Assembly (NCBI RefSeq): GCF_018919395.1
Contig: NZ_JAHLME010000004.1
Span: 372,001-436,000 of the forward strand
Source: Geomonas azotofigens
Lineage (GTDB): Bacteria; Desulfobacterota; Desulfuromonadia; Geobacterales; Geobacteraceae
DNA: 64,000 bases
Direction of reading: 5' to 3'
The position numbers and the translations under genes were made by a program. Below, piece after piece: positions 1 to 64,000 of the stretch (positions are counted from its first letter, which is position 1; every line of letters starts with the position of its first letter). The notes under the pieces were generated by a model, which was not told where the DNA came from, searched no databases, and was given only the letters and a program-made list of their open reading frames with translations.

Positions 1-403
1 GTTTCCTGCATGGCGCTACCTCGGCGTGATCAGGCCGGCAGTGGCCGGCAGAGGAATCCATAACACAATTCTTGAGCGCCATAAACAGGTAAATGCGGGA
101 GGCGGTCCCGTGATGTGGCATGGGGGCGCGTTCGCGGCGGAGGTGTGCGGCGCCGCGTGCCCCTCCTTTTTCGCACACCGCGGCCGGCGTCGCATTCCTT
201 CGCGGCCGCTCCGCCGGGTGGCCGCACCCGAAGGGGCCGGTCGCGCTAAGGGGTTGAAACGGCGGAGTATTTCATGTGCGCCGCCGCTTCCGCGTCCTCA
301 TGGGCAAAGGGGCGTCAGGGCGCTAAGGCGCGCGGGGACGGACCGGCGCGGTACAATGCCGCGTGGTCACTATGCTTTTTTATGGTGCGGGAGAAAAAAA
401 CTC
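1..403. other. Leading region with no supportable gene
   Basis: I see no gene here that I can defend. A frame is open from 26 to about 514, but it has no ribosome binding site, reads as low-complexity Arg/Gly/Pro, and runs through the promoter at 404-412. One frame closes at 27-29 and another at 61-63, so the last residues of a gene upstream of the window could be present, but nothing is recognisable. The 11-mer CGGCGTGATCA occurs at 22-32 and again at 490-500. A GGCGCTAAGGCGC-like stretch near 317-335 resembles the CGCAAAG repeat family found elsewhere in the window. Confidence 0.4.
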
Positions 404-412
404 TGCTATAAT
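404..412 (+). promoter_or_regulatory. Extended -10 promoter for the RNase E/G gene
   Basis: TGCTATAAT is a perfect -10 hexamer (407-412) with the TG extension. The -35 region near 384-389 is poor, as is usual for extended -10 promoters. Transcription would start near 419 and leave a leader of about 160 nt before the ATG at 579. The leader contains a small hairpin (CCCCG at 439-443 pairing with CGGGG at 453-457). RNase E leaders in enterobacteria carry autoregulatory hairpins; whether this one does is only a suggestion. Confidence 0.55.
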
Positions 413-578
413 CACTCGGTTTTCATTAATCTTGCCAGCCCCGGCTCCTTATCGGGGATGCATATAAGAGAAGACACGACCGGCCCTGCCGGCGTGATCA
501 CAAACTGGGCGTGATGGGTGCCGTGGTCCTGATGGGACCGGCTCCCGCGACCCCTAAAGGAAAGGGAACAACGTATAT

Positions 579-3398
579 ATGTCAAAGAAGATGCTGATCA
601 ATGCGCTTCACGCAGAAGAGGCGCGGGTGGCGATCGTCGAGGACGGTCGCCTTGTGGACCTGGATGTCGAGATTGCCGGCAACGAACAGACGCGCGGCAA
701 CATCTACAAGGGGGTGGTGGTCCGCGTTGAGCCGGGACTGCAGGCCGCCTTCGTGGATATCGGGCTCAAGAAGCTCGGCTTTTTGCAGATGGGCGAGCTG
801 CACCCGGAGAACTGGAAGTGGCGTGAGGACATCCCCGAGGAACAGCGCCATCGCCGCCCGCGCATCCAGGAGGTGCTCAGGAGGGGGCAGGAACTGATCG
901 TCCAGGTGGAGAAGGGAGAGCGCGACAACAAGGGCTCGGCCCTCACCACCTACATCTCGCTGCCGGGGCGCTACATGGTGCTCATGCCGGGGAGCGATTC
1001 CTCCGGCATCTCCCGCAAGGTGGAAGCCGAGGGTGAGCGCAAGAAGCTCAAGGAAATCATCGCCGAGATGACCATCCCCGAGGGGTACGGCTACATCATC
1101 CGCACCGAGGCGATGGGGCGCACCCGCGACGAGCTGCAAAAGGACCTGGACAGCCTGATCGCCCTGTACGAGGGGATCCGGGCGCAAGGGGCGGGGATGA
1201 AGGGGGCCGGCATGGTCTACCAGGAGTCCGCGCTGATCATCCGCACCATCCGCGACTACTTCTCCGCCGACATCGACGAGGTCCTGGTCGACAGCAAGGA
1301 CGTCTTCAAGGACGTGCGCGACGCCTTGAAGGAGATCGATCCCGCCTTCGAGAAGCTGGTCAAGATGCACCAGGAGAAGCGCCCCATCTTCTCGCGCTAC
1401 CAGTTGGAGGAGCAGATCGACCTGATCTACGAGAAGAAGGTGCCGCTCAAATCCGGGGGCTCCATCTTCATCGAGCCGACCGAGGCGCTGGTCTCCATCG
1501 ACGTCAACTCGGGCAAGTCCACCGGCGAGAAGGGGGTCGAGGACACCGCCTTCAAGACCAACCTGGAGGCCGCCGAGGAGGCGGCGCGCCAGCTCAGGCT
1601 GCGCGACCTGGGGGGGCTCATCGTCATCGACTTCATCGACATGCGCGACAGAAAGCACAACGCCGAGGTGGAGAAGACCCTCAAGAACGCCCTCAAGGCG
1701 GACAAGGCGCGGGTGAACGTGGCGCGCATCTCGGAGTTCGGGCTCCTGGAGATGTCCCGCCAGCGCATCCGCCAGACCCTGAACCAGGCCAGCACGCTGG
1801 AGTGTCCGCACTGCGACGGCAGGGGCAAGGTGAAGTCGGTCGAGGCGATGGCCCTTTCCTTCCTGAGGAAGGTGCACGCCGCCGCCGCCAAGGGAACCAT
1901 CGGCGAGGTGGTGGGGAGCCTGCCGCTCGAGGTGGCCTACTACCTCCTGAACCGCAAGCGTCACGAACTTTCCCAGATCGAGAACGACTACGACATCGAG
2001 GTGACGGTGAAGGGGAAGCCGTCCTACCTGTTGAACCAGATGGAGCTCGAACTGGTCAAGCGGGAGAAAGTGTCGCAGGAGGAACTGCCGCAGGAAAAAC
2101 CGCACCAGGTGAAGGCCCTGGCCAAGGAGGAGCAGCCGGCCGCGGAGCCCGCCGACGGGCGCAAGAAAAAGAAGAAGGGGAAAAAGGCCCAGGAGCCGGA
2201 GGCCGTAGCGCACGCCGCCGAGGCGGTGCCGGTCGCGCTGATCGAGGAGCCCACCGGCGCGTCGCAGGTGGTGACGCTGGAGGCGGAGCCGGAGGAGCAC
2301 AAGAAGAAGCGCCGGCGCAAGCGCAAGCGGGGCAAGGGTGGAGCCGCCGAGGGGGGTGCCGAGCACGCCGCGGAGGCGACCGTCGAGCTTCACGGCGGAG
2401 CTCCCGCCGAACTGCCCGAAGAGGGCGCGGTGGTGGAGCAGGCTGCGGCGCAGGGCGCAGATCATGAGCATCATGAGCATCATGAGCCGGGCGAAGAGGT
2501 GAAGAAGAAGCGCCGCCGCAAGAGACGGCGCGGCAAGGGTGGCCACGAGGCGCTGGCGGGCGAGCAGAAGCAGGGCGAGTTCCCGCAGGACGCCGGCGAG
2601 GTGCCGGCGGCCGCCGCACCGGTGCAGGCCGTGCCGGTCGCCGAGGCTGGCGAGGCCGCCGAGAAGAAGCCCGCGCGCAAGAGAAGGGGCCGTGGCAAGG
2701 GTGCCGCGACCGAGGGCGCGCCCGAGGTGGTTGCCGCCAGCGTGGCGGCCGCGACCGCTCCGACCGAGGCGGCCGCATCGCACCACTCGCAGCCGGGCCA
2801 ATCCGCGCCAGTCGAGGCGGCCAAGCCCGAGAAGAAGGCCCGTGCTCCACGCAAGGCGAAGAGCGCCGTGGAGGCCACCGCGGCACCGGCGGCACCCGCC
2901 GCCACACCGGCCGCCGAGCCGGCAGCGCCGCAGGAAAAACCGGTCCAGGCGAAAAGGAAGAAGAGCGCCAAGCCTGCGGCGAGCGAGGCGACGGCAGCGG
3001 CCGCCGAAACACCGGCTGCGAAACCCAAGGCCGCCAAGGCCGCCGGGAAACCAAAGGCGGCGAAAGAGGTGAAAGAGGCGGAGCCCAAGGCCGCGCCGGC
3101 GCCCAGGGAGGCGCAAGAGGAGAAAGCGGCCAAGGCGCCGAAAGTGGCCATGGAAGCCAAGGACGCCAAGACAACCAAGACGGCCAAGGAACCGAAGCAG
3201 CCAAGGGCCGTCAAGGCGTCCAAGGAAACCGGCGCCGGCGCCCCCGTTGCCGAGTCGAAGCCCGCCCCGGCGGCAAAGGACAAGGAGAAGGCTCCCGCCA
3301 AGCGCGCCAGGAAAGCGGCTGAACCCGCCGCGGCGACAGAGGAGAAGCCCAAGAAGACCAGGGCTCCGCGCAAGAAAAAAGAAGAGACACCCGCCTGA
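579..3398 (+). CDS. rng: Rne/Rng family ribonuclease (RNase E/G) with long basic/acidic tail
   Basis: This is an endoribonuclease of the RNase E/G family, which cleaves single-stranded AU-rich RNA in rRNA maturation and mRNA decay. An S1-type RNA-binding segment lies near residues 35-125. The catalytic acidic pair is visible as Asp308 (in SIDVNSGK) and Asp351 (in VIDFIDMRD). The zinc-link cysteines are Cys409 and Cys412 (ECPHCDGRG). The conserved core ends near residue 510. Residues 520-939 are low-complexity Ala/Pro/Glu/Lys with blocks such as KKKRRRKRRRGKGG and a His-rich patch near 630, resembling the disordered RNA- and partner-binding tail of RNase E. The start at 579 follows AAAGGAAAGGGA. 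Total length (939 aa) is nearer RNase E than RNase G (about 490 aa), so either symbol is defensible. Confidence 0.95.
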   Translation: MSKKMLINALHAEEARVAIVEDGRLVDLDVEIAGNEQTRGNIYKGVVVRVEPGLQAAFVDIGLKKLGFLQMGELHPENWKWREDIPEEQRHRRPRIQEVLRRGQELIVQVEKGERDNKGSALTTYISLPGRYMVLMPGSDSSGISRKVEAEGERKKLKEIIAEMTIPEGYGYIIRTEAMGRTRDELQKDLDSLIALYEGIRAQGAGMKGAGMVYQESALIIRTIRDYFSADIDEVLVDSKDVFKDVRDALKEIDPAFEKLVKMHQEKRPIFSRYQLEEQIDLIYEKKVPLKSGGSIFIEPTEALVSIDVNSGKSTGEKGVEDTAFKTNLEAAEEAARQLRLRDLGGLIVIDFIDMRDRKHNAEVEKTLKNALKADKARVNVARISEFGLLEMSRQRIRQTLNQASTLECPHCDGRGKVKSVEAMALSFLRKVHAAAAKGTIGEVVGSLPLEVAYYLLNRKRHELSQIENDYDIEVTVKGKPSYLLNQMELELVKREKVSQEELPQEKPHQVKALAKEEQPAAEPADGRKKKKKGKKAQEPEAVAHAAEAVPVALIEEPTGASQVVTLEAEPEEHKKKRRRKRKRGKGGAAEGGAEHAAEATVELHGGAPAELPEEGAVVEQAAAQGADHEHHEHHEPGEEVKKKRRRKRRRGKGGHEALAGEQKQGEFPQDAGEVPAAAAPVQAVPVAEAGEAAEKKPARKRRGRGKGAATEGAPEVVAASVAAATAPTEAAASHHSQPGQSAPVEAAKPEKKARAPRKAKSAVEATAAPAAPAATPAAEPAAPQEKPVQAKRKKSAKPAASEATAAAAETPAAKPKAAKAAGKPKAAKEVKEAEPKAAPAPREAQEEKAAKAPKVAMEAKDAKTTKTAKEPKQPRAVKASKETGAGAPVAESKPAPAAKDKEKAPAKRARKAAEPAAATEEKPKKTRAPRKKKEETPA

Positions 3399-3411
3399 CC
3401 GTGAGGATGCA

Positions 3412-4194
3412 ATGAGGACACTCCTGTTCGTCGTCATCGTCCTTTGCTGCGCCCTGCCAGCCGCTGCGGCAACGCTGGAAGAACTGACGCCGTATTTTTC
3501 CACGCAGTACTTCACCTGGCAGGAGCGCATCAACGGCAGGAGGCTGTTGAAGGAAGAGGGACCGCTCTTCTCCGTGGGCGCGCGGGTCGGGTCCGTGACC
3601 GATGCCTCCCTCACCCTGAGAGGGAAGGGGGAGCTCTTCGGGGCGGAGGTCGGCTATCGCGGCGAGACGCAGGCGCCCGATCCGGCCCCGGTGCGCACCC
3701 ATGTCACCTACCTCGGCGCCAACGCGGAGGTGGATGTCGGCTACCGCCTGCGCTCCGCGGCCCTGGTCGTCGAGCCCTTCGGCGGCCTCGGCTATCGCTA
3801 TTGGCTGAGGGACCTGCAGGATTCCAGCACCCCCGACGGCACACCGGTCTCCGGCTATACCGAGGCCTGGACCATGGGGTACGGCCGGGTGGGAGCCCGT
3901 GCCGCGACCACCGCGGCCGGGGTGAAAATGACCGCCTGTGGCGGCGCCAAGTACCCCTTTTACGTGGGCAACACCGTCGACTTCGCCGGCAGCGGCGAAA
4001 CCACCTTCCGTCCCAAGGGGAGGTGGAGCGGGTTCGCCGAGGCTGGCGCCTCCTATCGCTCCTTGAGCCTCAACCTTTACTACGAGGGGTTCCGTTTCCA
4101 CCAGTCCGATCTCAAGATGGTGCAGGGGACCGCGTACTTCCAGCCCGACTCCTCCTCCGACATCTTCGGGATGAGGCTGGGCTGGACCTTCTAG
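3412..4194 (+). CDS. Outer-membrane beta-barrel protein
   Basis: The protein has 260 residues. The first 20 or so (MRTLLFVVIVLCCALPAAAA) form a clear Sec signal peptide ending in AAA. The mature part alternates polar and aromatic/hydrophobic residues in short strands (for example [20 protein letters not shown]) and ends in a C-terminal Phe (LGWTF), the usual outer-membrane barrel signature. The frame is open upstream from 3247, but the signal peptide and the GAGGATGC ahead of the ATG at 3412 fix the start, 13 nt after the ribonuclease stop. It is probably co-transcribed with the ribonuclease. The ligand or role is not recognisable. Confidence 0.8.
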   Translation: MRTLLFVVIVLCCALPAAAATLEELTPYFSTQYFTWQERINGRRLLKEEGPLFSVGARVGSVTDASLTLRGKGELFGAEVGYRGETQAPDPAPVRTHVTYLGANAEVDVGYRLRSAALVVEPFGGLGYRYWLRDLQDSSTPDGTPVSGYTEAWTMGYGRVGARAATTAAGVKMTACGGAKYPFYVGNTVDFAGSGETTFRPKGRWSGFAEAGASYRSLSLNLYYEGFRFHQSDLKMVQGTAYFQPDSSSDIFGMRLGWTF

Positions 4195-4216
4195 CCTACG
4201 GCACTACGGTTTTTCA

Positions 4217-4591
4217 ATGGAGCAGGTGATCTACATAGCCCTTCTGGGCGCGCTCGGCTGTCTGTCTCGCTATTTTCTCTCCGGCTTCGTGTACCGGGTC
4301 TGCGGCAACGCCTTCCCCTATGGCACCCTTGCCGTCAACGTGATCGGCGCCTTCCTGATCGGACTCATCATGGAGTTTTCCATCAGGAGCGCCCTCGTCC
4401 CCCCCACGCTCCGTTTCGCCCTCACCGTGGGCTTCCTCGGCGGGCTTACCACCTTTTCGACATTCAGCCTGGAAACCTTCCGTCTCATCGAGGAGGGAGC
4501 GCTGCTGCTGGCCTTTGCCAACATCATGCTGAGCGTGCTGTCCTGCCTTCTCTGCACCTGGCTGGGCATCATGGTGGCGCGCTGGCTGTAG
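4217..4591 (+). CDS. crcB: Fluoride ion channel CrcB/Fluc
   Basis: This small inner-membrane protein of 124 aa has four hydrophobic helices, the normal length for a Fluc/CrcB subunit. Family motifs are visible: GTLAVNVIGAFLIG in the second helix and GFLGGLTTFSTFSLET in the third, including the Thr/Ser/Phe track that lines the fluoride pore. Fluc channels are antiparallel homodimers that export fluoride passively. The gene begins 22 nt after the outer-membrane protein, and a DUF190 gene follows, a common partner. I found no fluoride riboswitch in front of it; the only upstream space is that 22-nt gap. Confidence 0.95.
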   Translation: MEQVIYIALLGALGCLSRYFLSGFVYRVCGNAFPYGTLAVNVIGAFLIGLIMEFSIRSALVPPTLRFALTVGFLGGLTTFSTFSLETFRLIEEGALLLAFANIMLSVLSCLLCTWLGIMVARWL

Positions 4592-4738
4592 CTTCAGGCC
4601 AAGAAAGCCAAGCCTTAGGCCGCCTGTGCGGCCCCCAACACCACCGGCATCTCGCGCGGGGCCGCGCTGCGGAGCTCCTCCCGGCGCAGCTGCCGTGAAG
4701 CACCGCTTTGAAACATACTATTCCCCAAGGAGCGACAT

Positions 4739-5116
4739 ATGAAGGACAGGGACATGAGCCAGGAGAGTGACAGAAAAGGGATGCTCGGTGAGCAGGTGCT
4801 GCTGAGGATCTTCATTGGAGAGCGGGACAAGTACAAGCACATCCCGCTGTACGAGGCGCTGGTGGAACTGTTCCGCACCGAGGGCTTCGCCGGGGCCACC
4901 GTGCTGCGCGGCGTGGCCGGGTTCGGGGCGCACAGCATGTACCACACGGACCGCCTGTTGCGGCTCTCCACCGACCTCCCCATGGTGATCGAGGTGGTCG
5001 ACGCGAGGGCGCGCGTGGAGGCGGTTCTCCCGACCGTGGAGACGATGATGGACGGCGGCATGATCACCCTGGAGAAGGTACAGGTCTGGCGCTACGCCAA
5101 GAAGCGCTCGGCTTGA
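4739..5116 (+). CDS. DUF190 domain protein (PII-like fold), crcB partner
   Basis: The product has 125 aa and carries the DUF190 pattern: LLRIFIGERDKY near the N-terminus, PLYEALVELFRTEGFAGATVLRGVAGFG, and LPMVIEVVDA. The family is predicted to adopt a ferredoxin-like PII/CutA fold and is very often encoded next to, or fused with, CrcB, so a role in sensing or buffering linked to the fluoride channel is a reasonable inference. The start ATG at 4739 has an AAGGAG site 6 nt upstream. A later Met (residue 6) is a weaker alternative. The 147 nt between crcB and this gene contain no recognised regulatory RNA. Confidence 0.9.
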   Translation: MKDRDMSQESDRKGMLGEQVLLRIFIGERDKYKHIPLYEALVELFRTEGFAGATVLRGVAGFGAHSMYHTDRLLRLSTDLPMVIEVVDARARVEAVLPTVETMMDGGMITLEKVQVWRYAKKRSA

Positions 5117-5140
5117 AACGAGGACCCCATCTGCTACACT
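5113..5140 (+). promoter_or_regulatory. Sigma-70-like promoter for sucA
   Basis: TTGAAA (5113-5118) is followed after 16 bp by TACACT (5135-5140), which also carries a TG extension (TGC). The predicted start near 5147 gives a leader of about 24 nt ending in AAAAGGAG before the ATG at 5171. The -35 hexamer overlaps the stop codon of the DUF190 gene, so sucA probably starts a new transcription unit. Confidence 0.5.
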
Positions 5141-5170
5141 CTCACCTTGTTCATGAAAAGGAGCGGATAG

Positions 5171-7861
5171 ATGGGCATATTAGAAAACCTGACCCCCCAG
5201 TGGATCGAGAGCCAGTACGAGCTGTGGAGGCGCGACCCGCAGCAGCTTTCCGAGGAGTGGCGCGCATTCTTCACCGGCTTTGAACTGGCCGAGGCGCGGC
5301 CTGCCGGCGCCTCGGTGGCCCCCGGGGGGGACGAGGCGCTGAAACAGTCCGCCGTCCAGTCTCTCATTTACCGTTACCGGGACATCGGGCACCTCCTCGC
5401 CTGTACCGATCCGCTTTCCCCCTGCCAGATCGAGCATCCTCTGCTTTCCCTTTCCGCCTTCGGGCTGGAGCCCGCCGACCTCGACACGACCTTCGTCACC
5501 AGGCGCTTCATGAGACGCAGCGCCACGCTCAAGGAGATCCTGCAGGTGCTGCGCAGCACCTACTGCGGTTCGGTCGGCGTCGAATTCATGCACATCCAGG
5601 ACCCGGACGAGCGCCAATGGCTCATCGACCGCATGGAGCCGGGCGGCAACCGCGGCTTCTTCACGCCCGAGCAGCGGCTGCTCTTGCTCAAAAAGCTCAA
5701 GGAAGCCGCGCTCTTCGAGCGTGAGCTGCACAAGAGGTTCCCCGGCCAGACCCGGTTCTCCCTGGAAGGCGGCGACATCCTCATTCCGCTGCTCGATGCC
5801 GCCGTCGCCAAGGCCGCCTCGCTCGGCGTCACCGACGTCATCTTCGGCATGCCGCACCGCGGCCGCCTGAACGTCCTGTGCAACATCTTCGGGATGCCCT
5901 ACGAGAACATGTTCGCCGAGTTCTCCGACAACGCGGAGTACGGCGTGGTGGGCGAGGGGGACGTCAAGTACCACAAGGGCTTCTCGGTCGACCTCCCCGT
6001 CGAGGGGGGCGGCACCGTACATCTCACGCTCACCTCCAACCCGAGCCACCTGGAGGCGATCGATCCGGTGGTGCAGGGGAAATGCCGCGCCCGCCAGGAC
6101 CGCATCGGCGACGAGGGGGAGGGGAGGGTGCTGCCGCTGCTGATCCACGGCGACGCCGCCTTCTCAGGGCAGGGGGTGGTCGCGGAGACGCTGAACCTCT
6201 CCCAGTTGGCCGGGTACCGGACCGGCGGCACCCTGCATATCGTGCTCAACAACCAGATCGGCTTCACCACCAGCGCCGCCGATGCCCGCTCCACCCACTA
6301 CGCCACCGACGTCGCCAAGATGGTCCAGGCCCCCGTGTTCCACGTCTACGGGGACGACGCCGAGTCGGTGGTGCACGTCACCGAGCTGGCGGTCGCCTAC
6401 CGGGATCGTTACCGCAAGGACGTGGTGGTCGAGGTGATCTGCTACCGCAGGCACGGGCACAACGAAGGGGACGAGCCCTACTTCACCCAGCCGCTCATGT
6501 ACCAGCAGATCAAGCTCCGTCCGCAGCTGCACTCGCTCTACGAGATGGAGCTCCTCGCCGAAGGGGTCCCCGAGGAGGAGCTGAAGGCGATCGAGAACGA
6601 GGTGGTGCAGCGCCTGGCGCAGGCCGGCGAGCGGCAGGCCGCACCGGTCGAGTCCGCCTTCCTGGCCCGCTGGAGCGGGATGAAGCCCGGAGTCGCCAAG
6701 GTGGCCGTTCCCACCGCCGTTGCCGCCGCCACCCTCCTGGAGCTTGCCGAGCAACTGGCGCGGATCCCCGAGGGGTTCCAGCCGCACCCCAAGGTCGCCG
6801 CGGTGCTGCAAAAGCGCCAGGACGCCGCCATCAAGGGGGGACCGCTGGACTGGGGTAACGTCGAGACCCTCGCCTACGCCTCGCTTCTTTCCTCGGGCGT
6901 CTCGATCAGGCTTTCCGGCCAGGACGTCCGTCGCGGCACCTTCAGCCACCGTCACTCAACCCTTTTCGACCAGCAGACCGGGGAGACCTACCTGCCCCTT
7001 TGCAGCGTGCTGGAGAAGGGGGCGCGCTTCTGCGCCTTTGACAGCATGCTCGCCGAGTTCTCGGTGCTCGGTTTCGAGTACGGCTATTCCCTCGAGGCCC
7101 CCGACGCGCTCACCATCTGGGAGGCCCAGTACGGCGACTTCGCCAACGGCGCGCAGGTCATCATCGATCAGTTCCTGGTGAGCGGCGAGGCCAAGTGGGA
7201 GCGCTCCAGCGGATTGGTGCTGATGCTGCCGCACGGTTACGAGGGGCAGGGGGCGGAGCATTCCAGTGCCCGCATCGAGCGCTTCCTCGAGCTCGCCGCG
7301 GCGGGGAACATTCAGGTGGTCTACCCCACCACGCCGGCGCAACTTTTCCACGTGCTGCGCCGCCAGATGCTGCAGCCCTTTCGCAAGCCGCTGGTCCTCT
7401 TCACCCCGAAGAGCCTGTTGCGTCATCCCGATTGCGTCTCCCGGCTCGAGGAGCTCAGCTCCGGCAGCTTCCGGGAAGTGATCGCGGAGCCTGCCGTGGG
7501 CGAGGCGGTGCGGCAGGTGCTGATCTGCAGCGGCAAGATCTACTACGACCTCCTGGGGCGGATCAGGAAGGACCAGTTGCAGGGACACGCGCTCTTGCGG
7601 ATCGAGCAGCTCTATCCGCTTCCCGTCGAGCAGTTGCGCGACGAGCTGCAGCGTTACCCCTCCGGCGCCCGGTTCACCTGGGTCCAGGAGGAACCGCGCA
7701 ACATGGGTGCGTGGCGTTTCATTCACGAGCCCCTCTACGAGCTTTTGGGGACCGTGCCGAGGTACGTCGGCCGTCCCGATGCCGCAGCGCCCGCCTCCGG
7801 CTCGCACCGTCTGGACCGCGTCGAGCAGGAGCGCATCGTGGACGAAGCTCTCAAAATCTGA
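5171..7861 (+). CDS. sucA: 2-oxoglutarate dehydrogenase E1 component
   Basis: This is the thiamine-diphosphate-dependent E1 subunit that decarboxylates 2-oxoglutarate and passes the succinyl group to lipoyl-E2 in the TCA cycle. At 896 aa it has the usual SucA/OdhA length. The N-terminal E2-interaction segment (WIESQYELWRRDP) is present. The core has GMPHRGRLNVLCN, the TPP-binding stretch around VYGDDAESVV and YRRHGHNEGDEP, and the E1o hallmark PHGYEGQGAEHSSAR in the C-terminal half. The ATG at 5171 follows an AAAAGGAG site. E2, E3 and lipB follow in order, so this is a complete operon for the complex. A heptad-repeat hairpin lies between this gene and sucB. Confidence 0.97.
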   Translation: MGILENLTPQWIESQYELWRRDPQQLSEEWRAFFTGFELAEARPAGASVAPGGDEALKQSAVQSLIYRYRDIGHLLACTDPLSPCQIEHPLLSLSAFGLEPADLDTTFVTRRFMRRSATLKEILQVLRSTYCGSVGVEFMHIQDPDERQWLIDRMEPGGNRGFFTPEQRLLLLKKLKEAALFERELHKRFPGQTRFSLEGGDILIPLLDAAVAKAASLGVTDVIFGMPHRGRLNVLCNIFGMPYENMFAEFSDNAEYGVVGEGDVKYHKGFSVDLPVEGGGTVHLTLTSNPSHLEAIDPVVQGKCRARQDRIGDEGEGRVLPLLIHGDAAFSGQGVVAETLNLSQLAGYRTGGTLHIVLNNQIGFTTSAADARSTHYATDVAKMVQAPVFHVYGDDAESVVHVTELAVAYRDRYRKDVVVEVICYRRHGHNEGDEPYFTQPLMYQQIKLRPQLHSLYEMELLAEGVPEEELKAIENEVVQRLAQAGERQAAPVESAFLARWSGMKPGVAKVAVPTAVAAATLLELAEQLARIPEGFQPHPKVAAVLQKRQDAAIKGGPLDWGNVETLAYASLLSSGVSIRLSGQDVRRGTFSHRHSTLFDQQTGETYLPLCSVLEKGARFCAFDSMLAEFSVLGFEYGYSLEAPDALTIWEAQYGDFANGAQVIIDQFLVSGEAKWERSSGLVLMLPHGYEGQGAEHSSARIERFLELAAAGNIQVVYPTTPAQLFHVLRRQMLQPFRKPLVLFTPKSLLRHPDCVSRLEELSSGSFREVIAEPAVGEAVRQVLICSGKIYYDLLGRIRKDQLQGHALLRIEQLYPLPVEQLRDELQRYPSGARFTWVQEEPRNMGAWRFIHEPLYELLGTVPRYVGRPDAAAPASGSHRLDRVEQERIVDEALKI

Positions 7862-7865
7862 AACA

Positions 7866-8007
7866 CGTTCTATGTTCTACGTTCTAAGTTCTACGTTAAC
7901 CCCGCAAACCATGACTGTGCGGTGTCTTTCAATGTAGTACCGCGACACGCAGAACGCCAACGAGTTAAAGCCGTCAACGTAGAACATAGAACATAGAACG
8001 TAGAACG
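7866..8007. repeat. GTTCTAC heptad inverted repeat, copy 1 (sucA-sucB gap)
   Basis: The left arm (7866-7900) is built of GTTCTAT/GTTCTAC/GTTCTAA heptads. The right arm (7973-8007) is the reverse complement in AACGTAG/AACATAG heptads. They enclose about 70 nt of unrelated sequence. The arms match over roughly 35 nt with a few differences, so the transcript between sucA and sucB could form a long stem. Two further copies of the same design occur at 45041-45147 and 48026-48158. There is no open frame or transposase-like content. Confidence 0.85.
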
Positions 8008-8032
8008 GCTTTTAAAGAGAAGGGAGAAGCGC

Positions 8033-9325
<1,293 letters not shown>

Positions 9326-9361
9326 CGGCAACGGATTTGATTCAACATCTGGAGGGAAAAG

Positions 9362-10768
9362 ATGTCAGAAGAAACCTTTGATCTCATCGTCATCGGCGCC
9401 GGCCCCGGCGGATACGTCGCCGCCATCAGGGGCGCACAGCTCGGCATGAAGGTGGCCGTGGTGGAAAAACGCGACTCCATGGGTGGCGTCTGCCTGAACG
9501 AGGGGTGCATTCCCAGCAAGGCGCTCCTCGACTCCAGCGAGCTCTATCACCTGGCCAGGGACCGCTTCGCCGCCCACGGCATCGAGGTGCAGCCGCCAAC
9601 GCTCAACCTCGGCCAGATGATGGCCCGCAAGGACGACGTGGTGAAGAAGCTCACCGACGGCATCGCCTTCCTGTTCAAGAAAAACAAGATCGTCAGCTTC
9701 CTCGGCACCGGGACGCTGCTCTCCCCCGAGAACGGCACGCACCGGGTCGAAGTGAAGGGCGAGGAGACCAGGGTGATCAGCGCGAAGAAGGTGATCCTTG
9801 CCACCGGCAGCGAAGCGGTGCAGATCCCGACCCTTCCCTTTGACGGCGAATCGGTGGTCAGCGCCCGCGAGGCGCTCTCCTTCCCGGCGGTCCCGGAGCA
9901 TCTCCTGGTGGTGGGTGGCGGCTACATCGGCTTGGAGCTCGGCTCGGTCTGGCTGCGCCTGGGGGCCAAGGTGACCGTGGTGGAACTTCTCCCCCGGCTG
10001 GTCGCCGGCAGCGACGGGCAGGTGGCCGAGGCCCTGCTGCGTTCCCTGAAGAAGCAGGGGATGACCTTCATGCTGGGCGCCAAGGTGGCCGCGGTCGAAA
10101 AGAAAGACGGCAAGCTCGTGGCGCGCGTCGAGGCCGAGGGGGAGACCCGGGAGATCTCGTGCGACAAGGTCCTCGTGGCGGTGGGACGCAGGCCGCTCAC
10201 GGCAGGGTTGAACCTCGAGGGGCTGGGCATCGCCATGGACGGCAGCCGCATCCGCGTCGATGCCGATTACGCCACCAATGTCGCCGGGATCTACGCCATC
10301 GGCGACCTCATCGCCGGTCCCATGCTGGCGCACAAGGCGATGGAAGAGGGGGCGGTCTGCGTTGAAAGGATGCACGGCGAGCCGAGCCAGGTCGATTACG
10401 GCTGCATCCCCGGCGTCTGCTATACCTGGCCCGAGGCGGCCTCGGTGGGCAAGACCGAGGAGGCCCTCAAGGAAGAGGGAATCGCCTACAAGACCGGCAA
10501 GTTCAGCTTCATCGCCAACGGCCGCGCCAAGTGCATGGACGAGACCGAAGGGTTCGTGAAACTCCTCACCGAGGCGGAAGGGGGACGGCTCTTGGGCGTG
10601 CATATCCTGGGGCCGCGCGCCTCGGACATGATCGCCGAGGCGGTCACCGTGATGGCTTTCGGCGGCAGCGGCGAAGACATCGCCCTCACCGTGCACGGCC
10701 ATCCCACCCTCTCCGAGGTGATGAAGGAGGCGGCGCTCGATCTGGACAAGCGCGCCATCCACGGCTGA
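9362..10768 (+). CDS. lpdA: Dihydrolipoyl dehydrogenase (E3)
   Basis: This flavoprotein of 468 aa reoxidises the dihydrolipoyl group of E2 with NAD+. The N-terminal FAD-binding motif is VIGAGPGGYVAA. The redox-active disulfide is Cys44-Cys49 in GGVCLNEGC. A second dinucleotide fold (VVGGGYIGLELGS) binds NAD, and the C-terminal dimer domain carries the HGHPTLSE motif with the catalytic His near residue 447. The start follows GGAGGGAAAAG. It lies between sucB and lipB (stop and next start are 1 nt apart), as expected for a lipoamide-dependent complex operon. It may also serve other 2-oxoacid dehydrogenases or the glycine cleavage system encoded elsewhere. Confidence 0.97.
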   Translation: MSEETFDLIVIGAGPGGYVAAIRGAQLGMKVAVVEKRDSMGGVCLNEGCIPSKALLDSSELYHLARDRFAAHGIEVQPPTLNLGQMMARKDDVVKKLTDGIAFLFKKNKIVSFLGTGTLLSPENGTHRVEVKGEETRVISAKKVILATGSEAVQIPTLPFDGESVVSAREALSFPAVPEHLLVVGGGYIGLELGSVWLRLGAKVTVVELLPRLVAGSDGQVAEALLRSLKKQGMTFMLGAKVAAVEKKDGKLVARVEAEGETREISCDKVLVAVGRRPLTAGLNLEGLGIAMDGSRIRVDADYATNVAGIYAIGDLIAGPMLAHKAMEEGAVCVERMHGEPSQVDYGCIPGVCYTWPEAASVGKTEEALKEEGIAYKTGKFSFIANGRAKCMDETEGFVKLLTEAEGGRLLGVHILGPRASDMIAEAVTVMAFGGSGEDIALTVHGHPTLSEVMKEAALDLDKRAIHG

Positions 10769-10769
10769 C

Positions 10770-11387
10770 ATGGTCGTCCGCGATGCCGGCCTGATCGAGT
10801 ACCGGGAGGCGCTCGCGCTGCAGGATCACCTGGTGCTCGAGGTACAAAAAGGAGGGGCGGAGACGCTGCTCCTGCTGGAACACCACCCCGTCTATACCAT
10901 CGGCGCCGGAGGCAATCCCGGCAACGTGCTCGACCCGGCGATAGAGGCGCACCGCGTCAACCGCGGCGGCGACGTCACCTACCACGGGCCGGGGCAGCTG
11001 GTGGGTTATCCCATTCTCGACCTGGGGCGGCGCGGGCGCGACCTGCACCGCTACCTTCGTTTCTTGGAACAATTCCTGGTGGAGCTTTGTGCCAGCCTCG
11101 GCGTCGCGGGCTTCACCGTTCCGGGCAAGACCGGCGTCTGGACCCCCCACGGCAAGATCGCCGCCATCGGCGTCGGCGTCAGACACTGGGTCTCCATGCA
11201 CGGCTTCTCGCTCAACGCCGCTGCAGACGTGTCAGCGTTTGGTAATATCAACCCCTGCGGCATGCCCGAGTGCCGCATCACCTCGCTCACCCTTGAGCGT
11301 CGGCAGGAGATCACCGTAAAGGAACTGAAAGCCTTGGCCGGGGAACGATTCGCAGCGCTGCTCGAATCGCACCTGCCGCGCAGTTAA
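10770..11387 (+). CDS. lipB: Lipoyl(octanoyl) transferase
   Basis: LipB moves octanoate from acyl-carrier protein to lipoyl domains, the first step of lipoate assembly. The 205-aa protein has the family signatures LLEHHPVYTIG, RGGDVTYHGPGQLVGYP and GKIAAIGV. The catalytic residues fit Lys129 and Cys168 (NPCGMPECRITSL), close to Lys135 and Cys169 of the E. coli enzyme. The ATG starts 1 nt after the lpdA stop, so translation is probably coupled. Placement in the 2-oxoglutarate dehydrogenase operon ties lipoylation to the supply of its main acceptor, SucB. Confidence 0.95.
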   Translation: MVVRDAGLIEYREALALQDHLVLEVQKGGAETLLLLEHHPVYTIGAGGNPGNVLDPAIEAHRVNRGGDVTYHGPGQLVGYPILDLGRRGRDLHRYLRFLEQFLVELCASLGVAGFTVPGKTGVWTPHGKIAAIGVGVRHWVSMHGFSLNAAADVSAFGNINPCGMPECRITSLTLERRQEITVKELKALAGERFAALLESHLPRS

Positions 11388-11416
11388 TCGTTGCCGTTGC
11401 TCGCAAGGAGGCTCCC

Positions 11417-13852
11417 GTGTCCGAAACCGATTGCCGAGTCCCCGTAGAGAAGCTCCGCTGGGTCTGCGATCCCGCCCTCTTCAATTTCAAGACCACCGAA
11501 GACATAGCCGGCCTGGAAGGGAACATCCGCCAGGACCGGGCTCTCGCCGCCATCGAGTTCGGCCTGGGCATGTCCAACAACGGCTTCAACATCTATCTCG
11601 CCGGCGACCCCGGTACCGGAAGGACCTCCACCATCCGGCAGATACTGAAGAAGTTCGTCAAGGGCACCTGCCCCCCAAGCGACTGGTGCTACGTCAACAA
11701 TTTCCACACCCCGGACGCGCCCCTGGCCATCGCCCTCCCCGCCGGGATGGGGCGCGGCTTCGCGGCGGACATGCGCGAGCTTTTGGACTACATGCGCGCC
11801 AACGTCCCCACCGCCCTGGAAAGCAAGGAGTACGAGACCAACCGCGTCTCCATCATCGAGCGCTTCCAGGAACGAAACGGCGAGATCTTCTCCGACCTGG
11901 AGCAGGAGGCGGGCGAGAAAGGGTTCGCCCTGCAGCGTACCGTCTCGGGCCTGGTGATCGTGCCGCAGAAGGAGGGGCGCAACTTCACCCAGGAGGAGTA
12001 CGAGGCGCTCGAGAAGGAGGAGCGGGAAAAGCTGGACACGATGGGGCGCGAGCTGACCGAGAAGTTGAACGACGCGCTGCGCCAGGTGCGCGAGAACGAG
12101 AAGGCGCTCAGGGACGCCCTGGCGCTGCTGGACCGCGAGCTCGGGCTCTCCGCGGTCGGGCACCACCTGAATCCGCTCAAGGAGAAGTACCAGGGCTTCG
12201 CCAAGATCCTGCAGTACCTGGAGGACGTCCAGGAGGATCTGCTCCTGAACCTCGAGGACTTCAAGCCGCAGGTCGCCCCGCCGCAGATCCCCGGATTGAA
12301 GATCCCCAAGCAGGAGCCGACCTTCGAGCGCTACGAGGTGAACGTCCTGGTGGAGAACAACCCGGACAACGGCGCCCCCATCGTCTTCGAGTCCAACCCC
12401 ACCTACAACAACCTGTTCGGGCGCATCGAGAACATCATGCAGATGGGAGGGGTGGCCACCACCAACTTCACCCTGATCAAACCGGGCGCCCTGCACCGCG
12501 CCAACGGCGGCTACCTGATCCTCGACGCGCGCGAGGTGCTGATCAACCCCTTCGCCTGGGAATCGCTCAAGCGCTGCATCAGGAACATGGAGATCAAGAT
12601 CGAGGACGTCCTGGAGCAGTACCGCTTCATGACCGTGGTCTCGCTCAAGCCCGAACCGATCCCGCTCAACGCCAAGATCGTCATGATCGGCTCGCTCTGG
12701 ATCTACTACCTGCTCTACTACCTGGAGCCCGACTACCGCAAGTTCTTCAAGGTCAAGGCGGACTTCGACAGCCAGATCAACCGCACCCCCGAGGTGATGC
12801 AGGATTACGCCCTGTTCGTCGCCGCCCATTGCTGCAAGGAGGGGCTGCTCCCCTTCGATCCCACCGGCGTCGCGGCGCTCTTGGAGCACGCCTCGCGCCT
12901 GGTGGAGGACCAGGAGCGGCTTTCCTCCCAGTTCATGGAGCTCTCCGACCTGATCCGCGAGTCGAGCTTCTGGGCCAAGCGGGAAGGGGCGCAGGTGGTG
13001 GACCGCGCCTGGGTCAAGCGGGCGATCCACGAGAAGACCTACCGCTCCAACCGCATCGAGGAACGGATCCAGGAGTACCTGGCCCAGGGGATCATCCTGT
13101 GCGACACCAAGGGGAGCGTGGTGGGGCAGATCAACGGCCTCTCCGTGATCACCATGGGTGACTACACCTTCGGCAGGCCCTCGCGTCTCACCATCCGCGT
13201 TTCCCAGGGGCGCGCCGGCATGGTCAACATCGAGCGCGAGGTGAAGCTCTCCGGCCCGATCCACGACAAGGGGGTGCTGATCCTGACCGGTTACCTGGCC
13301 GGCAAGTTCGGGCAGGATCAGCCGCTCTCCTTCTCCGCCCACATCTGTTTCGAGCAGTCCTACGAGGGGGTCGAGGGGGACAGCGCCTCCTCGGCCGAGC
13401 TCTACGGGCTCCTCTCCGCCTTCTCCGGGCTTCCCGTCAAACAGGGGATCGCCGTCACCGGCAGCGTCAACCAGCACGGCCAGATCCAGCCCATCGGCGG
13501 GGTGAACTACAAGATCGAGGGGTTCTTCGCGGTCTGCAAGGCCAAGGGGCTGACCGGGGAGCAGGGGGTGATCATTCCCAAGATCAACGAGCACAACCTG
13601 ATGCTGAGCGACGAGGTGGTGCAGGCGGTCTCCGAGGGGATGTTCCACATCTGGAGCGTGTCCCGGGTCGAGGAGGGGATCGAGATCCTGACCGGCGTCC
13701 CGGCCGGCAACCCGGGCGAGGACGGCAGCTATCCCGAGGGGAGCGTCAACTTCCTGGTGCAGAAGAAGCTCAAGACCATGCTGGACAACATGCGCCGGCT
13801 GCAGATGCAGGACAAGGACGGCAAAGACGAGCCGGCGAAGATGCTGGAATAG
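11417..13852 (+). CDS. Lon-like protease of the COG1067 (LonB/LonH-like) family
   Basis: The protein has 811 aa, starting at GTG (11417) after CAAGGAGG. The N-terminal part holds an AAA-like region with AGDPGTGRTS, a P-loop in which the usual Lys is Arg. Residues 170-260 form a charged helical insertion. The C-terminal 200 residues are a Lon-type S16 protease domain, with the catalytic Ser in EGDSASSAELY and the Lys in GGVNYKIEGFF. No membrane segment is evident, so it should be a cytoplasmic protease. The 29-nt gap after lipB allows read-through from the dehydrogenase operon. The Walker A substitution fits a family in which ATP dependence is uncertain. Confidence 0.88.
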   Translation: MSETDCRVPVEKLRWVCDPALFNFKTTEDIAGLEGNIRQDRALAAIEFGLGMSNNGFNIYLAGDPGTGRTSTIRQILKKFVKGTCPPSDWCYVNNFHTPDAPLAIALPAGMGRGFAADMRELLDYMRANVPTALESKEYETNRVSIIERFQERNGEIFSDLEQEAGEKGFALQRTVSGLVIVPQKEGRNFTQEEYEALEKEEREKLDTMGRELTEKLNDALRQVRENEKALRDALALLDRELGLSAVGHHLNPLKEKYQGFAKILQYLEDVQEDLLLNLEDFKPQVAPPQIPGLKIPKQEPTFERYEVNVLVENNPDNGAPIVFESNPTYNNLFGRIENIMQMGGVATTNFTLIKPGALHRANGGYLILDAREVLINPFAWESLKRCIRNMEIKIEDVLEQYRFMTVVSLKPEPIPLNAKIVMIGSLWIYYLLYYLEPDYRKFFKVKADFDSQINRTPEVMQDYALFVAAHCCKEGLLPFDPTGVAALLEHASRLVEDQERLSSQFMELSDLIRESSFWAKREGAQVVDRAWVKRAIHEKTYRSNRIEERIQEYLAQGIILCDTKGSVVGQINGLSVITMGDYTFGRPSRLTIRVSQGRAGMVNIEREVKLSGPIHDKGVLILTGYLAGKFGQDQPLSFSAHICFEQSYEGVEGDSASSAELYGLLSAFSGLPVKQGIAVTGSVNQHGQIQPIGGVNYKIEGFFAVCKAKGLTGEQGVIIPKINEHNLMLSDEVVQAVSEGMFHIWSVSRVEEGIEILTGVPAGNPGEDGSYPEGSVNFLVQKKLKTMLDNMRRLQMQDKDGKDEPAKMLE

Positions 13853-13884
13853 CGTGCGGCGAACTGCCGGGCTTCCCCTGGGCC

Positions 13885-13970
13885 TGCCAACTCCTCCCCC
13901 CGGAGGGGGGACGCCTGCCGGGCCGCGGAAGGAACTCCCCCTCCCTAGCCCTCCCCCTCCGGGGGAGGGG
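13885..13970. repeat. CCCTCCCCC/GGGGGAGGG palindromic spacer
   Basis: Two G+C palindromes lie here: one around 13894-13910, and a 9-bp stem CCCTCCCCC (13949-13957) / GGGGGAGGG (13961-13969) with a 3-nt loop. No clean U-tract follows, so this looks more like a dispersed repeat than a classical terminator. Similar sequences follow several other genes: near 23943-23976, 56299-56333, 60787-60812 and 62339-62372. Confidence 0.6.
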
Positions 13971-14079
13971 ACGAGGCTAAAACTGTTGTAACCTTTGCGC
14001 CTTTTTGCTACCTTCCGAGGGCCGCGACCGCGGCCCTTGCCATTTCCGCATTTCCGCACCGCCGCAACGAGGTGACCTC

Positions 14080-14949
14080 TTGTCCAGACGCTGTTTCCTG
14101 ATCGTGAACCCTACCTCGGGGACCTACTCGCAGCAAAAAGTCGAACGCATCATGACCGGGCTCGCCGGGCGGGGCCTCGCCCCGGAGCTCCTCCCCACCC
14201 AAAGCGCCGCCGACCCGGCCCGCTTCGCCGCGCGCATCTGCGCCGAAGAGAGCGATCCCCTGATCGTGGTGGCGGGGGGGGATGGCACCATCAACGGTGT
14301 CCTAAACGGCCTCACCCCCGGAGCGGCCACCCTCGGCGTGGTCCCCCTTGGTACCTCGAACGTGCTGGCGCGCGAGCTGGAGATCGACTCCGTCGACGAT
14401 GCCCTTAACCGCCTGGCCCGTGGCGAGGCGCGCCCCATATCCGTCGGCGAGATCGTGCGCGGCGGGGAGCGCCGCCGCTTTTTGCTCATGGCCGGTGCCG
14501 GTTTCGACGGGGCGGTGGTGCGCGACGTGCGGCTGTCGGAGAAAAGGACGCTGGGGAAGGGGGCCTACGTGTTGTCGGCGCTGCGTACCCTCTGGAACTG
14601 GGACGGCTCGCTCCTGTCGGTGACCGGAGGCGGCAAAAGCGTCTCCTGCCACGGCGTGATCGTCTGCAACGCCTCCAAGTACGGCGGCAACTTCGTGCTC
14701 GCCCCGAAGGCCGACCTCTTCGCCCCCGGCTTCGAGGTGCTCTGCATCTCAGGGGGGCGGCTGGCCTACCTGGGGCTCGCCCTGGGACTTTTGAACGGCA
14801 CCGCCGTCTTCAGCAGCCACGTCACCTCCTTCAGCGCCGCGTCCCTGGAGATCACCGGTGAGAAGGCCGTGCAACTGGATGGAGACTACGTCTGCCCCAC
14901 GCCGCTTGCCGTCCGGACCGTGCCGGACCTGGTGCGGCTGGTGGTGTGA
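14080..14949 (+). CDS. Diacylglycerol kinase catalytic-domain (YegS/DgkB-like) lipid kinase
   Basis: The protein has 289 aa with the DAGKc pattern: VNPTSG at the N-terminus, the nucleotide-binding GGDGTINGVLNGL, and VVPLGTSNVLARELE. The C-terminal part is the beta-sandwich of YegS/DgkB-type kinases. It should phosphorylate diacylglycerol or a related lipid at the inner face of the membrane. A longer frame opens at 14005, but the conserved domain begins immediately after the TTG at 14080, and ACGAGGTG sits about 6 nt before it, so I place the start there. The exact substrate cannot be read from the sequence. Confidence 0.85.
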   Translation: MSRRCFLIVNPTSGTYSQQKVERIMTGLAGRGLAPELLPTQSAADPARFAARICAEESDPLIVVAGGDGTINGVLNGLTPGAATLGVVPLGTSNVLARELEIDSVDDALNRLARGEARPISVGEIVRGGERRRFLLMAGAGFDGAVVRDVRLSEKRTLGKGAYVLSALRTLWNWDGSLLSVTGGGKSVSCHGVIVCNASKYGGNFVLAPKADLFAPGFEVLCISGGRLAYLGLALGLLNGTAVFSSHVTSFSAASLEITGEKAVQLDGDYVCPTPLAVRTVPDLVRLVV

Positions 14950-14967
14950 CATACCCGACTTTTTCCG

Positions 14968-14996
14968 TTGACAAAGCTGAGGCGATATTGATTAAT
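14968..14996 (+). promoter_or_regulatory. Consensus-like promoter for the receiver-PilZ gene
   Basis: A perfect TTGACA (14968-14973) and ATTAAT (14991-14996) are separated by 17 bp. The predicted start is near 15003, giving a leader of about 60 nt before the GTG at 15066. Confidence 0.6.
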
Positions 14997-15065
14997 GTGC
15001 GAGTGTGACCCGTTCGGCATCATCCCGCGTGAACCATCTATTACTACCTGAGTGGGGGAAGTGGC

Positions 15066-15779
15066 GTGGCTAAAGCTAAGATCATGTTGGTGGACGATAC
15101 CAGGCTGATTCTTGAACTGGAGAAGAGCTTTCTCAAGGTCTCCCATGTTGACGTCATCACCGCCGGCGACGGCGTCCAGGCGCTGGAGCTGGTCCGCAAG
15201 GATCCTCCCGACCTGATTTTCATGGACGTGAACATGCCGCTCATGGACGGCATAACCTGCTGCAGGCTGTTGAAGAGCGATCCCTTCCTCTGCACCATCC
15301 CCGTCGTCATGCTCACCACCGCCGGCAACGATGAGGACCGCCAGCGCGCGCAGCAGGCCGGTTGCGACAACTTCCTCACCAAGCCGATCGATCGCCGCCT
15401 CTTCCTCGATATGGCCCACAAGTACACCGATGTCGTCGACCGGCGCGACGTGCGCGTCCCCTGCCAGTTTCCCGTGCTGTTCCTGTTGCGGCAAAGCTCG
15501 GTCGCGGCCCACGCCCTCGACATCGGCGACGGCGGGCTTTTCCTCGCCAGCCGCGAGGAGGTGCACCCCAACCAGGAGCTGAGGCTCGCCTTCTTCCTCG
15601 AGACTGAACCGGCGCGCTTACTGGAGATAAAGGGGAAGGTGGCCTGGGTCAACCAGGAGGGGAAACGGGTGCACGGCGGTCTTCCCACCGGCTTCGGGGT
15701 GGAATTCCTCGACCTCGAGCAGTCCCAAAAGGACGAGCTGTCCCGCTTCGTCGAGGCGGCGCGCGCGGAGCGCGGCTAG
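15066..15779 (+). CDS. Response regulator with C-terminal PilZ domain
   Basis: Residues 1-120 of this 237-aa protein form a receiver domain with the acidic pocket Asp10-Asp11, phospho-acceptor Asp54 (FMDVNMPLMDG) and a conserved TKPID lysine. Residues 125-230 form a PilZ domain with the c-di-GMP-binding RRDVR motif. The second motif reads DIGDGG, with Gly where Ser is usual in (D/N)xSxxG. This layout joins phosphorelay input to c-di-GMP output. The GTG start at 15066 has a purine-rich GTGGGGGAAG upstream, and its own promoter lies at 14968-14996. The 3' end overlaps the convergent glycosyltransferase gene by 4 nt. No cognate kinase is adjacent. Confidence 0.9.
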   Translation: MAKAKIMLVDDTRLILELEKSFLKVSHVDVITAGDGVQALELVRKDPPDLIFMDVNMPLMDGITCCRLLKSDPFLCTIPVVMLTTAGNDEDRQRAQQAGCDNFLTKPIDRRLFLDMAHKYTDVVDRRDVRVPCQFPVLFLLRQSSVAAHALDIGDGGLFLASREEVHPNQELRLAFFLETEPARLLEIKGKVAWVNQEGKRVHGGLPTGFGVEFLDLEQSQKDELSRFVEAARAERG

Positions 15780-16831
15780 GGCCAGGGCGCGGCCAGAAGC
15801 GTCAATCGGAACCAGAGCCAGGTCAGCAGGGCGGCCGCCAGGTCGCCCGCTTTGTTGTCGATGAGCCGCCCCAGAAAGCGGTCGTAAAGGTCCAGAAACC
15901 TCCCCCCCCTCCCGTCTTCCCGTATCCCGCCGCTCACCACATCCAAAAAGAAGGGGATCTGCCAGGCGTTGCCCCGCACGTAGGCGCCGGTGCGGTACCA
16001 CAAGGAGCGCCGTTGTCCCGCGTCGAGGTCGCCGATCGCCCGGTGCAGCGGTACCAGAAAGGGGGCGAGCTTCAGCTTCCCCGTGGCATCCTGGCTGCGG
16101 TAGCTGCCGCGCAGGCGGGCGATCAGGGGCAGCTGCCCGATGTGGGCCAGGTTCATCAGGATGGCGTTCAACGTTTGCCTGGGGAGGAGCCCTTCGGCCA
16201 GGAAGCGCCGGGGCGACGTGGTGATGGTGGCCGGCAGGAGGAGCCAGCGTCCCTCCCGTCGCACCCGCTCCGCCAGGAAGGTGTCTTCCATGAGCGGCAG
16301 CGAAGTGTCGTAGGGGCCGACCTGTGCGAAGAAGTCGCGCCGGATCAGGAAGCCCTGGTCGCCGTGGGTGCATCCGGGGCGGTCCAGTGAGGCCTTGGCG
16401 CCGTAGAAACGGTACGGGAGCGGGATGGTGCCGGGGAAGTCGAAGCGCAGGGCGAAGCGCCCCGCCGCCCGGTCTCCGGCGCGAAGGGCGGAACCGAGCG
16501 CGTCGAGCGCTTTCCTGAGTGCAAGCGGATCGTCGAAGCCGGAATCGATGTGCAGAAAGAGAAGGGTTTCGGCGCGGGCGGCGTCGGCGCCGCGGTTCAG
16601 CTGTCCCCCTCTCCCCTTGGCCCCCTCGAGGAGGATAAGCGGGAAGGGGAGCCCGGCGCGCATTCGCTGCGCGATCTGCAGGCTGTGGTCGCTGGATGCG
16701 CCGTCGGAGAGGATGACTTCCAGGCGTACCCCCTGCTGCCGGGCGAGTGCCGTGAGGAAGGGAGTCACGTTCCCCTCCTCGTTGTGGATCGGCACTACGA
16801 CCGAAAGCTCGGGGTACGACTCATAGGGCAA
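15776..16831 (-). CDS. Family 2 glycosyltransferase
   Basis: The protein has 351 aa with a GT-A fold start (SVVVPIHNEEGN, residues 9-20), the nucleotide-sugar pocket SDGASSD, a DxD-like HIDSG metal site, and a later MEDTFLAERV acidic motif. It probably transfers a sugar from an activated donor at the cytoplasmic membrane; hydrophobic stretches near the C-terminus (LLTWLWFRLTLLAAPW) suggest membrane association. It starts at TTG (16829-16831) inside the end of the CheV gene, an 11-nt overlap implying translational coupling. The acceptor is unknown. Pairing with a CheV-like protein is unusual and may be incidental. Confidence 0.8.
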   Translation of the reverse strand: MPYESYPELSVVVPIHNEEGNVTPFLTALARQQGVRLEVILSDGASSDHSLQIAQRMRAGLPFPLILLEGAKGRGGQLNRGADAARAETLLFLHIDSGFDDPLALRKALDALGSALRAGDRAAGRFALRFDFPGTIPLPYRFYGAKASLDRPGCTHGDQGFLIRRDFFAQVGPYDTSLPLMEDTFLAERVRREGRWLLLPATITTSPRRFLAEGLLPRQTLNAILMNLAHIGQLPLIARLRGSYRSQDATGKLKLAPFLVPLHRAIGDLDAGQRRSLWYRTGAYVRGNAWQIPFFLDVVSGGIREDGRGGRFLDLYDRFLGRLIDNKAGDLAAALLTWLWFRLTLLAAPWP

Positions 16832-17762
16832 GGGTATCCGCCTTCTCGACCAGGTTGGGGAGGTCCGGCTTGGTGAGGATGTCGCTGGCGCCCAGGTTGC
16901 GCCATTTCATCTTGTTGTCGTCGCTGGCGAGCGACGAGAAGATTACCACCGGCAGGCCGCCCAGGTCCGCCTCTTTCCTGATCAGCGCGGTGAGGTGCAG
17001 CCCGTCCATGCGGGGCATCTCGATGTCGGTGATCACGAGGCTCAGCAAATCCTTGAGCGGCTGCCCGCTCTCCGCGCATTTCTGACGTACCGCCTGCACG
17101 TGCTCCCACGCCTCCTCGCCGTTCTCCGCTTCCACCACCTGGTACCCCGCTTCGCGCAGGGATCCGCACATGGTCCTCCTGATAAAGGCCGAGTCGTCGG
17201 CGACCAGGATGGTCCTGGTGCCGCGGTTCAAGGCGGAGTTGGCCTGCATGAGCTCTTCGCCCGGTGCCGCCAGCGCCATGGTCGAGGAGAGTTCCCCGAT
17301 GATCTTCTCGAAGTCGAGGATGAGGATGATCCTGTCCTCCATCTTCACCACGCCGGTGATGTTGGCGTCGTGGATCGCCTTGACAGGGGGCTCCACGTTT
17401 TCCCAGGAGATGCGGTAGATGCGGGAGACGGAGTGGACCTGGATGCCGACCACGATCCTGTTGAACTCGAGCACGATGACCCGGTCCGCCGGGATTCCGT
17501 CCGTGTTCTTGTTCAGCGAGCGGGAGAGGTCGATCAGGGTGATCACCTGGTCGCGCAGTTTGATCATGCCGCTCACGCAGGGGTGGGAGTTCACCACCTT
17601 GCGGGTTTCGGGCAGTCTGATGATCTCGCGCACCTTGGCCACGTTGACGCCGAAGTAGCAGGGGACCACGTTCCCTTTGCCGTCCACCTCGTCGATCCTG
17701 AATTCGACTATTTCCAGTTCGTTGGTGCCGCTTTCCAGCAGAATCTTGTTGTTCGGTTCCAT
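16821..17762 (-). CDS. cheV: CheV-type coupling protein (CheW domain + receiver)
   Basis: Residues 10-170 of this 313-aa protein form a CheW-like domain (FGVNVAKVREIIR, GMIKLRDQVITLIDL, ITGVVKMEDRIILILDFEKI). Residues 185-313 form a receiver with ILVADDSAFIRR and the acceptor Asp in VITDIEMPRMDG. CheV proteins link chemoreceptors to CheA and use receiver phosphorylation for adaptation. The ATG at 17762 has GGGGGGCG upstream. It is transcribed with the overlapping glycosyltransferase and sits about 25 kb from the large chemosensory cluster, so its kinase partner cannot be assigned. The terminal receiver motif (LTKPDLPNLVE) is intact. Confidence 0.92.
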   Translation of the reverse strand: MEPNNKILLESGTNELEIVEFRIDEVDGKGNVVPCYFGVNVAKVREIIRLPETRKVVNSHPCVSGMIKLRDQVITLIDLSRSLNKNTDGIPADRVIVLEFNRIVVGIQVHSVSRIYRISWENVEPPVKAIHDANITGVVKMEDRIILILDFEKIIGELSSTMALAAPGEELMQANSALNRGTRTILVADDSAFIRRTMCGSLREAGYQVVEAENGEEAWEHVQAVRQKCAESGQPLKDLLSLVITDIEMPRMDGLHLTALIRKEADLGGLPVVIFSSLASDDNKMKWRNLGASDILTKPDLPNLVEKADTLAL

Positions 17763-17869
17763 ACGCCCCCCGATTGTTTAATGCCGTTGCTTCTCATTAC
17801 ATCGGCAGCCGGTGGGAAATCATGAGGCAAAAACTGCAGGGCGGCTCCGCATCGGACCCGGATTAAAAC

Positions 17870-18080
17870 CCTAACGCCAAGGCGCCAAGGCGCTAAGGCG
17901 CAAAGAGAATCTTCCCGGGACTTCCACGTGTTTCAGTTTTTCTTTGCGCCTCCGCGGCTCCGCGTCTTTGCGTTAAAGCTTTTGTTGTTAACGCAAAGAC
18001 GCAAAGGCGCTAAGAAACCTAGTTGGGGGACCGACAAAGGCAACCCTAACGGACTCTTTGCGCCTTTGCGGCTTTGCGTT
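17870..18080. repeat. CGCAAAG/GGCGCTAAG repeat cluster, copy 1
   Basis: This 347-bp gap between cheV and the molybdopterin gene (read divergently and convergently) holds four segments of one motif: forward AACGCCAAGGCGCCAAGGCGCTAAGG (split here as 17873-17898), reverse-complement CTTTGCG stretches at about 17942-17975, forward AACGCAAAGACGCAAAGG at about 17989-18010, and reverse again at 18056-18080. Together they make two nested inverted pairs. There is no reading frame of note. A second cluster occurs at 28700-28971. Confidence 0.8.
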
Positions 18081-18109
18081 GAGTGCGGGGGGGTGTCCAT
18101 TGTCAATTA

Positions 18110-20116
18110 TCAATCGGCCAAGCGCACATCGACCCTGTTGTCGTAGAACGTGCTCCCGCCCCCCTGGTCGGTCAGGCGCTGCGAGGTGAGGGCGTTCACC
18201 GAGCGCTGTCCCGGCGCGTAGGCGAGCCACCACACCCCCTCGGCCACCACCACGCCCCGCGGCACCTTGGGCGTCACCTGCAGGGCGAAGGTCACCTCCC
18301 CGAGCTCATTCCAGGCGACCACCTCCGCGCCGTCGCCAAGCCCCTTGTCCGCAGCGTCCTGCGGGTTCATCTTGAGCTGCATCCCCCCTTGGCTCTGGCG
18401 CAACTCCTCCCGCTCGTAAAAGGTCGCGTTCAGCGCGTACGGGTTGGGCGCCGTCATGAGCCGGAAGGGAAGTCGCCCCTGCTCCTCGTGGGTGGGGAGG
18501 TAGCGCGGCAGCCGGTGCTCGAGCCGATCGTTCAGGATCTCGATCTTGCCCGACGGCGTCAGGATCCCTCCCGGCCTTGGTGCCAGGGTGACCGGGCGGC
18601 CCTCGGCGAGCGCCTCCTCGTCGATCCCCTGGCGCAGCGGCTTGGGAACCGCCAGCAACCGGTCGATCATCTGGTCCGCGCTGAGGGTGAAGATCTCCTC
18701 CGCAAAGCCCATCGCTTTCGCCAGCAGGGAAAAGACCTCCCAGTTGGACTTGCTCTCCCCCACCGGGTCGACCACCGCCTGGGCCCGCTGGATGCAGTAG
18801 GTGCCGTAGGAGCGGTAGATGTCGCTGTGCTCAAGCGACGAGGTGGCGGGGAGCACGATGTCGGCGTGGCGCGCGGTGTCGGTCAGGAAACGCTCGTGCA
18901 CCACGGTGAAAAGGTCCTCGCGGCAAAGCCCCTTGAGCACCGCGTTCTGGTCCGGGGTTACCGCGGCGGGGTTGGAGTGGTAGACGTAGAGCCCCATGAC
19001 CCGTGGGGAGTCGAGCTGGTTCAGCGCGTGCCCCAGTTGGTTCATGTTGACGAGCCGGGTGCTCTCCGGGCTCAGGTCCTCCCTGGTGAGGATCTCCATC
19101 GGAAAGGCCGCTCCGGTGGCGGTATCAGGGAAGCATCCTCCCCCCTCCTTGCCGTAGGCGCCGACCAGGGCCGGCAAGCAGCAGACGCAGCGCACGGTCA
19201 TGGCGCCGTTGCCGTAGCGCGACAGGGCGCTCCCGAGCCGGATGAAGGGTGCTTGCGCGGCGGCGTAGGCCCGCGCCATCTCCTCGATGGTCCCGGCGTG
19301 AAGCCCGGTGATCTCGCCGCAGCGCTCGGGGGTGAATTCCGGCAGCACCTCGGCCGCGATTTCCTCGAATCCCAGCACCTGTGCGGCAATGAACTCCCGG
19401 TCCACGAGACCCTCGCGCGCCAGGACGTGCATCATCCCCAGCGCCAGGGCCCCGTCGCTCCCCGGGCGCACCAGGAAGGTGCGGTCGGCGGCGGAGGCGG
19501 TCGGGGTCTCGTAGGTGTCGATCAGCCACACCTTGCCCCCCTTTTGCCGCACCTCCTGCGCCTGGTTCAGGAAGTGGATGCTGGTCGCGGCGGCGTTGAT
19601 GCCCCACAGGATCAGCAGGTCGCTCTTTCCCGCCGATTCCGGCGGCGGGGTGGCCGTCTTGCCCATCACCGCCTCCCACCCCGCTCCCTTGGCCGGGGAG
19701 CAGATGGTGCGGTCCAACCTAGAGGCACCCATGCGGTGGAAGAAGGGGTGCCCGGCGTTTCTCTGCACGATACCCATGGTCCCGGCGTAGGAGTAGGGGA
19801 GGATGGCCTGCGCCCCGTGTTCGGCGATGATGGCGCGCCAGCGCTCGGCGATGGCGGCGATGGCCTCGTCCCAGGAGATGGGGGTGAACTCTCCGCTTCC
19901 CTTCGCGCCGCTTCTCTTGAGCGGCGTGGTGAGGCGCAGCGGCGAGTGGACGCTTTTCTCGTAGTGGCGCATCTTCGGGCAGAGGGTGCCGCGGCTGAAA
20001 GGATGGAGGGGATCCCCCTGCACTGCCACGGCCTTGCCGTCTTCCACCTGCACCAGCATGCTGCAGGTGTCCGGGCAGTCGAAGGGGCAGACCGATCTCC
20101 TGGTTACGACGCTCAT
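18110..20116 (-). CDS. Molybdopterin-dependent oxidoreductase, [4Fe-4S] type
   Basis: The protein has 668 aa and belongs to the DMSO reductase superfamily. The N-terminal motif CPFDCPDTC plus a later TLCPK gives the four cysteines of the proximal [4Fe-4S] cluster. TICSPAKGAGW offers Cys as possible molybdenum ligand. The C-terminal molydopterin dinucleotide-binding domain (LMTAPNPYALNATFYE onward) is present. There is no Tat signal, so it should be cytoplasmic. A frame extends to 20152, but AGGAG lies 7 nt before the ATG at 20116 and the Fe-S motif begins just after it. The substrate cannot be read. A tri-haem cytochrome is encoded 150 bp upstream on the same strand. Confidence 0.9.
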   Translation of the reverse strand: MSVVTRRSVCPFDCPDTCSMLVQVEDGKAVAVQGDPLHPFSRGTLCPKMRHYEKSVHSPLRLTTPLKRSGAKGSGEFTPISWDEAIAAIAERWRAIIAEHGAQAILPYSYAGTMGIVQRNAGHPFFHRMGASRLDRTICSPAKGAGWEAVMGKTATPPPESAGKSDLLILWGINAAATSIHFLNQAQEVRQKGGKVWLIDTYETPTASAADRTFLVRPGSDGALALGMMHVLAREGLVDREFIAAQVLGFEEIAAEVLPEFTPERCGEITGLHAGTIEEMARAYAAAQAPFIRLGSALSRYGNGAMTVRCVCCLPALVGAYGKEGGGCFPDTATGAAFPMEILTREDLSPESTRLVNMNQLGHALNQLDSPRVMGLYVYHSNPAAVTPDQNAVLKGLCREDLFTVVHERFLTDTARHADIVLPATSSLEHSDIYRSYGTYCIQRAQAVVDPVGESKSNWEVFSLLAKAMGFAEEIFTLSADQMIDRLLAVPKPLRQGIDEEALAEGRPVTLAPRPGGILTPSGKIEILNDRLEHRLPRYLPTHEEQGRLPFRLMTAPNPYALNATFYEREELRQSQGGMQLKMNPQDAADKGLGDGAEVVAWNELGEVTFALQVTPKVPRGVVVAEGVWWLAYAPGQRSVNALTSQRLTDQGGGSTFYDNRVDVRLAD

Positions 20117-20221
20117 CGTGCTCTCCTGGGTTCGTGGAAACGGGTGGGGCAATCGGTGCGGCTGCTTCTTTTTAAATTTTTTGGCGGCTTAGATCAACAG
20201 AAAACGAGCGGGGGGAGAGCG

Positions 20222-20251
20222 GGGCCGCGCCCCGGGGATGGAGCGCGGCCC
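20222..20251 (-). other. GC-rich hairpin between cytochrome and molybdopterin gene
   Basis: GGGCCGCGC (20222-20230) can pair with GCGCGGCCC (20243-20251). On the minus strand it lies just after the cytochrome stop and before the oxidoreductase. No U-tract follows directly, but a T-rich stretch (TTTAAAAAGAAG) lies further on. It may limit read-through or protect the cytochrome mRNA end. Confidence 0.4.
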
Positions 20252-20266
20252 GGAAAAGCGGTGCCG

Positions 20267-20575
20267 CTACTTCTTGTGGCACTTGGCGCAGTTGCCGGCA
20301 GGCTTGAAGGCCTTCTTGCCGTTATGGCACTCGCCGCAGTACTTGCCGGCGTTGATGTCGGCCATCTTCATGGAGGCGGCGCCCTTCTTCATCTTGAAGA
20401 TCTTGGTGTGGCACTCGTTACATTTGAGCCCCTTACCGGCGTGGTCAGCACCCTTGAAGGTCACCTTGCCCATCGAGGTCGGCCATTCCAACGTCTTCCC
20501 GGCCGGAACCGCCATCACCTGTGCCGCCGTCATCACCACCGCCAAAGCCGTCGCTGCAATCGCAATACGTTTCAT
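20267..20575 (-). CDS. Periplasmic tri-haem cytochrome c7-type protein
   Basis: The precursor has 102 aa with a signal peptide (residues 1-22, ending VMA) and an 80-residue mature part carrying three CXXCH sites at residues 52-56, 80-84 and 96-100. The preceding KVTF...DH stretch matches the cytochrome c7 / nanowire-type tri-haem domain rather than a class I cytochrome. The size is close to the PpcA family of Geobacter, which shuttles electrons across the periplasm to outer-membrane conduits. GAAGGAG lies 5 nt before the ATG, and a good promoter is at 20610-20637. It is followed by the molybdopterin enzyme, but the two are probably in different compartments. Confidence 0.92.
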   Translation of the reverse strand: MKRIAIAATALAVVMTAAQVMAVPAGKTLEWPTSMGKVTFKGADHAGKGLKCNECHTKIFKMKKGAASMKMADINAGKYCGECHNGKKAFKPAGNCAKCHKK

Positions 20576-20609
20576 ATTCGCTCCTTCTTCATTAGTAAAA
20601 ACCCTTTCT

Positions 20610-20637
20610 GTGATAGCACAGGTGAGGGCGATGTCAA
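20610..20637 (-). promoter_or_regulatory. Promoter for the tri-haem cytochrome
   Basis: On the minus strand, TTGACA (20632-20637) and TATCAC (20610-20615) are separated by 16 bp. The predicted start is near 20603, about 28 nt before the cytochrome ATG. Confidence 0.5.
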
Positions 20638-20691
20638 GAAGTCACCACGGCGCCTGCCGAAAAGACCCATGCTTTCCGGCGGGGTTCCCCC

Positions 20692-20719
20692 TTGCAATTC
20701 TGCGGAGTTGCAGTTTAAT
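20692..20719 (+). promoter_or_regulatory. Possible promoter for the membrane-anchored PilZ gene
   Basis: TTGCAA (20692-20697) and TTTAAT (20714-20719) have a 16-bp spacer, about 45 nt upstream of the ATG at 20764. It is divergent from the cytochrome promoter, with about 55 bp between them. Confidence 0.4.
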
Positions 20720-20763
20720 GTGATGGTCGGCATCTTTTCTTATTAAAGCGGGCACGGACTGAG

Positions 20764-21777
20764 ATGGAAGACGACTACAGCGAATACCGAGCGGCCCTCG
20801 CGCCGGGGATGCGCATCGAGATCGGGATACCGCTCTCCGGCGGCGGCGTGTTCCGGGACTGGGGCGTCATCAGCGAGTCCCAGGGGGACCAGCTGCAGGT
20901 GCAGATCTCCCGAGACGTTCTGCCCGCCAACGTGCGGGTCGACGTAGGCTTCATCCTGGACGTGAGCATCCGGCTCGGCAAGGACAGCTATACCTGCAGC
21001 GGGATCGTCACCGACAGGCTGGGGGGACGGGTACTGCTGATCCGGCTTTTCGGCAGGTTCACCCTGAGCGAACGGCGCCAGTTCTTCAGGGCGGACATGG
21101 CCTTGAAGGTCCGCTACGACATCGTGGACGAATCCAACAGCAGGGAGGTGGAACGGGACTGGGAGGTGCGCAAGGAACGCGAGCAGATGAAGTTCCAGGG
21201 CTACGACGATTTCGTCATCGCGGCCCAGATGGCCCGCTTCCAGCCGGCCAAGCCGATCGCCTGGCAGGATCTGCTCAGGGCCCAGTTGAACCTTGGCGGC
21301 GGGGGGATCTGCCTGCGCATGCCGACCACCGCCCGCCCCGAGCAGCTGGTCAACATGGAACTGTACCTTCCCCTCGAACCGCCGCGACTGGTGCACGTGG
21401 TCGGGCAGGTGATCCACATAAAGCCTCCCCTGACGCTGCGCGACGGCTCCAGCCGTTACGACGTCGGCATGGAGTTCCTCTTCCTGGACGAGCGGGACCG
21501 CGACCTCATCTTCAAGCAGATCTCCTCGGTCCAGATCGCCCACCTGCGCAAGATTGCCGACAAGCGCGAGGTCGAGGAGCGGGAGGAAACGCAACCGGGT
21601 TTCCCCTCCAGGAAAAAGCTCATCACCCGCCTGGCCTGGACCCTGTTATTCCTGCTGCTGGCCGGCCTCGTCGGCCGCTACCTCATCTCCTACAGCAAGG
21701 CCCCCCCGGAGAACGAGATCCAGAAAACCTACGAAGAGTCCATCCGAAAGTACCGCCACCTGGATAAGAACCCCTGA
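20764..21777 (+). CDS. PilZ-domain protein with C-terminal membrane anchor (YcgR-like)
   Basis: Residues 1-105 of this 337-aa protein resemble the YcgR-type N-terminal domain (PilZN). Residues 105-265 are a PilZ domain with the c-di-GMP-contacting RRQFFR motif; the second motif reads NLGGGG, with Gly at the position that is usually Ser. A single strong transmembrane helix lies near residues 286-308 (LAWTLLFLLLAGLVG), followed by a short charged tail. It is therefore probably an inner-membrane c-di-GMP effector facing the cytoplasm. There are no flagellar genes nearby, so its target is unknown. It is transcribed divergently from the tri-haem cytochrome. Confidence 0.85.
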   Translation: MEDDYSEYRAALAPGMRIEIGIPLSGGGVFRDWGVISESQGDQLQVQISRDVLPANVRVDVGFILDVSIRLGKDSYTCSGIVTDRLGGRVLLIRLFGRFTLSERRQFFRADMALKVRYDIVDESNSREVERDWEVRKEREQMKFQGYDDFVIAAQMARFQPAKPIAWQDLLRAQLNLGGGGICLRMPTTARPEQLVNMELYLPLEPPRLVHVVGQVIHIKPPLTLRDGSSRYDVGMEFLFLDERDRDLIFKQISSVQIAHLRKIADKREVEEREETQPGFPSRKKLITRLAWTLLFLLLAGLVGRYLISYSKAPPENEIQKTYEESIRKYRHLDKNP

Positions 21778-21881
21778 CCCACGCTACCGTATTGCCTTGG
21801 GGGGCAAAGTCTACTATGATGCGCTCTCCCAGAGATCCGCCCCGTCGATGCCGGGAGGGGATCATGGGTGAGGAGCGAACT

Positions 21882-22355
21882 ATGACCAACATGATCAGCG
21901 CCGAAGGGCGTAGAAAATTGCAGGAACGCTACGACTTTCTCTGGGAAACGGAGCGGCCGCGCATGGTGAAGAACATGGCGGACGCCGCCGCCGAGGGTGA
22001 CCGCTCCGAGAACGCGGAATACATCTACTCCAAAAAGAGGCTGCGCGAGATCGACCGCGAACTGAAACACCTCGGGGACCGCCTGAAGGTCCTCAAGGTG
22101 GTCTACCCGCCGCTGAACCCCACCTCGGTCAGTTTCGGCTGCTGGGTCAGCTACGAGGACGAGGATGGGGAGGAGCGCTGTTACCAGTTGGTCGGGCCCG
22201 ACGAGTTCGACGTGAGTCTGGGGAAGATCAGTATCGACTCCCCGGTGGGCAAGGCGCTGCTCGGCAAGAAGGTCGACGACGAAGTTACCATAAAGAGGCC
22301 GGCGGGCGACCTTACCGTCACCGTGCTCGCCATTACCTCCAGGAAACCGGAGTAG
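21882..22355 (+). CDS. greB: Transcription elongation factor GreB
   Basis: The product has 157 aa, the length of E. coli GreB (158). The N-terminal coiled coil has WETERPRMVKNMADAAAEGDRSENAEY, whose acidic tip inserts into the RNA polymerase secondary channel to trigger cleavage of backtracked RNA. YSKKRLREIDRELKHL is the GreB-type continuation. The C-terminal FKBP-like domain has ISIDSPVGKALLGKKVDDEV. The frame is open from 21792, and an ATG at 21864 also has a good purine-rich site, but the GreB alignment and the GAGGAG ahead of 21882 favour the later start. It lies between two PilZ genes with no evident functional link. Confidence 0.9.
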   Translation: MTNMISAEGRRKLQERYDFLWETERPRMVKNMADAAAEGDRSENAEYIYSKKRLREIDRELKHLGDRLKVLKVVYPPLNPTSVSFGCWVSYEDEDGEERCYQLVGPDEFDVSLGKISIDSPVGKALLGKKVDDEVTIKRPAGDLTVTVLAITSRKPE

Positions 22356-22383
22356 CCCAAGTCACAGGGGACTCGAAAACCGT

Positions 22384-22411
22384 TTGACCTTCTTTGGCGA
22401 GCGGTTATAGT
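22384..22411 (+). promoter_or_regulatory. Promoter for the receiver-like/PilZ gene
   Basis: TTGACC (22384-22389) and TATAGT (22406-22411) are separated by 16 bp. Transcription would begin near 22418. This rules out the in-frame ATG at 22394 as the translation start of the gene downstream. Confidence 0.6.
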
Positions 22412-22468
22412 GTAGCAGACCCGTCTCCGAAGCGATTTCCATTGAGTCAAGGACCGTCCCAAGTATAC

Positions 22469-23155
22469 ATGTCAGACGTCAAGATCCTTATAGTGGTAAA
22501 AGATGATGAAGCAGGTGCCGCCTATTCCCATGCCGTGACCGAAGTCGGGGTGGCCTGTGACATCGCGCGGTCGTTCGCCGAGATGTCGCAGATGGCCACC
22601 GACAACCGCTACAACGGTTTTCTGGTGGACATCCTGACGCTGGTACGTTGCAGCAAGGAAGAGAAGGTGATCGCCTATGAGTGCATCAACCTCTTCCCCG
22701 TGCTGCGGGTGAAGTGGGAGGCACGGCAGAAGAAGATCAAGCTGAGCCCGCTGGAACAGAGCTTTTCCCCCGATACCGGCTCGGCGCTGCGCTTCTTCAT
22801 CGAAAACCGTTGCCGCAACTTCCCCGCGCGATCGTTGCGCCGATCGCCGCGCCGGCAGATCAACCTGAACCTCTACTACAGCACCGACCCCGACTTCCCG
22901 GCCGATAACACCCACAAGTCCTTTACCATCAACCTCGGCAGCCACGGGCTCTTCCTGCATACCATGCACGACTTCCTGCAGGGGGAAACCATATGGATCC
23001 GCTTCCTCGAGTTCGCCGATCAGACCCCGATTCGCGCCACCGTGCGCTGGTCGCAGCCTTGGGGGGTGACCCGCTGCATTCCCGGCGCAGGGGTGATGTT
23101 CGAAGCGATGACCAAGAAACAGGAGCAGGAGATCGCCAAGCTGCTCGATCTCTAG
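22469..23155 (+). CDS. Degenerate receiver + PilZ domain protein
   Basis: The protein has 228 aa. Residues 1-90 have the beta-alpha pattern of a receiver (VKILIVVKDDE, then GFLVDILTL at the acceptor position) but lack the normal DxMMPxMDG context, so phosphorylation is doubtful. Residues 125-228 are a PilZ domain: RRSPRR for the c-di-GMP loop and NLGSHG for the second motif, again with Gly at the usual Ser. The open frame begins at 22394 inside the promoter, so the ATG at 22469, which immediately precedes the receiver fold, is taken as the start. The ribosome binding site is weak (CAAGGAC, about 15 nt upstream). Confidence 0.75.
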   Translation: MSDVKILIVVKDDEAGAAYSHAVTEVGVACDIARSFAEMSQMATDNRYNGFLVDILTLVRCSKEEKVIAYECINLFPVLRVKWEARQKKIKLSPLEQSFSPDTGSALRFFIENRCRNFPARSLRRSPRRQINLNLYYSTDPDFPADNTHKSFTINLGSHGLFLHTMHDFLQGETIWIRFLEFADQTPIRATVRWSQPWGVTRCIPGAGVMFEAMTKKQEQEIAKLLDL

Positions 23156-23176
23156 CCCCCTTGCCAGGAAATCCCC

Positions 23177-23932
23177 ATGTGCACGCTGTTACTCGCCTAC
23201 CGGGCCCACCCCGAATACCGGCTCGTCATCGCCGCCAACCGTGATGAGTATTACCAGCGTCCGACGCGTCCCGCCCATTTCTGGGAAGACGCGCCGCACA
23301 TCTTCGCCGGGCGGGACCTGGTGCACGGCGGCACCTGGTTCGGCGTCACCGCGACCGGCCGCTTAGCCGCGCTCACCAACTACCGCGATCCCAGCGATCT
23401 GCACCGGCACGGTCCTTCATCACGCGGGCAGCTGGTGAGCGGCTTCCTGGCGGACGAGGCGGGCGCCGAGGAGTACCTGGCCCGGCTGCGGGAGTCCGGC
23501 ATCCCCTACGGCGGCTATAACCTCCTGGTCGGCGACAGCGAGCGGCTGTTCTGCTACTCCAACAAGAGTGACCGGGTGCTCCCGATCGAGCCGGGCATCC
23601 ACGGTCTCAGCAACCACCTGCTCGACACCCCCTGGCCCAAGGTGTGCCGCGGCAAGTCAGGCCTCGCCCGCATCCTTGCCCGTGGGGAGGCCGTGCCGGA
23701 GGGGCTTTTCGCACTCCTCGCTGACGAGACGCACCCCCCGGACCGGGAACTGCCGGACACGGGCGTTGGGCTCGAGCTGGAGCGGATGTTGTCGCCGGTC
23801 TTCATCAGGAGCGCGCAGTACGGAACGCGCTCATCTACCGTTTTGCTGGTGGATCACGGGGGGAAGGCGACCTTCATCGAGCGCAGTTTCGACATGGGCG
23901 CCAGGGAGAGTCAGGCGCAATTCCAGTGGTGA
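23177..23932 (+). CDS. NRDE family protein (TANGO2-like)
   Basis: The protein has 251 aa and begins MCTLLLAY, with Cys2 in the position of an Ntn-hydrolase-like nucleophile, followed by the defining AANRDE motif near residue 26 and FGVTATGRLAALTNYR. The family is widespread (COG3332; TANGO2 in eukaryotes). Its biochemical role is not firmly established; haem- or lipid-related functions have been proposed for the eukaryotic members. The ATG follows CCAGGAAAT, 21 nt after the PilZ gene, so the two may share a transcript. A bidirectional terminator follows at 24002-24026. Confidence 0.88.
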   Translation: MCTLLLAYRAHPEYRLVIAANRDEYYQRPTRPAHFWEDAPHIFAGRDLVHGGTWFGVTATGRLAALTNYRDPSDLHRHGPSSRGQLVSGFLADEAGAEEYLARLRESGIPYGGYNLLVGDSERLFCYSNKSDRVLPIEPGIHGLSNHLLDTPWPKVCRGKSGLARILARGEAVPEGLFALLADETHPPDRELPDTGVGLELERMLSPVFIRSAQYGTRSSTVLLVDHGGKATFIERSFDMGARESQAQFQW

Positions 23933-24001
23933 GAGGCTGATTCCCCCCTCGCCCCCCGGGAGAGGGCGGGGTGAGGGCGCTTTGCAACGGGAAACATGAA
24001 A

Positions 24002-24033
24002 GGGGCGAACCATGCTGGTTCGCCCCTTCTCTT
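24002..24033. terminator. Bidirectional terminator between NRDE gene and lipoprotein gene
   Basis: GGGGCGAACCA (24002-24012) and TGGTTCGCCCC (24016-24026) form an 11-bp perfect stem with a 3-nt loop, followed by a T-rich TTCTCTTG on the plus strand. It sits between two convergent genes. A second small hairpin (CTACGGAC/GTCCGTAG) lies just beyond, at about 24039-24056. Confidence 0.75.
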
Positions 24034-24105
24034 GTTCCTACGGACGGGGTCCGTAGGGGCGAATAACCATTCGCCCGGACCTTGCCCGCTCCTCTATGCC
24101 CGCGT

Positions 24106-25299
24106 CTACTGGTACTGGATGTACAGCGGTTTCGGGTTCAGCATGAGCACCTCTTTCGGGGTGAGCAGCGGATCACCCTTCTTGGTGTCGTTGTGGTAGA
24201 AGAGCTTGAACCCGGTGAACTCGACCGGTTCGGCCACGACGTAGTCCTTGTAGGAGTCGCGCTTGAGCCAGGGAGCGCCCCAGCCGTCCATGTTCATCAC
24301 GATCTGCACCTCGGGGCGAAGCTGGATGTTCTTCGCGTTGGTCACACCGTTGCGGGTGAAGCGGTGCACGATGAACACCTTCGGCGGGAGGTTGTACTTC
24401 TTCACCAGATCCTTCAGGTAGTTCGAGGCGTAGTTGATGTCGGCCGCGTCGTAGGTGCCGATCTTGGTGCCGGGCTTCTTGCCGCTCTTGATCAGGTTGA
24501 ACTCGGGGTCGATGCCCAGGTGCACGTCGGGGTTCTTGAGGATCCACTCGAAGCGGGGCAGCACGTTGCGGATGTTGTCATGCCCGGTCTGGATGTCGAT
24601 GAACATGATGGCGTTGATCGACCTGGCCCAGCTGTAGACGTCGTTGATGATCTTGTCGGGCATCACCATGCGGTAGAGCCCGGCCTTGCCCGGCTCACCC
24701 TGGGCCACGACGGCGATCAGGTGCAGCGCGGGCTGTACCGGGTGGGACGGATCCGCAGCCTGCCACTTGGCGGCTTCCCGCTTCAGGCGCTGCAGCATGT
24801 CGTCCTTCTGGTACTCTCCAAGAGCCCCCATCCTCTTGGAGAGCGGGTTGCCGTAGTAGGCCACGATCCTCTTCTGGGGCAGGATGGAGCCCGGCAGCGG
24901 CGCGGGATATTTCACCGGCCAACCCTTCTTGGCGGCGAAGTCCGGGTCTTCACCGGCGCGGTAATTCACCTTGGGGGCGGCTGCCTCTGTTCCTTTGGCC
25001 CCTTTGCCCTTCCCCTTTTTCCCGGCGCTGGAGTGCGCGTCGAACTTGGCGGCGCCGGCCGGTGCGGCCGCTTCGGTTGCCGCTACGGGTGCCGCCGGGG
25101 TGGCGGTTGCGGGTGTGGTGGCTGCAGGGGTAGCGGCCGCCGGTGCGGCCTGCGCCGACGAGGGCTGCCCTTGCTGCACGGTTGTGGACACCGTGGTGGC
25201 GGAGGCCTTTTTATCCTTGCATCCCATGAGCGCCAGCGGCATGGCCAGCAGGGCGATCAGCAGCAGGGCAGGGCGGTGGTTCGAGTACAGGTGCTTCAC
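24106..25299 (-). CDS. Putative lipoprotein of unknown function, possible TIM-barrel hydrolase fold
   Basis: The protein has 397 aa. A signal sequence ends in LALMGC, a lipobox-like site with Cys27 for lipidation. Residues 30-100 are an Ala/Thr/Lys-rich linker. The globular part (110-397) has RIVAYYGNPLSKRMGALGEY, ALHLIAVVAQGEPG, IMFIDIQTGHDNI, VHLGIDPEF and VQIVMNMDGWG, an alternating strand/acidic-residue pattern like a glycoside-hydrolase-type barrel. I do not recognise a named family. It starts at GTG with AAGGAG 9 nt upstream. It stands alone between a terminator and a divergent ABC importer operon. Confidence 0.65.
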   Translation of the reverse strand: MKHLYSNHRPALLLIALLAMPLALMGCKDKKASATTVSTTVQQGQPSSAQAAPAAATPAATTPATATPAAPVAATEAAAPAGAAKFDAHSSAGKKGKGKGAKGTEAAAPKVNYRAGEDPDFAAKKGWPVKYPAPLPGSILPQKRIVAYYGNPLSKRMGALGEYQKDDMLQRLKREAAKWQAADPSHPVQPALHLIAVVAQGEPGKAGLYRMVMPDKIINDVYSWARSINAIMFIDIQTGHDNIRNVLPRFEWILKNPDVHLGIDPEFNLIKSGKKPGTKIGTYDAADINYASNYLKDLVKKYNLPPKVFIVHRFTRNGVTNAKNIQLRPEVQIVMNMDGWGAPWLKRDSYKDYVVAEPVEFTGFKLFYHNDTKKGDPLLTPKEVLMLNPKPLYIQYQ

Positions 25300-25628
25300 G
25301 TTGACGTTCTCCTTATGGTGGTGCAGCCTGGACCGGCCTTGGCCTATGCGGCAGCTTGAAACGGGCGGCGCCGGGCGTGCTTATTTCCTGATTGTGCGGA
25401 GTCTGGTTTTGGCGGTAACGGGGGAGATATCGGGGCGGGCCTTAGTGCCTTACACCTGTGACAAAACCGACAAGCTCGTCCGTACTTATACCTTTTTTGC
25501 ATTTGCGGTGTCAACAACCTGTGACCGGTTTTGGTGAGAAAAGTTTAAGTTGTGATTCTTTTTGCCCCTTAGACCCGGTATTTTTTCGTTTCTTCAAAGA
25601 ATTGTTCCTATTTAGCGCCACTATGGCG
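25300..25628. other. Divergent intergenic region with palindrome
   Basis: This gene-free spacer is locally A+T rich. CGCCA (25616-25620), CTA and TGGCG (25624-25628) form a perfect 5-bp inverted repeat immediately upstream of the -35 of the ABC importer promoter, which could be an operator. CTGTGACAAAACCG near 25455 and CTGTGACCGGTTTTGG near 25520 share the CTGTGAC word, the second followed by the near reverse complement of AAAACCG. I found no recognised riboswitch. Confidence 0.4.
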
Positions 25629-25658
25629 TTGACGATAGCTCTTTGCCGGTGGTATGCT
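25629..25658 (+). promoter_or_regulatory. Promoter of the ABC importer operon
   Basis: TTGACG (25629-25634) and TATGCT (25653-25658) have an 18-bp spacer and a TG extension before the -10. The predicted start near 25665 leaves a leader of about 100 nt to the GTG at 25764. Confidence 0.55.
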
Positions 25659-25763
25659 CGGCGGTCGAAAATAGGTCCGACCTTTTCACCGGTCGGCGGC
25701 GATAGATTACAGCTTGGCAGTACCAGCAGCAGAAATTCAATTCAATGTTAACCGGAGGTATCT

Positions 25764-26759
25764 GTGCGCAAGAAGATCGGTATTCTGTTGGCTCTCGCTT
25801 TGTCCCTGTTGTCCGCGGCAACCGCTTTCGCGGCGGCTCCCGCCAAGCCGGTGACGATCGGCATCTCCAAGATCGTTTCCCACCCGGCGCTGGATGCTGT
25901 CGTGAAGGGCATTCAGGATGAACTGAAGGACTCCAAGATGAACGCCACCTTCGACGTGCAGAACGCCAACGGCGACATCAACACCGCGGCGTCCATCGCC
26001 ACCAAGTTCCAGAGCCAGAAGGTCGACCTCGCCGTCGGCGTCGCCACCCCGACCGCCCAGGCGCTGGTGAACACCCTGAAAGGGATCCCGATCGTCTTCT
26101 CCGCCGTTACCGATCCGGTCAAGGCGGGCCTGGTTCCCTCCCTCGCCAAGGGGGGCAAGAACGTCACCGGCGTTTCCGACATGACCCCGGTGAAGCAGCA
26201 GATCGAGATGCTGCTCAAGATCAAGCCGAAGACCAAGCGTATCGGCCACATCTACACCAGCTCCGAGGAGAACGCCGTGGTGCTGGCCGGCATGGTGAAG
26301 CAGGTTTGCAAGGAGAAGCACCTCGAGTTCGTTGAGACCACCGTCACCAAGTCCGCCGAGGTGAAGCAGGCCGCCCAGACCATCGCCAACCGTGTCGACG
26401 CCATCTACATCTCCACCGACAACACCGTCGTCTCCGCCATGAGCGCCGTAGCCGAGGTGGCCGCCAAGGCCAAGATTCCGGTCATGTCCGCGGACCCGAG
26501 CTCCTCCGAGACCTATGACGTCCTCGCCGCCTGGGGCTTCGACTACTACAAGATGGGCCGCGCCACCGGCAAGATGATCATCGAGATTCTCAAGGGAAAG
26601 AAGCCGGAGCAGATCCCGACCCGCTTCATGACCAAGGCTAGCGACGTCGACCTTCTGATCAACCTCGACGTAGCCAAGAAGCTCGGCCTGACCGTCCCGG
26701 CCGACATCGTCAAAGCCGCCAAGACCGTCCGTCAGAACGGCAAGATCACCAAGAAGTAG
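25764..26759 (+). CDS. ABC importer substrate-binding protein (COG2984/TrpX-like)
   Basis: The protein has 331 aa. A Sec signal peptide ends near ATAFAA (about residue 23). The rest is a two-lobed periplasmic binding protein of the ABC_sub_bind family: VTIGISKIVSHPALD, VGVATPTAQAL, IPIVFSAVTDPVKAGL, and a hinge with DAIYISTDNTVVSA. Some members of this family bind tryptophan or other aromatic compounds, but the ligand here is not evident. It starts at GTG after CCGGAGG. The permease and ATPase genes follow; a hairpin repeat of about 127 bp lies between this gene and the permease, which might set different expression levels for the abundant binding protein and the membrane parts. Confidence 0.88.
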   Translation: MRKKIGILLALALSLLSAATAFAAAPAKPVTIGISKIVSHPALDAVVKGIQDELKDSKMNATFDVQNANGDINTAASIATKFQSQKVDLAVGVATPTAQALVNTLKGIPIVFSAVTDPVKAGLVPSLAKGGKNVTGVSDMTPVKQQIEMLLKIKPKTKRIGHIYTSSEENAVVLAGMVKQVCKEKHLEFVETTVTKSAEVKQAAQTIANRVDAIYISTDNTVVSAMSAVAEVAAKAKIPVMSADPSSSETYDVLAAWGFDYYKMGRATGKMIIEILKGKKPEQIPTRFMTKASDVDLLINLDVAKKLGLTVPADIVKAAKTVRQNGKITKK

Positions 26760-26777
26760 ATAAAGCGAAAAAACCAG

Positions 26778-26904
26778 AAACCATTGGCCACGGAGAAAAT
26801 CTGAGAACTTCTGAGAAAGGCTAGAAGCGAGCTTTTGGCTTTAAACCTTTAAAAGATTCTGGTTCTCTCCGATTTCCTCAGATTTTCTCCGTGGCCAATG
26901 GTTT
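26778..26904. repeat. CCATTGGCCACGGAG hairpin repeat, copy 1
   Basis: The left arm starts AAACCATTGGCCACGGAG (26778) and runs through AAAATCTGAGAACTTCTGAG. The right arm (26861-26904) is its approximate reverse complement, ending CTCCGTGGCCAATGGTTT. About 40 nt lie between the arms. The outer 25 bp are almost perfectly complementary. The first 41 nt of the left arm from AACCATTGG are identical to copy 2 at 29464. Confidence 0.85.
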
Positions 26905-26929
26905 TGACTATGGGTGTAAGAAGGGTCTT

Positions 26930-27829
26930 ATGATCGAAGGTATTTTTGTCGAAGGCTTGATCTATGGCATCATGGTCCTGGGCGTGTTCATCTCGTTCAG
27001 GATCCTTGATTTTCCGGACCTGACGGTTGACGGGTCCTTCCCTTTGGGCGCCGCACTCATGGTGCAGTGCCTCCTGTTAGGCATGAACGGCTGGCTCGCG
27101 CTCCTCGTCGCCTTTGCCGGCGGCGTGCTGGCCGGCGTGGTCACCGCGCTCATCCACAACCACTTGAGGGTGCCGAACCTCCTGGCCGGTATCCTCACCA
27201 TGACCATGCTCTACTCGATCAACATCCGCATCCTGGGTAACCGCGCCAACGTCCCGATCCTGGATCAGACCACTCTCCTGAAGCAGGTCACCGAAAAGTT
27301 CACCGGCATCATCCCGGACGAGTACATCCTGCTGGTGTTCTTCCTGATTGTCGCCCTGGTGGTGAAGGTGCTGTTAGACCTCTTCTTCCGCACCGACCTC
27401 GGCATGACCATGGGGGCCATGGGGAACAACGAGCAGATGGTCATCTCGCAGGGTGTCAACCCGAAGACTCTGAAGACCATCGGCGTCGGCCTCTCCAACG
27501 GCCTGGTAGCCATCTCCGGCGCCTTCGCCGCGCAGTATCTCGGCTTCGCCGACGTGGGCCTTGGCCAGGGAATCATCGTTTCCGGCCTCGCTTCCGTGAT
27601 GATCGGCGAGTTCCTCGTGCTGAAAAGCAACAGGATCGGCGTCCTCACCCTCTGTGCCCTGGCCGGTTCCGTGTGCTTCTACGCGGTCATGTACGTCGGG
27701 CGCTTCTACGGCTACGTGATCCACATGACCCCGAGCGACCTGAACCTGATCAAGGGGGTGCTGATTATCGCCCTTCTCATCGCGACACAGGCCAAGAAAC
27801 TGAAGGTCCCGTTTAAGGTGGCAAAATGA
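26930..27829 (+). CDS. ABC importer permease (COG4120-like)
   Basis: The protein has 299 aa and is almost wholly hydrophobic, with about eight predicted helices. The opening IEGIFVEGLIYGIMVLGVFISFRIL and the segment DLTVDGSFPLGAAL are typical of the permease paired with COG2984 binding proteins (related to branched-chain amino acid and sugar permeases). A start at 26891 would lie inside the CCATTGG repeat, so the ATG at 26930 after AAGAAGGG is preferred; it also begins exactly at the first membrane helix. It overlaps the ATPase gene by 4 nt (ATGA), indicating coupled translation. Confidence 0.88.
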   Translation: MIEGIFVEGLIYGIMVLGVFISFRILDFPDLTVDGSFPLGAALMVQCLLLGMNGWLALLVAFAGGVLAGVVTALIHNHLRVPNLLAGILTMTMLYSINIRILGNRANVPILDQTTLLKQVTEKFTGIIPDEYILLVFFLIVALVVKVLLDLFFRTDLGMTMGAMGNNEQMVISQGVNPKTLKTIGVGLSNGLVAISGAFAAQYLGFADVGLGQGIIVSGLASVMIGEFLVLKSNRIGVLTLCALAGSVCFYAVMYVGRFYGYVIHMTPSDLNLIKGVLIIALLIATQAKKLKVPFKVAK

Positions 27830-28623
27830 TAGAGCTTAAAAACGTTTCCATCGTCTTTGGCCAGGGGACCGTGAACGAGAACAAGGCCCTTAACAACATC
27901 AACCTCAAGGTGAAGGAAGGCGACTTCATCACCATCATCGGCTCCAACGGCGCCGGCAAGTCGACCCTGTTCAACACCATCGCCGGGACCTATCTCCCGA
28001 GCGAGGGGGCCATCTTCGCCAACGACAAGAACGTGACCCGGGATCCCGAGTACAAGAGGGCGAAGTACATCGGCAGGATCTTCCAGAACCCGCTGCTCGG
28101 CACCGCCGGCAACATGAGCCTGGAAGACAACATGACCATCACCCACAAAAAGGGGATGAAGTGGTTGCGCCGCAGCCTGAACAGCAAGACCCGCGAGATG
28201 TTCAGGCAGCAGCTGGTGCAGCTCAAGATGGGGCTCGAGCACCGCATGAAGGAGAACCTGGTCATGTTCTCCGGCGGTCAGCGCCAGGCGCTCACCCTGC
28301 TCATGATGGTCCTCTCCAAGCCGTCCCTGATCCTTCTGGACGAGCACACCGCGGCGCTCGACCCGAAGAACGCGGAGATCGTGCTGGAGCTGACCAACAA
28401 GTTCATCAGCGAGTACAACCTGACCGCCATGATGATCACCCACAACATGACCCACGCCATCGAGTTCGGCAACCGTCTGCTCATGATGGACGGCGGCGAG
28501 ATCATCTTCGACATCGAGGGCGAGGAGAAGAAGGCCCTCACCGTGGAGAAGCTGATCCAGAAGTTCCACGAACTGCGTCACAAGACCTTCGAGAACGACA
28601 GGACCCTGCTCGCCGAAGACTAA
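27826..28623 (+). CDS. ABC importer ATP-binding protein (COG1101-like)
   Basis: The protein has 265 aa with a complete nucleotide-binding domain: Walker A GSNGAGKST near residue 42, Q-loop in GRIFQNPLLG, signature FSGGQRQALTL, Walker B LILLDEHTAAL and the H-loop in MMITHNM. It should energise uptake of the ligand bound by the protein encoded at 25764. It overlaps the permease stop by 4 nt. A strong intrinsic terminator at 28651-28686 ends the unit. Confidence 0.93.
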   Translation: MIELKNVSIVFGQGTVNENKALNNINLKVKEGDFITIIGSNGAGKSTLFNTIAGTYLPSEGAIFANDKNVTRDPEYKRAKYIGRIFQNPLLGTAGNMSLEDNMTITHKKGMKWLRRSLNSKTREMFRQQLVQLKMGLEHRMKENLVMFSGGQRQALTLLMMVLSKPSLILLDEHTAALDPKNAEIVLELTNKFISEYNLTAMMITHNMTHAIEFGNRLLMMDGGEIIFDIEGEEKKALTVEKLIQKFHELRHKTFENDRTLLAED

Positions 28624-28650
28624 GCGACGGAGAAGAGAAGAGACACGGGA

Positions 28651-28686
28651 AGGCCCGGCAGAGAATCCTGCCGGGCCTTTTTGTTT
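28651..28686 (+). terminator. Intrinsic terminator after ABC importer operon
   Basis: AGGCCCGGCAG (28651-28661) pairs with CTGCCGGGCCT (28668-28678) around a 6-nt loop. TTTTTGTTT follows. This is a textbook rho-independent terminator. Confidence 0.9.
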
Positions 28687-28699
28687 AAAGTCTAAAGGC

Positions 28700-28971
28700 T
28701 CTAACGCAAAGGCGCGAAGCCGCTGAGACGCAGAGGTAGGCCATAGTCTTTTTTGGGGGGGTACGGTTTTCTTAGCTCCCTTGCTGCTTGGCTTTGCGTT
28801 GGGGTCTTACGTTTTTGTCGTTTCACCCCCAAAAGCCTTCCTTGCGTCTTTGCGCCTTTGCGTTACCAATGGTTTTCGTGTTTAGAATCCGTTTGTCTCA
28901 ACTGCCCTCAGGTGTTCGGGTTTTGCTGTTCTTGGCGACTTGGCGGCTTTGCGCCTTTGCGTTAAAGCCTT
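28700..28971. repeat. CGCAAAG repeat cluster, copy 2
   Basis: The forward unit CTAACGCAAAGGCGCGAAG at 28700-28718 is followed by reverse-complement units GGCTTTGCGTT near 28790, TTGCGTCTTTGCGCCTTTGCGTT near 28842-28864, and GGCTTTGCGCCTTTGCGTTAAAG near 28944-28967. It is the same family as 17870-18080. There is no reading frame with a ribosome binding site. It separates the ABC operon terminator from the hisI promoter. Confidence 0.8.
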
Positions 28972-29002
28972 TGGGGTTCCGCGTATCCCGTCTACATAAT
29001 CA

Positions 29003-29032
29003 TTGACACAACTCGCACGAGGGGTGTATTAA
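29003..29032 (+). promoter_or_regulatory. Promoter for hisI
   Basis: TTGACA (29003-29008) and TATTAA (29027-29032) with an 18-bp spacer. The predicted start is near 29039, giving a leader of about 40 nt. Confidence 0.55.
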
Positions 29033-29079
29033 AAGACACTTTTTTATCACTAACCGCAGTAGAAGGACTGAGAGAAGCC

Positions 29080-29457
29080 ATGATAAAGATCGATTTCGAG
29101 AAGATGGGTGGACTGATCCCTGCTGTCATCCAGGACAATGAAAGCGGGGAAGTGTTGATGGTCGCGTTCATGGACGAGAAGACCCTGAACCTGACCCTGG
29201 AAACCGGCAAGACCTGGTTCTTCAGCCGCACCAGGAACAAGTACTGGATGAAGGGCGAGGAGTCCGGTAACACCCAGGAAGTGATCGAGGTGTTGACCGA
29301 CTGCGATGCCGACACCGTGGTGATCAAGGTGAAGCAGAACGGCCCCGCCGCCTGCCACACCGGCAACCGGAGCTGCTTCTACGTCAAATACGAAAACGGC
29401 ACCTGGGTCGAGCACTCCAACCCGCTTTTCGATCCCAACACCGTTTATAAAAAGTAA
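29080..29457 (+). CDS. hisI: Phosphoribosyl-AMP cyclohydrolase
   Basis: This 125-aa single-domain PRA-CH enzyme opens the adenine ring of phosphoribosyl-AMP in histidine biosynthesis. Diagnostic stretches are [44 protein letters not shown], the metal-binding DCDADTVV, and [13 protein letters not shown] with the zinc cysteines. There is no fused HisE (phosphoribosyl-ATP pyrophosphatase) domain, so hisE must be elsewhere. The ATG has GAGAGAAGCC upstream. It is followed by a second copy of the CCATTGG hairpin repeat and then hisG. Confidence 0.96.
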
Positions 29458-29463
29458 AAAATC

Positions 29464-29592
29464 AACCATTGGCCACGGAGAAAATCTGAGAACTTCTGAG
29501 AAAGTCATGAACCAAAAGCTTTTGGTTTTGACCCCTTCAAGCTTTTTAGGTTCTCTCAGATTTCCTCAGTTTTTCTCCGTGGCCAATGGTTT
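29464..29592. repeat. CCATTGGCCACGGAG hairpin repeat, copy 2
   Basis: This is the same design as 26778-26904: the left arm begins AACCATTGGCCACGGAGAA, identical over 41 nt to copy 1, and the right arm ends TTTCTCCGTGGCCAATGGTT at 29592. The central part contains its own small palindrome (CCAAAAGCTTTTGG, about 29512-29525). It occupies nearly the whole gap between hisI and hisG. Confidence 0.85.
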
Positions 29593-29644
29593 TTGTTTTA
29601 TGTTTTTGCCTTTATCTCATTCTTAGTCGTTACAGGGAGGAATC

Positions 29645-30517
29645 ATGGAAAAGTTGAAACTCGGCATTCCCAAGGGAAGCCTTGAAAACGCCACCGTCGA
29701 CCTGTTCAAGAAAGCCGGCTGGCAGATATCGATCTCTTCGCGCAGCTACTTCCCCGGTATCGATGACGATGAGATCAAGTGCTCCCTCATCCGTCCGCAG
29801 GAGATGGGCAAGTATGTCGAGCGCGGCACCATCGACGTCGGCATCGCCGGCCGCGACTGGATCCGCGAGAACGAGTCCGACGTCGTTGAAGTCTGCGAGA
29901 TGGTCTACTCCAAGGTCTCCCGCCGCCCGGCCCGCTGGGTGCTGGTCGTCAACGGCGACTCCAAGATCCAGGGCCCCGAGGACCTGAGCGGCGCTACGAT
30001 TTCCACCGAACTGGTCGGCTTCACCAAGCGTTACTTCGCCGAGAGGAACATCCCTGTCACCGTCGAGTTCTCCTGGGGTGCCACCGAGGCGAAGGTCGTC
30101 GAGGGGCTGTGCGACGCCATCGTTGAAGTCACCGAGACCGGCTCCACCATCAAGGCCAACGGTCTTCGGATCGTCACCGAGCTGATGGAGTCCGTCCCGG
30201 TCATGGTCGTCAACAAGGCCGCCTGGGAAGATCCCTGGAAGCGTGCCAAGATCGAGCAGATCGCGACGCTGTTGCAGTCCTCGCTGCGCGCCGAAGGGAT
30301 GGTTGGTCTCAAGATGAACGCGCCGAAAGAAAAGGTTGCCGAGATCACCGCCGTCATCCCGAGTCTCAAGAGCCCCACCGTTGCCAACCACTACAACTCC
30401 GAATGGGTATCCATCGAGAGCATCATGCCCGAACAGGAAGTCCGCCGCATCGTCCCCGAACTCATCAAACTCGGCGCCGAAGGCATCGTGGAGTACTCGC
30501 TCAACAAGATAATCTGA
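29645..30517 (+). CDS. hisG: ATP phosphoribosyltransferase, long form
   Basis: HisG joins ATP to PRPP, the first and feedback-controlled step of histidine synthesis. At 290 aa it is the long (HisZ-independent) form: a two-lobed catalytic part with [14 protein letters not shown] at the start, [14 protein letters not shown] and the PRPP loop [24 protein letters not shown] (split by residues about 155-178), then a C-terminal regulatory domain near 215-290 ([31 protein letters not shown]) that binds histidine. The ATG follows CAGGGAGGAATC. It lies downstream of hisI with only the hairpin repeat between, and a terminator at 30592-30620 follows. Confidence 0.96.
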
Positions 30518-30591
30518 AGCTCGAGGATTAGCACATGCGGCTGGGAGCAATGGGCTGAGGAGGTTCGACCCTCTCGTTGCGACCTTATAGA

Positions 30592-30624
30592 AAAGGCCCT
30601 TGGCGTTGCCAAGGGCCTTTGTCG
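30592..30624 (+). terminator. Terminator after hisG
   Basis: AAAGGCCCTTGGC (30592-30604) and GCCAAGGGCCTTT (30608-30620) form a 13-bp perfect stem with a 3-nt loop; the stem itself ends in TTT followed by GTCG. It is probably functional for the hisG transcript. The next gene lies on the other strand. Confidence 0.75.
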
Positions 30625-30804
30625 TCTGCTTAACCGGGTCCATGCCGGGTAACCACCTTCCGCTTCATTGGGAATGATTTCGGACCAGCCGAAAAATGTC
30701 ACTTCGAGGGGCGAACTGTCATTTCCGACGTGCACGCCACCCGTGGCAGCGTTATTGGAGAGCACCTCCAGAGAGGGGGATGGCGGTGAGAACCCTGTAT
30801 GTCT

Positions 30805-31002
30805 TCATCTTCTCTCGTGGGCCTTCTTCCCGTGCACCCGTTCGTAGGCGCGGCAAAAGGGGCAGACGTCCTCCTCTATCTTGTTGACGAAGTTATAGAC
30901 GAGGCCTTTTTGGTGATAGCGGGCGTGAAGGCACACGGGGCAGAGCTCGCATGCCTTTGCCATGGCTCTGTCGAGTGCGGTGAGGTTCTCCGTTGGGGAC
31001 AT
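30805..31002 (-). CDS. Small two-CxxC putative zinc protein
   Basis: The product has 65 aa with two CPxC pairs: CPVC near residue 21 and CPFC near residue 47, suggesting one bound zinc. The middle is basic and aromatic (HARYHQKGLVYNFVNKIEED). I do not recognise a named family. AAAGGA lies about 9 nt before the ATG at 31002, which supports it as a real gene. It follows the 991-residue orphan gene on the same strand after 64 nt, so the two may be co-transcribed. Confidence 0.6.
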   Translation of the reverse strand: MSPTENLTALDRAMAKACELCPVCLHARYHQKGLVYNFVNKIEEDVCPFCRAYERVHGKKAHERR

Positions 31003-31066
31003 GATCAGGTCCTTTCCACGTTTTCGATAGGTCTACAGCTAGGGGCGTCAAGGGGGAGGCAGGCCA

Positions 31067-34042
31067 CTATTCACTGCTCTCCGGGAATGTATGCGGATTC
31101 ACATCCTTTGTCAATGACGGCCCCTTGTCTTTGCCGACGACATCTTCTCCCTTCATGATTCGTCGCAGAGGGTCAACCAGGTTTTTGCGGGGTAATTTTT
31201 TGACATCGGCTAACCTCATCACCTCCTCCCACTGCAAAAGACCGTCGATTTCGCCCGTGATGTCCTTTAGCCGTATGGAGGAGGTTTGTTGACAATACTC
31301 CATGTAATACCATCTGCTGGGAATGTCGGGGCATATTACCGAGCTCACGTTGAACTGGCTGCTAAACTGGTTGGTCTCCAGGTTGTAGAAAAGACCGCGC
31401 CCCTTTTTGAACGTCAAAAGAAGAGTTGAGGTTTCAGGGCAGATGCCGCGGACGGCGCTTCCGGAATACATGCCGATGCTGAGGGCATGGGTGTAATCCT
31501 TGACCAGGCCCCACTTGAAGTCGCACGCTTTTAACCTGGGGGTGTCAATAAAATAGATCATCCTGTTGCGCTGGTCGAAACCGAAAACGTGCCAGGGTCT
31601 CGGGAACTTGTTGGGTGTCCTCAGGTTCCGGTTGCTCAGCCACATATCCGTTTGGGTCCCGAGCGCAAAATAGTCAGGATCGGACGAAGCCCGTGCGATC
31701 CCCTCGATAGTCTCCGTGCGAAAGTTGCAGGCAGGGCCGCTATTCCTGCCCAGCCCAACGGTCATCCTGCCCATGCACAGGACCTTGTCGTTGTCGACAT
31801 TCTTCAAGGCGTAGAAGTACTCCGTTTCCTTGCTGGAAGAGAGATATGCCCGGGGAACCGTGGTGTTCTCCGGTAGGCACAGGGCCTGGGAAAAATCGAT
31901 GAACGCCGTGAACCTGCTTTCCCTGCCTTTTATGATGGCGCGCCAGTACCTGCTGGTGCCGACCTCGAGAAACAGAAAGAGGTGCCGGTCGGCAATCGCA
32001 TCGGCCAAGCACAGTCCATGAAATCTCGGGCTTCGCAGCCGCCAGGCCGTCATCTCCACAAAATCGATAAAAAGGACCGATGTCTCGGTTTCATACAGGA
32101 AAAGGTGGCGCTCGGTGGAACCGACCGGCTTCAGTCCGGCATTGTCCCTGGTCATGTCGACTTCCATCTCGGGTGAGAGCGACAGGGCCACGGGTACCAC
32201 ATCGATGCTCATCAACACGTTTATTTCCGCTTCGACTGCCGCTACGGCTGCCGGGTCGACCACCAGTTCTCTCAGCGCTGCCGCCCTGGCCGTCTGGCCC
32301 GTCATCAGCGCTTCCCGATACTCCTCGAGAAGGGCCTCGCCCCCCTTGTGCGGCCTCAGTTGCTCCAGCAGTTTGTCCATGGCTGCTACATACGTGGATC
32401 GCTGTCGTTCCGTCAGGATGTCCAGGGTTGCACGAGCGCTATTCCAGCGGGTGAGAGCCTCGCCATATGCCAGTGCACCTGTCCCAACATCCGCCAGTAA
32501 TCTGTCAGTCTCTTCGGTTGCCTCGGCTCGAAGTGCTGTGAGTACCGCTTCGTATTCCCGTCCGAAGCTGAGGGCGGTGCGAAAGACTGGCCTCACCTTC
32601 TGCAACAGGAGAAACGCCTCGCGGTCACGACCGGCGGCCAACAAAGACTTGGCTTCGACATAGGAAAGCCATGCCTCCTGAGCGTCATGGCGCGAGAGTC
32701 TGTCGATCTGGCTGTTGCGATACAGTACCGTAAATAGCGGCGACATGGAGACCGCGTTACGGTACTCCTGGGCGGCGTCCTTCTGGCGCGAGAGCCACAG
32801 GATTGCCTCCAGGCACTCCGGCCACTTTTCGTCTCGCAGAGCCTGTTTCAGTGCCTGCAGTCTGTTGTCAATGGTCTCGCGCCTTTCTCTGCTCCTCTCC
32901 AGCTGTAAAAGGGCGTTGATTCTCGCGCTGCTGCTTTTATCCTGCTCAAGAAGCTTCGTCAGCAGCCTCTGCCGCTCCTTTGATTCACTGCTGCGTTCGA
33001 ATGCCTGCCACAACGCGGTTACCTCGGCCTTCTCCTTCATATCTTCGACCAGAGCGATGATCCTGCGCGCCTTTGGGAGGTCCACGCGTGCTGTCAAAGC
33101 CTCGCGCGCAAGCGTCAATGCCCGATCCAATTCCCCTCGGGAAAGTTCGGCCTCCGCCCGTTGCAGTACCGGCTCAACCTTGCGGCTTAGCACCTCTTCG
33201 ATCTCCTTACGAAGGACGTCGAGTCCGGGAATGAGGCCATCTTTTCCTTCGGCCATCCCGACCAGGTGCAATGCGAACGAGGGGTTGCCGTCCTTGAAGG
33301 AGAGGCAGGCGTAGGCGTGGAGTGCCTCCTTACCAAGGTCCGAGGGATGCAGAGAATCAAAAACCGCCCCGGCTTCGGCGGGCATCGCATTGCGGTGATA
33401 GGCGAGTGCGAGCAGTTCCCGGACCCCTTTCTCTTTCAGTATGTGGGGAGGTTGTGCGAGCAAGGTATCGATGGCAGTCTGGTAGGCGCCAATATGGTGG
33501 CACAGGATCAGGATTCCGCTGCAAAGGGTGGGGACATCTCTGCTGGTGTTGGCCCGCATCGCTGCGACTTCCAGCTCCGCGCCGATGTAGTCGTAGTCGT
33601 CGAGCAATTGCTGGGCACGCTTTAGACAATCCCTTGGCGAGGTCGGCGAGGCTGTGGTGGCAGATCCCTTGTGCGCCCGTTTGCGCTTGCCGCTCGTCTC
33701 CGACACTACCGGACCCAATGTCGCGACCGTGTCAAGAGCCGGAGCCGACAATGCGCCGAGATCGGCATGGCAGGCGTCGACGGTAGGGAGAAACAGGTGT
33801 TTGATAAGGACCACGTTCGGAGAACAGGGGTGCGGGATGAGTTGGAACACCTCCCCATAATGCTCCAGCAGCAGGTTTTGCAACTGACTCTTGAGGCGAT
33901 ATCCCTGCTTCTTCTCCGGATCGGGCAGGCAAAGACGGGTGGGGTTAACTTTTTTGATCGCAGTAATGATCCTCTCAGAGGATGGGATTACGGTAGACCG
34001 CAAAAGCAGCTCCGCGTTATTCACCTCAAGTTCCCACTCCAT
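31067..34042 (-). CDS. Large uncharacterised protein: helical-repeat N-half, beta-rich C-half
   Basis: The protein has 991 aa, with no signal peptide and no obvious membrane helix. Residues 1-100 look like a small domain ending before a Lys/Arg/Ser/Thr-rich spacer (about 115-135). Residues 135-600 are strongly helical with TPR-like repeats (CLKRAQQLLDDYDYIGAEL, ALTLAREALTARVDL, AWLSYVEAKSLLAAGRDRE). Residues 630-930 are beta-rich with recurrent short strands and aromatic residues, plausibly a propeller-like fold (HLFLYETETSVLFIDF, YFALGTQTDMWLSN). By eye, base composition is less G+C-rich than its neighbours. AAAGGGG precedes the ATG, and a promoter is at 34092-34119. I recognise no family, so I give no function. 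Confidence 0.75.
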   Translation of the reverse strand: MEWELEVNNAELLLRSTVIPSSERIITAIKKVNPTRLCLPDPEKKQGYRLKSQLQNLLLEHYGEVFQLIPHPCSPNVVLIKHLFLPTVDACHADLGALSAPALDTVATLGPVVSETSGKRKRAHKGSATTASPTSPRDCLKRAQQLLDDYDYIGAELEVAAMRANTSRDVPTLCSGILILCHHIGAYQTAIDTLLAQPPHILKEKGVRELLALAYHRNAMPAEAGAVFDSLHPSDLGKEALHAYACLSFKDGNPSFALHLVGMAEGKDGLIPGLDVLRKEIEEVLSRKVEPVLQRAEAELSRGELDRALTLAREALTARVDLPKARRIIALVEDMKEKAEVTALWQAFERSSESKERQRLLTKLLEQDKSSSARINALLQLERSRERRETIDNRLQALKQALRDEKWPECLEAILWLSRQKDAAQEYRNAVSMSPLFTVLYRNSQIDRLSRHDAQEAWLSYVEAKSLLAAGRDREAFLLLQKVRPVFRTALSFGREYEAVLTALRAEATEETDRLLADVGTGALAYGEALTRWNSARATLDILTERQRSTYVAAMDKLLEQLRPHKGGEALLEEYREALMTGQTARAAALRELVVDPAAVAAVEAEINVLMSIDVVPVALSLSPEMEVDMTRDNAGLKPVGSTERHLFLYETETSVLFIDFVEMTAWRLRSPRFHGLCLADAIADRHLFLFLEVGTSRYWRAIIKGRESRFTAFIDFSQALCLPENTTVPRAYLSSSKETEYFYALKNVDNDKVLCMGRMTVGLGRNSGPACNFRTETIEGIARASSDPDYFALGTQTDMWLSNRNLRTPNKFPRPWHVFGFDQRNRMIYFIDTPRLKACDFKWGLVKDYTHALSIGMYSGSAVRGICPETSTLLLTFKKGRGLFYNLETNQFSSQFNVSSVICPDIPSRWYYMEYCQQTSSIRLKDITGEIDGLLQWEEVMRLADVKKLPRKNLVDPLRRIMKGEDVVGKDKGPSLTKDVNPHTFPESSE

Positions 34043-34091
34043 AGGGCACCCCTTTCACGAGACTGCAAAGCGAGTTGAATTGCCATTGAAT

Positions 34092-34119
34092 ATAGTATTA
34101 GATTTTACAAATAATTCAA
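34092..34119 (-). promoter_or_regulatory. Promoter for the 991-residue orphan
   Basis: On the minus strand, TTGAAT (34114-34119) and TACTAT (34092-34097) have a 16-bp spacer, within one of the most A+T-rich stretches of the window. The predicted start is near 34085, about 43 nt before the ATG. Confidence 0.5.
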
Positions 34120-34359
34120 TTGAGGAGTGGAGGCATGTTGACCATTCACCGCCGCGGTTGGTAGTGAATGGTTAGGCCGATGATTGCTGTCCGGAACGTG
34201 TTGTGCGGGGTGGTGAAAGGCGGCTGTTCAGCCGGCAGGAGCGTGGGTGGGACATGCGGCTGCAGCAGGGACCTGCAGCCGCGTCAGCTATAGGTTAACT
34301 CAAGGCCAAAAGAAGCCTCGTCTTTAGGTTGGTTGCCGGCCGTGGCCTGGTTCCTTTTC
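34120..34359. other. Intergenic region with two hairpins
   Basis: No gene is supported. Perfect or near-perfect inverted repeats are CCATTCAC/GTGAATGG (about 34142-34171) and GCGGCTGCAG/CTGCAGCCGC (about 34256-34284). Neither has a U-tract. They could end the quinone reductase transcript or be unrelated structures. Confidence 0.4.
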
Positions 34360-35337
34360 TCAGTCGGCAATCAGGATGGTCGAGCCGGTGGTCTGGCGCG
34401 CCTCCAGCTCACGGTGGGCCTGGGCCGCGTCCTTTAGCGGAAAGCTCCGGTTGATCTCTATCTTCACCTTGCCGGAGGTGACCATCTCGAACAGTTCAGC
34501 GGCAGCCTCCTCCAACTCGGTGCGCTTGGCGATGTAGGTGGCGAGCCCGGTGCGGGTAAGATACAGGGAGCCAAGCTGCGAGAGGAGCAAAAGATCCACC
34601 GGCGGCACCGGGCCGGAAGCATTGCCGAAGCTCACCATCAGGCCGCGGGGGCGCAGGCACTTCAGGGAAGTCTCGAAGGTGTCCTTGCCCACCGAGTCGT
34701 ACACCACCGCTGCGCCGTCTCCGCCGGTGATTTCCTTCACCCTCTCCAGGATGTTTTCGGTGCGGTAGTTGATGCAATAGTCGGCGCCGTGCTGCCGCGC
34801 CAGCGCGCATTTCTCCTCCGAACCAGCCGTGCCGATCACCTTCGCTCCCAGCGCCCTCAGCCACTGGCAGGCGATGGTGCCGACGCCGCCGGCCGCGGCA
34901 TGAAACACGACCGTCTCCCCGGCCTGCACCCGGTAGGTCCTCCGGACCAGGTACTGTACGGTGAGGCCCTTGAGCATCATCCCGGCGGCCTGTTCGAAGG
35001 AGACGGCATCGGGGAGCAGGCAGAGCCGGTCCGCCTTGATGATGCGTGACTCGCAGTAGCCGCCGCCGGAAGTGCCGGCATACGCCACGCGGTCTCCTGG
35101 CGTAAACAGAGTAACCCCCTCGCCTACGGCCTCGACCACGCCGGCACCTTCGTTGCCGGCGATGGCCGGCAGCGGCATCTTGTAGAGGCCGCTGCGCTGG
35201 TACACGTCGACGAAGTTGACCCCGACCGCCTTGTGACGTATCCGGACCTCGCCCGGTCCCGGCTCCGGGACCTCGACCTCCATCCACTTCAGCACCTCGG
35301 GCCCGCCGAATTGTTCAAAGCAGATTGCTTTTGACAT
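34360..35337 (-). CDS. qor: NADPH:quinone oxidoreductase (zinc-independent MDR family)
   Basis: This medium-chain dehydrogenase/reductase of 325 aa opens with KAICFEQFGGPEVLKWMEVEVPEPGPGEV. The quinone-reductase signature NEGAGVVEAVGEGV is present near residue 62, followed by the NADPH-binding AAAGGVGTIACQWL near residue 150. The catalytic-zinc cysteine and histidine of alcohol dehydrogenases are missing, which fits the QOR branch. It should reduce quinones or conjugated carbonyls in the cytoplasm. GGGAGG lies 6 nt before the ATG. It appears to be a single-gene unit. Confidence 0.9.
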   Translation of the reverse strand: MSKAICFEQFGGPEVLKWMEVEVPEPGPGEVRIRHKAVGVNFVDVYQRSGLYKMPLPAIAGNEGAGVVEAVGEGVTLFTPGDRVAYAGTSGGGYCESRIIKADRLCLLPDAVSFEQAAGMMLKGLTVQYLVRRTYRVQAGETVVFHAAAGGVGTIACQWLRALGAKVIGTAGSEEKCALARQHGADYCINYRTENILERVKEITGGDGAAVVYDSVGKDTFETSLKCLRPRGLMVSFGNASGPVPPVDLLLLSQLGSLYLTRTGLATYIAKRTELEEAAAELFEMVTSGKVKIEINRSFPLKDAAQAHRELEARQTTGSTILIAD

Positions 35338-35370
35338 GGATTGCCTCCCGCGGCGTCATTTGCCGCTAAC

Positions 35371-35397
35371 AAAAAGGCCGCCCATCACAGGACGGCC
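35371..35397 (-). terminator. Terminator downstream of the 63-residue gene
   Basis: Read on the minus strand, GGCCGTCC and GGGCGGCC form an 8-bp stem (one G-U pair) around a 6-nt loop, then TTTTTG (35371-35375 on the plus strand are A). It ends the small gene at 35481 before the quinone reductase starts. Confidence 0.75.
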
Positions 35398-35480
35398 CTT
35401 CATGTTTATGCTTGCTGCCACGGCGGTTGCCGGAGTCGGCGAAGGTTTCGCGTTTCTGCCAGCCGCCCCGTGACAATGGG

Positions 35481-35672
35481 TTACGAAATCATCTCGCAGT
35501 CGTCTTCGGGCCAGCTGTCCAGGCTTCCGTCGGAGAGTTCCACCTGCACGGTGTCCCCCTCGATGGTGCAGCCGTAGCTCAAGCCGATCTCGCCGGTCTT
35601 GGTGTTTTTCACCTGGACCCGCTGCTCCTTCCTCTCGGTCGTGTCACATATCTCTGAATGTACCCTTTTCAT
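35481..35672 (-). CDS. Small conserved-looking protein, unknown
   Basis: The product has 63 aa and is acidic, with predicted beta strands (QRVQVKNTKTGEIGLSYGC, GDTVQVELSDGSLDSW), suggesting a small SH3-like or barrel fold. It has three Cys residues without a clear metal motif. A strong CAGGAGG lies 6 nt before the ATG, its own promoter is at 35697-35724 and its own terminator at 35371-35397, so it is almost certainly expressed as a single-gene unit. No function can be assigned. Confidence 0.7.
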   Translation of the reverse strand: MKRVHSEICDTTERKEQRVQVKNTKTGEIGLSYGCTIEGDTVQVELSDGSLDSWPEDDCEMIS

Positions 35673-35696
35673 GGTAACCTCCTGAGCTCTGCATTA

Positions 35697-35724
35697 ATGA
35701 TAGCAGCGTCGTTTTCCAGCGCAA
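35697..35724 (-). promoter_or_regulatory. Promoter for the 63-residue gene
   Basis: On the minus strand, TTGCGC (35719-35724) directly abuts the pckA stop codon. TATCAT (35697-35702) follows after 16 bp and carries the TG extension. Confidence 0.5.
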
Positions 35725-37314
35725 CTAGAGAACTGCGGCGATCTCCGGCGATGCGGTGTCCTTGAACTGCTCGAAGTTCTTGCGGAACATCTCGACGAGC
35801 CTTCGGGCCGCCGCGTCGTAGGCGGCCTTGTCGCTCCAGGCGTTTCTCGCGTTCAGGATCTCCGCCGGGACTCCGGGGCAACTGGTGGGGATGTCCAGGC
35901 CGAATACGGGGTCCTTGACGAAGCTGCCGGCGCTCAGCATCCCGTCCAGCGCCGCGTTAACCAGGGCGCGCGAGTAGGCGATCTTCATCCTCGCGCCAAC
36001 GCCGGGACCGCCGCCGCTCCAGCCGGTGTTCACCAGCCAGCAATCGACCTTGTTGGAGCCGATCTTCTTGCCGAGGAGGTCGGCGTACAGGGAAGGCCTG
36101 AGCGCCATGAAGGGGGCACCGAAGCAGGCGGAGAAGGTGGCCTGCGGCTCGGTAACGCCCGCCTCGGTCCCGGCCACCTTGGCGGTGTATCCGGACAGGA
36201 AGTGGTACATGGCCTGCTCGGCGGTGAGTCGCGCGATCGGCGGCAAAACCCCGAAGGCGTCGCAGGTGAGCATGATCACGTTAGTCGGGTGGCCGCCGGT
36301 GCCGCCGGGGATGATGTTGGGGATGTGGGTGATCGGGTAGGAGGCCCGGGTGTTCTCGGTGAAGGAGGCGTCATCGAGATCGATGCGGCGCGAGATGGTG
36401 TCGATGGCGACGTTCTCCAGGATGGTGCCGAACCTCCGGGTGCACTGGTAGATCTCCGGCTCACTCTCGGCGGAGAGGTTGATCACCTTGGCGTAGCACC
36501 CTCCCTCGAAGTTGAAGACGCCGGCCTCGTCCCAGCCATGCTCGTCGTCGCCGATCAGCAGGCGGTTCGGGGCCGCGGAGAGCGTGGTCTTGCCGGTGCC
36601 GGAAAGGCCGAAGAAGATGGCCACGTCGCCGTCGGGGCCGGTGTTGGCCGAGCAGTGCATCGACATCACGTTCTTTTGCGGCAGGAGGTAGTTGAGCACG
36701 GTGAAGATCGACTTCTTGATCTCGCCGGCGTAGCTGGTGCCGCCGATGATCACCATCTTCCTGGCGAAGTTGATGATGATGAAGGCTTCCGAGTTGGTGC
36801 CGTCGACGCTGGGCTGGGCATGGAAGGCGGGGAGGTCGATGACGGTGAACTCGGTCTGGTGGGTGAGGAGTTCCTCCTGGGTCGCGCGCAGGAACATGTT
36901 GCGGGCGAACAGGGAGTGCCAGGCGCGTTCCGTTATGATGCGCACCGGGATGCGGTGGTCAGGGCTCGCCCCGGCGAAGCAGTCCTGGACGAAGAGGTCG
37001 CGCCCCTGCATGTAGTTGCACATCTTCTGGTAGAGCGCATCGAACTTGTCGGCGGGGAAGGGGCGGTTCACCTTGCCCCAGTTGATGTGGGCGCTCGAGG
37101 AGGGCTCGTCGACGATGAACTTGTCGTTGGCCGCGCGCCCGGTGTAGTGCCCGGTCTTGACCGCGAGCGCGCCCAGGTGCGAGATGAGCCCTTCGCCGCG
37201 GCGCACCACCTGTTCGTAGAGGACGGAGGTGGGGGAGGTCCAGTAGATCAGGTTCGCGTTGTGTATGCCATGCTGCTCCAGCCCGTTGCCCCTGGTGATA
37301 TCGTTTAATCTCAC
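35725..37314 (-). CDS. pckA: Phosphoenolpyruvate carboxykinase (ATP)
   Basis: This is the ATP-dependent PEPCK of 529 aa that interconverts oxaloacetate and PEP. It has the kinase-type P-loop FFGLSGTGKTTLS near residue 237, the metal site GDDEHGWDEAGVFNFEGGCYAK, SRRIDLDDASFTENTR, and HTGHYTGRA-type substrate-binding text near residue 55 (KTGHYTGRAANDKF). The start has GAGGGAGGGAGC upstream and its own promoter at 37352-37379. It lies directly downstream of the GTP-type enzyme on the same strand but is separated from it by a terminator, so the two isozymes are independent units. Confidence 0.97.
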   Translation of the reverse strand: MRLNDITRGNGLEQHGIHNANLIYWTSPTSVLYEQVVRRGEGLISHLGALAVKTGHYTGRAANDKFIVDEPSSSAHINWGKVNRPFPADKFDALYQKMCNYMQGRDLFVQDCFAGASPDHRIPVRIITERAWHSLFARNMFLRATQEELLTHQTEFTVIDLPAFHAQPSVDGTNSEAFIIINFARKMVIIGGTSYAGEIKKSIFTVLNYLLPQKNVMSMHCSANTGPDGDVAIFFGLSGTGKTTLSAAPNRLLIGDDEHGWDEAGVFNFEGGCYAKVINLSAESEPEIYQCTRRFGTILENVAIDTISRRIDLDDASFTENTRASYPITHIPNIIPGGTGGHPTNVIMLTCDAFGVLPPIARLTAEQAMYHFLSGYTAKVAGTEAGVTEPQATFSACFGAPFMALRPSLYADLLGKKIGSNKVDCWLVNTGWSGGGPGVGARMKIAYSRALVNAALDGMLSAGSFVKDPVFGLDIPTSCPGVPAEILNARNAWSDKAAYDAAARRLVEMFRKNFEQFKDTASPEIAAVL

Positions 37315-37351
37315 TGCTCCCTCCCTCTCTCATTGGATCCGCGCCAAGTGT

Positions 37352-37379
37352 AAAAGATATCAGGGGCAGGTAGCTTTGC
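37352..37379 (-). promoter_or_regulatory. Promoter for pckA
   Basis: On the minus strand, TTGCAA (37374-37379) and TATCTT (37352-37357) have a 16-bp spacer and a TG extension. It lies between the pckG terminator and the pckA start. Confidence 0.5.
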
Positions 37380-37398
37380 AACCGGCGCGGCAAAGCAA

Positions 37399-37429
37399 AA
37401 GGGCCCCGGTCATTAAGACCGGGGCCCTT
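37399..37429 (-). terminator. Terminator of pckG
   Basis: AAGGGCCCCGGTC (37399-37411) and GACCGGGGCCCTT (37417-37429) form a 13-bp stem with a 5-nt loop. On the minus strand it is followed by TTGCTTTG. It separates pckG from pckA. Confidence 0.85.
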
Positions 37430-37458
37430 GCTTGTTTCATTGGTACAAAAGCGACTCG

Positions 37459-39315
37459 TTAGTCGTTGAACCCTTCGGCGGAGGCCGGGTTGTACTGCTC
37501 CCAGTGCTCCGGGGAGCGCCACAGGCCGGAAAGGATCATCTCGCGGATGTGGAGGAACTCCTTCGGGAGACGGTCGTACATCTTCACGAACAGCTCCTCG
37601 TGGGAGAGGATCTCTTCCTTCCAGACGTCGCGGTCGATGGACATGAGCTCCTGGTACTGCTCGCGGGAGACCTCGTTCAAGCCGGTCCAGTCGAGGTCCT
37701 CGTAGCGCGGCATCCACCCAAGCGGGCTCTCCACGGAGGCGCCGCGGCCGTTGGCGCGGTCGGCGATCCACTTCAGGACGCGCATGTTCTCGCCAAAGCC
37801 CGGCCAGAGGAACTTGCCGTTGGCGTCCTTGCGGAACCAGTTGACCGAGAAGATGCGCGGCGGGTTCGGAGTGGTGCGGCCGACCTGGAGCCAGTGGTTG
37901 AAGTAGTCGGCGACGTGGTAGCCGGTGAAGGGGAGCATCGCGAACGGGTCGCGACGGACGTTGCCGATGGCGCCCACGGCGGCCGCGGTGGTCTCGCTCC
38001 CCATGGTGGCGGCGAGGTAGACGCCGTAGCTCCAGTTGAAGGACTGGTACACCAGCGGGATCACGTTGTTGCGGCGGCCACCGAACACGAACGCCTTCAT
38101 GGGCACGCCCTTCGGGTCTTCCCAGGCCGGGTCGATGGAGGGGCACTGCGAGGCCGGGGAGGTGAAGCGGGAGTTCGGGTGCGCGGCGTTGCGGCCGCAG
38201 CCCGGGGTCCACTCGTTACCCTGCCAGTCGGTCAGCTTCGCCGGGAGCTCGTCGGTCATCCCTTCCCACCAGACGTCGCCGTCCGGGGTGAGCGCCACGT
38301 TGGTGAAGATGGTGTTCTTGGCGCAGGAGTGCATCGCGTTCGGGTTGGACTTGAACGAGGTGCCCGGGGCCACGCCGAAGAAGCCGGCTTCCGGGTTGAT
38401 GGCGTAGAGCTGGCCGTCGGGGCCGGGCTTGATCCAGGCGATGTCGTCGCCCACGGTGGAGATCTTGTAGCCGCTCTTCGCGAAGTGGTCGGGCGGGACC
38501 AGCATGGAGAGGTTGGTCTTGCCGCAGGCGCTCGGGAAGGCGGCGCCCAGGTAGGTCTTCTCACCTTCCGGGGTCTCGATGCCGAGGATCAGCATGTGCT
38601 CGGCCAGCCACCCCTCGTCCTTGGCGATCTTGGACGCGATCCTGAGCGCGAGGCACTTCTTGCCCAGGAGGGCGTTGCCGCCGTAGCCGGAGCCGAAGGA
38701 CCAGATGGAGCGCTCCTCGGGGAAGTGGACGATGTACTTCTCCTTGTTGCACGGCCAGGGCACGTCTTTCTGGCCCGGGGCGAGCGGTGCGCCGACCGAG
38801 TGCAGGCAGGGGACGAACTCGCCGTTCTCGCCGAGGATGTCGACGACCTTCTTGCCCATGCGGGTCATGATCTTCATGTTGACCGCGACGTACGGGGAGT
38901 CGGAGATCTCGACGCCGATCTTGGCGATGTTGGAGCCCAGGGGACCCATGGAGAAGGGAATGACGTACATGGTGCGCCCCTTCATGCAGCCGGTGAAGAG
39001 GCCGGTCAGGGTCTTCTTCATCTCTTTCGGGTGCACCCAGTTGTTGGTCGGGCCGGCATCCTGCTTGGCGATGGAGCAGATGAAGGTGCGGTCCTCGACG
39101 CGCGCTACGTCGCCGGGATCGGACAGGGCCAGGTAGCTGTTCGGGCGCTTCTCCGGGTTCAGCTTCCGGAAGGTGCCGCCTTTGACCAGCAGTTCGCAGA
39201 GGCTGTTGTACTCCGCCTCGGTCCCGTCGCACCAGTGGATCTGGTCCGGCTGGCACATCTCGGCCACTTCCTTAACCCAGGCCAGCAGCTGCTTGTTCTT
39301 CACTTCGTAATTCAT
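37459..39315 (-). CDS. pckG: Phosphoenolpyruvate carboxykinase (GTP)
   Basis: This is the GTP-dependent PEPCK of 618 aa, unrelated in close sequence to the ATP enzyme beside it. Signatures are [18 protein letters not shown], the guanine-nucleotide/PEP region [13 protein letters not shown] (the family P-loop with the reactive Cys), [31 protein letters not shown] (read in pieces, near residues 297-327), and [16 protein letters not shown]. The frame reaches 39402, but AAGGAGGG lies about 8 nt before the ATG at 39315 and the normal length (about 610) fits that start. A leader of several hundred nt may precede it. Confidence 0.97.
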
Positions 39316-39402
39316 GGATATTCCCTCCTTTGGGTATTGCTTCATCGCATTTTTAGAAGAGACCAACCCCTCCGCGGTGCTGCTAATCTCACAGGTTTCC
39401 AT

Positions 39403-39703
39403 AGTTGTCCTCTCTGCCGTGATGGCGGTGGACCGGAACAGGACCGACGAGACCCATGCTGGGCCGCTCGATGCGGTGCCGGCCTACGGTTGATGTTTCG
39501 TTAGCGTCGGTTAGATGGGTTTATGTTGCCGTGCCTTGGTTATTTGGGTACGTCGTACGCGGGGTGCTGGGAAGTGAGGCCCTCGCCCTGACTGACGATT
39601 CGCTCTGTGAGATCGTGGCGTGTGTTCTTTGAGAGACATGCACCAACTGATGTCATCGAACGACTCTCCGCTCTCCTCTCTGAGCCATGATTTTAATGAT
39701 CAC
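39403..39703. other. Long gene-free leader between pckG and rubredoxin
   Basis: About 300 bp with no supportable frame. A small palindrome GTACGTCGTACG (about 39549-39560) is present. The region would be the pckG leader if the promoter at 39704-39731 is used. Confidence 0.4.
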
Positions 39704-39731
39704 AAAATAACACAAGGGCTTTTAAAAGCAA
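39704..39731 (-). promoter_or_regulatory. Possible promoter for pckG with a long leader
   Basis: On the minus strand, TTGCTT (39726-39731) and TATTTT (39704-39709) have a 16-bp spacer in an A+T-rich stretch. If used, the leader to the pckG start would be about 380 nt. I recognise no riboswitch in it. A closer promoter cannot be excluded. Confidence 0.35.
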
Positions 39732-39755
39732 GAGCAAATGTATACAGCCGCCCAA

Positions 39756-39783
39756 TTGACACGCAGTGTCAGTCTGTTAGACT
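39756..39783 (+). promoter_or_regulatory. Rubredoxin promoter overlapped by a palindrome
   Basis: TTGACA (39756-39761) and TAGACT (39778-39783) have a 16-bp spacer and a TG extension. TGACAC-GCA-GTGTCA (39757-39771) is a perfect 6-bp-arm palindrome covering the -35, a likely site for a dimeric regulator, probably a repressor given its position. The leader to the rubredoxin ATG is about 110 nt. Confidence 0.5.
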
Positions 39784-39900
39784 TTTGCCGGACTTCAGGC
39801 TGTCTGTCGTTCCTGCCGAGTCAGTCCCGCCGAACATTAAACAGTCAGACTCTTCGCCGACCGAGCATCGGCCTCACCTTGAAAGCACAGGGGGTATTCA

Positions 39901-40059
39901 ATGGAGCCTTACATCTGCACCGTCTGCCAGTACGTCTACGACCCCTACCTGGGGGACCCGGAGAACGGGGTGCCGCCCGGAACCCCCTTCGCCGACCTGC
40001 CCGACGACTGGGTCTGCCCCATCTGCGGGGTGGGCAAGGAGGCGTTCGAGCCGGAGTAG
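39901..40059 (+). CDS. rd: Rubredoxin
   Basis: This 52-residue protein is a complete rubredoxin. Iron ligands are Cys6 and Cys9 ([12 protein letters not shown]) and Cys39 and Cys42 ([16 protein letters not shown]), and the loop [19 protein letters not shown] is typical. Rubredoxins carry single electrons, often to oxygen- or superoxide-detoxifying enzymes in anaerobes. AGGGGG lies about 6 nt before the ATG. It is a single-gene unit, divergent from pckG, with its own promoter and palindrome, and a strong hairpin terminator after it. No obvious redox partner is adjacent. Confidence 0.97.
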
Positions 40060-40069
40060 CGCATGCAAA

Positions 40070-40099
40070 AAGGGGGGGAGCTGAACTGCTCCCCCCCTT
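40070..40099. terminator. Bidirectional terminator between rubredoxin and aminotransferase
   Basis: AAGGGGGGGAGC (40070-40081) and GCTCCCCCCCTT (40088-40099) form a 12-bp stem with a 6-nt loop. A-rich sequence on the left gives a U-tract for the minus-strand transcript. Confidence 0.8.
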
Positions 40100-40104
40100 C
40101 GCCT

Positions 40105-41175
40105 TTAGAGACCCTGCAGCAGTCCCTCCAATTCGGTTGTGATCTGTTCGAGATCTTCCAGCCTCATGTCGCCCATGTGCGCGACGCGGAAAGTCTTCCC
40201 TTTCAGTTTCCCGTAACCGTCGTCGAACGCGATGCCGCGCTCGCCCAGCTGTTTCTTGATCAGGGCCAGGTCCACGCCGCGGTCGTTGGTGGCGCAGGTA
40301 AGGGTCACCGAGCGGTACGGCTCGGCCGGCAGGATGCCGAAGCCGTGCTGTCCAACCCAGGCGCGCATGAAGTCCGCCATCTCCTGGTGACGCTGGAAGC
40401 GCCGCTCGAGCCCTTCCGCGAAGATGCGCTCCAACTGCAGGTTCATGGCATAGATGAGCGAGATGCACGGCGTGGACGGGGTGTTGTCCTTCTCGTCGGC
40501 CGCAAGGAATTCCAGGAAGTCGAAGTAGTAGCCGCGACCGGGGACGGTCTTGGCGCGCTCGAGCGCTTTTTCACTGGCGGTGAAGACGGCGAGACCCGGC
40601 GGGAGCGCGAAGGCCTTCTGCACGCCGAAGACGCAGCAGTCGATGCCCAGCTCGTCGATGGGGATGTCGAGTGCGCTCATCGAGGAGACGGTGTCGATGA
40701 TCGAGACGACGTCCGGGTACTTCTTGAGCACCGCCCCGATCTCGGGAAGCGGGCTCATGGTGCCGGTGGAGGTCTCGTTGTGGATCAGGGTGATGGCGTC
40801 GTACTTGCCGGTGGCAAGCGCCGCGTCCACCATCTCGGCGGTGATGGGCTGGCCCCACTCGGCCTTGAAGGGGTCGGCCTCCTTGCCGCAGGAGAGGGTG
40901 ACCTTGTGCCACTTGTCGGAGAAGGCGCCGTTGCAGAAGTTGGCGCAGCGCTTGCCGACCAGGTTCCTCACCGCACCCTCCATGGCGCCGAAGGCGCTCG
41001 AGGTGGAGAGGAAGACCTTCTCCTTGGTGGACATGAGTTGCTTCAGCTTGTCGGTCACGCCCTTGTGCAGGCGCGCGTACTCCGGCATGCGGTGGCCGAT
41101 CATCGGCGTAGCCATGGCCTCGAGGATCTCCGGGCTCACTTCGATCGGCCCGGGGATATACAGCTTCTTGTGCAT
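40105..41175 (-). CDS. Class V PLP-dependent aminotransferase (alanine/serine-glyoxylate type)
   Basis: The protein has 356 aa. It opens KLYIPGPIEVSPEILEAMATPMIGHR, the standard start of the serine-pyruvate/alanine-glyoxylate aminotransferase group. The PLP lysine is in CCVFGVQKAFALPPG, with the preceding Asp in SIIDTVSSMSALDI. The enzyme may transaminate serine, alanine or phosphoserine; some members of this group replace SerC, and the sequence alone does not decide. GGAG lies 6 nt before the ATG, and a good promoter is at 41288-41316. It is a single-gene unit. Confidence 0.88.
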   Translation of the reverse strand: MHKKLYIPGPIEVSPEILEAMATPMIGHRMPEYARLHKGVTDKLKQLMSTKEKVFLSTSSAFGAMEGAVRNLVGKRCANFCNGAFSDKWHKVTLSCGKEADPFKAEWGQPITAEMVDAALATGKYDAITLIHNETSTGTMSPLPEIGAVLKKYPDVVSIIDTVSSMSALDIPIDELGIDCCVFGVQKAFALPPGLAVFTASEKALERAKTVPGRGYYFDFLEFLAADEKDNTPSTPCISLIYAMNLQLERIFAEGLERRFQRHQEMADFMRAWVGQHGFGILPAEPYRSVTLTCATNDRGVDLALIKKQLGERGIAFDDGYGKLKGKTFRVAHMGDMRLEDLEQITTELEGLLQGL

Positions 41176-41287
41176 GTAGGCTCCGTATCAAGCTTTTTTT
41201 GCCGGCAGCGTGCGGCGGGGAGGGGGTGGGAAAGGGGCGCGGCGCCAAGGTGCGAGCGGTCCGCAAGCCTGCTGCAGGCGGATCGCC

Positions 41288-41316
41288 AACCTAGCAGATT
41301 ACGCCTTCGATGTCAA
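41288..41316 (-). promoter_or_regulatory. Promoter for the aminotransferase
   Basis: On the minus strand, TTGACA (41311-41316) and TAGGTT (41288-41293) have a 17-bp spacer. The leader would be about 105 nt and includes a GGCGATCCGCCTGCAGCAGG stretch able to pair with itself (CCTGCTGCAGG core near 41270). Confidence 0.5.
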
Positions 41317-41406
41317 TTCTCACGTCCCTGGTTTGCAAGACAAAATGGGCGGGTCAGGCCGCGCGGGGAAAGGTGGCGGGGCGCTCCTTCCTGCAGACGG
41401 TATATG

Positions 41407-41435
41407 TTGCTTATTATGAAGCAAAATGTTACACA
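41407..41435 (+). promoter_or_regulatory. Possible promoter for der
   Basis: TTGCTT (41407-41412) and TACACA (41430-41435) have a 17-bp spacer and a TG extension. The leader to the der ATG would be about 75 nt. Confidence 0.35.
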
Positions 41436-41518
41436 TACCGGTTAGCTGTCAAATACATTAAAACGGAAAGCTGCGCCATTTTAGCCGGTTACGCTTGGCC
41501 CCTTCCCGCTAGGAAATC

Positions 41519-42841
41519 ATGAAACCTATTATTGCCATCGTCGGACGCCCCAACGTGGGTAAATCCACCCTTTTCAACAGGCTGGTCGGGCGCCGCAAGG
41601 CGATGGTCGACGACATGCCCGGGGTGACCCGGGACCGCAACTACGCCGAGGTGAACCGCTTCGACATCCCCTTCATCCTGGTCGACACCGGCGGCTTCGA
41701 GCCGGAGACATCGGACAAGCTGTTGCAGCAGATGCGCGAGCAGTCCCGCTTCGCCATGGAGGAGGCCGATCTCATCCTGTTCCTCATGGACGCCCGCGGC
41801 GGACTGACCCCCGCCGACCGCGACGTGGTGGAGATGCTCAGGCGCATCAACAAGCCGGTCTTCTACATCATCAACAAGGTGGACGGCGAGAAGCAGGAGG
41901 CCGACGCGGGGGACTTCTACTCGCTGGGGGTGGACCACATCCACACCATCTCCGCCGAGCACAACCGCGGCGTGGGCGACCTGATGGACGAGGTGCTGGC
42001 CGCGCTCCCCTACAACCGGGACAAGGACGAGGACGAGGAAATCACCAAGATCGCGGTCGTGGGGCGCCCGAACGTGGGCAAGTCCACCCTGGTGAACCGT
42101 CTTTTGGGCTACGAGCGCGTGGTGGCCAACCCCACCGCCGGCACCACCCGGGACGCGGTCGACACCCGCTTCACCGTCAACAAGAAGCCCTACCTGTTGA
42201 TCGATACCGCCGGCATCCGCAGGAAGGGGAAGACGGTCCAGAAGATCGAGAAGTATTCCGTGGTGGATGCGCTGCGCTCCATCGACCGCGCCGACGTCGT
42301 GCTCATCGTTTTGAACGCCGAGGACGGGGTCACCGAGCAGGACACCAAGATCGCCGGCTACGCCTACGAGGCGGGGCGCGGCTGCATCTTCGTGGTCAAC
42401 AAGTGGGACACGGTGCAAAAGGACAACTCCACCATCGGGAAGTTCACCGACGATATCCGCCGCAACTTCAAGTACCTTCCCTTCGCGCCGATCCTGTTCG
42501 TGTCGGCCCAGAGCGGGCAGCGCACCGGCAAGATCGTCGCCGAGGTGGACCAGGTGATGGAGCAGTACTGCAAAAGGGTGAGTACCGGCGAGTTGAACCG
42601 CATCTTCAACCAGGCCGTGGATGAGAACCACGCTCCGCTGGACGGCGGCAGGCGGGTGAAATTTTACTATGCGACGCAGGTGGGTATCAAACCTCCTTCC
42701 TTTGTCGTCTTTACCAATCGCCCGGAGGGGATTCATTTTTCCTATGAGCGGTACATCATGAACCGTTTTAGAGAGGCGTTCGGCTTCAGCGGTACTCCTT
42801 TAAAGCTTATTTTCCGCGGCAGAGACAAGAAAGATACCTAA
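41519..42841 (+). CDS. der: Ribosome-assembly GTPase Der (EngA)
   Basis: The protein has 440 aa with the diagnostic tandem G domains. The first P-loop is GRPNVGKST at residues 9-17, with DTGGFE as G3 and NKVD as G4. The second P-loop is the same GRPNVGKST near residue 182, with [10 protein letters not shown] as G3 and NKWD as G4. The C-terminal KH-like domain ([18 protein letters not shown]) is complete. Der is an essential factor for 50S subunit maturation. The ATG follows CTAGGAAATC. It precedes the chemosensory cluster but is separated by 81 nt with a possible promoter. Confidence 0.97.
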
Positions 42842-42848
42842 ATCATTC

Positions 42849-42877
42849 TTTACTTGGCCGATACGATGGTTTAGTAT
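42849..42877 (+). promoter_or_regulatory. Possible promoter of the chemosensory cluster
   Basis: TTTACT (42849-42854) and TAGTAT (42872-42877) have a 17-bp spacer, 45 nt before the ATG at 42923. An overlapping alternative is TTGGCC with TATGAT at 15 bp. It is the only promoter-like sequence I see ahead of the thirteen-gene cluster. Confidence 0.4.
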
Positions 42878-42922
42878 GATGCCTATTTCTAACCCACCCC
42901 CTACCAACAGCGAGCGGCATCA

Positions 42923-44665
42923 ATGAGTCTAGTCGGCAATTTGGAAGATCTCGGCTTAGGCGAGATCCTGCAGATCGTAAGCCTGAGCAGGAGGTCCGGC
43001 GTGCTCGCCCTGCAAAGCAGGGGGCGGGAGGCGCGGGTGATCTTCCGCAACGGGCAGGTGATCCGCGCCACATCCTCGACCTTCCAGCAGAATCTGGGCG
43101 AGGTGCTGATCCAGCAGGGGGTCATCGACCTGGGGGTCCTCAAGCGGGCGCTCAGCATACAGGCCGACGAGGGGTACACCCAGCTTCTGGGCGTGATCAT
43201 GGTGGAGCGCTTCGGGGTGAGCGCGGACGCCATCGAAGCCGTGGTGCGCGAGCAGATCGAGAACGTGGTCTATTCGCTCTTCGCCTGGGCCGAGGGGACC
43301 TTCGAATTCGAGCTGCAGGAGATTGGGGACGGCGACAACGCCCGCCTGGACCCGGTGCAGTTCATGCTGAAACAGGGGCTCAACCCGCAGTACCTCGCCA
43401 TGGAAGGCTCCCGCATCATCGACGAACAGCGCCACCGCGGCGAGGGGGAAGACGAACAGGGCGCCCACCACGACGACTCGGTCGACTTCGCCTTCGACCT
43501 GCTGCAGGAGCCCTCCGCCGCAGCACCGGCCACTCCCCCCCCCGCACCCGATACTCCATCTCTTTCCGCCCATGCACAACCCGAGGCCTTCCCGACTCCG
43601 TCGCCCGCCGCGGCCGCGCCCGCGGGCTCGGCGCAAGGCAAGCCGCTGGTGCTCGTGGACGACGACCCGACCACGCTCACGGCCCTGACCTCGCTCCTTG
43701 CCGGACAGGGGTACCGCTTGGAGCCCATGGAGCGCGGCGAGGACGCGCTGATCCGGGTCGATTCGCTCTACCGCGACGGCGTGCGCCCGACGGTGCTGGT
43801 CGACCTGATCATGCCGCGCATGGACGGCACCGGCCTCCTGGGCGGTCTCGAGCTCATGGAGCTTGTACGCAACAATTTCCCGGAGTTGCCGCTTCTGGGG
43901 CTCTCGGACTTCGAAAACGAGGATGCGCAGCGCAAGATGCGCGCCTTGGGCATCCCGCTGCTCATGAAACCTCTGAAGAGCGAGATCCACGATTCCCTCG
44001 ACAGCTTCGGGCCGAGGCTGCTCGGTGCGCTGGAGAGCGTGGCCGCCGGCGAGGATGCGGGTTTCACCAGCGTCAACATCGGCGACGAGTTGAGGCTGGA
44101 GATGGGCGAGGAACCGGCCCTCTCCGCGCCGCACCTGAACCAGAGCACGGGGATCTCGCAGTTGCGCGGCATGCTCGAGGAGCTCAACAACCCGCAGCTT
44201 GGCGGTGGCATCATCCTGCTGGTGCTCCGCTTCGCGGCCGAGTTCGTGAACCGCGCGGTGGTGCTGCTGGTCAAGAAGGAAAGTGTCCAGGGGCTGGGGC
44301 AGTTCGGACTTCAGGATGGACGGGCCGACTCGCGGGTCCGCAACCTCTCCATTCCCAGGGGGGAGCCGTCGCTGTTCACCCAGGTGCTCGAGAGCCGTTT
44401 CCCGGTGAAAGGGGAGGTCGACGCCTCGGTGTGGACCCACTACTTCCTGGAGCAGTTGGGCGGCGGGCGTCCCGCGGAGTATTTCGTGGGGCCGATAGTG
44501 AGCGAAGGCAAGGTGGTCGCGATCCTCTACGGCGACAACCTGCCCGAGGACCAGCCGATCGGCGACACCGATTCGCTGGAGATATTCCTGTGCCAGGCCG
44601 GCATAGCCATGGAAAAAGCCCTGTTGCAGCGCAGGCTGCAGGAGCAGGGACGGGGAGAAATGTGA
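42923..44665 (+). CDS. DUF4388 - receiver - C-terminal sensor-like protein
   Basis: The protein has 580 aa. Residues 1-165 are a DUF4388 (PATAN-like) domain: NLEDLGLGEILQIVSLSRRSGVLAL, ARVIFRNGQVIRA, FAWAEGTFEFEL. A Pro/Ala linker follows at about 190-235. Residues 237-370 are a receiver (LVLVDDDPTTLTAL, acceptor Asp in VLVDLIMPRMDG, MKPLKSEI). The C-terminal 170 residues form a GAF-like or related domain (FAAEFVNRAVVLLVKKES, FVGPIVSEGKVVAILYGDNLPEDQP). DUF4388-receiver proteins are common in delta-proteobacterial signalling. It is the first gene of the cluster; the next gene begins 1 nt after its stop. Confidence 0.82.
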   Translation: MSLVGNLEDLGLGEILQIVSLSRRSGVLALQSRGREARVIFRNGQVIRATSSTFQQNLGEVLIQQGVIDLGVLKRALSIQADEGYTQLLGVIMVERFGVSADAIEAVVREQIENVVYSLFAWAEGTFEFELQEIGDGDNARLDPVQFMLKQGLNPQYLAMEGSRIIDEQRHRGEGEDEQGAHHDDSVDFAFDLLQEPSAAAPATPPPAPDTPSLSAHAQPEAFPTPSPAAAAPAGSAQGKPLVLVDDDPTTLTALTSLLAGQGYRLEPMERGEDALIRVDSLYRDGVRPTVLVDLIMPRMDGTGLLGGLELMELVRNNFPELPLLGLSDFENEDAQRKMRALGIPLLMKPLKSEIHDSLDSFGPRLLGALESVAAGEDAGFTSVNIGDELRLEMGEEPALSAPHLNQSTGISQLRGMLEELNNPQLGGGIILLVLRFAAEFVNRAVVLLVKKESVQGLGQFGLQDGRADSRVRNLSIPRGEPSLFTQVLESRFPVKGEVDASVWTHYFLEQLGGGRPAEYFVGPIVSEGKVVAILYGDNLPEDQPIGDTDSLEIFLCQAGIAMEKALLQRRLQEQGRGEM

Positions 44666-44666
44666 C

Positions 44667-45035
44667 GTGAAGAGGATACTGATTGCGGAAGATTCCAACA
44701 CCATGCGTTCCATGCTGGTTTCCACCATAGACGAACTGGAAAAATACACCATCGTCGAGGCCGCCAGCGGCTTCGAGGCGTTGCGCCTTTTGCCGCGGGA
44801 GCAGGTGGACCTCATCATCACCGACATCAACATGCCCGACATCAACGGGCTCGAACTGATCAGCTACGTGCGCAACAACCCCAACTACCAGTCCATCCCC
44901 CTTTTCATCGTATCCACCGAGAGCGGCGAGAAGGATCTCGAGAAGGGGCTCGCCCTGGGCGCCAACGAGTACCTGGTCAAGCCCTTCGACCCGGTGAAGC
45001 TGCAGGAGCTGGTCTCCAAGTACCTGGGGGACTAG
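44667..45035 (+). CDS. CheY-like single-domain response regulator
   Basis: This 122-aa receiver has acidic pocket Glu8-Asp9, acceptor Asp53 in ITDINMPDING, a Ser/Thr switch at FIVSTES and the conserved lysine in LVKPFDP. There is no output domain, so it acts by protein-protein contact after phosphorylation by CheA. It starts at GTG, 1 nt after the DUF4388-receiver stop, so the two are probably translated together. It is one of three stand-alone receivers in the cluster; the MPDING variant at the acceptor loop differs from the MDG of the other two. Confidence 0.92.
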   Translation: MKRILIAEDSNTMRSMLVSTIDELEKYTIVEAASGFEALRLLPREQVDLIITDINMPDINGLELISYVRNNPNYQSIPLFIVSTESGEKDLEKGLALGANEYLVKPFDPVKLQELVSKYLGD

Positions 45036-45040
45036 GAACC

Positions 45041-45147
45041 GGTTCTACGTTCTGTGTTCTACGTTGACCCACAAGTAGGGAACTAGGAGTCGGAACATAG
45101 AACTTGAGAACTTAAAACTAGAGCTTTGAACGTAGAACGTAGAACGT
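45041..45147. repeat. GTTCTAC heptad inverted repeat, copy 2 (before cheA)
   Basis: The left arm GGTTCTACGTTCTGTGTTCTACGTTGA occupies 45041-45067 (written here by its span and key GTTCTAC words). The right side has GGAACATAGAACTTGAGAAC (from 45091) and AACGTAGAACGTAGAACGT (to 45147). It fills most of the gap between the CheY-like gene and cheA. It is the same family as 7866-8007 and 48026-48158, but the right half is more degenerate. Confidence 0.85.
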
Positions 45148-45167
45148 CTTCTTAAAAAAGAGAGTCT

Positions 45168-47222
45168 ATGAGCGTCGAGGATAACATAGGGAAAGCGTTG
45201 AAGGACTTTTTGGCCGAGGCCGAGGAGATCCTGGACCAGTTGAGTCTTGACCTGGTCTCGTTGAGTGACTGCGCCGACGGCGGTGAATGCAGCCCGGACC
45301 TCGTGAACTCCGTGTTCCGCGGGGCGCACTCCCTCAAGGGGCTTGCCGGGATGTTCGGTCTCTCCGACATCGCGGAACTGGGGCACCACCTGGAGAACCT
45401 GCTCGACGCCCTGAGGCTGGGCAAGGTGGAGTTGGACCAGGCGGTGGTGAGCACCCTGTTCGAGTCCACCGAGCTCTTGGCGCACCTGGTGCGCAGCGCC
45501 GGCGAGACCGGCGGCGAGGGGACCGACCTTTCCGGCGCCATGCAGCGCATCAACGATTGCCTGACCCGCGGCCCCAAGGCGAACCAGGATTCCCCCCTGG
45601 CACGGCTCAACATCCCCGAACGGGTGCTCTCCTCGATGACCGAGTACGAGGAGCATCGCCTGCTGGAAAACGTGAAGAAGGGGCGCCACATCCACTCGAT
45701 CCGGGTGTCGCTGCTTCTTGCAAGCTTCGACTCCGACCTCATGGAGCTGACCGACGCGCTGAAGCAGGCGGGCGAGGTGATCAGCACGCTTCCCTCCGCC
45801 TCCAGCGGGCTCGACGCCGGCATCGACTTCGAGATCCTCTTCGGCTCCGAGCTCTCCGCCGGCGCACTCACCCCCATCATCGACCGCGAGCACCTGAGCA
45901 TCACCACCTTCGGCGAGCCGGCGCGGGAAGAGGGCGCGGGCGGCGGCGCTGAGGCTGCGCCGGTCGCGGAACCTGCCGGTGCGGAAGGGGACTTCCCGGC
46001 CCCGGCTGCCGGCGAGGCGGGCGCCATCAGCGCCAAGAGCATGAGCCGCACCGTGCGCGTCGACATCGGCAAGCTCGACCTTTTGATGAACATCGTGGGG
46101 GAACTGGTGCTCTCCCACTCCATGATCGCCGACGTCGCCGCGCGCATGCGCCGCGACGGCCTCATCGTCCCCTCACAGGAGCTGAACAAGGCGGCCAAGG
46201 GGCTCGAGAAGAAGCTCTCGGAACTGCAGAAGGGGGTCATGGAGATCAGGATGATCCCGGTCGGGCAGCTCTTCGACAAGATGACCCGCATCATCAGGAA
46301 GATCGCCCGCGAGCAGGGAAAGAAGGTCGAGCTGAAGCTCTACGGGGTGGACACGGAGCTGGACAAGCTCATCATCGAGGACATCTCCGACCCGGTCATG
46401 CACATCGTCAGAAACAGCATCGACCACGGCATCGAGACCCCCGAAGAGCGGCGGGCGGCGGGCAAGGACGAGAAGGGGACCATCACCCTCTCCTCCTACC
46501 AGAAGGGAAACCACGTCGTCATCCAGATCGACGACGACGGCGGCGGCATCGACGTGGCGCGCGTGAAGCAGAAGGCGGTGAAACTCGGCATCATCTCCTC
46601 CGTCGACGAGGTGAGCGACCGCGACGCGCTCGACTTCATCTTCCGCCCCGGGTTCTCCACTACCGAGACCGTGAGCGAGATCTCCGGGCGCGGCGTGGGC
46701 ATGGACGTGGTGCGCACCAACATCGCCGCCCTGTCCGGCCTCATCGACGTCGAGAACTTCCCGGGGCAGGGGGCGCGCTTCATCATCACCCTCCCCATCA
46801 CGCTGGCCATCATCAAGGCGCTCATCATCTCCACCGCCGGGCGCACCTACGCGCTCCCCATCACCTCGGTGCTCGAGAGCATCATCGTGGAGCAAAAGGA
46901 GATCAAGACGGTCGAGCGCAAGGAAGTGATCCAGCTGCGCGAGTCGACCCTGCCCCTGTTGCGCCTCTCCGAGCTCTTCGAACTGAAGGGGGCGACGGTA
47001 CCGGAGAGCTGCTACGTGGTCGTGGTCGGGGTCGCCGAGAAGAGGCTGGGACTCGTGGTGGATGACCTCCTGGGACAGCAGGACATCGTCATCAAGTCCA
47101 TCGGCGACACCTTCGCCGGTTTCCGCGGCATCTCCGGGGCCGCGGACCTGGGCGACCAGCGCACCATCCTCGTTCTCGACGTCGGTAGCGTCATCGCCGA
47201 GGCCACCCGAGGGAGCGCCTGA
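45168..47222 (+). CDS. cheA: Chemotaxis-type histidine kinase CheA
   Basis: The protein has 684 aa with all CheA domains. P1 (HPt) carries phospho-accepting His54 in FRGAHSLKGLAGMF. Residues 150-260 look like a P2-type docking domain. An Ala/Glu/Pro linker follows near 260-290. P3 dimerisation is at about 300-360 (LDLLMNIVGELVLSHS). The P4 ATPase has the N box HIVRNSIDHGIETPEERR, G1 QIDDDGGGIDVARV and G2 GRGVGMDVVRTNI. A C-terminal P5 CheW-like domain follows (ALIISTAGRTYALPI). All catalytic motifs are intact. The ATG at 45168 follows the heptad repeat and AAAAAAGAGAG. The stop overlaps the ATPase gene start (TGATG-type overlap). Confidence 0.96.
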   Translation: MSVEDNIGKALKDFLAEAEEILDQLSLDLVSLSDCADGGECSPDLVNSVFRGAHSLKGLAGMFGLSDIAELGHHLENLLDALRLGKVELDQAVVSTLFESTELLAHLVRSAGETGGEGTDLSGAMQRINDCLTRGPKANQDSPLARLNIPERVLSSMTEYEEHRLLENVKKGRHIHSIRVSLLLASFDSDLMELTDALKQAGEVISTLPSASSGLDAGIDFEILFGSELSAGALTPIIDREHLSITTFGEPAREEGAGGGAEAAPVAEPAGAEGDFPAPAAGEAGAISAKSMSRTVRVDIGKLDLLMNIVGELVLSHSMIADVAARMRRDGLIVPSQELNKAAKGLEKKLSELQKGVMEIRMIPVGQLFDKMTRIIRKIAREQGKKVELKLYGVDTELDKLIIEDISDPVMHIVRNSIDHGIETPEERRAAGKDEKGTITLSSYQKGNHVVIQIDDDGGGIDVARVKQKAVKLGIISSVDEVSDRDALDFIFRPGFSTTETVSEISGRGVGMDVVRTNIAALSGLIDVENFPGQGARFIITLPITLAIIKALIISTAGRTYALPITSVLESIIVEQKEIKTVERKEVIQLRESTLPLLRLSELFELKGATVPESCYVVVVGVAEKRLGLVVDDLLGQQDIVIKSIGDTFAGFRGISGAADLGDQRTILVLDVGSVIAEATRGSA

Positions 47223-48022
47223 TGTACAAGGAATTTTACGGCCTCACCGAAAAGCCCTTCAGCAAGACCCCCGATCCCCGCTTCCTCTACATGAGCTCGG
47301 GGCACCAGGAGGCGCTGGCGCGGCTGGAGTACGCGGTCGAGGAGAGCGAGATCGCCCTCCTGACCGGTGACATCGGTTGCGGCAAGACCACCATCTCGCG
47401 CGCCCTCATGGACCGGATGGGGGACGGTTACCATTTCATGTTCGTGTTCAATCCGCGCCTGACCGCCGACGAGCTGCTGCGGGTGATCGCGTCCGGGCTG
47501 CAGGTGAACGAGCCGTCGTTGCAGAAGGACCAGCTCCTGAAGGAGATCACCACGGCGCTGTACCGGCTGCACGGCGAGGGGCGGGTCCCGGTGGTGGTGA
47601 TCGACGAGGCGCAGATGATCCCGGACCGGGAGCTCTTCGACGAACTGCGTCTTTTGACCAACTTCCAGCTCGACGACCGCAACCTGGTGAGCGTGATCAT
47701 CATGGGGCAGCCTGAGCTGCGCGAGATGCTGGCCTCCCCGGTGTACGAGCCGTTCCGGCAGCGCATATCGCTCAACTTCCACCTGGCGCCCCTGGGACTG
47801 GAGGAGACGCTGGAATACCTCGACTTCAGGATCGTGGCGGCCGGCGGCGAACCGGGCCTTTTTTCGCCGGACGCCGTGCAGCGGATCTACGAGCTCTCCG
47901 GCGGGGTGCCGCGCCGCATCAACGCGGTGGCCACCAACGCGCTCCTGATCGGCTACGGCAGGGACGCCGCCCTGATCGACGCCTCGATCATCGAGGAGAC
48001 CGCGGCGGAGTTGCTGGCTTAG
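47222..48022 (+). CDS. ExeA/GspA-type AAA ATPase within the chemosensory cluster
   Basis: The protein has 266 aa. It opens YKEFYGLTEKPFSKTPDPRFLY, the hallmark of ExeA/GspA and related MSHA/general-secretion ATPases. It has Walker A TGDIGCGKTT near residue 50, Walker B VPVVVIDEAQ near residue 120, and a sensor region MGQPELREML and LSGGVPRRINAVA. ExeA itself has a C-terminal membrane and peptidoglycan-binding part; this one lacks it and should be cytoplasmic. Its ATG overlaps the cheA stop by 1 nt, so expression is tied to CheA. An ATPase of this kind is not a standard chemotaxis component. Confidence 0.88.
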   Translation: MYKEFYGLTEKPFSKTPDPRFLYMSSGHQEALARLEYAVEESEIALLTGDIGCGKTTISRALMDRMGDGYHFMFVFNPRLTADELLRVIASGLQVNEPSLQKDQLLKEITTALYRLHGEGRVPVVVIDEAQMIPDRELFDELRLLTNFQLDDRNLVSVIIMGQPELREMLASPVYEPFRQRISLNFHLAPLGLEETLEYLDFRIVAAGGEPGLFSPDAVQRIYELSGGVPRRINAVATNALLIGYGRDAALIDASIIEETAAELLA

Positions 48023-48025
48023 GAC

Positions 48026-48158
48026 CGGTTCTCTGTTCTACGTTCCAGGTTCTACGTTAACTGACAGAACCGCCTTTGCGCTTGCCGCGTCGCTGGGATT
48101 GCCTGGAGAGCGGACACCGGAAACAAACGTAGGACATAGAACATAGAACGTAGAACGG
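48026..48158. repeat. GTTCTAC heptad inverted repeat, copy 3 (before cheW)
   Basis: The left arm (48026-48060) contains CGGTTCTCTGTTCTACGTTC and CAGGTTCTACGTTAA. The right arm (48125-48158) contains AAACGTAGGACATAGAACAT followed by AGAACGTAGAACGG. They enclose about 64 nt. It lies between the ExeA-like ATPase and the first CheW gene. Confidence 0.85.
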
Positions 48159-48171
48159 ATGTTGAGGTTTT

Positions 48172-48978
48172 ATGAATCTTGCAGAGATCAGAAAGAAGGC
48201 GGCCCGGGGAGACGCGCAGGTACCGACGCCCCGCGAAGCGGCTCCCGAGCGGGACGTGCAGGCGCCGGATGCGGCATCCTGGCCGGCGCCGGCGGAGCCC
48301 GAGGTGGTCGCCCCCGTCGAGGAGTTCACCGCTCCCCAGCCCGTGGTGCCCGAGCCCTTCGCGGCCGTGCCCGTTGATCCCGACCCGCTGCCGCGGGCCT
48401 CGACGCCGGCCTGGCAGGCCGAGCAGTTCGACGCCCCGTTCGAGGATCCGCAGGATCCCGAAGGGTTCGACCCCGTCGCCGTGATCCTGCGGGGACGCGA
48501 GTCCGCCTCCTTCGAGGCCGAGACCTTGCAACAGGAAGTGGTCGAGGCGGCCAGCGTCGAACTCCTCTGCTTCCGGGTGGCCAGCGAGGAATACGCCATC
48601 AGCATCATGGACATCAAGGAGATCATCAAGCCGCGCGAGGTGACCGAGGTCCCCCGGGTCCCGTCCTTTGTGCGCGGCATTCTCTCGTTGCGTGGCAACA
48701 TCATCCCCGTCTTCGACATGAAGACCAGGCTCGGCCTCGCCGACGGGGCCGTCTCGGAGCGCGAGCGCATCGTGGTGGTCAAGCGCCAGGGTGGCTACGC
48801 CGGCGTCCTGGTGGACGAGGTGGTGCAGGTGGTCCGCATCGCCGAGGGGGGGATCGAGCCTCCGCCGGTGGTCCTCGAGGGGATCGATCGCGAGTTCGTG
48901 CTGGGAATCGGCCGGGTCAGCGGCAGGATGCTGATCCTGCTCGACATGGAAAAAGTCTTGGACGTGGGTCTCTTGTAG
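48172..48978 (+). CDS. cheW: CheW-like protein with long Pro/Ala-rich N-terminal extension
   Basis: Residues 1-120 of this 268-aa protein are an acidic, Pro/Ala/Glu-rich probably disordered extension. Residues 120-268 are a CheW domain: LLCFRVASEEYAISIMDIKEII, FVRGILSLRGNIIPVFDMK, YAGVLVDEVVQVVRI and ILLDMEKVL. CheW bridges receptors and CheA. The extension is longer than in classical CheW and could bind another partner such as the neighbouring ATPase or HEAT protein; that is inference. The ATG follows TTGAGGTTTT, a weak site, just after the third heptad repeat. Confidence 0.9.
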   Translation: MNLAEIRKKAARGDAQVPTPREAAPERDVQAPDAASWPAPAEPEVVAPVEEFTAPQPVVPEPFAAVPVDPDPLPRASTPAWQAEQFDAPFEDPQDPEGFDPVAVILRGRESASFEAETLQQEVVEAASVELLCFRVASEEYAISIMDIKEIIKPREVTEVPRVPSFVRGILSLRGNIIPVFDMKTRLGLADGAVSERERIVVVKRQGGYAGVLVDEVVQVVRIAEGGIEPPPVVLEGIDREFVLGIGRVSGRMLILLDMEKVLDVGLL

Positions 48979-49001
48979 AGTCGGGGCGCAGGGGGGGGAG
49001 C

Positions 49002-49400
49002 ATGGAGAAGAACAGGATCCTCGTGGTCGAGGATGAAGAGAGCCTACTGAAGCTGGAGAGCATCCTCTTCACCTCGAAGGGGTACCAGGTCACCGGCGTG
49101 CGCGGTGGCAACGACGCCCTGAAGGCGATCGCGCAGGACGCACCGGACCTCGTGGTCCTGGACCTCATGCTGCCGGACATGGACGGCTTCGAGGTCTGCC
49201 GCAGCATCAAGGAGAATCCGGCCACCAGCGCCATCCCCGTGGTGATGCTGACGGCCAAGAAGAGCAGCCGCGACCTGGAGCACGGCAGGCAGGTCGGCGC
49301 CGACGCCTACATCACCAAGCCCTTCAAGTCGGTCAAGGTGCTCGAGGTGATCGAGGGACTTTTGGGCAATGACGCCGCGGCCAAGGGGGACGCTGTCTGA
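49002..49400 (+). CDS. CheY-like response regulator
   Basis: This 132-aa receiver-only protein has ILVVEDEESLLKL, acceptor Asp54 in VVLDLMLPDMDGF, VVMLTAKKSS and the conserved YITKPFKSVK lysine. It has the more OmpR/PhoB-like receiver style rather than the CheY style of the other two. GGGGGGGAGC lies directly before the ATG. Its stop overlaps the following CheW start, suggesting translational coupling. Confidence 0.92.
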   Translation: MEKNRILVVEDEESLLKLESILFTSKGYQVTGVRGGNDALKAIAQDAPDLVVLDLMLPDMDGFEVCRSIKENPATSAIPVVMLTAKKSSRDLEHGRQVGADAYITKPFKSVKVLEVIEGLLGNDAAAKGDAV

Positions 49401-49909
49401 TGACGCAGGAGTTGCAGGAAATTCAGGTTGCCTGCCTGCGCATGGATGACGGGCTCTATGCCGTCGACATCATGCGCATCAGGGAGATCATCAGGGTCCC
49501 CAAACTCGCCCCGCTGCCCAGGGCGCTCCCCTTCGTCGAGGGGGTGATCAACCTGCGCGGTTCCGTGATACCGGTGGTGGACTTGAGGAAGCGCTTCGGG
49601 CTTCCCGCCGCCCCGAACAAGGAGAGCGCGCGTCTTCTCATACTCTCCATTTCCGGGCAGCCGCTGGCCCTCATGGTCGACGAGGTGACCGAGATGATCA
49701 CCATTCCGCTTCGGGAGCTGAAGGCGCCGCCGCGCGGGGTGCGCATCGTGGGAGGGGAGTACATGGTGGGGCTGTGCCTGGTGCGCGACGTCCCGGTGAT
49801 GCTGCTCAACATCGACGCCCTGCTCACCTTCCAGGAGAAGGCCCAGTTGGGCTACCTTACCCCGCAGGGGGAGACCACTACCACGACCAAAAAGAGCCAA
49901 GCATGCTGA
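49400..49909 (+). CDS. cheW: CheW coupling protein
   Basis: This 169-aa single-domain CheW has IQVACLRMDDGLYAVDIMRIREII, PFVEGVINLRGSVIPVVDLRKRFG, LALMVDEVTEMITI and a C-terminal LLNIDALLTF. It is the second CheW of the cluster and lacks the long extension of the first. The ATG overlaps the preceding receiver stop by 1 nt, and its last 7 nt overlap the zinc-ribbon gene. Two different CheW proteins with one CheA suggest two kinds of coupling within one array. Confidence 0.94.
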   Translation: MTQELQEIQVACLRMDDGLYAVDIMRIREIIRVPKLAPLPRALPFVEGVINLRGSVIPVVDLRKRFGLPAAPNKESARLLILSISGQPLALMVDEVTEMITIPLRELKAPPRGVRIVGGEYMVGLCLVRDVPVMLLNIDALLTFQEKAQLGYLTPQGETTTTTKKSQAC

Positions 49910-51072
49910 TAGTCTGTCCTAACTGCAAGAAACGATTCAACGTTACCGCCAGCAGCTCCGACGAGCCGAAGAAACTGCGCTGCTCGAGCTGCAAGGCGGT
50001 GTTCCGGCTGGTGCGCAAGAGCGAGCGCCAGGCCGCGCCGCCGACCAAGGTGAAGGTCGTGGTGGCCAACGAGAGCGCCGCCTTTTGCAAGGCGGTCGAG
50101 AAGGTGCTCGCGGCCGAGCCGTTCGAGCTCTTCCTCTGCACCGACGGCAAGCAGGCCCTGGAGACCGTGCAGCGGGTGACCCCCGATGTGCTGCTCCTGG
50201 ACGTGGCGCTGCCGACCATGTTCGGCTTCGAGGTCTGCGAGCGGGTGCGCCAGGAACCGGCCCTCGCCAAGGTGAAGATCGTGCTGATCGCCTCGATCTA
50301 CGACAAGACCCGCTACAAGCGCTCCCCCAATTCGCTGTACGGAGCCGACGACTACATCGAGAAGCACCACATCCCGGACTCCCTGGTCGCGATGATCTAC
50401 CGGCTGACTTCCGGCGACGTCCCCCCCGTGGTGCGCCCGACCGACAGCGAGCTCGCCGCCCAGGAGGAGAGCCGCAGCGAGATCAGGCAGGTGGAAGTGG
50501 ACGAGACCTCGATGCCGGAGGCCGCCGTCCCTGCGCCCGCCGCGCCGGCACCCGAGGCGCCGGCGCCGCTCATGACCGCCGCCGAGCCCCCGGTCGCACC
50601 GGCCGCCGAGCCCGCCGTCGTGGCGCCCCCGGAGGCCCCGGTAGCTGCGGCCCCGGTGGTCGAGGCGCCCAAGGCCCCGGCATTGATGGCCGAGGCGCCG
50701 GCGCAGGCCCTGGAGGCACCGGTCAGCGAGGCGGTCGAGGCGCAGGTCCCCGCGGCGGCTGCGCCAGCTCCCGCCGCTCCCGTGGCCGCCGCCGAGCCCG
50801 CCGCCGCTGCCCCGGCCCAGCTCCCCGAGGAGCAGGTGAAGGCGAGGCGCCTGGCCAGGATCATCGTTTCCGACATCGTCCTCTACAACCAGGCCAAGGT
50901 GGAGCAGGGGGTGCGCGAGGGGAGCTTCTACGAACTCCTCGCCGACGACATCCGCGAAGGGGAATACCTGTACCAGCAGCGGGTGTCGCAGCAGGTGCGC
51001 GACACCACCTCGTTCCTGAAGGATGCCTTCGAGGAGCTCCTCGCCAAGAAGCGGGCCGAACTGAGCGTTTAG
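49903..51072 (+). CDS. Zinc-ribbon - receiver protein with Ala/Pro linker
   Basis: The protein has 389 aa. Residues 1-40 are an MJ0042-type zinc ribbon: CPNCKKRF and CSSCKAVFRLV. Residues 50-170 are a receiver with VVVANESAAF at the acidic pocket (Asn-Glu rather than Asp-Asp), acceptor Asp in LLLDVALPTMFGFEV, and DDYIEKHHIPD where the Lys is usual, so it may be a poor phospho-acceptor. Residues 195-310 are an Ala/Pro/Glu linker, and residues 315-389 are a helical C-terminal domain (ARRLARIIVSDIVLYNQAKVEQGV). The frame is open from 49774, but the zinc ribbon begins at the ATG at 49903, which overlaps the cheW end by 7 nt. Confidence 0.8.
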   Translation: MLIVCPNCKKRFNVTASSSDEPKKLRCSSCKAVFRLVRKSERQAAPPTKVKVVVANESAAFCKAVEKVLAAEPFELFLCTDGKQALETVQRVTPDVLLLDVALPTMFGFEVCERVRQEPALAKVKIVLIASIYDKTRYKRSPNSLYGADDYIEKHHIPDSLVAMIYRLTSGDVPPVVRPTDSELAAQEESRSEIRQVEVDETSMPEAAVPAPAAPAPEAPAPLMTAAEPPVAPAAEPAVVAPPEAPVAAAPVVEAPKAPALMAEAPAQALEAPVSEAVEAQVPAAAAPAPAAPVAAAEPAAAAPAQLPEEQVKARRLARIIVSDIVLYNQAKVEQGVREGSFYELLADDIREGEYLYQQRVSQQVRDTTSFLKDAFEELLAKKRAELSV

Positions 51073-51082
51073 GAGAAAGACC

Positions 51083-53092
51083 CTGTCCAACGATCTGCTT
51101 GAAATCTCAGAGAGACTTGCCGCCGATGACGAGGAGCAACGCCGCCTCGCCGTCATGTCCCTGCGCCGCCGTCCCTTCCCCGAGGTGATGGAACTGCTGT
51201 TCCGCGCCATGGGGGATGACAGCTGGCGCGTGCGCAAGGAGGCGGTGAGCGTGGTGCTGCAGGCGCAGCCGCTTCAGGCCGGCGAGCTCGAGGCCCTGAT
51301 CGCGCTGCTTCGTTCCGCCGACAACGCCGGCTTGCGCAACTCGGCCGTCGAGTCCCTGGAGCGGATCGGCGTTCCCGCCGTCGAGCAGCTCTGCGCGCAC
51401 CTGGGCGATCCGGATCACGACTTCCGCAAGTTCATCATCGACATCCTGGGCAACATCCGCTGCGCCACCTGTCTCCCCCTTTTGGTGCAGGCGCTGGACG
51501 ACGAGGACATGAACGTCCGCGTCGCCGCCGCGGAGAACCTCGGCAAGATCGGCGACGGCCGCGCGCTGCCGCACCTGCTCAAGGTGCTGGACGGCGGCGA
51601 GGTCTGGCTGAAGTTCACCGTGCTGGACGCCCTCGCCTCCATCGGCGCGCCGGTGCCGCTCGCCAAGCTCGAACCGCTGTTGCAGGAGGGGCTGCTGCGG
51701 CGGGCCACCTACGACTGCCTGGGGGTGCTCGGCGACCTGAAATCCTTGCCGCTGCTGCTGGAGGGGCTGCACGACAAGGCCAAGAACGCCCGCGAGGCCG
51801 CCGCCATCGCGCTGATGCGTCTGCGGGGGCGCCTGAACCCGCGGCAGCAGGAAGAGCTGGTGGATCTCCCCCTGAGGGAGCTGGCCGGCGGTGCCACCGC
51901 CAAGAAGCTGATCGATTCGCTGCACGGCGAGGAGCCGGTGATGATCTCCGCGCTGGCCCAGCTTTGCGGCATCATGGGGGACGAACGTGCCGCCTTGCCG
52001 CTGGTGCGCGTGGCGCGTGCCGAGCGCCTGCGCGGGATCTGCCTGGAGGCGTTGCGCCGCATCGGCGAGCCCGTGATCCCCATACTCCTGGAGCACTTCC
52101 CCTTCGCCATCGCCGCCGAGCGCGCCGTGATCGTGCACCTCATCGCGGAAACCGGGCGCCCCGGCAACGACGATCTCCTCTTCGCCGCCTTGGAGGACGA
52201 GGGGGCCGAGGTGAGGCGCTGCGCGGCGCTCGCCCTGGGGCGGTTGGCGCCGGAGGGGGCCGCGGCACGCGTGGCGCGGCTGCTGGACGATGATGATGCG
52301 CAGGTGCGCGAGGGGGGGCTGGAGGGGCTGCAGCGCCTGGCCGCCGCGGACCCGGCGGGGGTGGGCTCGATCTGCTCCGAGCTTTTGCGCGGCCGCGAAG
52401 CGCGCAAGCGGCGGGACGCCGCCATTATCCTCGGCGCGCTGGCCGACGGCGAACGGCTCGCCCGGTTGGTGAAGGACGAGGACGCCTCGGTGCGCCGGGC
52501 GGCGGTCGCATCCCTGGCGCGCGTCGACCTGCCCCAGGCCTTGGGCGCGCTGACCCTGTCGCTCTCCGACGAGGAGCCGGAAGTGCGCGTGGCGGCGGCG
52601 CAGGCCCTTGCCGAAAGGGGAGGTCACGAGGTGCTGGCGCCGCTTTGCCTGGCGTTGAGCGACGCCGATCCCTGGGTCCAGACTGCGGCCCTCAAGGGGC
52701 TCTGCTCGGTGGGTGACCCCGAGGCGCTCCCCGGGGTCACCGCGCTCCTCGGGCAGGCGCAGGGGCCGGTCCTGATCGCGGCCCTGTCGACCCTCGCGGC
52801 CCTGGGGGGGGAGCAGGCGCTCGGTCCGGTGCGGCAGGCGCTTTATCACGCCGACGAGGAAGTGGTGGAGGCCGCCATCGGGATCCTCGCCGCTCACGGC
52901 GGGGACTGGATCGACGAGCACGGCCAGGCGCTGCTGGAACACCCGCACTGGATGGTGCGGCGCTCCTTCGTGCGCGCCCTCGCCCAACTGCAGGGCGCCG
53001 ACTCGTTGGCGGTGTTGGATCAGGCGCTGGCCCGGGAGTCGGACCCGCTGGTCAAAGGCGAGATTGTTGAACTGCTCGACAGGCTGCGCTAA
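51083..53092 (+). CDS. HEAT-repeat protein, probable CTG start
   Basis: The protein has about 669 aa and is made almost entirely of HEAT/PBS-lyase-type helical repeats (AVEVLGRI-style units such as DDEEQRRLAVMSLRRRPF and LRNSAVESLERIGVPAVEQL), an elongated scaffold for protein binding. The first ATG is at 51155, but no ribosome binding site precedes it and the repeat structure continues upstream. CTG at 51083 has AGGAG 7 nt before it; no ATG, GTG or TTG lies in frame between the stop at 51062-51064 and 51155. I therefore favour CTG, with 51155 as the conventional alternative. It overlaps cheR by 1 nt. Confidence 0.8.
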   Translation: MSNDLLEISERLAADDEEQRRLAVMSLRRRPFPEVMELLFRAMGDDSWRVRKEAVSVVLQAQPLQAGELEALIALLRSADNAGLRNSAVESLERIGVPAVEQLCAHLGDPDHDFRKFIIDILGNIRCATCLPLLVQALDDEDMNVRVAAAENLGKIGDGRALPHLLKVLDGGEVWLKFTVLDALASIGAPVPLAKLEPLLQEGLLRRATYDCLGVLGDLKSLPLLLEGLHDKAKNAREAAAIALMRLRGRLNPRQQEELVDLPLRELAGGATAKKLIDSLHGEEPVMISALAQLCGIMGDERAALPLVRVARAERLRGICLEALRRIGEPVIPILLEHFPFAIAAERAVIVHLIAETGRPGNDDLLFAALEDEGAEVRRCAALALGRLAPEGAAARVARLLDDDDAQVREGGLEGLQRLAAADPAGVGSICSELLRGREARKRRDAAIILGALADGERLARLVKDEDASVRRAAVASLARVDLPQALGALTLSLSDEEPEVRVAAAQALAERGGHEVLAPLCLALSDADPWVQTAALKGLCSVGDPEALPGVTALLGQAQGPVLIAALSTLAALGGEQALGPVRQALYHADEEVVEAAIGILAAHGGDWIDEHGQALLEHPHWMVRRSFVRALAQLQGADSLAVLDQALARESDPLVKGEIVELLDRLR

Positions 53093-53961
53093 TGCCATAC
53101 TTCGAACCTGAATTGCAACTGACGGCAGAGGAATTCCGCCTGATCAGGGAGCTGATCTACAACCACTGCGGCCTCTTCTTCGACGACGACAGCAAGTACC
53201 TGCTCGACCGTCGGCTCGGGCAGCGGGTGACCCATCACAACCTGTCCGGCTTCCGCGAGTACTACCAGTTCCTGAAGTACGATCGCAGGAGGGACGAGGA
53301 GATCGCCGACATCATGGATCTCCTCACCACCAACGAGACCTACTTCTTCCGCGAGGCCTTCCAGTTGCGCGCGTTCACCGACGAGATCGTGCCGGAACTC
53401 ATGAAGGCGAAGCAGCGCGAGCGGACCCTGCGCATCTGGAGCGCGGGATGTTCCACCGGCGAGGAGCCCTACACCATCGCCATGCTCCTGCTGGAGATGG
53501 GGTGTCTGCACGGCTGGCGCGTTGAGATCGTCGGCTCCGATATCAGCCATCGCGTGGTGCAGCACGCCCGCAAGGGGATCTACACCAAGGCCTCCTTCCG
53601 CGCCACCGAAGAGCGTTACCTGAAGCGGTTCTTCACCGAGACCGACGAGGGGTACCGCATCTGCGACGAGGTGCGGGAGCTGGTCACCATCAGCCAGATG
53701 AACCTGTTCGACGCCAATCGGCTGGCGCTTTTGGGCAAGATGGACGTGATCTTTTGCCGCAACGTGATCATCTATTTTGACCAGACCTCGAAGAAGCGGG
53801 TGATCGAGTCGTTTCACAACACGCTGCGCGGCGGCGGTTACCTCCTTTTGGGGCACTCGGAGTCCCTGATGAACCTGTCCACCGCCTTTGCGCTGAGACA
53901 CCTGAAAAACGACATGGTCTACCAGAAAACGGATACGACCGGCGGCGGAGTGGCCACGTGA
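53092..53961 (+). CDS. cheR: Chemoreceptor methyltransferase CheR
   Basis: The protein has 289 aa. The N-terminal CheR helical domain ([21 protein letters not shown]) is followed by the SAM-binding domain with [32 protein letters not shown] and [13 protein letters not shown]. CheR methylates glutamates of chemoreceptors; none is encoded in this cluster. The ATG overlaps the HEAT gene stop (TAATG), and the 3' end overlaps cheB by 4 nt, so the three are probably made in fixed proportion. Confidence 0.96.
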
Positions 53962-55025
53962 AAAAGATACGGGTAGTAGTCGTAGACGATTCGGCCTATA
54001 ATCGGCGCGCCATCACCAGGATGCTGGAGGAGCTCCCGGGGGTCCAGGTGATCGGGTACGCCACCAACGGCGAGGAGGGGATCCGGCGGGTGATTGATCT
54101 CACCCCCGACCTGGTGACGCTCGACCTCGAGATGCCGCGCATGGACGGTTTCACCATGCTGCGCATCCTGATGGCGACCACGCCGGTCCCGGTGATCGTG
54201 ATCAGCTCCACCTCCGGCGACGAGAAGGTCTTCAAGGCGCTTGAGCTTGGTGCCGTCGATTTCATCGCCAAGCCGACCAGCGTCATCTCCGACGAGCTTT
54301 TGAAGATCCAGCAGGACCTGCACCAGAAGGTCCAGGCGGTGTTCAAGCTGAACATGGCACGGGTGCAGAAGCAGGCGGAGCCTGCCCCTCCCGCGGCCGA
54401 GGTCGCCGTTCCCGCGGCTCCGGCCGGCGCGCCCAGCAACATAGACATCGTGGCCATCGGCTCCTCGACGGGTGGACCGCCGGCCCTGCAACGGATCTTC
54501 GCCTCCTTTAAGGAGGCGCCCCCCTTCGCCATGGTGATTTCCCAGCATATGCCGGCCGGGTTCACCACCGCCTTCGCCGAGAGGTTGAACCGCAGCACCG
54601 GCTTCGAGGTGCGCGAGGCGAAGGATGGTGACGAGGTGGTTCCGGGGCGGGCGCTCATCGCTCCCGGCGGGCACAACCTGGTCTTCGCCCGCGTCGGCGA
54701 GAAGGTGGTGGCCCGCATCGTCCCCCCCGGGCCGAAGGACCGTTACGTCCCGTCGGTGGACGTGATGTTCCGGTCCTGCGCGGAACTGTACCGTAGCCGT
54801 ATGCTGGCCGTCGTCTTGACCGGCATGGGCAACGACGGGGCTCTTGGGGTGCGCGAGGCGAAGAAGGTGGGAGCCCAGGTCGTGGCGGAGTCCGAGGAAT
54901 CCGCCGTGGTCTTCGGCATGCCGCGCGAGGCGATCGCCACGGGCGTGGTGGATCGGGTGGTGCCCATGGACGGCATGGTGCGTGAAATAGTGCTTCGTTG
55001 CGGCCTGTTGCCGCGATTCGGTTGA
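53958..55025 (+). CDS. cheB: Chemoreceptor methylesterase CheB
   Basis: This 355-aa methylesterase begins with a receiver (residues 1-125; Asp10-Asp11, acceptor Asp56 in [13 protein letters not shown]). An Ala/Pro linker follows near 135-160, and the esterase domain carries the catalytic triad: Ser in [11 protein letters not shown], His in ISQHMPAGF and Asp in [11 protein letters not shown]. It starts with GTG at 53958, 4 nt inside cheR. Intact active-site residues indicate a working adaptation system, so receptors must be supplied from other loci. Confidence 0.96.
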
Positions 55026-55046
55026 TCAACTAGACGTAAATTCGGG

Positions 55047-55871
55047 GTGCGCATGCAAAAGGACGATGAACGACTGGTTCATAGCAGGGGTGAGGAGTTC
55101 CTGCAGGTTTTCAAGAAGGGGGCGGAGTTCACCCAGGAGCTGTTGAGGGAGAACGAGCGTCTGCGGTTCCGTCTGCTGGAACTGGAGAAGTCCCAGATTT
55201 CGGGCGAGCCGGCGCCGGCCGCGGAGCTGAAAAAGCTCAACGAGCGGATCGCCGATCTCGAGCAGGAGAAGCAGGAGATCCTGGACCGCATCAGGCACGT
55301 CGAGGAGGAAAACCAGGATTTCGCGGCACGCTACCTGGAGATCGAGGATGAGAACAACAACCTCGCCAACCTCTACATAGCGAGCTACCAGCTCCACTCC
55401 ACGCTCGACTTCAAGGAAGTGCTCCAGATCATCACGGAGATCATCATCAACCTGATCGGTGCCGAGGAGTTCGCCATCATGCTGCTCGACGAGAAGAGTG
55501 ACGAGTTGCAGGCCGTCTCCACCGAAGGGATCGACCGCAGCGAGATTCCCGCCTTCCGTCTCGGCAAGGGGATTATCGGGACCGTGGCGCAGTCCGGCGA
55601 GAACCACTTCGCCAGCGACTTCGACAGCTACGAGCGCGATTTCAGCGCGCCGATGGTCTGCATTCCGCTGAAGATCAAGGAGCACGTCATCGGCGTGCTG
55701 GCCATCTACAAGCTGTTGATGCAGAAAAAGGAATTTGCCGCCGTCGACTACGAGCTTTTCACCCTGCTGGCCGGTCATGCCGCCACCGCCATCTTCAGCT
55801 CGCGGCTTTACAGCGACTCCGAGCGCAAGCTCTCGACCATCCAGGGGTTCATCGATCTATTGACGAAATAG
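55047..55871 (+). CDS. Coiled-coil GAF domain protein
   Basis: Residues 10-100 of this 274-aa protein are a long charged coiled coil (FTQELLRENERLRFRLLELEK, IADLEQEKQEILDRIRHVEEE). Residues 105-255 are a GAF domain (TLDFKEVLQIITEIIINLIGAEEFAIML, VCIPLKIKEHVIGVLAIYK). It lacks kinase or cyclase domains, so it is a sensor or adaptor that probably dimerises through its coil. The GTG at 55047 and the ATG at 55053 are both possible starts; CGGGGT lies just before the latter. It follows cheB by 21 nt and precedes the last receiver. Confidence 0.85.
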   Translation: MRMQKDDERLVHSRGEEFLQVFKKGAEFTQELLRENERLRFRLLELEKSQISGEPAPAAELKKLNERIADLEQEKQEILDRIRHVEEENQDFAARYLEIEDENNNLANLYIASYQLHSTLDFKEVLQIITEIIINLIGAEEFAIMLLDEKSDELQAVSTEGIDRSEIPAFRLGKGIIGTVAQSGENHFASDFDSYERDFSAPMVCIPLKIKEHVIGVLAIYKLLMQKKEFAAVDYELFTLLAGHAATAIFSSRLYSDSERKLSTIQGFIDLLTK

Positions 55872-55901
55872 TCAGCTGTTGCAATGGGGGATACAGGTCA
55901 G

Positions 55902-56279
55902 ATGTCAGATTACAACGTATTGATAGTTGAAGATTCACCCACCATGAGGCAGCTCATCGCGTTTGCGCTGAAGCGGATCAGGGGGGTGCGGATAGTCGAG
56001 GCCAACGATGGTGTTGACGGGTTGAAGAAGCTCTCCTCGGAGCGTTTCGATCTGATCCTGACCGACATCAACATGCCGATCATGGACGGTCTGAAGTTGG
56101 TCAGTCTGGTGCGCAACGATGCCAACTACAAGGCTATACCGATCGTGGTCATCACCACCGAAGGTGCGCAGGAAGACCGGGAACGTGCCTTGGCGTTGGG
56201 AGCCAACGACTACATCACCAAGCCGATTCAGCCGACCAAGATTCTGGACGTGGCCAAGAACCTGCTTCGGATCGTCTGA
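55902..56279 (+). CDS. CheY-like response regulator
   Basis: This 125-aa receiver has VLIVEDSPTMRQL, acceptor Asp55 in ILTDINMPIMDG, the VVITTEG switch and the ITKPIQP lysine. It is CheY-like in length and in the SPTMR motif, and resembles the receiver at 44667. The frame opens at 55884, but the ATG at 55902 gives the normal CheY length and has AGG close by. It is the last gene of the chemosensory cluster; a G+C palindrome and then the 9-bp tandem array follow. Confidence 0.92.
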   Translation: MSDYNVLIVEDSPTMRQLIAFALKRIRGVRIVEANDGVDGLKKLSSERFDLILTDINMPIMDGLKLVSLVRNDANYKAIPIVVITTEGAQEDRERALALGANDYITKPIQPTKILDVAKNLLRIV

Positions 56280-56415
56280 CCGGTTTCCGGTTGTGCTCCT
56301 CCCCTTGAGGGGGGAGGCAGGGGGGGGCGGTGCCTGCGGGCGCCCCGGTGCTGAACCGTCCCATGCGTCCCTGAGTCTCCAGTTCACGACCGTGGCCTCC
56401 ACCGGGCCCGCCGGG

Positions 56416-56592
56416 TCCACCAGGTCCACCGTGTCCACCGTGTCCACCGTGTCCACCGTGTCCACCGTGTCCACCGTGTCCACCGTGTCCACCGGGTCCA
56501 CCGGGTCCACCGGGTCCACCGGGTCCACCGGGTCCACCAGGTCCACCGGGTCCACCAGGTCCACCGGGTCCACCAGGTCCACCAGGTCCACC
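56416..56592. repeat. Perfect 9-bp tandem array, 20 copies of TCCACC + 3 nt
   Basis: TCCACC recurs every 9 bp exactly 20 times from 56416 to 56592. The 3-nt separators come in blocks: agg once, gtg seven times, ggg five times, then alternating agg and ggg, ending agg. A closing CCACCAGGTGG palindrome follows. Frames through it would read Ser-Thr-Val/Gly or Val-Asp-Thr repeats, but no start with a ribosome binding site exists, so it is taken as non-coding. It lies between the last che gene and leuS in a 407-bp gap. Confidence 0.9.
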
Positions 56593-56686
56593 AGGTGGTG
56601 CCGTTCAAACACACCATCCGCAACCGCAGCGTTGCCGACATTAAAATATTGCGCGTCCCGTTTGGGGCGCTGGAAGGCGGGGTTTA

Positions 56687-59161
56687 ATGGAAGAAAAATA
56701 CGTTCCCTCAGCAGTAGAGGGCAAATGGCAGCAATTCTGGGCTACGCACAACAGCTTCAAGGCGACTGAAGACGCCGCTCGCAAGAAGTACTACCTCCTG
56801 GAGATGTTCCCCTATCCCTCCGGCAAGATCCACATGGGGCACGTCAGGAACTACTCCATCGGTGACGTCATCGCCCGCTTCAAGAGGATGCAGGGGTACA
56901 ACGTGCTGCACCCGATGGGTTGGGACGCCTTCGGCATGCCGGCGGAAAACGCCGCCATCCAGAACAAGAGCCATCCCGCCAAGTGGACCTACGAGAACAT
57001 CGCCTACATGCGCGGCCAGCTGAAGCGCCTGGGCCTTTCCTACGACTGGGACCGCGAGCTCGCCACCTGCGACCTCGACTACTACAAGTGGGAGCAGAAG
57101 ATCTTCCTGGAGATGTACCGCAAGGGGCTCGCCTACAAGAAGTCCTCCGCCGTCAACTGGTGCCCCAAGTGCGAGACCGTTCTTGCCAACGAGCAGGTCG
57201 AGGACGGCTGCTGCTGGCGCTGCGATTCCATGGTCCAGCAGAAGGAGCTGGAGCAGTGGTCCTTCCGCATCACCAACTACGCGCAGGAACTCCTGGACGA
57301 CACCTACAAGCTCACCGGCTGGCCGGAGCGCGTGCTGACCATGCAGCGCAACTGGATCGGCCGCTCGGTCGGCTGCGAGATCGACTTCCCGCTCGAGAAC
57401 GGTCTCGGCAAGATCAAGGTCTTCACCACCCGTCAGGACACCGTGTTCGGCGCGACCTTCATGTCGCTGGCCGCCGAGCACCCGCTGGCGCTCGACCTGG
57501 CGACCGCCGGGCAGCGCGCCGCCGTCGAGGCCTTCATCGACAAGGTGAAGAAGACTGACCGCATCAAGCGCTCCGCCGAGGACCAGGAGAAGGAAGGCGT
57601 CTTCACCGGCTCCTACTGCGTCAACCCGGTCACCAACGTGAAGATGCCGATCTATCTGGCCAACTTCGTCCTCATGGACTACGGCACCGGCGCTGTCATG
57701 GCCGTTCCGACCCACGACCAGCGCGACTTCGAGTTCGCCAAAAAGTACGACCTGCCGCTCAAGGTCGTGATCCAGCCCGAAGGGGAAACCCTCGATCCCG
57801 CCACCATGACCGAGGCCTACACCGCCGACGGGATCATGGTCAACTCCGGCCGCTTCGACGGCATGGGCAACGCCGACGCCAAGGAAGCCATCGCCGACTT
57901 CCTTGAGAAGGAAGGGATCGGCAAGAAGACCGTCAACTTCCGCCTGCGCGACTGGGGCATCTCCCGCCAGCGCTACTGGGGCAACCCGATCCCGGTGATC
58001 AACTGCGATCTCTGCGGCGTGGTCCCGGTCCCGGAAGCGGACCTTCCCGTCGTGCTCCCGATGGATGCCGAGTTCACCGGGGAGGGGGGCAACCCGCTGG
58101 CGCGCGTGGACAGCTTCACCACCTGCACCTGTCCGCAGTGTGGCGAGGCCGCCCGCCGCGAGACCGACACCATGGACACCTTCGTGCAATCCTCCTGGTA
58201 TTTCCTGCGCTACTGCTCCCCGAAGTTCACCTCCGGTCCGCTGGACCGCGAGCAGGTCGAGCACTGGATGCCGGTGGACCAGTATATCGGCGGCATCGAG
58301 CATGCCGTTTTGCACCTGCTCTACGCCCGCTTCTTCACCAAGGTGCTCAGGGACCTCGGCTACTGCAACGTCGACGAGCCCTTCTCCAACCTCCTGACCC
58401 AGGGGATGGTGATCAAGGACGGCGCCAAGATGTCCAAGTCCAAGGGGAACGTGGTCGATCCCAACGCACTCATCGAGCGTTACGGCGCCGATACCGCCAG
58501 GCTCTTCTCCCTCTTCGCGGCACCCCCGGAGAAGGACCTCGACTGGAGCGACCAGGGCGTGGACGGCAGCTACCGCTTCCTGAACCGCGTCTGGCGCCTG
58601 GTGTACGACGTGCTCCCGGCGATCAAGCAAGCCGGCAGCGTGCAGGTGGACAAGCTCTCCGCGGACGGGAAGAAGCTGCGCCGCGCGGTGCACAAGACCA
58701 TCAAGAAGGTTTCCGAGGACGTCGAGGACCGCTTCCACTTCAATACCGCCATCGCCGCGGTCATGGAACTGGTCAACGCCATCCAGGGCTTCGCCGGCAA
58801 GGACGCCCCGGAGAACGTGGCCGTGGTGCGCGAGGCGGTGGAGTCGGTGGTCCGCCTCTTGGCCCCCTTCGTGCCGCACTTCGCCGAAGAACTCTGGGCC
58901 GAACTCGGCCACGAGGTGGCTCTCGAGCAGGCCGGCTGGCCCGGTTATGACGCCGACGCCGTGGTCGACGAGGAGATCACCGTGGTGATCCAGGTGAACG
59001 GCAAGCTGAGAAGCAAGCTCACCGTCGCCCCCGACGCCAAGGAGGACGATGTCCGCGCCGCCGCGCTGGCGGATGACAAGATCCTTCCCTACCTGGAAGG
59101 GAAGAGCGTCAAGAAGGTCGTCTACGTCCCCGGCAAGCTGGTCAGCATCGTCGTCGCCTAA
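56687..59161 (+). CDS. leuS: Leucyl-tRNA synthetase
   Basis: This complete class I synthetase of 824 aa has the HIGH motif as [12 protein letters not shown] near residue 45, the KMSKS motif as [11 protein letters not shown] near residue 580, and the LeuRS zinc region [21 protein letters not shown]. The CP1 editing domain (about 220-420) has [13 protein letters not shown] and the conserved [15 protein letters not shown]. The anticodon-binding and C-terminal domains are intact. GGAAGGCGGGG precedes the ATG. There is no T-box-like leader; the upstream gap is the 9-bp tandem array. lptE and holA follow, the usual order in many proteobacteria. Confidence 0.98.
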
Positions 59162-59180
59162 GCCCGTGAGGAAACGTCCC

Positions 59181-59705
59181 ATGACAGCCACCAGGCTCTT
59201 CACAACACTCCGCATGCTGGCCCTGCTCGCGGCACTTCTCGGCGGCGGCTGCAGCTACAGCCCCGTCATCCAGCACGGCCCGCTGGCCGGCGCCAACGGT
59301 GTCAACGTGGTTCTTTTCGCCAACAAGAGCTACCGCGCGGGGGTGGAGGCGGTGCTCGCCCGGGAGATGATCGACGAGTTCGCCTTCCGGACCGGCGGCA
59401 AGGTCCTTCCTGCTGACCGGGCGGAACTGGAGCTCTCCGGCGTGGTCCTCTCCTACAACAGCGTGCCGGTCTCCTATAGCGCCGCCGACGCCATCAGGGA
59501 GTACAACGCCATCCTCGCCGTCCAGGCCACCCTGCGCGATCAGAAGTCGCAGAGGGTGCTCTGGAAGGGAGATGTCACCGAACAGCAGGTCTACCCCGTC
59601 AACGCGAACATCGCCCTGCAGCAGGATGCCGAGGAAGCCGCCATCGAGAAAATCAGCCGGCGCATTTCCGAGCGGATCTGGCAGAAGCTTGGCGAGCGCT
59701 TCTAG
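59181..59705 (+). CDS. lptE: LPS-assembly lipoprotein LptE
   Basis: This small lipoprotein precursor of 174 aa has a signal peptide ending in LLGGGC (Cys near residue 24) for lipidation. The mature part has the LptE pattern of a mixed alpha/beta domain: VNVVLFANKSYRAGVEAVLAREMIDEF and ELELSGVVLSYNSVPVSYSA, ending in AIEKISRRISERIWQ. LptE plugs the LptD barrel and helps insert LPS in the outer membrane. The frame is open from 59049, but GTGAGGAAAC ahead of the ATG at 59181 and the signal peptide fix the start. Position between leuS and holA also supports LptE. Confidence 0.92.
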   Translation: MTATRLFTTLRMLALLAALLGGGCSYSPVIQHGPLAGANGVNVVLFANKSYRAGVEAVLAREMIDEFAFRTGGKVLPADRAELELSGVVLSYNSVPVSYSAADAIREYNAILAVQATLRDQKSQRVLWKGDVTEQQVYPVNANIALQQDAEEAAIEKISRRISERIWQKLGERF

Positions 59706-59734
59706 CGTCACGACGACAATTGCGAGCAATGACG

Positions 59735-59771
59735 CCGCCCATTCAGCATCAGGCTGGTGGGCGGTTTTTTT
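59735..59771 (+). terminator. Terminator-like hairpin between lptE and holA
   Basis: CCGCCCA (59735-59741) and TGGGCGG (59758-59764) form a 7-bp stem with a 16-nt loop, and TTTTTTT (59765-59771) follows. It sits right before the holA ribosome binding site, so holA needs read-through or a promoter inside lptE. Confidence 0.65.
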
Positions 59772-59786
59772 GAGACGAGGTCACAG

Positions 59787-60776
59787 ATGAAACCGGAAGA
59801 GTTCAACAAGGCTGTGGAAAAGGGAGAGCTGGCATCGCTGTACCTTCTGTTCGGCGACGAGCCATATCTCGTGGAGCGGGCGGTCAAGAAGCTGCTGGAC
59901 CGGGCCGTGGATCCAGGCTTTCGCGACTTCAACCTCGATGTCTTCTACGGCAACGAATGCAAGGGAGAAGAGGTTTTCGGCGCAGCCCAGACCCTCCCCA
60001 TGTTCGCCGAGCGCCGCGTCGTGCTGGTGAAAAAGGGAGGGGATCTTTCCGCCCACGCCATGGAGGTGCTGCTCCCCTACCTGCAGGACCCCTCGCCCGG
60101 CACCTGTCTCGTCCTGCAGGCCGAGAAGGTGGATGGTCGCAAGAAGTTCTACGCCGAGTTGAAAAAACGTGGCGAAGCTGTCGAGTTCAAGCGTCCCTAC
60201 GAGAACCAGCTCGGGCCCTACGTGCGCGACGAGGTGCGCGCCGCCGGGAAGAAGATCGAGCCCGCCGCGGCCGAACTGCTCGCCTACCTGGTGGGGAACA
60301 ACCTGCAGGAGCTCGTCTCGCAGATCGAGAAGCTGTGCATCTACTGCGGCAAGAAGGAGACCGTGGCGGTCGCCGACGTCAAGGCCATCGTCTCCGACAC
60401 CAAGGTCGAGAGCGTCTTCGAGTTCACCGATGCCCTTGGCAGCAAGGATCTCCCCCGTGCCCTGAAGATGCTCACCTCGCTGTTGCAGGACGGCGAGGTC
60501 CCGTTGCGCATGCTGGGTGCCGTGGCGCGGCACTTCCGCCAGCTCTGGCAGGTGCGTGAGCTTTTGGACCGGAAGGTGCCCCAGTCCGAACTGGCCAAGG
60601 CGTCCGGGATCAACCCGTACTTCCTGGGCAAGGTGACGGCGCAGGCGAGGAACTACACGGTAGCGGAGCTGAAGCTGATTTTCGAAGGGATGTTGGAGCT
60701 GGACCTGGCCTTCAAGTCCGGCGGGTTGGAAGAGCCGCTCTTCGAGCGTTTCGTGATGGAGGCGTGCCGGCGCTAG
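59787..60776 (+). CDS. holA: DNA polymerase III subunit delta
   Basis: HolA, the clamp-loader subunit that opens the beta clamp, is 329 aa here, with normal length and order: LASLYLLFGDEPYLVERAVKKLL at the N-terminus, the beta-clamp-contacting region AAQTLPMFAERRVVLVKKG, and the C-terminal helical domain (RMLGAVARHFRQLWQV, ASGINPYFLGKVTAQARNY). The ATG at 59787 has GACGAGG upstream; the in-frame ATG at 59757 lies inside the terminator stem and is rejected. A bidirectional terminator at 60841-60874 follows. Confidence 0.96.
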   Translation: MKPEEFNKAVEKGELASLYLLFGDEPYLVERAVKKLLDRAVDPGFRDFNLDVFYGNECKGEEVFGAAQTLPMFAERRVVLVKKGGDLSAHAMEVLLPYLQDPSPGTCLVLQAEKVDGRKKFYAELKKRGEAVEFKRPYENQLGPYVRDEVRAAGKKIEPAAAELLAYLVGNNLQELVSQIEKLCIYCGKKETVAVADVKAIVSDTKVESVFEFTDALGSKDLPRALKMLTSLLQDGEVPLRMLGAVARHFRQLWQVRELLDRKVPQSELAKASGINPYFLGKVTAQARNYTVAELKLIFEGMLELDLAFKSGGLEEPLFERFVMEACRR

Positions 60777-60840
60777 GCGTCCCGGTTCCCTCCCCCCCGG
60801 GGAGGTGAGGGCTTGGAAGGGGAGATGGGTGCAAACTAGA

Positions 60841-60874
60841 AAAGGGAATCCCCTGGTGGGAATTCCCTTTTTGC
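60841..60874. terminator. Bidirectional terminator between holA and rpsT
   Basis: AAAAGGGAAT (60841-60850) pairs with ATTCCCTTTT (60863-60872), extended inward by CCC/GGG around a short loop. A and T tracts on the two sides serve both strands. It separates convergent holA and rpsT. Confidence 0.85.
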
Positions 60875-60895
60875 TTTCATGTAATCCGCTACCGA

Positions 60896-61159
60896 CTAGG
60901 CCAGGGTGTTGACCAGTTTGGTGAGGCGGGAAACGTTCCTGGAAGCGTTGGAGGAGTGGATGATCCCCTTGGTTGCGGCACCGTCGATGACCGGGATGGC
61001 GGCAGCCAGAGCGGCCTTTGCAGCATCCTGATCCTTGGTGGCAACCGCTTCGCGGACGCGCTTGATGAAAGTGCGCAGGGTAGAACGCTCGTGCTTGTTG
61101 CGCTCAGTCCTCTTTGCGGTCTGCTTGATCCTCTTCATTGCCGATTTATGATTTGCCAA
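60896..61159 (-). CDS. rpsT: 30S ribosomal protein S20, TTG start
   Basis: The protein has 87 aa, very basic, with the S20 pattern ([50 protein letters not shown]). It binds 16S rRNA early in 30S assembly. Translation starts at TTG (61157-61159) with GGAGG 7 nt upstream. The E. coli rpsT also starts with UUG, and that weak start is part of S20 autogenous control, so the same may apply here. A strong promoter lies at 61211-61241. It is a single-gene unit, convergent with holA. Confidence 0.98.
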
Positions 61160-61210
61160 ACTGCACCTCCGGTATTTTAAATGTAGCTTTTAGGTTTTTT
61201 TGAAAGAGGG

Positions 61211-61241
61211 ATTATATAACACCCAGGCGGAGTAGAGTCAA
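61211..61241 (-). promoter_or_regulatory. Strong promoter for rpsT
   Basis: On the minus strand, TTGACT (61236-61241) and TATATA (61213-61218) have a 17-bp spacer; an overlapping TATAAT (61211-61216) is also present. The leader to the TTG start is about 45 nt. Confidence 0.7.
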
Positions 61242-61343
61242 GCATAAAACCGCCCGTAGCCGAAAATATCTCCCGCCACGCGAACAGGTGACCATACCAT
61301 TGTTTCATGCGCAAGGCCAGTAAAAACTCACCCTGGTCACCCC

Positions 61344-61457
61344 GTGTCCATCGTGTCCATCGTGTCCATCGTGTCCATCGTGTCCCCGTGTCCACCGTGT
61401 CCACCGTGTCTGTCCACAGCACAGGGTCCCCCAGTCCTCCAAGTCCCCGTGTCCACC
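61344..61457. repeat. Short relative of the 9-bp tandem array
   Basis: GTGTCCATC-type units occur four times at exact 9-bp spacing (TCCATC at 61347, 61356, 61365, 61374). TCCCCG, TCCACC, TCCACC follow, and a decayed tail contains more GTGTCCACC. It is the same strand and same core as 56416-56592. No gene crosses it; it lies between divergent rpsT and the methyltransferase. Confidence 0.8.
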
Positions 61458-61470
61458 CTAGCGTAGTCGC

Positions 61471-61499
61471 TTGACATTCTACTATCTGAATATTATGCT
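61471..61499 (+). promoter_or_regulatory. Promoter for the methyltransferase
   Basis: A perfect TTGACA (61471-61476) and TATGCT (61494-61499) have a 17-bp spacer. The predicted start near 61506 rules out an initiation at the TTG at 61471. Confidence 0.65.
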
Positions 61500-61539
61500 G
61501 CCGTACACCCAGGGCGCAGCCCCATCAGGAGGAAAAGCC

Positions 61540-62169
61540 ATGTCCGCCGAGAACAAGCGTGACTTCGATGCCGTAGCCGACCAATGGGACCAGGAACCGC
61601 GCCGTCTGAAGCTGGCGCAGGATGTCGTTGCGGCCATGCGCAAAGCCCTCCCCCTTGGCCCCGACATGGATGCCCTGGACTACGGTTGCGGCAGCGGCCT
61701 GGTCACCCTGGGCCTGCGCCCCTTCGTCCGCCGCATCACCGGTGCCGACAGCTCACCCGGGATGCTGGAAGTTCTCAACAAGAAGATCCACGCGCGAGGG
61801 TTGACCAATGTCGTCACCCTGCCGCTCGACCTTGAGCAGCAGCGCCTGGAAGGAAGCTTCGACCTTATCGTCAGCAGCATGACCCTGCACCACGTCCGGG
61901 ACGTCCCCCCCCTCATCGGGGCCCTCGCCAAGGCCTTGAAGCCCGGCGGTTGGCTCGCCCTGGCCGACCTCGAGACCGAGGACGGCCGCTTCCATGACGA
62001 TCCTACCGGCGTTTTGCATCACGGCTTCTCCCGCGAGTTCCTCACCGGCGAGTTCACCAGAAACGGCCTTGCCGATGTGGCCGTCATCACCGCGGCCTCC
62101 ATCGAAAAGCAGGGGGGCGACGGCGCCCCCCGCCGCTATCCCGTCCTCCTCTGCGTCGGCCACAAGTAG
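61540..62169 (+). CDS. Class I SAM-dependent methyltransferase
   Basis: The protein has 209 aa with a Methyltransf_11-like fold: SAM-binding motif I LDYGCGSGLVTLGL near residue 50, GADSSPGMLEVL, and VSSMTLHHVRDV followed by LKPGGWLALADL. The N-terminal FDAVADQWDQEPRRLKLA is typical of small-molecule methyltransferases. The target is not evident. CAGGAGGAAAAGCC lies directly before the ATG at 61540, and the promoter position supports this start. It is a single-gene unit, ended by the hairpin at 62395-62422. Confidence 0.88.
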   Translation: MSAENKRDFDAVADQWDQEPRRLKLAQDVVAAMRKALPLGPDMDALDYGCGSGLVTLGLRPFVRRITGADSSPGMLEVLNKKIHARGLTNVVTLPLDLEQQRLEGSFDLIVSSMTLHHVRDVPPLIGALAKALKPGGWLALADLETEDGRFHDDPTGVLHHGFSREFLTGEFTRNGLADVAVITAASIEKQGGDGAPRRYPVLLCVGHK

Positions 62170-62394
62170 TCCGCAGGCCGCCATACGTCGCAATGTCTCG
62201 GGGGAACTCGGTGAGCGGCCAAACGACATCGCCCACCTAAGCCCCGCACCTGAAGCCGCGTCTCCCTTTGTGATGCTTCAACAAAGAACCATGGGAAGGT
62301 AGAGTGCTGTGCCCACGCAGCGTCGCACTCGAACCCTTACTCCCCCTTCGCGAAGGGGGAGCAAGGGGGATTTGTCTGTAGTAAATGCCTAAAA
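62170..62394. other. Intergenic region after the methyltransferase
   Basis: No gene is supported. It contains CTCCCCCTTCGCGAAGGGGGAG (core 62340-62361), a self-complementary member of the G+C palindrome family also seen after other genes. Confidence 0.5.
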
Positions 62395-62422
62395 AAAGCC
62401 CCCCTCGAGAGAGGGGGGCTTT
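62395..62422. terminator. Bidirectional terminator before the octahaem cytochrome
   Basis: AAAGCCCCCCTC (62395-62406) and GAGGGGGGCTTT (62411-62422) form a 12-bp stem with a 4-nt loop. The A7 tract on the left (62391-62397) gives a U-tract to the minus-strand cytochrome transcript. Confidence 0.8.
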
Positions 62423-62457
62423 CCTGTGTCAACATCCTGTAGCAGCGGCTGTCGCCG

Positions 62458-63849
62458 CTACCAATCTTCCTTCTGCTTCTTGGCCAGCTTCTCCATGAAA
62501 AGCTCCGGAGAGGTCAGCTTCAGGATCTCCTTGTCGGTGTAGCCCAGGTCCTTGAAGTTCAGCACCCCGTTGGGTGCGTGGCAGTTGGCGCAGTAGAGTG
62601 CCTTGGTCTTGGTGACCAGGTGGTTGCTGCCGAAATAAATGGTCTGCCACCCCGGCACCGCCTCCTTGGCGATCTTCTCGGGGTTCTTGAGCCCCAGCGT
62701 CTTGGCCGCCGAAAGAACGCCGGCGCGGGTGTCGCCGTCGGACATCGGCTGGGCGAAATCCATGGAGAGGAGCTCGCCGGTCTGCTTGTTGTAGTAGGCC
62801 TTGCCCTGGAAGATCTTGAACGGCGTGATCTTGCTCTTGCCGTCCTTCTTGCTCCCCTTGGGGCCGATGAAGTGCGGGGTGTTCTTCACGGTGCCGTTGT
62901 ACCAGGCGTAGACCGGCGCGGTCTCGTTGGCCTCCTTCTTCAGCGTGGTCGGCTCGTAGAATTTGTCCGGCGTCTGCTCCCACACCGTGAAGTCCTTGGC
63001 GAAGGCGCCGCCGGTGCGCGGGATGTGGCAGGTCTGGCAGGCGATCTTGGCACAGTGGCGGTTCAAGTCGGCGTCCTTGTGCGGCTTGACACCGTGGCAG
63101 GAGGTGTCGGCGCAGGAGACGAAAACGCCGTCGTTGGCCCAGTTGTTGGGATCGTGGCCGGTCGGCATCTTGTGGTTCTTCGCCTTGTGGCAATCGACGC
63201 AGACGAGGCCCTTGGCGGCGTGGGCATCGGTCTCCCTGGTGAAGGTGAAGCCGCGCTTGACGATGACGCCGCCGCCGGCCGCCTCGTGACAGACCATGCA
63301 GTTCTTGACCGTCGGCTTGCCGATGGCGAGGGCTGCCTTGACGCTACGGTCCTGCCCCATGACCACCTCGCCCTTCTCGTTCTTGAAGGGCTTTCTCTGG
63401 CGGAAATCGTAGTCGGTGGAGTGGCAGACCAGGCAGTCGACGGCGGCCTCGGCCGCGGCGCCGGTACTGCCGACGTCGGAGAGGTGATTGCCGGGGTGGC
63501 AGGTGTTGCAGCCGGAGAACTTGCTCTTGCCCGTCACCGGGCTCTTGGGGATCTCCTTCAGGTTGTTGACGATGTCGTTGCCGTTGCACATGACGTAGAT
63601 GCGGTTCTTCATCCCGTACTCTTCCTTGGGATTGAGCCCATCGACGTTGGTCACCTTGGATGCGTGCTTCCAGTGCACGGTATCCAGGAACCCCTTGGCG
63701 CTGCCGGGGTGGCACTCCTCGCAGGTCTCCGGCCCCTTGTAGCCGCTTTTCTCGATCGATTCCTTGCCCGGATGCGCGCCTGCCGCCAAGGCGGTCGTGG
63801 CCGCCAAGGCGAGGCAGAACACTGCCGCTGTCACACGTATCTTACTCAT
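62458..63849 (-). CDS. Periplasmic eight-haem c-type cytochrome
   Basis: The precursor has 463 aa with a signal peptide of about 23 residues (ending ALAAG). Seven CXXCH sites lie at residues 43-47, 114-118, 139-143, 184-188, 217-221, 271-275 and 420-424. An eighth haem site at 246-252 is the rarer CX4CH form (CADTSCH). Extra His residues for distal ligands are plentiful. The uneven spacing, with a 145-residue gap before the last haem, resembles catalytic multihaem enzymes such as octahaem tetrathionate reductase-like proteins more than simple wires; this is inference. AGGAGGGG lies 6 nt before the ATG at 63849, so the longer frame to 63891 is rejected. Confidence 0.9.
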   Translation of the reverse strand: MSKIRVTAAVFCLALAATTALAAGAHPGKESIEKSGYKGPETCEECHPGSAKGFLDTVHWKHASKVTNVDGLNPKEEYGMKNRIYVMCNGNDIVNNLKEIPKSPVTGKSKFSGCNTCHPGNHLSDVGSTGAAAEAAVDCLVCHSTDYDFRQRKPFKNEKGEVVMGQDRSVKAALAIGKPTVKNCMVCHEAAGGGVIVKRGFTFTRETDAHAAKGLVCVDCHKAKNHKMPTGHDPNNWANDGVFVSCADTSCHGVKPHKDADLNRHCAKIACQTCHIPRTGGAFAKDFTVWEQTPDKFYEPTTLKKEANETAPVYAWYNGTVKNTPHFIGPKGSKKDGKSKITPFKIFQGKAYYNKQTGELLSMDFAQPMSDGDTRAGVLSAAKTLGLKNPEKIAKEAVPGWQTIYFGSNHLVTKTKALYCANCHAPNGVLNFKDLGYTDKEILKLTSPELFMEKLAKKQKEDW

Positions 63850-64000
63850 CGAAGCCCCTCCTGTTGTCTTTGGTGGCTGTCCCTTACTCATTCATCGTTA
63901 TCGGCACACCAGGATAATAGTTTAGTGTTTTGCCGAGGTATGTCGAGCACTTCGTCGCGACAATTTTCCGGCTCGTCTTGTGTCAATGCGCCTGCCGCTG
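63850..64000. other. Upstream region of the octahaem cytochrome
   Basis: No gene is seen in the last 150 bp. On the minus strand TCGACA with TAAACT at 16 bp (about 63923-63950) is a weak promoter candidate for the cytochrome. A consensus TTGACA is also present further up (about 63980) without a good -10 at the right distance. Confidence 0.3.

Follow-up and report, generated by a model that had tools for sequence, protein, structure and literature searches.

The 20-unit array of 9-bp repeats upstream of leuS in Geomonas azotofigens is probably (we put this at about 0.7) a solitary member of a 9-bp repeat family, in which the core GTCCA is followed by four freer bases and whose cognate is an S23/Avd-like four-helix protein with a suffix domain (TIGR04258). 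The original prediction had treated the array as a local feature; instead, it is one member of a dispersed, gene-associated family. Below, the window means the whole 64-kb stretch of DNA that was analysed.

The array upstream of leuS

The following features of the window concern the 9-bp repeats and leuS.

55884–56279, + strand: ORF upstream of the leuS array, which from its translation we take to be a CheY-like receiver
56416–56592, + strand: 20-unit 9-bp array, core GTCCA, unit GTCCACCnn
56597–56686, + strand: leuS leader, downstream of the array, similar among the nearest congeners
56687–59161, + strand: leuS, downstream of the array
61346–61455, + strand: second array of 9-bp units, 4 x GTCCATCGT followed by GTCCACC units of degenerate sequence

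TCCACC returns at every 9 bp from 56416 to 56592 with no interruption, giving 20 perfect GTCCACC-nn units. The phasing is thus as perfect as first described, and the 18 overlapping three-unit matches in the window (equal to 20 units) compare with 0 in 100 dinucleotide-preserving shuffles of it. TRF places the boundaries at 56398–56596, with degenerate outermost units. The separators run agg, seven gtg, five ggg, agg and ggg in alternation, and a final agg; the block-wise order reported earlier (gtg, ggg, then alternation) is correct as to the blocks, except that one agg precedes the gtg block. A four-unit TCCATC array had also been noticed nearby, and four GTCCATC units are indeed present at 61346–61382, with degenerate units on to about 61455. 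This array and the leuS array have the core GTCCA in common, and they are two of the five 9-bp runs in the window. Further along, an ORF on the − strand (62458–63891) contains many CxxCH motifs and probably encodes a multihaem c-type cytochrome.

A coding reading of the leuS array was considered and rejected: ORFs cross it on both strands, but the ORF lists are mechanical. We take the array as intergenic because of its flanking genes and because the site holds few or no units in relatives. It is not a CRISPR array either, as its separators are 2–4 bp long and a CRISPR would have unique spacers of at least 20 bp. An effect of the array on leuS expression had been suggested as well, and nothing in this analysis points to such a dependence. 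The array ends 94 bp before the leuS start, outside the leader common to close congeners. As candidates for the array, known RNAs, promoters and terminators were also rejected, with no Rfam match within the 64-kb window, no sigma-70-like promoter match in 56200–56760, and the sole terminator-like site found lying inside leuS. RNA folding of 141 array bases was no better than that of shuffles (z 0.95).

The leuS upstream regions of 19 genomes (the own genome and 18 congeners) were compared. The site has four regular units followed by irregular ones in one congener (G011), two adjacent units in three (G001, G010 and G002), one or two isolated units in three (G013, G005 and G018), and TCCCA-type units at the equivalent position in four (G006, G007, G009 and G015), while the remaining seven genomes are without repeated units of the GTCCA or TCCCA kind. 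In G011 (L224), GTCCACC continues at wider spacing, GTCCACCAAAG, after the four 9-bp units, and repeat spacing can therefore drift. Differences in array length at the leuS site are thus seen at the species level in the 19 regions. Slippage or unequal exchange, the origin first suggested for the array, is supported both by the blocks in the sequence and by the zero to a handful of units at the orthologous site in the 18 congeners. From these differences we infer that repeats of different types have come to occupy the site more than once and that the array reached 20 units only recently.

The repeat family and the suffix gene

The original prediction proposed a genome-wide search for TCCACC-n3 arrays as a check, and a search with a looser pattern recovered many arrays. 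In the own genome (4.97 Mb, 18 contigs), 99 matches to GTCCA-N4-GTCCA-N4-GTCCA were obtained, compared with 2 for the backward pattern, and by our clustering they form 14 sites, the leuS array among them. At least three of these sites fall within long ORFs (L062, L064 and L067). Throughout the arrays compared, GTCCA is constant and the next four bases vary. Among the matches listed, five-unit arrays occur in Geomonas, Geobacter, Geomesophilobacter, Lentisphaerota, Hydrogenedentes, Verrucomicrobia, Actinobacteria and others, and several array loci are inverted pairs with a gap.

One inverted pair of the own genome (L065) led to a candidate protein partner, since it lies inside an ORF, with a domain of the 23S rRNA IVS protein family (TIGR02436/PF05635) on one side and TIGR04258, the 'four helix bundle suffix domain', on the other. 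The L065 ORF scores 68.6 bits for TIGR04258 and two further proteins 70.5 (L110) and 61.4 (L151), all over the curated cut-off of 40 bits; Pfam on the three proteins scanned gave PF05635, plus Collagen for one. There are two TIGR04258 genes above cut-off in the own genome, which are also its only two TIGR02436 matches. One, the presumed cognate of the leuS array, is located at G000:C1:771286-772089. The second (L194, G000:C1:1022894-1026037) has TCCCA-core arrays at or before the ORF start, and the TCCCA pattern has 24 hits in this genome versus 8 for its backward control. Given an upstream start, the L194 array could be read as an N-terminal His-Asp-Ser repeat. The core of the 9-bp arrays at the L065 gene occurs elsewhere too, GTCCA being present at 13 further sites of the own genome. 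In Geomonas, the array is within the loop preceding the suffix helix, where a 9-bp unit keeps the reading frame; the Lentisphaerota protein L151 (65% identical) has arrays on both sides of its gene.

Across the genus, all 29 suffix-gene loci have a 9-bp run (one 5-mer occurring three or more times at 9-bp steps, within some 1.5 kb; a weak TIGR04258 fragment, L217, was left out of an initial 30), and the core varies from gene to gene. GTCCAYC triples are present in 12 of the 19 genomes, own included, and all 12 carry TIGR04258; all three gene-less genomes are without a GTCCAYC array. Counting against the link, four genomes bear TIGR04258 without a GTCCAYC triple. GTCCAYC matches are more numerous in genomes with a GTCCA-core gene than in the other members of the genus (p 0.001; p 0.005 without the gene-less genomes; post hoc rank tests with gene-borne arrays counted in), G018 and G006 being exceptions. 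Likewise, TCCCA matches are commoner where the gene is TCCCA-type (p 0.005, post hoc rank test), but TCCCA-type arrays also occur in G001 and G005, both without TIGR04258, which counts against the link.

The association extends beyond the genus. In a sample of 395 phylum genomes, evenly drawn and including the own genome, the suffix domain was found in 52 at E 0.001 (50 over cut-off), four-unit GTCCA arrays in 23, and, by our reading, matches to the backward control pattern in 4. The suffix gene is carried by 20 of the 23 array genomes (one of them, G279, below cut-off) versus 32 of the 372 others; the Fisher value (p 8e-17) overstates the evidence, because loci that share a genome or come from closely related genomes do not count as independent. 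By our reading of the lists, an array lies at most 1 kb from the suffix domain in 16 of the 20, and the three array genomes without the gene (G033, G236 and G372) count against the link. Named genomes gave at least 115 array stretches, and 50 loci led to 49 genomes that were searched for TIGR04258. It was present in 19 of the 49, which also counts against the link, and the other 30 include two MAGs in which arrays are paired in inverted orientation (L083 and L096). One Methylobacteriaceae MAG (2.6 Mb; L083, L095, L124, L140 and L154) is rich in GTCCACC arrays, some of which form inverted pairs, and TIGR04258 was not found in it; gene loss, a missing contig or another protein may be the cause. 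The L151 suffix protein had no match in the phage collection and one among plasmids, in Prevotella.

Unit length and protein subclass

Four-helix genes with TIGR02436 and no suffix (solo genes, S23) had been chosen to serve as the negative control when 9-bp arrays were counted. Unexpectedly, they proved to have period-7 arrays, and this outcome altered our reading. Among 113 pooled suffix loci, the period is 9 in 76 and 7 in 6, whereas 51 pooled solo loci have period 7 in 27, period 8 in 9 and period 9 in 6. By set, period 9 is found in 29/29 suffix loci of the genus, 31/60 of the phylum (60 of the 73 over-cut-off matches outside the own genome, by our count) and 16/24 of other named genomes (six repeats of genus loci removed from 30). 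The figure of 31/60 for the strict run outside the genus counts against the rule. Period 7 is found in 15/23 solo loci of the genus (those of 30 without a suffix) and in 12/28 of other genomes (two suffix genes removed from 30). Arrays of 6-bp and 8-bp units are present at some solo genes, and the rule of unit length is therefore a tendency: 9 bp with the suffix, and mostly 7, sometimes 8 or 6, without it. Units longer than 9 bp are also seen: one suffix locus (L216 in G016) has a long 10-bp-period array next to its 9-bp array, and 10-bp runs occur at a few further suffix loci (L359, L363 and L364).

Runs totalling at least 32 bp in 9-bp units were found at 29/29, 21/60 and 16/24 suffix loci in the same order of sets, at 0/23 and 2/28 solo loci, and at 6/11 loci of a leuS paralogue that served as another control. 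The six paralogue loci with a run (L242–L244 and L248–L250), which come from six genomes, read GCACCTGCC and similar, apparently an Ala/Pro-rich coding stretch. This result counts against the specificity of 9-bp runs, and because 6 of 11 paralogue loci have one, a single run is little proof; the argument is carried by the contrast with solo genes of comparable genomes, by the inversion of the pairs and by the cores held in common. In the 42 suffix loci whose core bears no label, identical 6-mer pairs peak at spacing 9 (80 pairs; 6–48 at other spacings). We give this looser test little weight, because spacing 9 also leads at the paralogue loci (28 pairs, 11 loci). Where solo loci have 7-bp arrays on both sides, 15 of 16 pairs are inverted and 1 is direct.

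Three gene-less pairs of 7-bp arrays lie in the window itself, their ends set by eye.

7864–8011: inverted 7-bp array pair, gene-less (GTTCTAC/GTAGAAC), between two ORFs
45041–45149: inverted 7-bp array pair, gene-less, core GTTCTAC/GTAGAAC
48028–48160: inverted 7-bp array pair, gene-less, core GTTCTAC/GTAGAAC

The same core also flanks a solo four-helix gene of a congener (L334 in G015).

Core sequence, protein tree and fold

The 5-bp core follows the suffix-protein tree across phyla. The tree was built with FastTree only, from 98 suffix proteins (15 of the 113 loci gave no protein by our motif), and core labels, set after the cores were seen, were given to 62 rows and withheld from 36. The GTCCA label, borne by 28 rows that come from the genus, from further families of its phylum and from additional named genomes, requires one change, at support 100, and the TCCCA label (9 rows) likewise one; TCCCT and GATC require two each, and GTCnG, which pools several motifs in 16 rows, three. 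Taken together, the seven labels need 8 changes on the 62 rows, close to the minimum of 6 and far from the shuffled mean of 30.5, with 0 of 200 shuffles as low. Such clustering would also be expected if the arrays were simply carried along with the gene. Nevertheless, the core is kept across long protein distances where the free bases are not, and it occurs at other sites, which together favour recognition. The suffix protein may thus recognise the repeat core, as DNA or as RNA. The original prediction had offered protein binding as an alternative to a role in leuS expression, and binding is the favoured reading because the core tracks the protein clade.

The L151 suffix protein was modelled from a two-row alignment (mean pLDDT 71), and the model matched S23 structures best (2gsc, Z 13.2, rmsd 2.0, 109 aligned; 2rld, Z 13.1) and then Avd of diversity-generating retroelements, DGRs (8ub7, Z 11.4; 4dwl, Z 11.2); Z values of about 11–13 can be common among helical bundles, and S23 and Avd rows top the list. 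By HMM, the sequence family of the suffix protein is S23. A solo protein matches 2gsc by sequence, and a sequence-only search with the suffix protein gave no S23 structure match. The alignment of the model covers residues from about 16 to 170 and so extends into the suffix helix (143–175), and the suffix is therefore probably a displaced fourth helix of the S23/Avd fold.

Plasmid elements and empty sites

Solo genes on plasmids were selected by protein similarity alone and examined with 1.2 kb flanks (9 of 15 listed, out of 20 records matched; 8 cyanobacterial and 1 Riemerella). Within 300 bp of the gene, the period is 7 in 8 of the 9, 8 in one and 9 in none, and the lone plasmid suffix gene, that of Prevotella, has period 9. 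Several of the solo genes split one functional group, namely cas6 and cas4 (twice), cas10 and cmr3, and both ribonucleotide reductase subunits. L404, L406 and L409 are solo genes that lie within CRISPR-Cas clusters of cyanobacterial plasmids and are accompanied by heptamer or octamer arrays.

Empty sites were sought by searching plasmids with four occupied loci, which gave six alignments at five insertion sites, all of the 7- and 8-bp class. The solo gene and both heptamer or octamer arrays make up a single insert of about 0.4–0.5 kb that is missing in relatives: Picosynechococcus 7003 compared with 7002, Nostoc ATCC 53789 pNsp_c with two Nostoc plasmids, Aulosira with Tolypothrix, and Nostoc edaphicum with Calothrix. 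The remaining site is on pNsp_a, where a different solo gene is found one gene away within the same cluster. Some junctions are ragged, and no target duplication is clear by eye in the six alignments. The contrast between insert and empty site may alternatively reflect deletion. The 9-bp class may be mobile as well.

Discussion

The findings can be joined in one scheme. The S23/Avd-like suffix protein would recognise the repeat core, and the unit length would reflect the geometry of the protein oligomer. Paired arrays would be the ends of a mobile element that carries the four-helix gene alone, and gene-less pairs and solitary arrays would be its derivatives. The leuS array would have been seeded upstream of leuS in this way and then grown by slippage or unequal exchange. 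With a confidence only somewhat better than even, we extend this scheme to S23/Avd-like proteins in general, as the sole gene of a large, so far unrecognised mobile class with inverted short-repeat arrays as ends. Whether the units are of 7 or 8 bp, or of 9 bp with the displaced fourth helix, would depend on the protein subclass, and the core on the protein clade. Much heptamer and nonamer minisatellite DNA of Geobacterales, Cyanobacteria, Lentisphaerota and other groups would consist of gene-less or solitary remains of such elements, and rRNA IVSs would be copies that landed in rRNA. We know of no recombinase activity of the S23 fold, and this counts against the mobile-element reading.

Several known systems resemble parts of this one. 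According to the excerpted text of PMC4990558, 23S IVSs are small, with one four-helix S23 ORF and inverted ends, as in the present elements, and the S23p ORF of the Coxiella IVS is preceded by strain-variable tandem heptamers. An S23 ORF inside the element is likewise found at the solo loci and at gene-bearing suffix loci. However, IVSs sit in rRNA helices, while the arrays and genes described here sit between protein genes; in the window, the arrays are between protein ORFs and no Rfam match was found. The gene-less dispersed copies and the 9-bp class, in which the fourth helix is displaced, are also unlike IVSs. The leuS array itself has no S23-type gene.

REP/REPIN sequences and RAYT genes form another such system, with many dispersed non-coding repeats and a single cognate gene per family, and the likeness to the present family is in that arrangement. 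The RAYT is, however, a Y1 transposase and REPs are single hairpins, whereas here the gene is S23/Avd-like and the repeats are 7–9 bp tandem arrays; no Y1 match was obtained by Pfam in the three proteins scanned. The likeness to DGR Avd is one of fold (4dwl and 8ub7). Cyanobacterial STRRs are similar intergenic tandem heptamers. Heptamers such as TAACTGA were described in Beggiatoaceae and Cyanobacteria, with the remark that 'no mechanism is evident' (PMC4679880, in excerpt); they are likewise intergenic, tandem, patchy across phyla and perhaps spread horizontally. The excerpt contains none of the terms 'S23', 'four-helix' and 'intervening sequence', whereas here heptamers flank S23 genes. Paired octamer and heptamer arrays of Geobacter metallireducens, with tandem short units, opposite-strand pairs and many copies, were proposed by Aklujkar et al. 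to be global regulator sites, in the excerpt without a gene link (PMC2700814), whereas the present arrays are linked to a gene. Other excerpts describe tandem repeats in Bacillus that keep their size while their sequence varies (52 or 20–21 nt; PMC8161180) and four-helix proteins among genes unique to strains (PMC8700078). No report joining four-helix or S23 genes to dispersed tandem repeats was found among the matches listed, a search of titles and abstract openings with subscription journals mostly outside it. The heptamers, S23 genes and IVSs are already known; the gene-repeat system appears to be new.

An RNA-level element like the 23S IVS, in which paired arrays form a transcript hairpin that is excised or shields a joint and is bound by an S23-like protein, is a tentative possibility that we hold at clearly less than even odds. 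It is a sub-case of the mobile-element scheme, with RNA bound instead of DNA. The three heptamer pairs of the window each fold as one long RNA hairpin stem (z −7.0 for 7864–8011, −2.35 and −1.74 for the others), elements are flanked by genes on the same strand, cas6 and cas4 for example, S23 ORFs are found in IVSs (PMC4990558, in excerpt), and Avd is part of an RNA-protein complex by the entry title of 8ub7. The leuS array is single-armed, however, and 141 of its bases fold no better than shuffled sequence; moreover, the free bases of 7864–8011 differ between the arms without compensation (by eye), and the L408 element is on the strand opposite to its neighbours.

It is unlikely that the leuS array is a plain minisatellite, grown by slippage from a chance GTCCACC seed, with the other arrays arising likewise and the four-helix gene a passenger. 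The block-wise separators suit this origin, slippage requires no protein, several congeners, including the gene-less G001 and G005, have at most two units in a row at the leuS site, and coding 9-bp runs of different make-up exist in the genus. Slippage alone, however, does not fit the excess of 99 matches over 2 for the backward pattern, a GTCCA that stays constant although the next four bases vary, the existence of inverted pairs, unit length and core that follow the protein, or a gene present in 20 of 23 array genomes. Least probable is a cis-regulatory array of global-regulator sites tuning leuS and other genes, for although the array repeats one short core, follows a stop codon and precedes the leuS leader, and although such a role was proposed for the G. 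metallireducens arrays (PMC2700814, in excerpt), the leuS site across the genus has 20, few, one, other-core or no units, and some arrays are within long ORFs.

In the excerpted literature, tandem heptamers had no known source (PMC4679880) and S23 proteins 'no known function' (PMC4990558), and the link between heptamers and S23 provides the first testable role for both. The pairing of protein and repeat comes with a readable code, in which the clade corresponds to the core and the subclass to the unit length. Should the elements prove to move, they would form a mobile class for which no recombinase is known, and their mode of movement would become a concrete question. In addition, sequence-specific reading of a 5-bp core at a fixed spacing might make such a protein useful as a tool.
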